A stretch of DNA of 29,669 nucleotides from the IMG/VR virus record IMGVR_UViG_3300030012_003012, positions 1 to 29,669 of that record. One strand, 5' to 3'. Below, piece by piece: positions 1 to 29,669 of the stretch. The notes below the pieces were generated by a model. It was given only the letters and a program-made list of their open reading frames with translations. It was not told where the DNA came from and made no database searches. This DNA comes from a virus. A program made the position numbers and the translations under genes. Each line of letters starts with the position of its first letter. The stretch's first letter is position 1.

Positions 1-71
1 TTAAAATCCACCAGCCGCATTAAACATTCTTGGTGGATACTGTTTCTGTGTTCTTCATCCAGCCAGACCAT
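1..71. repeat. Left copy of the 71-bp terminal overlap
   Basis: Bases 1-71 match 29599-29669 in the same orientation, with a single difference (C at 9, T at 29607). Both copies encode the same stretch of the large terminase, and the difference is a silent third-position change (GTG/GTA). The simplest reading is the redundant end of a circular assembly that sampled two strain variants. A true terminal repeat inside the terminase gene is much less likely. Confidence 0.9.
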
Positions 72-749
72 TGATAACGGTATCGGCCCACCCCCAGCAC
101 CTTGATATTTTTCGCGACCAGAATCGGCAGACATTGAAACAATGCGCCCACCATTTTTTAAAATAACTTGGCTTCTGCCTGGGCCATGCCAGTTTTTGAA
201 AATGGTATCATGGGGCAAATATTCGGTTATTTTGGGTCTGACGTATGCCAATGAATCAGAATAAGATAGCGCAGACGCCCAAACCGTAGTGGGTCCGGGC
301 TGTATTAAATCGGGTGGCAAATCGTTAAGCTTTAGCCATTCTTTTACCCACCATTCATCTGATCCAGCCGCCTTGGCCACTGCCAGCATGGCCCCACATT
401 GAGTTTTTCCGGCCCTATTGCCGCCACTGCACAAAATAGAGTTAATTTTATCTAAATTGTGAAAGGCTTCTATCTGGCTGGTTCGCTGTTCAGTTATTTG
501 GCATGATCTACATATCCAGCGGTTTGGCCCTAACCTTTCCATGGGCTGGCCACAGCCCTTGGCGCGTGGGCTGTTTTCGCCTTTACCATCCCAGCGGCAG
601 CAATGCGGAACCCACAAACGCGCAACGGCCAAAGGATATTTTTTGGCTATGCTTATTAGAGCTTGGCGTTTTTTTAACGCCTTAACCAAATCAGGTTTAT
701 TCTTTTGGGTCTGGTCTTGATCTGGCAAAAGCACCCCTAACAAACGCAT
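1..749 (-). CDS. terL: Terminase large subunit, N-terminal ATPase part (cut by window edge)
   Basis: This is the DNA-packaging motor ATPase, read leftward off the start of the window and completed at 29669-28782; joined it is about 521 residues, normal for TerL. Counting from ATG 747-749, residues 109-116 read GGNRAGKT (Walker A) and residues 228-233 read VWLDEE (Walker B plus catalytic Glu). Before Walker A is a cysteine cluster (Cys50, Cys51, Cys66, Cys80, Cys83) that could bind zinc. The start is uncertain. ATG 749 overlaps the upstream small gene by 53 nt and has no clear ribosome site, and TTG at 687-689 is an alternative. The two ATPase motifs are seen directly and the packaging role is family knowledge. 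Confidence 0.93.
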   Translation of the reverse strand, partial: MRLLGVLLPDQDQTQKNKPDLVKALKKRQALISIAKKYPLAVARLWVPHCCRWDGKGENSPRAKGCGQPMERLGPNRWICRSCQITEQRTSQIEAFHNLDKINSILCSGGNRAGKTQCGAMLAVAKAAGSDEWWVKEWLKLNDLPPDLIQPGPTTVWASALSYSDSLAYVRPKITEYLPHDTIFKNWHGPGRSQVILKNGGRIVSMSADSGREKYQGAGGGPIPLSMVWLDEEHRNSIHQECLMRLVDF

Positions 750-945
750 CGACAGCCGATTGGCCACCCAGATAAAGACTCTGAGTTAAAGCGGCTGAAT
801 AGATCATAGCGTTAAGCGTTTCTGGGCTCAGTTCGCGACTAATGCCAAACCCGATCAACAGCAGCCAAATAAAATTAACGGCTGAAGCAAAAAGAAACTT
901 TTTTGATGTTAATGGGGTTTTTTGTAACCATGTTTTTTCTGGCAT
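697..945 (-). CDS. Small two-helix membrane protein between TerS and TerL (holin candidate)
   Basis: The protein has 82 residues. After a basic N terminus (MPEKTWLQKTPLTSKK) comes a hydrophobic helix at about residues 17-35 and a second, weaker one at about 44-66, then a charged tail ending PDPKE. A good ribosome site (AGAGGAAT, 4-5 nt before ATG 943-945) overlaps the end of terS. It is therefore translated with the packaging genes and overlaps the candidate terL start. Two-helix proteins of this size in phages are often holins or accessory membrane proteins. That function is an inference from size and topology only, since no diagnostic motif is visible. Confidence 0.75.
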   Translation of the reverse strand: MPEKTWLQKTPLTSKKFLFASAVNFIWLLLIGFGISRELSPETLNAMIYSAALTQSLYLGGQSAVDAFVRGAFARSRPDPKE

Positions 946-947
946 TT

Positions 948-1382
948 TTATTCCTCTAAATCGATCACTGGCCCAGACAGCTTGGAAATAAGTTTATCAC
1001 TTTCTTTTATTTCTTCCATTAATGTTTTTATATCTAACTCATTGGCCTCTATCGGCGCTTCTATTTGGTGCGATTGGCCAACCACATAACCATGACGCCT
1101 TTCTAATCGCCAAGCAGCCGCCCGCCAATCTGTTTCTGAGGCAGCTGTTATTATCGACAGATCACGTAAAGCGCTAAAACCTTCAGCCTTTTTTATTCGA
1201 TCTGAAAACTCTTTAAAAAGACAGTTTTGATCTGTGCTATTCCTGCCTTTTTGGAGCCATGCGTACAGCGTACTAACATCGATGCCAGCGGCCATGGCTG
1301 CCAGTTTGCGTGTGGCGCCGACTTCTACCGCTTTGCAAATCAGATCCAATTTCTCTTTATCAAATTTAGACGGCCTGGCCAT
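948..1382 (-). CDS. terS: Terminase small subunit
   Basis: The protein has 144 residues starting MARPSKFDKEK. ATG 1380-1382 is chosen because AAGGG lies 6 nt upstream; an upstream TTG at 1407-1409 would add nine residues without a better site. Residues about 10-50 form a helix-turn-helix with the typical text of this family (ATRKLAAMAAGIDVSTLYAWLQKG). The middle, DWRAAAWRLERRHG, is the classic small-terminase oligomerisation-region pattern (..aaaWlLErr..). It recognises phage DNA and recruits TerL, which follows 200 bp downstream on the same strand. The recognition rests on both sequence and position. Confidence 0.88.
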   Translation of the reverse strand: MARPSKFDKEKLDLICKAVEVGATRKLAAMAAGIDVSTLYAWLQKGRNSTDQNCLFKEFSDRIKKAEGFSALRDLSIITAASETDWRAAAWRLERRHGYVVGQSHQIEAPIEANELDIKTLMEEIKESDKLISKLSGPVIDLEE

Positions 1383-1429
1383 ATTAACCCTTTTTTTTAT
1401 ATTATACAAATGCCATAGAAATTAGGCTT

Positions 1430-1627
1430 TCACAAACTGTTAATCAAATCACTTAGATTTAAAGTGGGAAAAATCGTTGTTTTTTTGCGCGTGGTTTTTT
1501 TAATCAGCTTGTTTAGTCTGTCGTTTCTGGTACGCAAAGCAGCAACACAAACCGCTAAATCTTTCCAATCTAATTGGGCCACCTGTGAAGGTAAAACCCC
1601 ATAATTGGAAGCCACTATATCCAACAT
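1430..1627 (-). CDS. Downstream half of a tail assembly chaperone pair (T-like extension)
   Basis: As an independent gene this has 65 residues from ATG 1625-1627, beginning MLDIVASNYGVLPSQVAQLDW. However, the frame is open back to 1669, where it lies +1 relative to the end of the preceding gene, so it could instead be made as a C-terminal extension through frameshifting. The motif GVLPSQVAQLDWKDL followed by a basic helix (RNDRLNKLIKKTTRKK) resembles the second component of siphovirus tail-assembly chaperones, which bind tape measure and tube subunits. No ribosome site is evident before ATG 1627, which favours frameshift expression. The family assignment is from pattern and arrangement and is not certain. 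Confidence 0.6.
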   Translation of the reverse strand: MLDIVASNYGVLPSQVAQLDWKDLAVCVAALRTRNDRLNKLIKKTTRKKTTIFPTLNLSDLINSL

Positions 1628-1643
1628 GTTTAGATAGTCTTTA

Positions 1644-1669
1644 TCAGCCTGGAAAGGAGGCGATTCTCG
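1644..1669 (-). other. Candidate programmed frameshift window of the tail chaperone
   Basis: The upstream frame ends TCC TTT CCA GGC TGA at 1644-1658. The downstream frame, shifted +1 (or -2), is open from 1669 and would read TTC CAG GCT GAT AAA at 1640-1654 and onward. P-site tRNA-Phe can slip from TTT to TTC here. A perfect AAGGAGG anti-16S match lies about 20 nt upstream within the coding sequence, somewhat far for the best-known +1 sites. Confidence 0.45.
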
Positions 1670-2123
1670 TTACGGCCTCCTTATGCCCTTCTAAGGCTTT
1701 ATCTAAAATCGCATCTCTGTCTTTTTCATGTAAAATACCAACCCATAAACGGCCTTGGGTGTGGTCTTGCTGTTCTTCTACTGGGACCATTTGTATTTTT
1801 TCCCAGTTTTCACCCCCATCTAAGCTGGCCATTTTTATCACTTTACATATAATCAAATCATTGGCTTCATTAAGTTTAGATATCTGGGCGGTACTTATAT
1901 TTTTTGACATGCGAATAATAGCCGCTGTCTTTTCTTCTTCTGATTTCATGGCGGCCGTTTTAGCCAAAATATCTGGGCTGGCCATAGTCGCCAACAATAA
2001 ACCAGAAGCTAAACCGCTGGTTTCTGCTTCAGAAACTGATAAAATGCGGCCTTCGATATGTACTTTTCCACCAAATATGGGCAAACGCCAGCGTGATAAG
2101 CTGGTAAGCTTTTGCAAATCCAT
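1644..2123 (-). CDS. Probable tail assembly chaperone (G-like)
   Basis: The protein has about 159 residues starting MDLQKLTSLSRW at ATG 2121-2123. The frame is open further upstream to TTG 2187-2189, but that part crosses a GC-rich hairpin (2151-2175) and has no ribosome site. It is mixed alpha/beta with an acidic, glutamine-rich C-terminal half (GENWEKIQMVPVEEQQDH) and no enzyme motif. Its length, the +1 overlapping short frame at its 3' end and its place beside terminase suggest the G part of a G/GT tail chaperone. In this genome the tape measure, usually adjacent, lies 3.4 kb away on the other strand. The function is an inference. Confidence 0.55.
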   Translation of the reverse strand: MDLQKLTSLSRWRLPIFGGKVHIEGRILSVSEAETSGLASGLLLATMASPDILAKTAAMKSEEEKTAAIIRMSKNISTAQISKLNEANDLIICKVIKMASLDGGENWEKIQMVPVEEQQDHTQGRLWVGILHEKDRDAILDKALEGHKEAVTRIASFPG

Positions 2124-2150
2124 AAACACGTCCAATGTTTTAAAAGAATA

Positions 2151-2175
2151 GGTGGCCCGGACTACCCGAGCCACC
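2151..2175. other. GC-rich hairpin in the leader of the chaperone gene
   Basis: GGTGGC (2151-2156) pairs with GCCACC (2170-2175), with CGG/CCG pairing inside around a short loop. It is conspicuously GC-rich for this genome. On the minus strand it is followed by TATTCTTTT, so it could be a weak terminator or attenuator between the 31-residue peptide gene and the chaperone gene. Confidence 0.4.
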
Positions 2176-2176
2176 C

Positions 2177-2195
2177 CAGCAAACGACAAAAGGAG
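2177..2195 (+). repeat. Stop/ribosome-site cassette, orphan copy
   Basis: CAGCAAACGACAAAAGGAG followed by ATG 2199-2201. The reading frame it would start is only 12 codons before TAG 2235. All other copies of this cassette sit directly before real plus-strand genes, so this one looks like the remnant of a lost or moved gene inside a region now coding on the minus strand. Confidence 0.6.
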
Positions 2196-2223
2196 CAGAT
2201 GCCACCGCCCTTAAATGTCATCA

Positions 2224-2319
2224 TTAGATTAGCATAGCGGCATAGATGAAGCAAACCAGCGCCGCCATTTCTGCCCAATTTATTTCTTTAATGTCTTGCC
2301 ATAGCTCGTTTAATGTCAT
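2224..2319 (-). CDS. 31-residue membrane peptide
   Basis: The peptide runs from ATG 2317-2319 to TAA 2224-2226. The ribosome site AAAGGAG lies 5 nt before the start, among the best on this strand. The N-terminal half is polar (MTLNELWQDIKEINW) and the C-terminal half is a single hydrophobic helix (AEMAALVCFIYAAMLI). It is the first gene of the leftward packaging block and faces the early operon across a 105-bp gap. No family is recognised. A small single-helix protein at this place might be a lysis or superinfection-exclusion peptide, but only its membrane nature is supported by sequence. Confidence 0.6.
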   Translation of the reverse strand: MTLNELWQDIKEINWAEMAALVCFIYAAMLI

Positions 2320-2346
2320 GATAACTCCTTTTCTTTTGCTGTTTTG

Positions 2347-2376
2347 TTGACTTGTCTATATCTACATAGTATGTAG
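2347..2376 (+). promoter_or_regulatory. Early promoter with overlapping operator dyad
   Basis: TTGACT (2347-2352), a 17-bp spacer and TATGTA (2370-2375) form a sigma70-type promoter. The dyad CTACATA-G-TATGTAG (2362-2376) is a perfect inverted repeat lying over the -10 region. A related dyad precedes four other plus-strand units (4511, 11542, 22040, 28149). Occupancy should block polymerase, so this is a likely repressor site controlling the early operon starting at 2425. Confidence 0.65.
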
Positions 2377-2424
2377 ACTTTACGCGTCAAGCGAAAAAGC
2401 AAACGAATCACAAAAGGAGAGAAA

Positions 2425-3000
2425 ATGACAGATTCTAATTCTGTATATATATATAATTATATTTATAATATAATAAATAATAATAATCTTAATTCAATAA
2501 GTAGTGAAGACCTTAAAATCTACATGGACGGTTTACAAAATCCCAATGATTTGGATTTGGCCTATGAATTTAACGCTGTTGATCAATACCTACAGAAGAA
2601 CCCAAAAAAGGCGTTTTGGTGGCGTGAAGACTGGCAGAACCGTTTACAAGCTTGGATCATAAGAACCCAACGCCCAAACAGACCAAAACGAGCGCCGATA
2701 GTCCAACAAAAGCCAGAGCCAGAGCCAGAGCCAGAGCCAATAACGACAGCAGAAGAAAGCAGCCTATCGGGTGACAGTGTAGAGCTTTTGCAAGGCTGGT
2801 TAAACCGCTGGCCAATGCTATACGCGCTGTATCCTTCAATCTATAGCGTTATACCATTCCCAAAAGAATGGCAAAGCCCAGATCATTGGGGCTATTACTG
2901 CCGCCATTATCGTCAAGGCTACAGCCATTTGAATAATGGCCCAATACCACTGGAGATCCAAAAGCGGTATAAAATCACAGCACCACAGCAAACGACATAA
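2425..3000 (+). CDS. Early protein of unknown function, possible replication factor
   Basis: The protein has 191 residues and is first in the early operon, with the strong site AAAGGAG before ATG 2425. Its 5' end is extraordinarily AT-rich (about 2443-2487) and encodes a Tyr/Ile/Asn run. Residues about 60-80 contain KKAFWWREDWQNRLQAWIIR, a tryptophan-rich segment reminiscent of the C-terminal part of phage replication-initiation or helicase-loader proteins (W..RF..WI.R). A linker of PE repeats (about residues 96-104) comes from a CCAGAG hexanucleotide repeat near 2712-2738. The C-terminal half is rich in Trp, Tyr and Pro. The gene ends within the repeated cassette that supplies the next gene's ribosome site. 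A replication role is only a guess from position. Confidence 0.75.
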   Translation: MTDSNSVYIYNYIYNIINNNNLNSISSEDLKIYMDGLQNPNDLDLAYEFNAVDQYLQKNPKKAFWWREDWQNRLQAWIIRTQRPNRPKRAPIVQQKPEPEPEPEPITTAEESSLSGDSVELLQGWLNRWPMLYALYPSIYSVIPFPKEWQSPDHWGYYCRHYRQGYSHLNNGPIPLEIQKRYKITAPQQTT

Positions 3001-3004
3001 GGAG
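2986..3004 (+). repeat. Stop/ribosome-site cassette
   Basis: CAGCAAACGACATAAGGAG contains the TAA of the upstream gene (2998-3000) and the ribosome site for ATG 3013. It is identical to 13601-13619, and the match extends upstream through AAAAGCGGTAT in both places. Confidence 0.8.
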
Positions 3005-3012
3005 ATCAACAG

Positions 3013-3744
3013 ATGCCAAAATACCCAGAACACGAAACCAAAGAAAACATAGCGGCTTTTTTTGCGGAGTATGCCAAGCACGCTGGCAGCAAAAAAGACA
3101 GGCTGATTTATTGCACCAATGAAATATTAAAAACCATAGAATGGCAATACAGAAACACGCGCTACAGAACCTTCAGCATAAACAGCATTTTAAGAGCTAC
3201 CCATAACCGTTTAAACCCAACAGGATTGGCCGATACTAAACAGTCACGCCAAATAACCAAAAGCCTGGTTAAGCTCTGTCTTTATGTCATGGTTGACTAT
3301 GATTTGGCCGATTTTGCCACAAAAGCATTGGATAAAAATCATTTATTTGCCACCAATCCAGCCACAAAATCAAGCCGCTATGTTTTCTGGCTCACTATTC
3401 CAGCCAACAGAATAAGAAAAAACAATGTTAAACCTTCTGACCGTTACAAATGGATCACAGATATCCTTTTCGACAAACCAGAAAAAGAAGAACCAAAAGC
3501 AGCCCGGTTTAAATCAAATGTTTTAGAGCTTAAAGCAAAAAGCGCCGCCCAGCTGCCTAAGAAAAAACCAGAAGAAAAGCAGATAAGCCTTTTTTCTAAT
3601 CATGAAAAAGTGGTCATTATCACCGACATGAACGGCCAAAAGACATGGGCAAAATATCGCGCTGATACATTGGATCTGATCGCTCTAATGCCAAGCCGAA
3701 TTAAAAAAATGGAAATAATCCAAATGGATAAGGAGGCCAAATGA
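3013..3744 (+). CDS. Unknown early protein, possible winged-helix or DNA-binding protein
   Basis: The protein has 243 residues, starting MPKYPEHETKENIAAFF, with AAGGAG at the right distance. The N-terminal two thirds is mixed helix/strand with many basic and aromatic residues (residues 42-70, TIEWQYRNTRYRTFSINSIL). Then comes a lysine/glutamate-rich linker (about 155-195) containing QISLF, which fits the loose consensus of a sliding-clamp-binding peptide (QxxLF). The C-terminal 45 residues form a small basic domain. It lies between the first early gene and a small coiled-coil gene, with an ATGA stop/start overlap downstream. I do not recognise the family. A replication or recombination accessory role would fit the neighbourhood. 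Confidence 0.75.
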   Translation: MPKYPEHETKENIAAFFAEYAKHAGSKKDRLIYCTNEILKTIEWQYRNTRYRTFSINSILRATHNRLNPTGLADTKQSRQITKSLVKLCLYVMVDYDLADFATKALDKNHLFATNPATKSSRYVFWLTIPANRIRKNNVKPSDRYKWITDILFDKPEKEEPKAARFKSNVLELKAKSAAQLPKKKPEEKQISLFSNHEKVVIITDMNGQKTWAKYRADTLDLIALMPSRIKKMEIIQMDKEAK

Positions 3745-4112
3745 CCAAAGAAGAGCGCGAAAACTACAGGCTAATAGTGGATTTTTTAAAAAAAGAAAAT
3801 GCTTTAGAGTTATTGGGCGCATTAAACGAACTGACCAAGGCCAAAGGCTGTTATCAGTGTCAAGATTTAATCATGGCATTAAATAAAGCACGCCAGAAGG
3901 TTTATCAAAGAAATGCGCAGCTTAAAAAGCTTAAAATAAAAAATGAACAGCTAAAAAAGCAGATCGAAGAAAACCAAACAACCAAACAACGCAGAGAAAT
4001 AAACACATATCAAGAGCCAAAAAAACTAACGGTTTTAAAAAAAGAAGATGGCCCTAACGATTTTGCCCACGCCCTACACAATGGGGCTTTTATGAAATGG
4101 ATGATAGACTAA
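3741..4112 (+). CDS. Small coiled-coil early protein
   Basis: The protein has 123 residues. The start ATG 3741 overlaps the upstream TGA (ATGA), and AAGGAGG lies just upstream. The region from about 55 to 90 is a lysine/glutamate/glutamine-rich helix likely to be a coiled coil, and a CYQCQ motif lies near residue 33-37. The C terminus (FAHALHNGAFMKWMID) is more conserved-looking. No family is recognised. It is translationally coupled at both ends, and its stop codon shares a base with the next start (TAATG). Confidence 0.75.
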   Translation: MTKEERENYRLIVDFLKKENALELLGALNELTKAKGCYQCQDLIMALNKARQKVYQRNAQLKKLKIKNEQLKKQIEENQTTKQRREINTYQEPKKLTVLKKEDGPNDFAHALHNGAFMKWMID

Positions 4113-4510
4113 TGGAAAGAGAAACCACGCGCTGTAGAAATTGCGGAAAGCGCACCGCGATAATTGGAAACTTAAGCAATGCAAAATGCTTGCACTGTGG
4201 TAAAGAAATTCTGGCTCATCATCGTTTAATGGTGGCCATCAATTGTAAAGATTGTGGATACATTTTTAAACGCCATAATTTTGGCTGGACAGAAACAAAC
4301 TGTGATAACTGTGGATCTGTCATAAAACACCCCGCTAAAGTCAGCAAAGGCGGCCGCCCAGATAGAGGCGTAAAGAATAAAGCTCAGATATCGTTTGTTT
4401 TGCCAGATGATGATTATGCAGAGATCCAGAAGCTGGCTAAGTTTTATGGCTCTACTAAAGGCGCTGTGTCCAGATATTTAATAAAAGTTGGCTTAGATAA
4501 GATTAATTAG
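4112..4510 (+). CDS. Zinc-ribbon plus ribbon-helix-helix regulator
   Basis: The protein has 132 residues from ATG 4112, chosen because it makes a TAATG overlap with the upstream stop; an in-frame ATG lies at 4097. Four CxxC pairs (Cys8/11, 26/29, 45/48, 64/67) form two successive zinc-ribbon modules. After a basic GGRPDRG linker, residues 92-131 (QISFVLPDDDYAEIQKLAKF and on) have the strand-helix-helix pattern of Arc/CopG/MetJ DNA-binding proteins. Such proteins bind short palindromes as dimers of dimers. A dyad of the genome-wide type begins one base after its stop codon, so it is the best visible candidate for the protein that binds those sites. The domains are read from sequence, while the target is an inference. 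Confidence 0.82.
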   Translation: MERETTRCRNCGKRTAIIGNLSNAKCLHCGKEILAHHRLMVAINCKDCGYIFKRHNFGWTETNCDNCGSVIKHPAKVSKGGRPDRGVKNKAQISFVLPDDDYAEIQKLAKFYGSTKGAVSRYLIKVGLDKIN

Positions 4511-4525
4511 CTATATAGTGATTAG
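4511..4525 (+). promoter_or_regulatory. Operator-like dyad
   Basis: CTATATAGTGATTAG matches the perfect dyad at 11542-11556 at 12 of 15 positions. It lies between the zinc-ribbon regulator and the annealing-protein gene, 41 nt before ATG 4567. Confidence 0.45.
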
Positions 4526-4542
4526 GGAAAACAAGCCCCAAA

Positions 4543-4561
4543 CAGCAAACGACAACAGGAG
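4543..4561 (+). repeat. Stop/ribosome-site cassette
   Basis: CAGCAAACGACAACAGGAG followed by AAAAC and ATG 4567. It differs from the copy at 13601-13619 by two bases. Confidence 0.75.
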
Positions 4562-4566
4562 AAAAC

Positions 4567-5460
4567 ATGACAACAAAACAAATTAACTGGCTGCAAGAGT
4601 TACGCGATAACGGCCACATAATGCCCTATCATGGAAAGGAATTTATTTTACAAACTGGTTTACTGTATCTGGTTCACCGTTTGTTTGTTAATGTAAGCAT
4701 TGACACAGAAATAACCTTTATTGACAGAGACAAACGCATAGCAGAAGCAAAGGCCACCATTAAAGTGGCTGGGCCATGTAAGGAAAACACTAACGCAGCG
4801 GCTGGAAGCTATAGCGGCCATGGTGACGCATGCCCTAAAACATGCAATGGGCCTATTTTAAACGCATATAAACGAATGGCAGAAACACGCGCTGTTAATC
4901 GCGCATTACGCTTGATCTGTGGTGGCGTTATTGGGCTGTGTACGGTGGAAGAGTTAGAAGACCACGGAAACGAAAACAACAAACCACACCCACCAGAGCC
5001 AGTTTCTAACACAGCTGCATTAATGAAGCTTAAAGAATGGGCAGATGATAACGGTGGTTTAGATCGCTTGATAGAATATACAGATCAATGGGATTATTTA
5101 AACGCCGTTGGGCCGTTGTTATCATGGTCGCCAGATCGAATACATAAATTTATTGACTGCATGATCAATAACACCAAAGACACCCACGAAAAATATTTAA
5201 ACTGGCAAGGCAAACCAACAGCAGAAGAAATAAAACAAGATCAAGCGCTACAGCTTCTGGAAGAACAGGCATATGGGGTTGAGCCCAAATACGATATTAA
5301 CGACATTGGCACACCAAAAGACCCACACATGGCTTTTGCACATGAAACAGCCAAAACCATTCAAAGTCTAATCAGTCAAACAACAATAAACGCCACAGAA
5401 TCCACCCATAAAAATGATTCCAAATACTGTGGCTTAACTGGTGATATCATGGGTGATTGA
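4567..5460 (+). CDS. Candidate ssDNA-annealing protein (Rad52/DdrA-like)
   Basis: The protein has 297 residues. Residues 20-70 (KEFILQTGLLYLVHRLFVNV then a strand-rich stretch with DTEITFIDRDKR) followed by residues 101-115 YKRMAETRAVNRALR match the layout of phage single-strand-annealing proteins of the Rad52/DdrA type, where a basic helix AETRAxxRALR follows a beta sheet. Two cysteine-containing turns (Cys71, Cys89, Cys93) lie between. The C-terminal half is acidic and probably flexible. It is the last gene of the early operon, immediately before a terminator. It would anneal strands during recombination-dependent replication, consistent with a RusA resolvase elsewhere in the genome. The assignment is by motif memory and needs a profile search. 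Confidence 0.6.
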   Translation: MTTKQINWLQELRDNGHIMPYHGKEFILQTGLLYLVHRLFVNVSIDTEITFIDRDKRIAEAKATIKVAGPCKENTNAAAGSYSGHGDACPKTCNGPILNAYKRMAETRAVNRALRLICGGVIGLCTVEELEDHGNENNKPHPPEPVSNTAALMKLKEWADDNGGLDRLIEYTDQWDYLNAVGPLLSWSPDRIHKFIDCMINNTKDTHEKYLNWQGKPTAEEIKQDQALQLLEEQAYGVEPKYDINDIGTPKDPHMAFAHETAKTIQSLISQTTINATESTHKNDSKYCGLTGDIMGD

Positions 5461-5463
5461 AAA

Positions 5464-5524
5464 GGTAGGCGCCTGGACGTGCTTTTAAAGGCAGCGGCAA
5501 CGCCTACCAGCCGCTGCCTTTTTT
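5464..5524 (+). terminator. Early-operon terminator with interlocking second hairpin
   Basis: AAAGGCAGCGGC (5487-5498) pairs perfectly with GCCGCTGCCTTT (5510-5521), with an 11-nt loop, and is followed by a T run, forming a strong intrinsic terminator. The loop contains CGCCTACC (5501-5508), which is the exact complement of GGTAGGCG (5464-5471) upstream of the terminator. The two helices interleave, so they compete or form a pseudoknot. Confidence 0.9.
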
Positions 5525-5531
5525 ATGTTTT

Positions 5532-5560
5532 TAACCTATCCTTTCATAGCGTGATATGAT
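5532..5560 (+). promoter_or_regulatory. Weak candidate promoter for the tail operon
   Basis: A good -10 (TATGAT, 5555-5560) lies 24 nt before the tape-measure start, with a poor -35 (TAACCT, 5532-5537, 17-bp spacer). It follows the early terminator directly, so a promoter is expected hereabouts. Confidence 0.4.
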
Positions 5561-5583
5561 TAAAAATAAATAGTGAGGCAGAA

Positions 5584-8319
5584 ATGGCAGATAATGAAGT
5601 CGCATACGGCATAACTGTTATTGCAGATGAAGCCACAGAGCAGTTAGATTTATTAGCTGATAGTGTAGATAATGCATCTGGTAACTTTTCAGATTTAGCA
5701 GAAGAAGCAGAATCCAGCATGGAAAGGCTAAGTGATGCCGCAGAATCTGGAAGCAGCAGCGTAGACAGTTTGGCAAGCTCAGCCGCCAAAGGTGGTGGGG
5801 GTTTGCGACAGATTAGCGCCGTTGTTTCAATGTTTAGCCCTGCATTGGGTAAAATGGTGGCTGGCATATCTAAAGCGATCATGGCCGTTAAAGGTTTATC
5901 GGCTGTTATGTCTGTTCTAAACAAAAAAATGATTATTTTAACGGCTGTGATCGCGGCTGTTGGCGTTGCTTATTCGCTTTTAAATGGTGACACAGAAGAA
6001 CAAAAAGCAGCGGCAGAAGAAGCGGCCAGAGCAGAAGAAAGACTAAAAACGGCCATGGATAATTTAGTGGTATCCACTGAAAACTTGGCCAGAGCGCGCA
6101 ACATGTTAAGACGCGCCAATGGATCTGTAGCGCAAAGCACAGAAGATTTAAAAAATGAAATAAAACTTCTAACGATAAATGACGAAAACAGCCGTAAAGA
6201 GTTAGAGCGCCAGATCAACAGAAAAAAACAACTTAGACGTTTCACAGATCAGTTAGCGGCAGCAAAACAAACAGAAGCGGAAGCCAGCAAAGCAAATACA
6301 GAAAATTTAAAAGCTGAAAAAGCAGTTCAAGAAGAAAGACTAAAAACGCTTGAAAAACAAGCAAAACAAGAGCTTAAAAGAAAAACTGTTAAAGTCAGTG
6401 GTGACACAGGATTTGCACCAGCAAGGTTTGAAAGCCAACCTGGTCAATTAAGTGATGCGACAGCTAAGGCATTTTTGCAAGCCAAACAAAACGTAAAAGA
6501 TTTAGATGCAGCCATTTTAAAATCTTCCCATACGACACAAAAGCTTTTAACACAGTCCAAAGATTTAGAAGCTGGTAATTTTAAACAAAATCAACAGGCT
6601 GAAGAATATAACAGGCTTTTAAAAAGCAGAGATGCCTTATTAAAAAGACGTAAACGCTTAGACGAAGCAGCGCGAAAAAATGAAGCAGCAAACAACACAA
6701 GGCGAACAAAAGCACAAAATCGAAGTAATGAAATAACTGCAAACGCTCAGGAAAGAGAAAGAAATAGATTAGCGGCAATTAATAAATTGCTTTCCATTAG
6801 AACATCAATTGAACAGGTTAACAAATCTATTGCTTTAAATGCGTTGGCGATAAATGACAAAGCCAGAACAGCAGAAGAAAAATTATTACAGCAAGAGATA
6901 AAAATTAATGAACTTATGGCCAAGCGCCTAAAGGGTAAAGAAAGGGAAGCAGCTTTAGCAAATATTGAACGGATGCAAAGCGCTTTAGATGAAAAAAGCA
7001 AACTACGACAAAACGAACAAAGGGACGCTGCACTCCAAAAAGATAAAGACTTGGTGGCACAGCAAAAAAAGAACAAAGAAGAAGCAGAAAAACAATTAGA
7101 TATATTAAAGAAAAATAAAGCGACTACAGAAGAAATAACGGCTGCAAATAAACAATTACAAAGGGCCACCGATGGAGTAACAAACGCATTACAAACACAG
7201 GCAGATAACATAAAGCGATATGATGCAGGTGTTAGCGCTCAAAGACAAACAAACACACGCGAAGAAATATTAACCAACGAAGAAAGGACAGCAGAACAAA
7301 TAAAAAGCATTGAAGGCTTGGACAATGCGCTAAAAAGTTTAAACGCTGAATATGCAGCCAGCACAAAAGTTAATCCTTACGCCCAATTAGATAACAGTTT
7401 GGACGACATTAGAAGCCAGATAAAAAGCATTAGAGAAGAAGGCGTAATTCCAGATGTCGAAACCCAATTAAAAAAACTTGAAGAAGGTTTAAAAGCATTT
7501 GAATCAGAAGCCAGAACAGAAATAAAAGCCACTGTGGTGGTAGACAAAATCCAAGGCGCATTAGATATCTTAAATGATAGTCTTAGAGCGTTAGGCGATC
7601 CGGCTGGTATGGTTAGCGGTGTGGCTACTGGCATTGGTGCGGCTTTAGGTGGTCCGGCTGGGGCTGCATTAGGCCAAACATTTGGCTCTTTAGTCCAAGG
7701 TTTATCCGCGTTGGGTGAAAAAGACCCAGCAGAATTAGAGGCTGAAATGATGCAATTCACCCAAGCTTTTATAAAAGGGCTTCAGGTATTGCCAAAAATA
7801 TTAATAAAGCTTTTGCCTAAACTTATCACTGGTTTGTCTATTGCTATCATTTCAGCAATCCCAATTTTATTGGTTGAACTTGTAAAAGCAATTGGGGAAA
7901 TATTAACTGGGGCTTTTGACGCCTTAAGCCTTAAAGACGGTGAAGGCTTTTTTGAATACATAGGTCGACAGATCACCCAGATATTCGATTTTTGGGCAAA
8001 TTTCTTATTTGGTGGATCAGATGAAGGCATGAGAAGTGGCGGCAGTGCCAGACCATTAAGCGGCCGCAGTGGTATGCGTATGACAAGAGGCACAGGTTTA
8101 GCGCTGTTGCATCCCAATGAATTTGTAGTACCCCAGAGCGGCATGGCTCCACAGGCTGTAACCAGAACATTGGATAGCATCGGCAGCGGCAGCAATGCCA
8201 CCAATATTAATATTAATTCAATCGTCACAGAAAGATCGGCCATTGATGAATTGGTTAATAGAATAGAACAAAGATACCAATTATTTGGGCAGAGCAGATC
8301 AACTCTTTTTGCAGGTTAA
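5584..8319 (+). CDS. Tail tape measure protein
   Basis: The protein has 911 residues and is the longest gene. The start ATG 5584 follows GAGG. It shows the usual design: an N-terminal region of short helices (residues 1-85); a hydrophobic stretch (about 115-132, MIILTAVIAAVGVAYSLL); a very long lysine/glutamate/glutamine-rich coiled coil (about 140-640); a glycine/alanine segment (GGPAGAALGQTFGSL); a second hydrophobic helix pair near 735-775; and a C-terminal domain with LLHPNEFVVPQS and NATNININS, found in many tape measures. It sets tail length and may enter the host membrane at ejection. It begins the rightward tail operon, four bases before the next gene. Confidence 0.93.
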   Translation: MADNEVAYGITVIADEATEQLDLLADSVDNASGNFSDLAEEAESSMERLSDAAESGSSSVDSLASSAAKGGGGLRQISAVVSMFSPALGKMVAGISKAIMAVKGLSAVMSVLNKKMIILTAVIAAVGVAYSLLNGDTEEQKAAAEEAARAEERLKTAMDNLVVSTENLARARNMLRRANGSVAQSTEDLKNEIKLLTINDENSRKELERQINRKKQLRRFTDQLAAAKQTEAEASKANTENLKAEKAVQEERLKTLEKQAKQELKRKTVKVSGDTGFAPARFESQPGQLSDATAKAFLQAKQNVKDLDAAILKSSHTTQKLLTQSKDLEAGNFKQNQQAEEYNRLLKSRDALLKRRKRLDEAARKNEAANNTRRTKAQNRSNEITANAQERERNRLAAINKLLSIRTSIEQVNKSIALNALAINDKARTAEEKLLQQEIKINELMAKRLKGKEREAALANIERMQSALDEKSKLRQNEQRDAALQKDKDLVAQQKKNKEEAEKQLDILKKNKATTEEITAANKQLQRATDGVTNALQTQADNIKRYDAGVSAQRQTNTREEILTNEERTAEQIKSIEGLDNALKSLNAEYAASTKVNPYAQLDNSLDDIRSQIKSIREEGVIPDVETQLKKLEEGLKAFESEARTEIKATVVVDKIQGALDILNDSLRALGDPAGMVSGVATGIGAALGGPAGAALGQTFGSLVQGLSALGEKDPAELEAEMMQFTQAFIKGLQVLPKILIKLLPKLITGLSIAIISAIPILLVELVKAIGEILTGAFDALSLKDGEGFFEYIGRQITQIFDFWANFLFGGSDEGMRSGGSARPLSGRSGMRMTRGTGLALLHPNEFVVPQSGMAPQAVTRTLDSIGSGSNATNININSIVTERSAIDELVNRIEQRYQLFGQSRSTLFAG

Positions 8320-8322
8320 CCA

Positions 8323-9168
8323 ATGGGAAACGCTATTTTTTATTATTACCCCCAGCCAGATGGCAATAAACTGGTAACCATTGATCTGGGTGATCCATTA
8401 GGCCAATTGTTTTCAGATATAGAATGGAACGCAGATACAGGCGTAACACTATCGGGTAAAATGCGAAGAGTAAACGGCATGACACGCGAACGGGTGACCA
8501 TACAGCGCGACAGATTAAGCGGTGGTGAAACAATTGCACATCAATTAATTGCCATGCAAAACCATTTAGATCGTGGATTTAGTGTTTTCTTTTCTGCGGA
8601 TTCTGATAAAACTTTTTATGCACCAGTAAAAAACAGTTTGGTGGGTGGTGATACGAATATAGAGCTTTATCCAAACCCGTTTTATGATTTTGTAGGCACA
8701 GCCACACCAGATGCCAATGATTATGTTGTTTTAGAGACTATGGGCCCTGGCATGTATCAGGAAATTAAAAAGGTGTCCAATAGCTCTGGGCTTTCTGCGA
8801 TCACTGGCGGCAGCATGACCACCAACGATGTTTCATTTACTTATGGCGATAGGCTTAGTTTTTTAAGGTGGTACAGATGTTGGGGTGGCTTAAAGCGCCC
8901 ATCTGATCAAATCGGCCAAAGCATTATCACTAATGAAAATGGGATTCTCTGGAGCTTAAATGTTGAATTGGTTGTGGATGCTTCTTTAATGTTTAGATAC
9001 CATCCAGATCAAGGCAGCGAATTTAGAACAGAATTTAACGGTGTTGCAGCTGAACCCACACCGCCAGAAGTAACAATGGAAGACCCACGACAGCGGTTTA
9101 CGTTAGAAGAACAATTCCAGCCATATGAATACATTAGCCCATATGGGCCGGGTTACAATAGGGGTTAA
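8323..9168 (+). CDS. Distal tail (Dit-like) structural protein
   Basis: The protein has 281 residues, directly after the tape measure. It is strand-rich with many aromatic residues, starting MGNAIFYYYPQPDGNKLVTI, and has alternating short loops and no enzyme motif. The gene after the tape measure in siphophages normally encodes the distal tail protein joining tube to tip, and size and composition agree. The C-terminal 40 residues are proline- and aromatic-rich (EEQFQPYEYISPYGPGYNRG). It ends two bases before the next ATG. The call rests mainly on gene order. Confidence 0.65.
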   Translation: MGNAIFYYYPQPDGNKLVTIDLGDPLGQLFSDIEWNADTGVTLSGKMRRVNGMTRERVTIQRDRLSGGETIAHQLIAMQNHLDRGFSVFFSADSDKTFYAPVKNSLVGGDTNIELYPNPFYDFVGTATPDANDYVVLETMGPGMYQEIKKVSNSSGLSAITGGSMTTNDVSFTYGDRLSFLRWYRCWGGLKRPSDQIGQSIITNENGILWSLNVELVVDASLMFRYHPDQGSEFRTEFNGVAAEPTPPEVTMEDPRQRFTLEEQFQPYEYISPYGPGYNRG

Positions 9169-9169
9169 A

Positions 9170-10807
9170 ATGGCTTGGTCTTCTGGATTTAAAATAAACT
9201 TAGATCGAAGCGAAATGACGCCACGATACAAATTGAAGTTTCATAAACCACCGCGTGGCCCTGGTGGTTTTTTTACTATCTCTGGTGGTTTAGATCCATC
9301 CCAAACAACCAACCAGCATAAACCCGCCTACATAAGCGCCGAAGGCCCCAGAATAAGTGGCACAAAAATCACGCCTGTGACATGGGGCGTTTCTATGGGT
9401 GGTTTTGAAGTGCCTATAGTGGGAGACATCAGCCAATATTATCCAGATTTAATGCGTGGTGTTTTTGCTGGGCTCTACATGATTCTTGGCGATGAAGAAG
9501 AAAGAATAGCGTTTGGCCAGCTTAAAGAAATAAATGGTAAAAACGGCAAATGGTCTTTTGTTTTTCAAGATTTGTTATCAAGCTTGCAAGGTACAGCAAG
9601 CGGCTCTTGTAATAGTGATGGATTCGATCCAACAGGTGGAGGCAATGCTGTTAAATATGGGCAGTTTTTTAGAACCATTGGCATGGAGGCCACCGCTTCA
9701 GCTTATACGCTTGGCGGCAATACAATAACCATTAACAAATGCCAGTTTTTCAAAAAGCAATATGCTGAAAATGGTTTATGTAAAATTGAAATGAAAGATG
9801 CTGGCGGCGCTTCGCTTGGTACGGCCCATTTTGAATGGTCGGCTATTTCTGCCACTACTGGCTCTGGTGATCTGACTTTAACAGCTGCATCTAAAGGCGG
9901 CAGTGTAATTTATCCCGGTGACGCACCACTACAAAGCTTTCATAGTGGGACAGTAACCAGTCTGGCTTTTATACATGGCCACCCATGGGATTTATTAACC
10001 TACATGATTCTTTCCAGAGATAATAGTGGATCATTAAACACAAATCGCTTCCCACAGTCATGGGCATCGGAAGGCAATTTCCCTTATGATCTGGTAGACG
10101 TTAACGACATGAACATACACAGCGCATATTTTCACACGCCACCTGGTGGAACTGGCACAAACTATAAGTTTTCTATTCCATTGGAAAGCAGCTTATCGGC
10201 AGGTTTACGCGGCTATTCTGATTTGGTTAAATCACTTGGCATGTGGCCTGTTTGGCGTCAAGATTCTGTTAGCTGGCGTGGTTGCCAAGATATTTATAAC
10301 GCTTCGATCCATTGCGTTACAATACCAGAAACGGACATTATAGAAATCACCCGCCACAGTTTATTTAGTGCCCAAAATCCTTTAATCTATGCTGGGGTTT
10401 TTATTCTTTACCCAATCGACAGCACAACAAACGGCAATAATGGAAGCATAAAAATAACTAACGACATGCCAAGCTTACCATTTGAAAGCGTTTATAATGC
10501 AGATGGCAGCCGTCTATATGACGTTACATTAAATGCTTCACAAATGGCGACCAATGACAGTAAAAGGCTTTTACCATGGGCCAGAAATGTTATTGAAACG
10601 ATAGATTTAAGACTAACCCCCAAATATGCTAAACTCTGTGCTGGTGATTTGGTTGAAATCACAACCAGATTTTTGCAAAGCCCCATAAAGGGTGACGGTA
10701 ATTTTGAACGTCAACGCGCTATGGTTACTTCTGTTTCTTGGCAAGTTTCACGCGGTTACTGTTCTATCCAATTGGCTTTATATCGTGACATTTTTACATA
10801 TTATTGA
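9170..10807 (+). CDS. Tail tip / baseplate hub-like protein
   Basis: The protein has 545 residues from ATG 9170, preceded by AGGGG, two bases after the previous stop; an in-frame ATG at 9125 overlaps the previous gene and lacks a site. It begins MAWSSGFKINLDRSE. It is beta-rich throughout, with glycine loops and a C-terminal strand series (residues about 490-545, including SPIKGDGNFERQRAMVTSVS) resembling the hub domains of tail-tip proteins (gp27/gpJ-type barrels). No hydrolase motif is apparent. Its place, third after the tape measure, fits a hub or tip protein contacting the host. The family is inferred. Confidence 0.6.
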   Translation: MAWSSGFKINLDRSEMTPRYKLKFHKPPRGPGGFFTISGGLDPSQTTNQHKPAYISAEGPRISGTKITPVTWGVSMGGFEVPIVGDISQYYPDLMRGVFAGLYMILGDEEERIAFGQLKEINGKNGKWSFVFQDLLSSLQGTASGSCNSDGFDPTGGGNAVKYGQFFRTIGMEATASAYTLGGNTITINKCQFFKKQYAENGLCKIEMKDAGGASLGTAHFEWSAISATTGSGDLTLTAASKGGSVIYPGDAPLQSFHSGTVTSLAFIHGHPWDLLTYMILSRDNSGSLNTNRFPQSWASEGNFPYDLVDVNDMNIHSAYFHTPPGGTGTNYKFSIPLESSLSAGLRGYSDLVKSLGMWPVWRQDSVSWRGCQDIYNASIHCVTIPETDIIEITRHSLFSAQNPLIYAGVFILYPIDSTTNGNNGSIKITNDMPSLPFESVYNADGSRLYDVTLNASQMATNDSKRLLPWARNVIETIDLRLTPKYAKLCAGDLVEITTRFLQSPIKGDGNFERQRAMVTSVSWQVSRGYCSIQLALYRDIFTYY

Positions 10808-10821
10808 AGGAGATAAAAAAA

Positions 10822-11454
10822 ATGCAAGAGCTACCACAAATCCTTAAAGATGTTTTGGCCGCTGGCCATTTGATTTTTGACACTGGAGACTATGACATAA
10901 ATTTAATTGGTGTCAGAAACCCAAACGGCCAGCCAGATAAATACGATGATATTTTATTTGTAGTCTATAAAAAAAATGGATTGTGGCAGGTTGAAAGCTT
11001 CCAGATCACAACAGATCCCGGCCTTTACTTTTTAAAAAACCCCATAAATGTTTTGGGAACTGCCATTTTATGCCCCGGCCAATATCGTAGCGTTTACCGC
11101 GTCGATTATCATCGTGGAAAGTATAAAGCTTTATGCCAGCGCCGCCCGGTTAAATGCTTTAGAGACAATAACAGAGACAAAATCATAGATATGGATGCTG
11201 GCTCTACATCCACTGGACTCTATGGTGTGAATTTACATCGATCACACGCAGATTATGAAGTTGACACGATAGGGCGCTATAGCGCCGGATGCCAAACGCT
11301 TAGAAGGGCAGAAGATTTAGACCGCGTTTTGCATTTAGTTGATATGCAATTTAAAACCCATCCAGATTGGGATAAGGCTGTAACCTATACGCTTTTAGCC
11401 CCAGAGAAAAAAGGCCCAGCTGCAAAAGGCAAAAAGAAAACACCAAAGAAATAG
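10822..11454 (+). CDS. Probable cell-wall enzyme with L,D-transpeptidase-like SxGC motif
   Basis: The protein has 210 residues from ATG 10822, with AAGGAGAT 8 nt upstream; a TTG start at 10804 is less likely. The central to C-terminal part contains GVNLHRSHADYE (about residues 136-147) followed by RYSAGCQTL (about 154-162). A His and then S-x-G-C some 15-20 residues later is the arrangement of YkuD-type L,D-transpeptidase catalytic sites, and several phage lysis-region proteins share this text with YRDNNRD-like loops upstream (here FRDNNRDKIIDMD). The C terminus is a basic tail. It is last in the tail operon, a place suited to a lysin or tip-associated peptidoglycan enzyme. Catalytic residues are visible, but the substrate and its lysis role are inferred. 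Confidence 0.6.
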   Translation: MQELPQILKDVLAAGHLIFDTGDYDINLIGVRNPNGQPDKYDDILFVVYKKNGLWQVESFQITTDPGLYFLKNPINVLGTAILCPGQYRSVYRVDYHRGKYKALCQRRPVKCFRDNNRDKIIDMDAGSTSTGLYGVNLHRSHADYEVDTIGRYSAGCQTLRRAEDLDRVLHLVDMQFKTHPDWDKAVTYTLLAPEKKGPAAKGKKKTPKK

Positions 11455-11487
11455 TTTTCCACAGGGTTTTCCACAGGGTTTTCCACA
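11455..11487 (+). repeat. TTTTCCACA array, three units at 12-bp spacing (DnaA-box-like)
   Basis: TTTTCCACA occurs at 11455, 11467 and 11479, separated by GGG and starting directly after the stop codon at 11454. It differs from the consensus DnaA box TTATCCACA by one base. A second array of the same word lies in opposite orientation at 24923-24991. Confidence 0.8.
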
Positions 11488-11521
11488 GGCTATTGAAAAG
11501 TCTATGGAAAACTTTTTTTTT
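11478..11521 (+). terminator. Possible terminator of the tail operon
   Basis: GTTTTCCA (11478-11485) pairs with TGGAAAAC (11505-11512) and nine T follow (11513-11521). The stem is AT-rich and the loop long (19 nt), so it is weaker than the other terminators. The same bases are part of the origin-like element. Confidence 0.4.
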
Positions 11522-11530
11522 GCATATCGC

Positions 11531-11556
11531 CTAAATAGATACTAAATAGTATTTAG
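11531..11556 (+). promoter_or_regulatory. Operator dyad before the DNA-modification operon
   Basis: CTAAATA-G-TATTTAG (11542-11556) is a perfect inverted repeat, with an extra direct half-site CTAAATAG at 11531-11538, 11 bp upstream. The right half could serve as a -10 (TATTTA), but no good -35 is seen. It ends 21 nt before the queC start. The same dyad type precedes four other units. Confidence 0.6.
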
Positions 11557-11577
11557 GCAGACACAAAAGGATAACAG

Positions 11578-12129
11578 ATGAAAACGATACTTTTAAGCGG
11601 CGGGATTGATAGCTACATTCTTTTAAAATCAATTAAAAACAAAAAGGGGCTTTTTGCTACTTTTATTAATTGGGGTCAACCTGCATTAGAGCAAGAAAGA
11701 TTCTACACACAATTAATTTGTGATGTTGAAAAAATACAAATGCAAGAAATTAAAATTGACATTGATAACAGTGCAATGAAAATTGGCACAGGCAGACCAG
11801 GATCAAGATTTGTATCAGGTCGAAACAAATCATTTTTAACAGCTGCATCAAAGACGGCAAAAACACTTTATTTCGGAGCCATACGAAACGACCACAATGA
11901 TTATCCAGATTGCAGACGTGAGTTTTTTGATCAAATGGAAATAGAATTAGGCGTTAAAATTTGCACGCCATTAATCAATAAAACCAAAAGTGAATTGATA
12001 TCTGAAAACAAAAGCTTGCCCTTAAATATTACATGGTCATGTTATGAACCCGTTGGGCCTTTTGAATGTGGAAAATGCAATTCATGTCTTGAAAAATCAA
12101 AATCAATTGTTTTCGCGAATATCAAATGA
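11578..12129 (+). CDS. queC: 7-cyano-7-deazaguanine (preQ0) synthase
   Basis: The protein has 183 residues, shorter than typical QueC (about 220-230), with AAAGGAT before the start. It has a PP-loop ATP site SGGIDS (7-12), an inner GRNKSFL segment (81-87), DYPDCRREF (108-116, matching the QueC signature D..YPDCRPEF) and a zinc site of Cys155, Cys164, Cys167 and Cys170 (C-x8-CGKCNSC). QueC converts 7-carboxy-7-deazaguanine (CDG) with ATP and ammonia to preQ0. Its gene overlaps the DpdA gene by four bases, so the base is probably destined for phage DNA rather than tRNA. QueD, QueE and FolE are absent, so CDG must come from the host. Catalytic and zinc residues are all visible. Confidence 0.93.
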   Translation: MKTILLSGGIDSYILLKSIKNKKGLFATFINWGQPALEQERFYTQLICDVEKIQMQEIKIDIDNSAMKIGTGRPGSRFVSGRNKSFLTAASKTAKTLYFGAIRNDHNDYPDCRREFFDQMEIELGVKICTPLINKTKSELISENKSLPLNITWSCYEPVGPFECGKCNSCLEKSKSIVFANIK

Positions 12130-12749
12130 TTGCCTATTGTGCTGTTTGCACCAACAAAAGAAATTTAAAAGCTTTAAGCGGTTATCCATGGCGTTTTTTG
12201 CTTTCAACATCTACGCCATATTCGATTAATAAATATCGTGATTTTGGCCGCAAATATGCAATAGATAACGGCGCTTATTCTGATTTTGTCAACGGTCGAC
12301 CTTTTCAGACAGAAAGATTCTTAAAGCTTTTGCGCACGTTTGGCCATAATGCTGAATTTATTGTGATACCTGATTCAGTCGGCAATAAAACCGAAACGCT
12401 AATTTTTGCCGAGCATTGGATAAGAAAATTAAATGGCAGACTTCTTTTGGTTTTACAGGATGACATGGAACCAAAAGATATAGAACCGTTTAAAAAATAC
12501 ATCTATGGTTTTTTTATGGGCGGTTCAACAGATTGGAAAATGGCAAACATTCCAATTTTTTCTAATTATGCTATTAAGAACGATCTATATTTCCATGTTG
12601 GCAGGGTTAATTCAATAAAGCGTTTAAAATACTGCATTGATCATAAAGTCAAAAGCATAGATGGATCTGGGCCTTCACGATTTTATAAAGTGGCGCGTGA
12701 TATGACTGGTTTTTTAAAAGACCATAACAACCAATTAAAACTATTATGA
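12126..12749 (+). CDS. dpdA: DpdA-like 7-deazaguanine DNA transglycosylase
   Basis: The protein has 207 residues, with start ATG in an ATGA overlap with queC. It has the motif order of the tRNA-guanine-transglycosylase barrel in compact form: AIDNGAY (46-51, matching MDSGGF), PDSVG (82-86), YGFFMGGSTDWK (127-138, matching the GG base-binding loop), HVGRVNSIKRL (157-167) and SIDGSG (177-182), where Asp179 would be the nucleophile (compare MFDCV). The zinc CxCxxC motif of tRNA enzymes is missing, as in phage DpdA. It would exchange guanine in DNA for the base made via QueC, protecting it from restriction. The alignment is by eye, and coupling to queC is strong supporting evidence. Confidence 0.82.
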   Translation: MIAYCAVCTNKRNLKALSGYPWRFLLSTSTPYSINKYRDFGRKYAIDNGAYSDFVNGRPFQTERFLKLLRTFGHNAEFIVIPDSVGNKTETLIFAEHWIRKLNGRLLLVLQDDMEPKDIEPFKKYIYGFFMGGSTDWKMANIPIFSNYAIKNDLYFHVGRVNSIKRLKYCIDHKVKSIDGSGPSRFYKVARDMTGFLKDHNNQLKLL

Positions 12750-13615
12750 TTTATAAAATAGGCTCCTGTTTTTCTGGGATTGGTGGTTTTGAGCTTGGCC
12801 TCCAATGGGCTTTTGATAATGCTGGCATAGATCATAAGGTTAGCTGGCAGATCGAACAAAACCCATTTTGCCAAACGATCTTAAAGAAGCATTGGCCAGA
12901 ATCGGTTTTATACAGCGATATCAGAGAAGTTAAAAACGTTGATTCAGTAGATATTTTAATAGGTGGTTTTCCTTGTCAAGATATTAGCGTGGCAGGTTTA
13001 CAAAAAGGTGTTAAAAATGGTGAAAAGTCAAGTTTATGGTTTGAAATGCTCCGCATTATTGGCGACATTAGACCCAGAATCGTTGTCTTGGAAAATGTCC
13101 CAAATATCGTTAATGTGGGCGGCCCCACAGTTATTGGAAGCCTTACCAAAATCGGGTATAACTGCGAATGGTCGATTATATCGGCTGCACAATTCGGAGC
13201 GCCACACATTAGAAAGCGCTGGTTTTGCATTGCTACCAACCCCCAGAGCTTCAGCAATGACCGACGAATCAATAGAAGGCTTTTTAAAGAGGAAAGCAGC
13301 CGGAAAAGTCAGCACGCCCAAACTGGCCACAGCGTTAAGGATGTTGCCAACACCATCCGCAAACATGCACAAATACCGCCTAAAGGGAAACACCCAAGCC
13401 AGTCGCAATCTGGAAGCAATGGCCCGAACAGGCAAGTTATCCCAAACTGGCGAAACTGGCCGACTCAACCCGCATTTTGTGGAGGAGATGATGGGGTTCC
13501 CAATCGGGTGGCTAAGTTAAAAGCATTGGGTAACGCTATTGTCCCACAATGCGCCCAATTTGTTTTTGAACAAATAATAAAAAGCGGTATATTAGAATCA
13601 CAGCAAACGACATAA
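12746..13615 (+). CDS. C5-cytosine DNA methyltransferase
   Basis: The protein has 289 residues, with start ATG in an ATGA overlap with dpdA. The canonical motifs are in order: FSGIGGFELGL (I, 9-19, SAM binding), GGFPCQDIS (IV, Cys77 nucleophile), ENV (VI, 116-118), QFGAPHIRKRW (VIII, 149-159) and VPNRVAKLKALGNAIVP (IX/X, 251-267). The region 165-245 between VIII and IX is short and low in conservation and should hold target recognition. It transfers methyl from SAM to cytosine. With queC/dpdA it forms a three-gene DNA-modification operon. A second credible protein is encoded in the +1 frame over most of this gene (13017-13520). The gene ends inside the stop/ribosome-site cassette. Confidence 0.95.
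   Translation: MIYKIGSCFSGIGGFELGLQWAFDNAGIDHKVSWQIEQNPFCQTILKKHWPESVLYSDIREVKNVDSVDILIGGFPCQDISVAGLQKGVKNGEKSSLWFEMLRIIGDIRPRIVVLENVPNIVNVGGPTVIGSLTKIGYNCEWSIISAAQFGAPHIRKRWFCIATNPQSFSNDRRINRRLFKEESSRKSQHAQTGHSVKDVANTIRKHAQIPPKGKHPSQSQSGSNGPNRQVIPNWRNWPTQPAFCGGDDGVPNRVAKLKALGNAIVPQCAQFVFEQIIKSGILESQQTT
13017..13520 (+). CDS. Overlapping-frame protein within the methyltransferase gene (LPTP...MGFPIGW family)
   Basis: The protein has 167 residues from ATG 13017, preceded by AAAGGTG at 6 nt; the frame is open back to an ATG at 12963. Counting from 12963, it carries LSWKMSQ (41-47), LPKSGITANG (61-70), LLPTPRAS (90-97), LPTPSAN (128-134) and GRLNPHFVEEMMGFPIGWL (166-184). This text recurs in a phage family usually annotated as methyltransferase-associated, known to me as free-standing proteins (SWKT..WP.SGM...G.....LPTPTA.D...LNP.WVEWLMGFP.GW). 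The same DNA encodes methyltransferase motifs VI to IX in the other frame. Two conserved texts over one stretch suggests overprinting. The function is unknown, possibly an accessory to methylation. Confidence 0.55.
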   Translation: MVKSQVYGLKCSALLATLDPESLSWKMSQISLMWAAPQLLEALPKSGITANGRLYRLHNSERHTLESAGFALLPTPRASAMTDESIEGFLKRKAAGKVSTPKLATALRMLPTPSANMHKYRLKGNTQASRNLEAMARTGKLSQTGETGRLNPHFVEEMMGFPIGWLS

Positions 13616-13619
13616 GGAG
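13601..13619 (+). repeat. Stop/ribosome-site cassette
   Basis: CAGCAAACGACATAAGGAG is identical to 2986-3004. It contains the methyltransferase stop (TAA 13613-13615) and the ribosome site for ATG 13625. Confidence 0.8.
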
Positions 13620-13624
13620 AAAAC

Positions 13625-14473
13625 ATGACGCCCTTTATAGATATGGTAGTCAAAGACTTAAAAGCAATTAAAAGCGTTAAAAGCGTTAAATGGTCTGACA
13701 ATGGAGAACCACATGGCCCCCATTTTGTGATTATAGATAAATATGATGGCATCTGGCGCATGGGTGAAAGATACCCTGGTGTTAAATGTCGAATCTATGA
13801 CATTGTAACCAGCGTGAGAAACCCCCATAAAACAGAAGATAACCCAGCTTTAGCGTTAGCCCTAACCAGCTATTACCAAAAGAAGATAAGACCAATCTAT
13901 CAAATAAATGGCAAATACAGCGAAGAAGGCACAGAAAAATATAAACGCGGTTTAATTAATAAAGCTCTGGCGTCTGTCCATTGGCAATACATCAAAAATG
14001 TAACGCCAGACCATGTTTTATTTAGCGCCGACATTAAGCCAGAAGATTTTAAAGCATTTTGCAAGCAGGTTACCCGATTATCAAAAGACGATCACTATTA
14101 TTTAAATGGAAACAAATTTAAATATGATGCCGAAAAATGGATTGCCTACAGCAAAATAGTTAACTGGCATTTGTTAGATATTAAACATGATTTAGAAATG
14201 GGTTTATTTTTAAATCACCCTCAGCAGCTAATCAGAACATATTTAAAAGACCGTTATGATTTAGCGCCATGGTTAGCCATTGAGTTAAGTTATGCCCTTT
14301 CATTTTGTCCAGCGAACCTTTCGATTTTTCCTTTTATGCCTGATGTTATTACTGGTGACATTGTAGAAATAATTTATGGATTTTTTCAAAATGCAAAACA
14401 AAGAAAACAAAGAGCAAAAAATAAACCCTGTGGATATGGCCCCAGAGCAGGTAGCAATTGGACGGGTGACTAA
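13625..14473 (+). CDS. Unknown protein of the modification operon
   Basis: The protein has 282 residues, with AAGGAG in the cassette before ATG 13625. The N-terminal 75 residues are strand-rich (HFVIIDKYDGIWRMGERYPG). The remainder is helical with many Tyr, Lys and His, and the C terminus is strongly basic (AKQRKQRAKNKPCGYGPRAG) and could contact nucleic acid. No catalytic motif is recognised. A short direct repeat KSVKSV near residue 16-21 comes from an AAAGCGTTAA duplication around 13670-13690. It sits between the methyltransferase and the RusA gene and overlaps the latter by up to 98 bases, so DNA metabolism is the likeliest setting. Confidence 0.75.
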   Translation: MTPFIDMVVKDLKAIKSVKSVKWSDNGEPHGPHFVIIDKYDGIWRMGERYPGVKCRIYDIVTSVRNPHKTEDNPALALALTSYYQKKIRPIYQINGKYSEEGTEKYKRGLINKALASVHWQYIKNVTPDHVLFSADIKPEDFKAFCKQVTRLSKDDHYYLNGNKFKYDAEKWIAYSKIVNWHLLDIKHDLEMGLFLNHPQQLIRTYLKDRYDLAPWLAIELSYALSFCPANLSIFPFMPDVITGDIVEIIYGFFQNAKQRKQRAKNKPCGYGPRAGSNWTGD

Positions 14474-14972
14474 AAAAGCTGGGCAATATTTAATAGCAGG
14501 GCCGCCAGTGGCCCAAGTTAGGCACAGCGTGGCCGTTAAAAATGGAAAGGCCAGAGCTTTTTATGGATCTGCAAAATATAAAAATGGAAAAAACACAGCA
14601 GTAAACACCATCAAATTGCAGCATTGGAGCGACAGCCGAAACCTTTTTATTCCAAAAGGTATAGGCGTTAGTTTAAAAATGCTTTATGTTTTCCCAAGGC
14701 CACAGCGTTTAAAAAAAGCCAAATCAGATCCAGGCTTTATCGCCCACACAGTTAAACCCGATCTGGATAATTTAGACAAACTCTATGTGGATGCCTTGGC
14801 CGAAGTGGTTTTAAATGATGACAATCAAGTTTTTGCCATTGAATCAAAAAAGGTTTTTTGCAGTTATGACCATTTAACTAAAACTGAAGGCTGGAATGGT
14901 ATAAAGATCGAAGTTTACTGTATTGACAACGCAGAAAGCCAAAAGCTTTTTAACGATTATTTGCCATGGTGA
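14376..14972 (+). CDS. rusA: RusA-type Holliday junction resolvase
   Basis: The protein has up to 198 residues from ATG 14376; ATG 14391 or 14436 are possible later starts, and none has a clear ribosome site. The conserved domain begins near residue 36. The signature is VKPDLDNLDKLYVDALAEVV followed by LNDDNQVF (residues about 125-155): the acidic cluster D-x-D-N-x-x-K and the DDxxV that bind magnesium in RusA. The protein resolves four-way junctions, tidying branched DNA before packaging, and would work with the annealing candidate at 4567. Its 3' end overlaps the convergent small gene by 16 bases. Catalytic acids are visible. Confidence 0.88.
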   Translation: MDFFKMQNKENKEQKINPVDMAPEQVAIGRVTKKAGQYLIAGPPVAQVRHSVAVKNGKARAFYGSAKYKNGKNTAVNTIKLQHWSDSRNLFIPKGIGVSLKMLYVFPRPQRLKKAKSDPGFIAHTVKPDLDNLDKLYVDALAEVVLNDDNQVFAIESKKVFCSYDHLTKTEGWNGIKIEVYCIDNAESQKLFNDYLPW

Positions 14973-15124
14973 TTTATACGCTTGTCACCATATTTATCTA
15001 ACCACTCTTTAGCGTCTATTCTGTCTTGTTCATGTTTACCGCTATGGGCTTGGCGGTATACATGGCCAATAGCGTCATTATAGGCCATTATCAGCCGATT
15101 AACGTCTATTGTTTTATCACCCAT
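14957..15124 (-). CDS. 55-residue protein, paralogue of its upstream neighbour
   Basis: The protein runs from ATG 15122-15124 to TAA 14957-14959. Its core (LIMAYNDAIGHVYRQAHSGK then DAKEWLDKYGDKR) lines up with the 89-residue protein encoded just upstream (LISAFTEAESHVIKQALHGR then DAKAWLNKYANLK). The shared pattern H-V-x(2)-Q-A-x(2)-G...DAK-x-WL-x-KY makes a tandem duplication clear. Its start overlaps the neighbour's stop (ATGGGTGA), which suggests translational coupling. It is the last gene of the leftward structural operon, converging on rusA. The function is unknown. Confidence 0.78.
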   Translation of the reverse strand: MGDKTIDVNRLIMAYNDAIGHVYRQAHSGKHEQDRIDAKEWLDKYGDKRINHHGK

Positions 15125-15386
15125 TTGATGGATTATCTAAAATGCTTTTAATTGGGTATTGATCCACAGTGTTTTTAATGTCTTCCACTGTGAAGTCTTT
15201 AACGCCCATTTGACCTGTTAAAATAGAAAGCTTCAAATTGGCATATTTGTTTAACCATGCTTTTGCGTCTTCTTTTTCATGGGGCTGGCGGCCATGTAAA
15301 GCCTGTTTAATCACGTGGCTTTCTGCTTCTGTGAAAGCACTAATTAATTGGTTTAAAAGGTTTAAAGCTTGTCTTATGTCTTGCAT
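15117..15386 (-). CDS. 89-residue protein with DAKxWLxKY motif
   Basis: Its start ATG forms a TAATG overlap with the previous stop. The protein is mostly helical: residues 1-30 make an amphipathic helix (MQDIRQALNLLNQLISAFTE), then the shared HVIKQALHGR and DAKAWLNKYANLK segments. The 55-residue product of the next gene repeats this core and lacks this protein's C-terminal extension (about residues 55-89). No family is recognised. Placement at the end of the head-tail operon is compatible with a small virion or host-takeover protein. Confidence 0.75.
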   Translation of the reverse strand: MQDIRQALNLLNQLISAFTEAESHVIKQALHGRQPHEKEDAKAWLNKYANLKLSILTGQMGVKDFTVEDIKNTVDQYPIKSILDNPSNG

Positions 15387-15772
15387 TACATACGCCTATC
15401 AAAAAATTCTATACAGCTGCGTTTTTCTTCTGCCGTTTCCTTTTTATCACATGCTTTAAGAATCACCAGTTTGTTTATGGTGTTGCTAATGCTTTCACAT
15501 TCTGCGCCACTGGTTTTAGAGTCTATTCCCCTTGTGGTCATGCGGCAAAACAATTCGCGGCAAAGTGATTCCCCATTTTCTTTTATGTAGTCTTTTGAGC
15601 ATGGTTCTTTAAGCAAATCTGGCTGAGTTAGATTTTTTTGTACTTGGATCTGTTCTTTTGCCACTTCTTCTTTAACGACAATGGGCTCTTTTTTGCCCAT
15701 TAGCCACGCTGTAATTCCACTACCAGCCCCAGCAGAACCAGCACCAATAAGAATATAGATTAACCAATCCAT
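15386..15772 (-). CDS. Single-pass membrane protein with cysteine-rich outer domain
   Basis: The protein has 128 residues from ATG 15770-15772, starting MDWLIYILIGAGSAGAGSG; an earlier in-frame ATG at 15796 overlaps the tail-tube gene and would put arginines before the helix. The N-terminal helix (3-24) is glycine-rich. It is followed by a lysine/glutamate linker and a domain with at least six cysteines (PCSK, LCRELFC, AECES, KACDKK, RSCIEF), likely disulfide-bonded outside the cytoplasm. The topology suggests a periplasmic-facing lysis or exclusion protein, perhaps a spanin component, but no lipobox or known family is seen. Confidence 0.72.
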   Translation of the reverse strand: MDWLIYILIGAGSAGAGSGITAWLMGKKEPIVVKEEVAKEQIQVQKNLTQPDLLKEPCSKDYIKENGESLCRELFCRMTTRGIDSKTSGAECESISNTINKLVILKACDKKETAEEKRSCIEFFDRRM

Positions 15773-15773
15773 T

Positions 15774-16730
15774 TTAAGGCGTAATCGCGCTGGCATTTTG
15801 GTTTAACAATCTGATTCTAAAAGCTTCTGTGGTATTTGTTGCCAATGCTGCAAAGGTTACCGATTGCTCAATAATACCTACTGTGCCTATATCGTCGCTG
15901 TAATCTGTTATAACAGCGTTTTGAAAACGGAATCCCATTGTGTCTGTGGTTCCACTTTTTGTAAAGACTACTTCTACTGGGCCTTCAGTCTTGTTTAACA
16001 TAGCATTATAAAGGTTGTTATTTTCTGCCGTAAGAGAAATAGACATTTGGATATCTCTAAAATCTGTGACGTCAGGCTCAAGGGTGAGGAGACTCCCAAG
16101 GACCATTCGACGGCTTAATTTATTATCAATAGAAATAGACATAGAGCTAATGTGATAGCTGTTACCGTCAAAGGTTAATTGGCCACCTTGATAGTGATAA
16201 ACCTGTTGGGCTGTGGCGTTGTAAGTTGGGGTTATTTTACTGCCCCGTGTTAAACCTGTTTTGCCAATCAATTCCATCGATATGGTGGCTTCTGAACCAT
16301 TGGCCACATCAATTGTGGCGCTTGTAACTTTTAGGCCACTAAACTCTTCCATTCCGTTGGCATCACTACCACGTTGGAGCTTTAAACTGAAAGATGGCAA
16401 ATCAGTGGTGTTTGTCTTGTATTCATGTACAAAATCCGATCCAGACGGTGTGGTAGATACATCACCCAAAGCAGCTTTTAAAAATAGGCCGCATGAATCC
16501 CAGTATAGTGGTGTAACCAAACTGCCCCCTGTGGATTCGCTAACATCAAAATAGGAACGGCGTACTGCGCCATCTGACACACTTAAATGACTTGCGCCAT
16601 CTCTTTCTATTGTTCGCGCTAATGTTGTGGAAATAACGCGGTTTGCATTGGTGTTAAATGCTGGCGTTACTCCCCATGTTACTTCTGGCGCTGTAACGAC
16701 AAATGTATTCCGACCAAATATGACAGCCAT
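15774..16730 (-). CDS. Major tail tube protein
   Basis: The protein has 318 residues, with the strong site AAGGAG before ATG 16728-16730. It starts MAVIFGRNTFVVTAPEVTWG, the typical opening of phage tail-tube proteins (..r...l.v..E.twGt.p). It is strand-rich with Ser/Thr, includes a DVSESTGGSLVTPLYWD loop (about 62-79) and has repeated short strands to the C terminus. It lies downstream of the connector and terminator genes. Its subunits stack as hexameric rings around the tape measure to form the tail tube. Size, composition and gene order agree. Confidence 0.85.
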   Translation of the reverse strand: MAVIFGRNTFVVTAPEVTWGVTPAFNTNANRVISTTLARTIERDGASHLSVSDGAVRRSYFDVSESTGGSLVTPLYWDSCGLFLKAALGDVSTTPSGSDFVHEYKTNTTDLPSFSLKLQRGSDANGMEEFSGLKVTSATIDVANGSEATISMELIGKTGLTRGSKITPTYNATAQQVYHYQGGQLTFDGNSYHISSMSISIDNKLSRRMVLGSLLTLEPDVTDFRDIQMSISLTAENNNLYNAMLNKTEGPVEVVFTKSGTTDTMGFRFQNAVITDYSDDIGTVGIIEQSVTFAALATNTTEAFRIRLLNQNASAITP

Positions 16731-16744
16731 TTTTTATTCTCCTT

Positions 16745-17521
16745 TTACCTTACGGCAGGTAATTGATTTCTAATTGATACGATAGCGCGAAGGCTAAAAA
16801 CTTGGTTTTCTGTTGTGGTTATGTCTACTATAGCGGCAAAATCTTGATCATCTGTGCCACCTTGCACAAATACGCCCACCCAGCCTGGTAAAAAACGTGT
16901 TTTATTTACGTCAATCATAGAAGCCTGGGCGGCTCCGCTACTGTTTTCGACACGCGGTAAACAATACTGGACACCTTCAAAAAATAAAAATTTATTGTAA
17001 CTTGATATTCTTTTAGACATCAGCGCAGAATAAGAAAACCAAATATAAGACCCTTGGCTATCTGGCTTGGTAAATGCAGACGCGGCGGATTCACTGCCTT
17101 TTGTTGATCTGGTATCTGATGCCACCATATTTGTGGGTGTGCCTAAAAATATTTGGCCGCTGTATGGTGTGCCAGAAGGTGTAAATGTTGTGGCCGCATC
17201 TGGGGCGGCAGAATACCCCCAGTATATGTAAACCAAATGGACATTATCTAAATCTGTGGCCGCTACGTTTCTAACCCGTAAAGTTAAAGACTTATTTGCA
17301 TAATTAAATGTGTCGCGCTTGTATTCTGCTAAGTTACCTTGGCAGTCAACCACATAAACATCATGGCCAGATGATTGGATCACAGACCAAAAAGCAGACC
17401 ACTTATCTGGGATTACTATTGATAACTCATAATTACCCGCACCAGCAGCGCCAGAAGTAGCATTAACGCTAACAGGGTAACGATATCTGAAGTTTTCATT
17501 AAACCAAGACGCGCCAGACAT
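16745..17521 (-). CDS. DUF2341-like virion protein
   Basis: The protein has 258 residues, with GGAG before the start. It opens MSGASWFNENFRYRYPVSVN and contains VYVVDCQGNLAEYKRDTFNY (about 56-75) and VHLVYIYWGYSAAPDA (about 94-109). That is the pattern of the DUF2341 fold (W....RyrkpI.v....., Dirftd.dG..l.yei..., iYlyYGN..a), seen in phage structural and surface beta-sandwich proteins. The rest is a second beta domain. Between tail terminator and tail tube genes it is probably a tail decoration or adhesin. The role is inferred. Confidence 0.68.
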   Translation of the reverse strand: MSGASWFNENFRYRYPVSVNATSGAAGAGNYELSIVIPDKWSAFWSVIQSSGHDVYVVDCQGNLAEYKRDTFNYANKSLTLRVRNVAATDLDNVHLVYIYWGYSAAPDAATTFTPSGTPYSGQIFLGTPTNMVASDTRSTKGSESAASAFTKPDSQGSYIWFSYSALMSKRISSYNKFLFFEGVQYCLPRVENSSGAAQASMIDVNKTRFLPGWVGVFVQGGTDDQDFAAIVDITTTENQVFSLRAIVSIRNQLPAVR

Positions 17522-17525
17522 TTTT

Positions 17526-17978
17526 TCAAGCTCCAGTAGAGGTAACGCATTTCACTGTTACATTAATATAACTGATGCCCATATTATCTAACCCATATTT
17601 AGCGCCGTCAATGGCTGTAAAACTGCATAAAACGTCATCCACTTCACCGGGCAAACCCAGCTGCCTATTTGTCGTTAATGCTTCGATCATATCAGAAGCC
17701 AAATTGGTGGCATTATCAAAACGCTCATCTAATGTAGAACCACCCACAAACGCATATATATTATACACACCGTTAAAAAAGTAGCGGTCCAAGGTTGGGC
17801 CATAATTGCTAATCGCCTGTTCGAACTGCACAGAGCTAAAGGGTTGATATGGGGGGTCTATGGTGCTGCCCCTTATAACTCTGCCCGTCATATCAAAACC
17901 AGAATAGCCAGCGGCAAAATCGACGCCAATTAACTCTACAATTTTTTTATGAACTTTTACAATTCTGCTATCTGGCAT
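17526..17978 (-). CDS. Tail terminator / completion protein
   Basis: The protein has 150 residues. Its start is immediately after, and overlapping the end of, the preceding connector gene. Mixed alpha/beta pattern: an N-terminal helix (KVHKKIVELIGVDF), central strands including FNGVYNIYAFVGGS, a long helix (ERFDNATNLASDMIEALT) and C-terminal strands ending in VTVKCVTSTG. This is the layout of gpU/gp17-type tail terminators, which cap the tube and join tail to head. Gene order (connector, HK97-gp10-like, terminator, tube) is the usual one. Confidence 0.7.
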   Translation of the reverse strand: MPDSRIVKVHKKIVELIGVDFAAGYSGFDMTGRVIRGSTIDPPYQPFSSVQFEQAISNYGPTLDRYFFNGVYNIYAFVGGSTLDERFDNATNLASDMIEALTTNRQLGLPGEVDDVLCSFTAIDGAKYGLDNMGISYINVTVKCVTSTGA

Positions 17979-18505
17979 TATTCACCACCCAAAGCGGTGT
18001 GTAGGTGTTTTAATAAATCTCTTTTAGCTTCAGATTCATTAACTTCTTTAAATGCGCGGCCAATGTAGAAACGCGGCAAAATGTTTCTATCTGGTGATCC
18101 AAATTCTATGGCCGCTGCATAGGGCAAAGGATCTTTAACGCCAGCAGTGATAAAAACAGCTGGGTTACCATCTTTTTCACCCAATTTAGTAAAAAGTGAA
18201 CGCCTCAAATTACCTGTTATGGATCGTGGCCCTACATTAAAGCCAGACATGCCAGATTTAAACGCTTTTGGTTTTTCACCATCTTCATAAACCAAATAAC
18301 TAGAGTATTGCGTGCCGGGTTTTCCACCTGTGCGCGTGTTAGATGTGTCTTTTACTCTGGTGTATTCTGGCAAATCATCTTCTGTAAAATTACGCGCTGC
18401 GCCAGCTTGGATTTTAAACCCTAAACTTAAAAGAACATTGCCGATGTCTTTTTTTAAATTTGGGCCACCTTGTCTTAATCTTTCTGCAAACTCTTGGGGC
18501 GTCAT
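17978..18505 (-). CDS. HK97 gp10-like head-tail joining protein
   Basis: The protein has 175 residues. ATG 18503-18505 lies in an ATGA overlap with the connector gene. It begins MTPQEFAERLRQGGPNLKK, and the text PRSITGNLRRSLFTKLGE followed by DPLPYAAAIEFGSPDRNILP and then RFYIGRAF is characteristic of the HK97-gp10 / virion morphogenesis family (..tG.L..Si.........Ya..vE.GT.......PFlrpA). It would sit at the head-tail interface or help tail completion. Confidence 0.83.
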   Translation of the reverse strand: MTPQEFAERLRQGGPNLKKDIGNVLLSLGFKIQAGAARNFTEDDLPEYTRVKDTSNTRTGGKPGTQYSSYLVYEDGEKPKAFKSGMSGFNVGPRSITGNLRRSLFTKLGEKDGNPAVFITAGVKDPLPYAAAIEFGSPDRNILPRFYIGRAFKEVNESEAKRDLLKHLHTALGGE

Positions 18506-19125
18506 AACACAGCCCCATTTAACCGAAATGGGTTTAAAAGCTCTTTAACTTCTAAAGGCATTGTTTTGGGGGAAAGGGTAACGCTTCCACCGCGTTGGCT
18601 TACGTTTTCTTTTCCTTGATTTTGTTTATTTCTTTGCAACTGTGAAGCCCAAACACAAATGGCATGGATAAGATTTGGCGGCGCTGTGGCTGTCGTATAC
18701 CCAGCAGAGCAAACCACTTTAATGGCACGATCACCCCGGTTAAAAACATCTACCGCTTTTTTAGGTATTAATCGAACTTGGCCCACGTTACCGTCTAAGG
18801 TATATGTGGACCCAGCAATTAAAGTATCTGCTTCATACTCTTGATATGGATCGCTATGGATGCTGGTGATACTATGAACAGGCTTTAAATTCAGATCCAA
18901 CATATAAGGATATTTGGGATCTGGACCATTGAAAAAAAGCGTGTAGGTGTAGACATCTAAAAAAGAACCATACCGCGCACCATTATTAAAAAACGGGTAG
19001 TTTAGCCAGCTTGCTACAGCGGCCTCTACCCGTTCAATTAATGCTGTTAAATCGCTATCAGCCGCTGAGCCCTGCGCCAATTCTGGCATGTAGGTTTTTA
19101 ATATTGTATTGGTAACGATAGCCAT
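18502..19125 (-). CDS. Head-tail connector (gp6-like adaptor)
   Basis: The protein has 207 residues, starting MAIVTNTILKTYMPELAQGS. It carries the family pattern of phage head-tail connectors: an N-terminal helical segment with DSDLTALIERVEAAVASWLN (about 23-42), a beta insert with the LDLNLKPVHSITSIHSDP strand pair, YTLDGNVGQVRLIP, and a helix near the C terminus (NLIHAICVWASQLQRNKQ). It docks below the portal to receive the tail. It lies third after the capsid gene, the usual place. Confidence 0.82.
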   Translation of the reverse strand: MAIVTNTILKTYMPELAQGSAADSDLTALIERVEAAVASWLNYPFFNNGARYGSFLDVYTYTLFFNGPDPKYPYMLDLNLKPVHSITSIHSDPYQEYEADTLIAGSTYTLDGNVGQVRLIPKKAVDVFNRGDRAIKVVCSAGYTTATAPPNLIHAICVWASQLQRNKQNQGKENVSQRGGSVTLSPKTMPLEVKELLNPFRLNGAVL

Positions 19126-19140
19126 TTAACATTTTACTTT

Positions 19141-19527
19141 TTAGTATTTACGCGCTTTTTCAAACTTCATGATAATGGAACATTTGCAATCCTTACCAGC
19201 ACCAGAAGCAGTAGAGCGGATTTTAATACCTGCACCAGCCTCAAAGATTGATTTGCTTTGATCGTCAAAAATAAACGAACCAGCAACACCAGCCGCCAAC
19301 GCGCCTTGCTGTGCTGTCTGTGTCGAATATTTCATAACAGTGGCAGATCCATCAGCTAACTGAATAAAAAAGTTTCTGTAGGCTGTTGGGCTTTGCGCTA
19401 TTCCTGCTTCATCAATGACTTTGGCAGATACCAATTGATACCGATCACTAAAAGCGTAATATGCTTCTAGTGTGTCGGCTGGTGCGCTTGTTTCAAATTT
19501 AAATGATGCTATTTCCATGCTTGGCAT
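19141..19527 (-). CDS. Probable capsid decoration / small head protein
   Basis: The protein has 128 residues with the excellent site AGGAGAT before the start. It starts MPSMEIASFKFETSAPADTL and is strand-rich and rich in Ala, Ser and Gly, with one CKC motif near the end (KDCKCSIIMKFEKARKY). It sits directly after the major capsid gene. A protein of this size there is usually a decoration or head-stabilising protein. No family signature is recognised, so the assignment is by position. Confidence 0.65.
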   Translation of the reverse strand: MPSMEIASFKFETSAPADTLEAYYAFSDRYQLVSAKVIDEAGIAQSPTAYRNFFIQLADGSATVMKYSTQTAQQGALAAGVAGSFIFDDQSKSIFEAGAGIKIRSTASGAGKDCKCSIIMKFEKARKY

Positions 19528-19551
19528 TGTCTTTATCTCCTGCCTGTTTTA

Positions 19552-21039
19552 TCAGGTGCAAACGATGTTGTTAATGTATGAACAGTTTTTAGCGTCATCT
19601 AAATCTGGGCTGTCCATGACGTTTCTTTGTGTACAAACGATGGACACAGCGCCCGATCTGATGTCTTTAGATGTCTCTGTGGTGATTCCTCGGCGCTCGT
19701 ATTGATACCAAGAGTTAGCATTAAAGCAAACAATACCAGATCGATTAGTAACCAAACCATCATAAAGCCCAGTGGCGTTCATGTCAGCCGTCATAAAGCG
19801 AGACAGAACCACAGGAACATTAAACAGGCTCCCGACTGATCCACTAATCAAGGTGGCCAGGCTGCCCGCCTTGTCGAGGGTAATTAATTCAGTCAATCCA
19901 AAAATATGTTGAATTACCACTTCTGGTGATGTCACGATATAGCGGTCTTGTGCTCCATATTCGCCCATATTACCCAAAAGGGTAAGAATGTCACCAATTA
20001 CCAAGGTTGTTCCAGCACCAGAAGCAATCTGGCCAGAAGTGCCTTTAGCAATCGCGGCATGTCTGAAGCCCGTAAAACAGCGCCGATGATCGGCAGCAGT
20101 ACCCAAAATGGCGCCAGCATCCCAGCGCCCGCGTGGGTTCCAGTTAGCTAAACCTGTATCTGGATGGACTGCCGTTGTAGAACCGTTCAGGGCTGCATCT
20201 TCCCACGCACTCTCCAATGAGTCACTGGCACGCTTTGCCAGAGACGCGGCCACGTTTATGGCTGAGTCTTCCATAGCTGCGTCATCCACAGTAAAAGACA
20301 AGGCCAGCCCTTTGATGTTTACGGACTTTTGAGATGTGGCCACAGAGCTCTTGGTATACAGCGCCGGATCGTCTGAACTGACAACGCCCTTTAAAAATGG
20401 AGTACCGCCCGAATTGAGCCGGGGAATCTGTACCACGTTAGATTCTACGTTTTGTTTTTGGATCAAGCTTCTCAGGTTACGCGGTGTGGTGTAACCTTCC
20501 CACAATTCTGGTTTAAACTCTGGATCGATCCATTCCGCACCAGAGCCCGCACCGTCAAAAAAGCTTTTTTGAATGGCTGGGCGAAATGATGCAGGTGCTT
20601 TTTGGAGATGTTTGTGTAAAGCCAAATCACATTTAGGTGTTTCTGGGTTAAGGCTTGGCATAATCATCCGAACAAAGGCGCGTTTTTGTGCCAATCGAAT
20701 TAAATCTTGATGCCAATCATTAACGGGCTCTGTAGTATCCAAAAGGCCAGCCTTTTTATAGGTTACAGTGCCAGTGCCTGGAATGTTAATTTCTGCGCGT
20801 TCTTCTTGGGTTTGGATTGTGCCATCTGCATTAATAAATTGCTTTAGCTCTGAATCGTCGCCATTAGGTACATAGGCAGCTGTTTGTACCGACTCAGTTA
20901 ACAATCTGTTAGCGCGCTTCAAATCCTTAACTTGTGATTCAAAATTACTTAAGCGCTCTTCGCTGTTTCGCTGGTGGCTGATAATACCTTTAATTATTTT
21001 ATTGGCTTCAGCTTGCATTTTTGCATTTACTTTGGACAT
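19552..21039 (-). CDS. Major capsid protein (HK97 fold)
   Basis: The protein has 495 residues. GGAG lies upstream of ATG 21037-21039. The N terminus is a charged helix (about 1-55, a delta-domain scaffold likely removed by the protease). The body has family features: a long N-arm with TYKKAGLLDTTEPVND, the SVATSQKSVNIKGLALSFTV strand region and DSAINVAASLAKRASDSLES in the spine helix. Also present are RYIVTSPEVVIQHIFGLTEL and GSLFNVPVVLSRFM, typical of the A-domain. It follows the prohead protease by four bases. Cleavage near residue 100 would be usual but cannot be fixed from sequence. Confidence 0.88.
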   Translation of the reverse strand: MSKVNAKMQAEANKIIKGIISHQRNSEERLSNFESQVKDLKRANRLLTESVQTAAYVPNGDDSELKQFINADGTIQTQEERAEINIPGTGTVTYKKAGLLDTTEPVNDWHQDLIRLAQKRAFVRMIMPSLNPETPKCDLALHKHLQKAPASFRPAIQKSFFDGAGSGAEWIDPEFKPELWEGYTTPRNLRSLIQKQNVESNVVQIPRLNSGGTPFLKGVVSSDDPALYTKSSVATSQKSVNIKGLALSFTVDDAAMEDSAINVAASLAKRASDSLESAWEDAALNGSTTAVHPDTGLANWNPRGRWDAGAILGTAADHRRCFTGFRHAAIAKGTSGQIASGAGTTLVIGDILTLLGNMGEYGAQDRYIVTSPEVVIQHIFGLTELITLDKAGSLATLISGSVGSLFNVPVVLSRFMTADMNATGLYDGLVTNRSGIVCFNANSWYQYERRGITTETSKDIRSGAVSIVCTQRNVMDSPDLDDAKNCSYINNIVCT

Positions 21040-21043
21040 GGCT

Positions 21044-21961
21044 TTATTTCTCCATTTTATAAAAATTTGTCATGGCTTTTAGAAGAGCAAAAGAAAAGTT
21101 TTTATCTACTTCTTCTTTTTTTTCTTCTTCTTCTTCTTCTTCTTCTTCTAACTCTTCTTCTTTTTCTTCTGCGTGATCATCTGCGTGATCTTCTGCGTGG
21201 TCTTTTTCTTCTTCGCTATCTTCATCAGAAGCCATATATTTATCTAAATATGATTCCTCTTCTGGCTCTTGCGCTTCTTCTGCTTCTTCTGCCATGTCTT
21301 CTAACTCTTCTTCTAAGTCTTCAGACATTTTACCTTTAGCAAAATGGACCACCCATGTGTTTTCTTCTTCTTCTACTCTTAAAATGTGTTTACGCATTGA
21401 AGCAATAAAGCGCGTTTTCGCTTTGCGTTGTTTCCAGTCTTTAAGCATCATGTTTAAATCGTCCTTATCAAAATCTTGATAATTGCGGCTAATGGCTACC
21501 GCTTGGCCTTGGGCTGGTATGGTTACCACAGAAACTTCTAAAAGCTCTGATTTGGTAAACATGCGGCCAATAGGGCCATGTTTAGCGTGGTCTTTTGGAA
21601 GCTCTGATCTTTCCACAAATTCTAACGGCTGAAAACCAACAGAAACAGCAGATAAAAAGCCTTCTTTTACCATTCGCGCAATTTCAGCCCCTTTTTCTTG
21701 GCCTTTATCAAATGTTACGTCGATTAATAATTGCCCATCTTCTAATCTGACTTCACCACGCCCAACGGGTAGGCCATTCTGGTCATGGTTAAACAAAACT
21801 ACACCATTTTTTTGATAGTTTGTTAAATCCCAATTTTCTGGACCATTTAAAACTATGTCACCATAACGATCAACAGCAGAAGTGGAAGCAATAAAGGTCG
21901 AAACGCCACTATCATTTTCACGATCTGTATTTTTTTGGACTTGAAGAAACTTTTTTATCAT
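21044..21961 (-). CDS. Prohead protease (HK97 S78 type) with acidic scaffold tail
   Basis: The protein has 305 residues. The catalytic pair is visible: His59 in LFNHDQNG and Ser107 in GFLSAVSVGFQP, followed by LLEVSVVTIPAQGQAVAI, all signature text of the family. Residues 1-160 are the protease. The remaining 145 are highly charged, with long glutamate runs encoded by a CTTCTT-rich microsatellite (about 21108-21160), and probably act as a scaffolding region fused to the protease. No ribosome site is seen upstream. The candidate promoter at 21968-21996 would start RNA at or next to the ATG, so leaderless translation is possible. Confidence 0.93.
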   Translation of the reverse strand: MIKKFLQVQKNTDRENDSGVSTFIASTSAVDRYGDIVLNGPENWDLTNYQKNGVVLFNHDQNGLPVGRGEVRLEDGQLLIDVTFDKGQEKGAEIARMVKEGFLSAVSVGFQPLEFVERSELPKDHAKHGPIGRMFTKSELLEVSVVTIPAQGQAVAISRNYQDFDKDDLNMMLKDWKQRKAKTRFIASMRKHILRVEEEENTWVVHFAKGKMSEDLEEELEDMAEEAEEAQEPEEESYLDKYMASDEDSEEEKDHAEDHADDHAEEKEEELEEEEEEEEEKKEEVDKNFSFALLKAMTNFYKMEK

Positions 21962-21966
21962 ATTGG

Positions 21967-22001
21967 GTATTTACCACACGCGGTTTTTTTTGTCGCATTT
22001 T
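21967..22001 (-). promoter_or_regulatory. Leftward promoter-like motif, copy A
   Basis: On the minus strand, GCGACA (-35-like, 21991-21996), a 17-bp spacer with a run of eight A, and GTGG-TAAATA (-10-like, 21968-21973). The same text, AATGCGrC-A8-...-GTGGTAAATA, occurs before the other leftward operon at 28064-28097. Confidence 0.55.
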
Positions 22002-22026
22002 TTATTAAAAAAAATTAATTTAATGC

Positions 22027-22054
22027 TTGACGGTTTAAGCTAAATACTATATGG
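22027..22054 (+). promoter_or_regulatory. Rightward promoter and operator dyad before portal, copy A
   Basis: TTGACG (22027-22032) precedes the dyad-like CTAAATACTATATGG (22040-22054). A -10 could be TATATG (15-bp spacer) or TATGGG (17-bp). GCTAAATACTATAT is shared exactly with 28148-28161. Confidence 0.55.
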
Positions 22055-22143
22055 GCGCGCTAATTTATTAGCCATCATTTTGATTTAAGGGTTATTGGCC
22101 TTCTAATCTTGTGATAGATTTAAAACAAAATGGAGAATAAAAA

Positions 22144-23376
22144 ATGGGCTGGTTTAATGATTTGTTTGGTGGAATCACAAAATACTTTAAGAAGGTAGAA
22201 AAACCCCAGCTGCCAAATCATGGCGTTAACTGGAATAGCCCAAGCGGAGCCGCTAACCCTTACAGCGCCATGACCGCTTTATCTGCATACGGTGGCCATG
22301 GCTATACACACGCAGCGGTTTTAAGAAGCTCTCAAGATTTAGCCGCATTGCCATTAAGGCTTTTTAAAGGAAAAGGCTCAAATGCTGAACTGGTAGAAGA
22401 TAGCCCTTTTTTAGATTTGATGGATAATCCCAGCACAAATTCGGATCCATTCTTACTTAGAGAGCAATTGGCTATAGACCTTTTATTGTCGGGTAACTGT
22501 TATCTATTAATTATTGGCTTAACCGAACAGCCTACCAGCATAATAAGACTTCATCCAGAAGAAGTAAAAATACAAACAGAGCCAGCCATGGGGGTTAGCG
22601 GATATTTGCACACCTCTGGCGGCCAAACTGTTTTATATTCAACAGATCGGGTTATCCACATTCGCGGCGCTTCTTATGCCACAGGCCCAGAAGGTTTATA
22701 TGGTACAGGTATTGTACAGCCCCTTAACTCTGAAATATCAGCGGATTTATCTGCGGCCAAGCTGGCCAGCATTAGTGCCAAAAAAGGGCGCCCAGATATT
22801 TTGTTGAGCCCTAAAGATGAATCTGACATATGGGGCGCAGAAAGACGCCAGCGTATTTTAAGCCAATATAATGATTTAAGCAAAGAAGGTGGGGCTCTTG
22901 TTTTATCTGGTCAAATCGACGTCACACCATTAAATCTATCAATGCGAGATATGGAATTTTCTAATATTAGAGCCATCTCACGCGAAAGCATATCAGCCGT
23001 TAGCGGTGTGGTCCCAAGCGTTTTGGGGCTGCCTACAGCTAACTACGCCACAGCCCAAGCTCAGGCGTCTACATATTGGCAAAACCAAATTATCAAAGGT
23101 GCGCGTTTTGAATACATGTTTACCCAGATAGCTAAGCGTTTCGATCCAGAATACTACGTTAAATTTGATTATTCTAATGTCGAAGTTTTACAGGCCAAAC
23201 GTGACGCGCAATTGGCCAGAGTAGAAAAACACATACTTTTTGGATTTAGCCCCAGCGCAGCTTATGCGTACGAAGGCTTAGAAACACCTAACATTGAAGA
23301 AGAACAAAACATAGACGAACCATTGGCAGAGGCAGAAGCCTTAGATTTTTCTTTGTTAAAAAAAAAATTACTTTAA
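22144..23376 (+). CDS. Portal protein (HK97 family)
   Basis: The protein has 410 residues, with GGAG before the start. It begins MGWFNDLFGGITKYFKK. Family landmarks: AAVLRSSQDLAALPLRLFK (about 59-77, clip/wing entry), DPFLLREQLAIDLLLSGNCY, the DRVIHIRG strand, and YGTGIVQPLNSEISADLSAA, SRESISAVSGVVPSVLG and the long C-terminal helix region. It forms the dodecameric DNA gate. The frame ends TTA AAA AAA AAA TTA CTT TAA on a run of ten A, and the -1 frame runs on without a stop into the MuF-type protein. Unusually, it diverges from the protease gene rather than preceding it. Confidence 0.93.
   Translation: MGWFNDLFGGITKYFKKVEKPQLPNHGVNWNSPSGAANPYSAMTALSAYGGHGYTHAAVLRSSQDLAALPLRLFKGKGSNAELVEDSPFLDLMDNPSTNSDPFLLREQLAIDLLLSGNCYLLIIGLTEQPTSIIRLHPEEVKIQTEPAMGVSGYLHTSGGQTVLYSTDRVIHIRGASYATGPEGLYGTGIVQPLNSEISADLSAAKLASISAKKGRPDILLSPKDESDIWGAERRQRILSQYNDLSKEGGALVLSGQIDVTPLNLSMRDMEFSNIRAISRESISAVSGVVPSVLGLPTANYATAQAQASTYWQNQIIKGARFEYMFTQIAKRFDPEYYVKFDYSNVEVLQAKRDAQLARVEKHILFGFSPSAAYAYEGLETPNIEEEQNIDEPLAEAEALDFSLLKKKLL
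23358..23367 (+). other. A10 slippery run at the portal/MuF junction
   Basis: Ten consecutive A (23358-23367) lie 6 nt before the portal stop codon. A -1 slip (A-AAA-AAA) moves ribosomes into the frame that continues unbroken into the MuF-type gene. A homopolymer length error (11 A in reality) would have the same effect. Confidence 0.6.
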
Positions 23377-23426
23377 AGGCTGTTCCTGATAAATACAGCC
23401 ACATTAATTTTAAGCCCACCAAAGGA

Positions 23427-24608
23427 ATGGTGGCAGAATTGCAATTGGGTTTAAAATGGCACGCCCAAGGTAAAAGCGGGGACGGTTTAACACCAGCCAC
23501 AGTTAATTGGGCCACCAGAATGGCTAATGGATCTGACATTAGCCCAGAAAAAGCGCGTAAAATGCGCGCATGGTTAGCACGCCATGAAAGCGACAAAAAA
23601 GGAGAGGGTTTTTATCCTGATCAAAACGGTTATCCAAGTGCTGGCCGCGTGGCGTGGGCTTTATGGGCTGGTGATGCTGGTGTAACTTTTTCAAATAAAA
23701 TTGTTTCACAAATGGATAAGGCAGATGAAGAGCAAAAATCGCATAATCTGCAATATCAAAAAAGAACAGCCATATGGTTACGCTATATCGAAAAAACACA
23801 AAAGCCAGCAGAAACCAAGCTACAAACCGCTTTTAATAAATACATGAAAGGCGCTAAAAAGCGATATATAGCACGCATTAAAGAACAAAAAAATTACAAT
23901 GGCAGCATTACAAAAGGAATCGACTATTTTAAAATAATGGCAGCCGCTGAAGAAGAAGTAATTTTAAAAGACTTTCTAAAAGGGACGCCAGATAAAATGG
24001 TAAATGGCCGATTGATTAAAGGTAAACCTGGCGCATATCAAGGCACATGGCAAAAAACAGGTAAAAGCATGTTAAAACGATTGCTAAAGCTTGGCAATGT
24101 CCAAGAGCCATCTGATTTATTTTTTGGTGAGCAGTTTTATTTAGATAAAATCTTAGATCAAGCAGTAAAAGAAATCGTGACCACCACATCTAAGAAGGTA
24201 CAGAAAAAAGTAGTGGATGGCGTTAAAGAAGGTTTGACCATTGACCAGATAGCTTTAAACATTAGTGATCAAGGTTTAAAAACAGATCCCATTTTCGGAT
24301 ATGCCAGAGCCAGAACGATAGCCAGAACAGAAAGCACGCGCATAATTTCTGGGGCACAAAATAGAAGTTTTGTTAAAGCCAAAGAAGAATATGGTTTGAC
24401 AGTTAAAAAGGCATGGGTGGCAAACAGAGACAGCAGAACCAGAGACTTGCATTTAGATTTAGAAGCCAAATATGGCCGAGATGATCAAGCCATAGACGTT
24501 AACGCAGAGTTTATAATAGATAGCTATTCAGCCCAAAACCCTGGGGAATTTGGAGCGCCAGAAATGGATATAAATTGTCGCTGTACTGTGATCCCGATTG
24601 TAAATTAG
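23427..24608 (+). CDS. MuF/SPP1-gp7-type head morphogenesis protein with N-terminal WALWxGD domain
   Basis: There are 393 residues from ATG 23427, but that ATG overlaps its own poor ribosome site and the frame is open back through the portal end (KAVPDKYSHINFKPTKG precedes it), so the true protein probably starts as a portal frameshift product. N-terminal domain (about 1-95): ISPEKARKMRAWLARHESDK and GYPSAGRVAWALWAGDAG, a module seen in several phages next to portal proteins. The C-terminal third is the MuF domain: ARTIARTESTRIISGA, RDSRTRDLHLDLE and GAPEMDINCRCTVIP. MuF proteins are minor head proteins ejected or needed at the portal. Confidence 0.9.
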   Translation: MVAELQLGLKWHAQGKSGDGLTPATVNWATRMANGSDISPEKARKMRAWLARHESDKKGEGFYPDQNGYPSAGRVAWALWAGDAGVTFSNKIVSQMDKADEEQKSHNLQYQKRTAIWLRYIEKTQKPAETKLQTAFNKYMKGAKKRYIARIKEQKNYNGSITKGIDYFKIMAAAEEEVILKDFLKGTPDKMVNGRLIKGKPGAYQGTWQKTGKSMLKRLLKLGNVQEPSDLFFGEQFYLDKILDQAVKEIVTTTSKKVQKKVVDGVKEGLTIDQIALNISDQGLKTDPIFGYARARTIARTESTRIISGAQNRSFVKAKEEYGLTVKKAWVANRDSRTRDLHLDLEAKYGRDDQAIDVNAEFIIDSYSAQNPGEFGAPEMDINCRCTVIPIVN

Positions 24609-24877
24609 CTACAAAACTTTTTTATTTCTGTTTTTAATCGTTTATTGGCTCTGCTTTTTTTGGATCGCTTTTGGTCTGGCGTCATTTTATCTAAATATTG
24701 TTTTCGCCTGATGTCGATTAATGCTTTTTTATAGCCTAACGATTCACCCACATCATAAACGTCTTTCATTTTTAAGTGGCCACCATCCAGAAGACGGAAG
24801 ATAAACGTCCAGCTATCCCATTTGTTTCTATTGCCCAACGATCTGAAGAGGTTGTCAAGATATTTAAGTGGCTCCAT
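24605..24877 (-). CDS. Small basic protein, unknown
   Basis: The protein has 90 residues, starting MEPLKYLDNLFRSLGNRNKW, with AGGTAG 5 nt upstream. Helical and very basic at the C terminus (about residues 55-88, many Lys and Arg, e.g. DQKRSKKSRANKRLKTEIKK), ending FCS. It overlaps the convergent MuF gene by four bases. It is isolated from the fibre genes upstream by a terminator, and its leader is the origin-like array, so it has its own transcription and is a candidate replication or nucleic-acid-binding protein. No family is recognised. Confidence 0.7.
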   Translation of the reverse strand: MEPLKYLDNLFRSLGNRNKWDSWTFIFRLLDGGHLKMKDVYDVGESLGYKKALIDIRRKQYLDKMTPDQKRSKKSRANKRLKTEIKKFCS

Positions 24878-24896
24878 TTTACTACCTGCATGTTTT

Positions 24897-24936
24897 AGTT
24901 TTTCATAGACTTATCAATAACCTGTGGAAAACTCTG
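24897..24936 (-). repeat. Inverted copy of the origin-like element at 11474-11513
   Basis: The reverse complement of 24897-24936 matches 11474-11513 at 36 of 40 positions (CAGrGTTTTCCACAGGyTAT followed by TGAwAAGTCTATGrAAAACT). The match covers one TTTTCCACA unit and 24 bases beyond it, so the whole element is duplicated, not just the short word. Confidence 0.85.
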
Positions 24937-24991
24937 TGGAAAACTCTGTGGAAAACTCTGTGGAAAACTCTGTGGAAAACTCTGTGAAAAA
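24923..24991 (-). repeat. TTTTCCACA array, six units at 12-bp spacing (DnaA-box-like)
   Basis: TGTGGAAAA (reverse TTTTCCACA) occurs at 24923, 24935, 24947, 24959 and 24971, with a degenerate sixth (TGTGAAAAA) at 24983. The spacer CTC is constant. With TTATCAATAA beside it (24911-24920) it looks like a replication-origin iteron set. Confidence 0.85.
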
Positions 24992-25019
24992 GTGACGGGC
25001 CAAATTAATGGCCCGTCAC
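24987..25019 (-). terminator. Terminator of the fibre operon
   Basis: GTGACGGGCCA (24992-25002) and TGGCCCGTCAC (25009-25019) form a perfect 11-bp stem with a 6-nt loop. On the minus strand it is followed by TTTTT (24991-24987). It lies 36 bp after the fibre gene stop and insulates the iteron array and small basic gene. Confidence 0.9.
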
Positions 25020-25054
25020 AGGCTACCCGACTGCTCAAAGGATAAACCCAATTT

Positions 25055-26938
25055 TTAAGTCATATAATCCACGACGATTTTATCTGTATTTGGTGCGGCG
25101 CCAAAAGTGATACGGCAAACGCCACCAGTGCCAGCCGTTACGCCTACCGTATACTCTGAGGCGTCAGCGGGCCCGCTTGCCTTCTTGACGCATCTGAGCC
25201 CGTTCCTAAAGACCATAACTCTATCTGCCCAATTGGCATCGACAGCACGCGCCAAATCATAAGTGGTCCCGGCATTACCAGCAAAGCTTTCTGTATATGC
25301 ACGCGCACCAATCTTGGCAATGGTTACAGCATCATCAGCAATTGCAGCAGTATCGACAGCATCATTGGCCAATTCATTAGCGGTTACACCATTGGTGTTT
25401 ATTTTAAGCTGGCCAGAATCATTGGCTAACCCAGTACCCGCCAAGGCTGTTGTTAAATGGCTGATTGACTGCTTTTTAGATACGTTTGAATCATTGGCAT
25501 CAATGAAAGCGATAAAATCATTGGCAACGTCAACAGATGCAGAGCCGTTAAGCTCGTTAAGGTCCAACGCCAAAGACGTAGAACCACCCAAAGTAACAGC
25601 ACCACCGCCAGAAAGACCATTACCACCAGAAACGGTAACGCTGTTGGATGTCAAGCCAAGAACACCAGAAGCGGCAGAAATGCCAGATCCAGCCAAACCA
25701 CTGGCCAATTGTACCAAAGTGATTTTTTTGGATGAGTTATCACCACCGTCAACAATAGGCATTTTATCAGCGTTCATGTCAACAGATGCCAAATCTGGAA
25801 AGCTGTTTAAATCGCTGTTCATGGTGACAGAAGCACCCAAGGCCACAGAACCGCCACCAGTTAAACCAGTGCCAGCAGAAACAGTAACAGCGTTATTGGT
25901 TAGTGACATAACGCCAGAACTGGCAGAAATACCAGAACCAGCCATAGCGGTAACCAAATCTGCAATAGCTTCTTTTTTTGATGCGTTAGAGCCATCGGCA
26001 TCAATGATAGCAATAGAATCAGCGCCGACATTGACAGAGGCAGCGGCCAAGCCATTAAGATCAACAGCAACAGAACCAGAAGCACCCAAGGCAATAGAAC
26101 CACCGCCAGAAAGACCAGCGCCAGCCGTTACAGTAACTGCGTTATTGGTAAGTGCAATTGCTCCATTGCTTGCAGATAGGCCAGAACCAGCCATAGCACC
26201 AGCAAGATCCACAATGCTTTCTTTTTTGTTATTACCGCTGCCATCAATAAAAGGTATGGAATCAGTAGAGACATTTAACACCGCTGGGTTTAGCTCGTTA
26301 AGAGCTAAAGAAAGCACGTCCCCAGATTTAGCTATTCCTTCGCCAGCGTTAATGGCTTCTGTACCAGAAAAAGCAGTAAAAGCCAGAACAGTAGTACCAA
26401 TCGTGATGCCATCAGCGGTTTGTGTAAATGCAATGTTAGCATTTTCTGAACCCATTTTTACGAAAACGGCCGCATTTTCCAATTCTGCGCTGGTGTCTGC
26501 ATCAGATGAACGAGTAAGGACGAAAGCGGCGCTGGCCCCACCTGGATTAGTTACAACGTATAAGCCATTTTGTTGACCTAAACCCTGATTCTTGACTAAT
26601 ATTCTGTCATTAGTTGAAAGCGCTTGGCCATCTACCGAGAGTGCCCCATCCGCAGAAGCGGTAAGCGTAGCGCCAACGCCAGATGTGCCATTATTATAAG
26701 TGGCAGAAGGTAAAGCGGCATCAGTCGCCACCTTAACGCTTTCTTTCCATGAAAGCCCAGCTATTTTGCCATCCACATAAGATTGGCTGGCGACTACAGA
26801 GCCACCAGTTTGAAGCGTACCAGTGAAATTAAAGGTTTGCCCCATGTCCATCTGGTTAGATGTGATTGAATTGTTAGCAACTTTTGCTGCTGTTACCTGT
26901 TGAGCGCCGATCTGATCGGTGACTATCTGAACCGCCAT
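25055..26938 (-). CDS. Repetitive tail fibre protein
   Basis: The protein has 627 residues, with AGGGG before the start. Residues 60-192 are a fibre module (SWKESVKVATDAALPSAT, DRILVKNQGLGQQNGLYVV, AELENAAVFVKMGSENAN). Then come repeats of exactly 83 residues: GxGLxGGGxxxLG at 273, 356 and 439, and a linked IDxxxSxxSKKxxIxxL motif at about 227, 308, 392 and 475. The C-terminal knob (about 572-627) contains VFRNGLRCV and DKIVVDYM, like the 82-residue protein upstream. The protein is low in charge and rich in Ala, Ser, Gly and Val, without cysteine until Cys583. It should form a trimeric fibre that contacts the host. Repeat number may vary between strains. Confidence 0.88.
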   Translation of the reverse strand: MAVQIVTDQIGAQQVTAAKVANNSITSNQMDMGQTFNFTGTLQTGGSVVASQSYVDGKIAGLSWKESVKVATDAALPSATYNNGTSGVGATLTASADGALSVDGQALSTNDRILVKNQGLGQQNGLYVVTNPGGASAAFVLTRSSDADTSAELENAAVFVKMGSENANIAFTQTADGITIGTTVLAFTAFSGTEAINAGEGIAKSGDVLSLALNELNPAVLNVSTDSIPFIDGSGNNKKESIVDLAGAMAGSGLSASNGAIALTNNAVTVTAGAGLSGGGSIALGASGSVAVDLNGLAAASVNVGADSIAIIDADGSNASKKEAIADLVTAMAGSGISASSGVMSLTNNAVTVSAGTGLTGGGSVALGASVTMNSDLNSFPDLASVDMNADKMPIVDGGDNSSKKITLVQLASGLAGSGISAASGVLGLTSNSVTVSGGNGLSGGGAVTLGGSTSLALDLNELNGSASVDVANDFIAFIDANDSNVSKKQSISHLTTALAGTGLANDSGQLKINTNGVTANELANDAVDTAAIADDAVTIAKIGARAYTESFAGNAGTTYDLARAVDANWADRVMVFRNGLRCVKKASGPADASEYTVGVTAGTGGVCRITFGAAPNTDKIVVDYMT

Positions 26939-26953
26939 TTTAAAACCCCTTGT

Positions 26954-27202
26954 TTATAGCGTGTAAAATTCAACCACAAGCGGTGCGCCTGTGGCTGGTG
27001 TAAAAGTAGTGGAAAAAGTTAGAGATGATTCTACTACTATTTCTGTCGTGGTTTGCCGTATGCCGTTCCAGTACACGCGGAGAGATGACGAATTAAAAGC
27101 TTCTGATATGGTGAAAACCTGCCGCGATCCATTACACTGGCTGGTTAAATCTTCTACTTTTAAAAGTGATGAAGCTTGATTAAAAATATCTGATATGGGC
27201 AT
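26954..27202 (-). CDS. Small virion protein with fibre-knob-like fold
   Basis: The protein has 82 residues. A strong AGGAGG lies 8 nt before ATG 27200-27202, which directly follows the previous TAA. The text SLRVYWNGIRQTTTEIVVES followed by TPATGAPLVVEFYTL matches the end of the downstream fibre (VMVFRNGLRCV...KIVVDYM). Both probably share a small beta domain (NG-I/L-R turn) used at fibre tips or bases. It could be a free-standing tip or assembly subunit. This is inferred from internal comparison. Confidence 0.7.
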   Translation of the reverse strand: MPISDIFNQASSLLKVEDLTSQCNGSRQVFTISEAFNSSSLRVYWNGIRQTTTEIVVESSLTFSTTFTPATGAPLVVEFYTL

Positions 27203-27601
27203 TTATCCAAGCCTCCTATAAACTAATTTTATTTTATTGATATTCAACGTGCCTGCATCTGTCTTGAAATGCAAGTAAACAATTTTATTAGTGATCGTGG
27301 CGTCTAAATCGACTTTCCAAACAGCAGCACCGTTTGTAACCGTTGTTTTACCATATGAAAGAGAAGCCAGTGTATCTGGTAAAATGATGTTATCCCCAGC
27401 TGCATCTTTAGTGATACAAATGGTGATAGATTTGGCGGTCACAATACTATCACAGTTAATGTAAACGCCTTGAATGTTTCCAGTAAAAATAGCCTGATGG
27501 CCGTTGACGTCTATGCCAATTTCTTTAGACCTGTTGGCGTCCCATGCGTTTGTTATTGCTATCGTGTCATAGTTTTTAACAGATAAGGTGTTAAGATTCA
27601 T
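27203..27601 (-). CDS. Beta-rich putative virion protein
   Basis: The protein has 132 residues, starting MNLNTLSVKNYDTIAITNAW. It is almost entirely short strands (IFTGNIQGVYINCDSIVTA, KIVYLHFKTDAGTLNINKIK), giving a compact jelly-roll-like protein with few charged clusters. It lies between the coiled-coil membrane protein and the fibre genes, in the same leftward unit and joined to the next gene by TAA-ATG. A fibre-associated or decoration role is likely, but no family is recognised. Confidence 0.68.
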   Translation of the reverse strand: MNLNTLSVKNYDTIAITNAWDANRSKEIGIDVNGHQAIFTGNIQGVYINCDSIVTAKSITICITKDAAGDNIILPDTLASLSYGKTTVTNGAAVWKVDLDATITNKIVYLHFKTDAGTLNINKIKLVYRRLG

Positions 27602-27618
27602 TTTTTAACGTCCATGTT

Positions 27619-28038
27619 TTAATTAGTGCTAAACCTTAACATGACGCTTTCTAACTGGGTTTGTAGTCTGGTTATCGACTTGCCATTTTCACCCACTTCT
27701 TTTTTTATTTCTTTTAGTGTTTGGTCTATTTCTTGTTTCTGTTCAAGCTCTTTACGTCTGGCCGCTTGGCGTTCTTCTGCGTAGGTTTGAATCTGTACCT
27801 GCCTTTCTTCACTATATTCTTTTATTTGCAGATCGTATTTTTCAACAACTTCACGATAACGATCTCTGATTTTTTCTTGGTTATCTTGGCTTTCTTTTTG
27901 TAGCCGTTCTAATTTCTCTTCATAGCCAACGCGCATGGCATCAGATCGGCTCTGGTCTTTTTGTTTAGTCCAAATCATATAAATTAAAAAAAGGCCAGCT
28001 ATGCCATAATCTACCAGAGCGTTTAAAATCGGGTCCAT
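27619..28038 (-). CDS. Membrane-anchored coiled-coil protein (i-spanin or holin-like candidate)
   Basis: The protein has 139 residues. There is one N-terminal hydrophobic helix (ALVDYGIAGLFLIYMIW, about 7-23), then about 90 residues of Lys/Glu/Gln/Arg-rich heptads (EEKLERLQKESQDNQEKIRD and onward) and a short C-terminal segment (SITRLQTQLESVMLRFSTN). The topology is that of an Rz-type inner-membrane spanin, although BhlA-like holins and chemotaxis-like signal proteins share it. It is the first gene of the leftward fibre operon, and a start 28 bp after the candidate -10 fits the promoter copy B. No partner lipoprotein (Rz1) is evident. Confidence 0.68.
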   Translation of the reverse strand: MDPILNALVDYGIAGLFLIYMIWTKQKDQSRSDAMRVGYEEKLERLQKESQDNQEKIRDRYREVVEKYDLQIKEYSEERQVQIQTYAEERQAARRKELEQKQEIDQTLKEIKKEVGENGKSITRLQTQLESVMLRFSTN

Positions 28039-28063
28039 AATTTAACCATGTTGGGTCCATGCC

Positions 28064-28097
28064 TATATTTACCACGATCTTTTTTTTGCCGCATTTT
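28064..28097 (-). promoter_or_regulatory. Leftward promoter-like motif, copy B
   Basis: On the minus strand, GCGGCA (28087-28092), a run of eight A and GTGGTAAATA with -10-like TAAATA (28066-28071), spacer 15. It is closely similar to 21967-22001 and directs transcription toward 28038. Confidence 0.55.
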
Positions 28098-28148
28098 AAA
28101 AAAAATAAAAATACTTAAAAATAAATTGGCATAGTCTTTTTATATTGG

Positions 28149-28163
28149 CTAAATACTATATAG
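28149..28163 (+). promoter_or_regulatory. Operator-like dyad, copy B
   Basis: CTAAATA-C-TATATAG is an inverted repeat with one mismatch. GCTAAATACTATAT (28148-28161) is identical to 22039-22052. TATATA (28157-28162) could act as -10. No good -35 is seen. It ends 27 nt before ATG 28191. Confidence 0.55.
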
Positions 28164-28190
28164 ATAAAGCAAACAACAAAAGGAAAAAAA

Positions 28191-28421
28191 ATGCCAATCG
28201 TAAAATTAAACACAATCAAAATCCAAAATAAAAACGCTATCTCTATTCCATTGCCATGTGGTGATTGCCCATGTTGCTATTGGGCCGATAGGCATGGCGG
28301 ACCTAATTCACCATTAAGAGAATACTCATTGGGAAAAGAAAGATATTGCCCTGATACCGTTATAGCGTTTGAAGAACTCCGCGAAAAATACCCAGACCAA
28401 ACCTTTTTAATCCGTAAATAA
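28191..28421 (+). CDS. Small cysteine-rich protein
   Basis: The protein has 76 residues, with AAAAGGA before the start. The cluster CGDCPCCYW (about 23-31) with a further Cys near residue 53 (RYCPDT) could bind zinc. The C-terminal half is charged and helical. It starts the short rightward unit driven from the duplicated divergent module, opposite the spanin-like gene. No family is recognised. Position after an early-type operator dyad suggests a small host-takeover or regulatory protein. Confidence 0.7.
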   Translation: MPIVKLNTIKIQNKNAISIPLPCGDCPCCYWADRHGGPNSPLREYSLGKERYCPDTVIAFEELREKYPDQTFLIRK

Positions 28422-28422
28422 A

Positions 28423-28441
28423 TAGCAAACACCAAAAGGAG
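28423..28441 (+). repeat. Degenerate stop/ribosome-site cassette
   Basis: TAGCAAACACCAAAAGGAG before ATG 28447. It is related to the cassettes at 2177, 2986, 4543 and 13601. A looser version (AGCAAACAACAAAAGGA) lies at 28168-28184 and another at 2398-2419. Confidence 0.55.
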
Positions 28442-28446
28442 CAAAC

Positions 28447-28728
28447 ATGACAACCACCAAACAAAAATCAAAATATACGCTAACCTTAAAAGGCTGTTAC
28501 AAAATAGCGGAAGACTTAAACGGTTTAAATGGATTTGTGGGCGGCGCTGAAGCTCACATAAAGGTTATTCACCGCTTAAACGTCACAACCACCACACCAA
28601 AAGGCGTAAAGACAAAAAAACGCTTTTGTGTAGAACTGGCAGACGGTGTAAAGATTTATAATCTGGCACAGTGGAAACATTACTTTAATCCAACCCATAA
28701 AGGATTAATAAGCCAGCTGCATAAATAG
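28447..28728 (+). CDS. Unknown small basic protein
   Basis: The protein has 93 residues, with AAAGGAG before ATG 28447. It is basic and strand-rich. Residues about 30-60 (GGAEAHIKVIHRLNVTTTTP then KTKKRFCVEL) suggest a small beta-barrel, and the last third is aromatic (LAQWKHYFNPTHKGLISQLH). It ends the rightward unit 18 bases before a two-way terminator. I do not recognise the family. Confidence 0.7.
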   Translation: MTTTKQKSKYTLTLKGCYKIAEDLNGLNGFVGGAEAHIKVIHRLNVTTTTPKGVKTKKRFCVELADGVKIYNLAQWKHYFNPTHKGLISQLHK

Positions 28729-28745
28729 CAAAATCATTAACAAAT

Positions 28746-28776
28746 AAAAAGCCCTGGTTAACGCTGGGGCTTTTTT
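28746..28776. terminator. Bidirectional terminator between the 93-residue gene and terL
   Basis: AAAAAGCCC (28746-28754) pairs with GGGCTTTTT (28767-28775), with a 12-nt loop. A on the left and T on the right make it work in both directions. It closes the rightward unit and the leftward terminase block (terL stop at 28782-28784). Confidence 0.88.
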
Positions 28777-28781
28777 ATTTT

Positions 28782-29669
28782 CTAAGACTGATATTTTAGC
28801 CACTTATCCAAAAAAGCGACTTGATAACGCAAACAGTCCAAGCCATGATCATTAACTTTTTTTGGCTTGTCTTTTCCTGTGGTGTTTTCTTGCCAGCGAT
28901 ATAGCCGAAACTCTTTTAGCAGATTCACACATTTATCATGGATAAATAACGCTGGTTTACCTTCAGCATTTAGGGCTAAACGCTGCATAACTAAATTAAT
29001 GGTATCAATTACACCAAGATATTTAGGAGCTTTAACCGTTTCGATTCCACAATTATTGGCCAAGGTTCTTCTGGCATCCAATGATTCTGGATCAGCTACA
29101 GCCCAACGGTAATTTGGGTGGGTTAAATATTTTTTAAATCGTTTTTTGACTTCTAAACCGTTTTGGATGGTGGTTTTTTCTGTCTGGAAAAATTCAGCCA
29201 ATACATGTAAAGAATCATCTTTGTGATCGTATCCAAAAGCAAGGCAGCAAAACGGGTTACGGACCCCAAAATCAAAAGCCAGATCAATAGACCAATCTGG
29301 TTTAGGATCGTGGGCTTTTATGACATGGATGTTTTTATCAAACGACGAATAAACCACGCCTTGTTGATTTGTGAAAGAACCATGTAGGCGGCTGGCCTTG
29401 GCTTCTTCGGACATATGGCTAACGGCCTTATAGAGAAGCGCCGAGCTTATCCAAGGATTATCTAAACCGCTAATGTTTACATGTTTAAAAGCTGGATCTT
29501 CATTTTCAATGTAAAGCGCATGTGGCCAAGTTACCCCTTTTAGAGGTGTCATGGTTAAGAACGTGAAGCCAGTGTATTTTTTACCGTTATGGACCTGCTT
29601 AAAATCTACCAGCCGCATTAAACATTCTTGGTGGATACTGTTTCTGTGTTCTTCATCCAGCCAGACCAT
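28782..29669 (-). CDS. terL: Terminase large subunit, C-terminal nuclease part (cut by window edge)
   Basis: This is the continuation of the gene that leaves the window at base 1. It begins here at the Walker B VWLDEE. Next comes the coupling motif FLTMTPLKG (residues 37-45 of this part), then the RNase-H-like nuclease: AFDFGVRNP (first metal Asp), VADPES (second) and NDHGLDCLRY (third), all three acids visible. It cuts the DNA concatemer at the start and end of packaging. The last 71 bases repeat 1-71. Length and motif order are complete when joined, which supports a circular genome. Confidence 0.95.
   Translation of the reverse strand: MVWLDEEHRNSIHQECLMRLVDFKQVHNGKKYTGFTFLTMTPLKGVTWPHALYIENEDPAFKHVNISGLDNPWISSALLYKAVSHMSEEAKASRLHGSFTNQQGVVYSSFDKNIHVIKAHDPKPDWSIDLAFDFGVRNPFCCLAFGYDHKDDSLHVLAEFFQTEKTTIQNGLEVKKRFKKYLTHPNYRWAVADPESLDARRTLANNCGIETVKAPKYLGVIDTINLVMQRLALNAEGKPALFIHDKCVNLLKEFRLYRWQENTTGKDKPKKVNDHGLDCLRYQVAFLDKWLKYQS
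29599..29669. repeat. Right copy of the 71-bp terminal overlap
   Basis: It matches 1-71 with one C/T difference at 29607 (against 9). See the left copy. Confidence 0.9.

Follow-up and report, generated by a model that had tools for sequence, protein, structure and literature searches.

A portal gene and a MuF frame at a run of ten adenines

In the window (the whole 29,669-base stretch of viral DNA analysed here), a portal gene and a frame ending in a MuF domain are offset by one base and meet at a run of ten adenines. The features of this junction are as follows.

22144..23376, plus strand: portal gene, 410-residue (short) product of frame zero; PF04860, phrog_2662 and phrog_12 portal
23298..24608, plus strand: the −1 frame, predicted to be reached from the portal by a slip; uninterrupted from just past the preceding stop through the MuF stop
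23358..23367, plus strand: putative slip site, A10; the same A10 occurs in the independent contig L003, and A9–A11 lie at this junction in relatives
23378..23400, plus strand: weak candidate stem-loop GGCTGT/ACAGCC, 10 nt past the A10; also in L003
23388..23768, plus strand: conserved module directly 3′ of the putative slip site, phrog_2859; begins before the first ATG
23427..23432, plus strand: first candidate starts in the MuF frame, ATG 23427 and GTG 23430; judged unused
24192..24593, plus strand: MuF domain, PF04233 (Phage_Mu_F), near the end of the −1 frame
Across the junction: trans-frame peptide of the predicted portal–MuF fusion, spanning KITLKAVPDKYSHINFKPTK

In profile searches, the portal matched PF04860 at 134.6 bits (E 5.8e-39; curated cut-off 39.1) and the −1 frame matched PF04233 at 67.8 bits (E 1.7e-18; curated cut-off 29.6). 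The 3′ end of the portal frame reads TTG TTA AAA AAA AAA TTA CTT TAA, with its stop (23374–23376) starting six bases past the A10, and the −1 frame across the junction reads KKKITLKAVPDKYSHINFKPTKGMVAEL. Joined by a −1 shift, the two frames make a stop-free portal–MuF fusion of 821 residues. The sequence thus bears out what the first-pass annotation had described here, namely an A10, a portal stop six bases on and a −1 frame that stays open into MuF. The A10 is the sole A-run of at least nine in the window, and it holds the heptamer A AAA AAA in phase at both 23358–23364 and 23361–23367. The candidate stem-loop beyond it has a z of −2.18. Between 15774 and 24608, the portal–MuF locus stands alone on the plus strand, and the adjoining protease, capsid and tail genes lie on the minus strand.

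The same annotation had placed the beginning of the conserved module before the first ATG, and the phrog_2859 alignment agrees: it covers residues 11–137 of the −1 frame (E 5e-22) and starts 13 residues ahead of ATG 23427. Homologs of the module are found in the relatives L037, L063, L102, L181 and L250, and in the last three, similar sequence (KAVPEKYKDINFSVP) stands immediately past their own A-runs. The ribosome-site-like AAAGGA that had been noted is present. Because it directly abuts ATG 23427, and because a start at this point would cut the module, we judge both ATG 23427 and GTG 23430 to be unused.

Split and fused relatives

To survey relatives, IMG/VR was scanned both with individual sequences and with alignments of the portal and of MuF. 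This yielded 180 loci with both domains, many of them one contig retrieved twice. At 95% portal identity they form 75 clusters, and they comprise 110 distinct portal sequences. The closest comparison is provided by L003 (IMGVR_UViG_3300030330_004014), a separate contig about 96% identical over the region, which has the identical A10 and frame break. When other run lengths of the exact window junction were sought in IMG/VR, the L003 contig was the only match. Codon differences between the window and L003 number 47 synonymous and 2 nonsynonymous in the portal, and 44 synonymous and 14 nonsynonymous in the MuF frame past the ATG; thus, both frames are under selection. The stretch from the run to the ATG holds two differences, too few to judge alone.

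In 16 of the 75 clusters, portal and MuF lie in different frames, with MuF always in −1. In every one of these split clusters the open frames overlap and an A9–A11 run lies inside the overlap; in L004, L014, L037, L063 and L094, the MuF frame is open only from the run onward, because the preceding stop shares bases with the run's 5′ end. L115 makes a 17th split cluster; its break is +1 and falls at a second A10 within the downstream module, and it additionally carries the conserved A9 with a close −1 stop. A search of genome contigs found one close metagenome-assembled genome (MAG) contig, PBAL01000088, which is the L115 contig, and one distant MAG. The second A10 in L115/L251 (PBAL01000088), with MuF in +1, may be an error, a mutation or a second slip. 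L039, L040, L051, L074, L168, L175 and L232 likewise have a pair of A9/A10 runs within a single portal–MuF linker.

These split relatives bear on whether MuF is simply a separate gene, read in the window from ATG 23427 or GTG 23430. We consider this highly improbable. MuF does have its own frame in two distant relatives, a Skermanella prophage plasmid and Pseudoalteromonas phage PHS21, and AAAGGA lies just 5′ of the two candidate codons. However, a spacing of 0–3 nt is poor, a start there would remove conserved module residues, and close relatives are plain fusions. Moreover, the first ATG, GTG or TTG of split members occurs 45–271 nt past the run, and in L102, L009, L061 and L100 such codons are absent for 150–271 nt. 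Within the 150 nt past the run of L102, L181 and L250, roughly half of the codon differences are silent when read in the MuF frame, as against few in the other two frames. The MuF-frame codons of L102 between the run and the first start are under selection, and because this stretch precedes any start codon, it would be translated only via the portal.

The more common arrangement is the fused one, in which portal and MuF share a single frame (58 of the 75 clusters). An A9–A11 run is kept in the linker of 44 of these 58; about 14 lack a run of nine or more, so the slip device is not universal. Where the run is present, the first −1 stop follows at a median of 1 codon, versus 8 under the null, and lies within 5 codons in 86% of clusters, versus 38%. 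The +1 frame shows little excess (median stop at 11 codons versus 12 under the null). The −1-stop excess weakens when each 70% cluster is represented by a single member (7 of 10 versus 3.8 expected, about p 0.04), so the relatedness of the sequences has to be weighed; at this level, 18 of 25 clusters carry a run of nine or more. In fused relatives, frame zero encodes the fusion, and slippage would yield the short portal. The fusion had earlier been described as minor, a label that the sequences do not establish. Fused relatives argue against a fixed low share for it, since in many close relatives the fusion is what frame zero encodes and the short portal would come from slippage.

The two layouts have interchanged repeatedly. 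On a portal tree of 74 rows, which was built by a quick method and is provisional in its branch details, there are at least nine changes between split and fused, seven changes of the split label being forced by starred branches, and the run is mostly retained throughout. The neighbor pairs L062/L007, L005/L009 and L081/L211 have opposite frame-zero products and the run in both members. At closer range, run length and layout are constant in 18 of the 20 clusters that hold at least two distinct sequences.

This pattern speaks to two explanations other than slippage. The first, a sequencing or assembly error in the run of a gene that is really a plain fusion, had been named as the rival in the first-pass annotation. 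Long homopolymers are error-prone, and about half of the relatives' own relatives are plain fusions in their DNA. Nevertheless, such an error is very unlikely because the independent contig L003 shows the same A10 and the same break. In addition, across 16 diverged clusters every break is −1 at A9–A11, the constancy of run length and layout within clusters is unexpected of errors, and the close −1 stops of the fused members would be left unexplained. The second is phase variation, in which the run would change length in the DNA and so toggle split and fused genes within a population. Runs of A9–A11 can be hypermutable, and layouts have switched many times on the tree; but layout and run length are stable within clusters, the window and L003 included, and a switch has no need of close out-of-frame stops. 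We assign this explanation scant probability.

The runs are also far from evenly spread. There are 70 runs of nine or more in 66.7 kb of portal–MuF linkers, whereas the flanking coding sequence of portal and MuF, 134.8 kb in all, has none (75 clusters); linker run lengths peak at ten (9 A8, 28 A9, 37 A10 and 5 A11). Resampling of synonymous codons gave 25.7 clusters with a run of nine or more and a maximum of 34 in 200 draws, compared with 61 observed; as the lysines come from the runs themselves, this is a severe null. The comparison of relatives for conservation of the slip and of the frame break, which the first-pass annotation had proposed as a check, thus finds A9–A11 runs on both sides of the split/fused divide, and the runs in the overlaps of all 16 split clusters support a slip that gives two products.

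Two probable products from one gene and the likely agent of the slip

Sequence comparison establishes how the frames lie, that the run is conserved, that the offset is in the −1 direction, that several split members have no start codon they could use, and that the product in frame zero has been inverted repeatedly. As in programmed slippage genes, a slip-prone run is conserved at the frame junction in homologs, and the downstream frame is conserved as protein and lacks an independent start. Very probably, then, this is one gene in which programmed slippage encodes both portal and portal–MuF. Some of the output would shift by one base at the A10, more likely during transcription than during translation. 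Output that does not slip would give the 410-residue portal, and output in the −1 frame, reached through an added A in the mRNA or a −1 step of the ribosome, would give the 821-residue portal–MuF fusion. The portal ring would then comprise plain and MuF-tagged subunits, and MuF would be carried into the procapsid attached to the portal, with the slip determining the ratio. We infer the production of both proteins, their ratio and their place in the virion from sequence comparison, and the mixture of portal and portal–MuF that had been proposed for each virion likewise stays a prediction.

What slips could be either the RNA polymerase or the ribosome, and run length alone cannot separate the two. 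The run is of nine or more A/T, as in transcriptional slippage, and it contains an in-phase slippery heptamer of the form X XXY YYZ, as in −1 programmed ribosomal frameshifting. In many bacterial genomes, selection against slippage-prone A/T runs appears at length nine, and the published criterion for purposeful slippage is conservation of the run among homologs (PMC1088944). A downstream structure or an upstream Shine–Dalgarno stimulator is usual, though not obligatory, for −1 frameshifting; the window has a candidate stem at z −2.18, but among split members there is no excess of a shared downstream stem-loop or of an upstream Shine–Dalgarno-like signal. Runs of A9–A11 that lack such shared signals would fit the RNA polymerase at least as well as the ribosome. 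Thus, of the frameshifting originally suggested for this junction, the slip is retained and the ribosome as its necessary agent is not. Given slippage, our judgement inclines modestly toward the RNA polymerase, with the ribosome holding the smaller but still substantial share.

Slippage by the ribosome alone would give the same two products, whether through a −1 frameshift at A AAA AAA or through sliding along the A-run. It is a sub-mechanism of programmed slippage, with which it is not exclusive, and we regard it as possible but somewhat doubtful. The heptamer A AAA AAA is in phase within every run, and sliding of Escherichia coli ribosomes along A-runs is documented and is robust at A11 (PMC4363877). 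The −1 direction of all split clusters except one is accounted for equally by a ribosomal mechanism. Downstream structure is mildly enriched in fused members (mean z −0.9 versus −0.25), and relatives of the L083/L076 group have an in-phase A AAA AAG with a 9-bp stem-loop 6 nt on. However, no split member relies on A AAA AAG or on fewer than nine adenines; these members also show no excess of downstream structure (mean z −0.19) and have Shine–Dalgarno-like motifs in 2 of 17 cases; and repeated inversion of frame zero is easier with efficient slippage, such as the 15–50% of transcriptional cases (PMC4256274, PMC1088944).

The L083/L076 group comprises L083, L084, L086, L088 and L076, which are fused and lack a run of nine or more. 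Their A AAA AAG stands in the −1 phase about 197–200 nt past the portal core, with a −1 stop within a few codons and the stem-loop at z −1.78. A change to ribosomal frameshifting is possible in these relatives.

With the RNA polymerase as agent, a fuller account may be offered, to which we give nearly even chances. In these mostly metagenomic phages, RNA polymerase slippage on a conserved A9–A11 run, found in all three codon phases, would give portal and portal–MuF. With efficient slippage the two layouts would be all but equivalent, which would account for the repeated inversions of frame zero; the L083/L076 subclade may have ribosomal frameshifting on A AAA AAG with a stem-loop instead. Such a replacement would repeat, inside one phage gene family, the pair formed by Thermus and E. 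coli dnaX.

Known systems and wider meaning

It is useful to compare this locus with slippage systems that are already described. In Citrobacter rodentium tssM1 and Yersinia pseudotuberculosis tssM3, transcriptional slippage on poly-A occurs at ∼15–25% (PMC4256274). As at the portal–MuF junction, the poly-A run (A11 in tssM1) sits close to the 3′ end of the first frame and two length variants result, slippage making the long form in one species and the short form in the other (PMC4256274). These are, however, two cases in a secretion gene, established experimentally, whereas portal–MuF is a phage structural gene represented by dozens of clusters and known from its sequence. Thermus thermophilus dnaX resembles the fused members in that slipped mRNAs of an in-frame A9 stop early and give a short product (PMC1088944), but it encodes a cellular polymerase subunit, and it is the portal–MuF layout that inverts among relatives.

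Among phages, the G/GT tail chaperones and the capsid and tail frameshifts also use a programmed shift to make N-coterminal virion or assembly proteins at a set ratio (PMC5009743; SPP1, PMC6316719). They involve other genes, and the shifts are ribosomal, on heptamers or CCC; the portal is absent from the accessible part of that review (PMC5009743). Constitutive portal–MuF fusions have the same two domains in the same order but, unlike the split locus, a single frame. They occur in Microbacterium clusters EA3, EA5, EA8 and EB (PMC7302621, accessible part, which makes no mention of slippage for the fused gene), in phrog_2662 and in Bacillus phage Silence, in whose portal gene no run of A7 or longer was found. 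Constitutive fusions and programmed frameshifts in phage tail and capsid genes are thus already known (PMC7302621, PMC5009743).

A possible role for tethering is suggested by SPP1, where a few copies of MuF (gp7) enter the procapsid through binding to the portal, gp6 (PMC6316719). This binding is strong, and of virions that lack gp7 only ∼25% are infectious (PMC6316719). In SPP1, gp6 and gp7 come from two separate genes and bind noncovalently (PMC6316719); by analogy, a mixture of portal and portal–MuF would fix some MuF domains covalently on the portal ring.

Portal relatives in INPHARED are all below 25% identity, and no cultured model was found among them. No record covered 80% of the fusion query, the best plasmid match was the Skermanella prophage at 27%, and four distant records lack an A-run at the portal–MuF junction. 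No report of portal or MuF slippage was found in the literature searched; most subscription papers lie outside it, and novelty is accordingly provisional. If correct, slippage would here be described for the first time at the portal vertex, as far as that literature shows, and would offer a simple route to a mixed portal ring with a set MuF copy number. The inversion of frame zero offers a natural experiment on whether selection acts on slippage efficiency or on the reading frame. More practically, in many metagenomic phages gene callers will report MuF as truncated or lacking a start, and poly-A portal–MuF junctions should not be dismissed as assembly errors.

Several observations concern other parts of the window and other phages. 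In Roseobacter phage CRP-831 (L001) and Synechococcus phage S-CBS1 (L002), the module seen past the A10 is found at the N terminus of the annotated major capsid protein, at about 4000–4350, and this module-bearing gene, too, lies immediately 3′ of the portal gene. At 24920–24990 of the window, TGTGGAAAACTC is repeated five times in tandem and resembles DnaA-box-like repeats. At 11578–13615, a QueC-like gene adjoins a C5 cytosine DNA methylase gene, with a 207-residue protein encoded between them; together the three genes possibly point to 7-deazaguanine DNA modification. Finally, the ends of the window (1–80 and 29600–29669) have ∼60 bases in common, inside the terminase gene, and the genome is therefore probably complete and either circular or circularly permuted.
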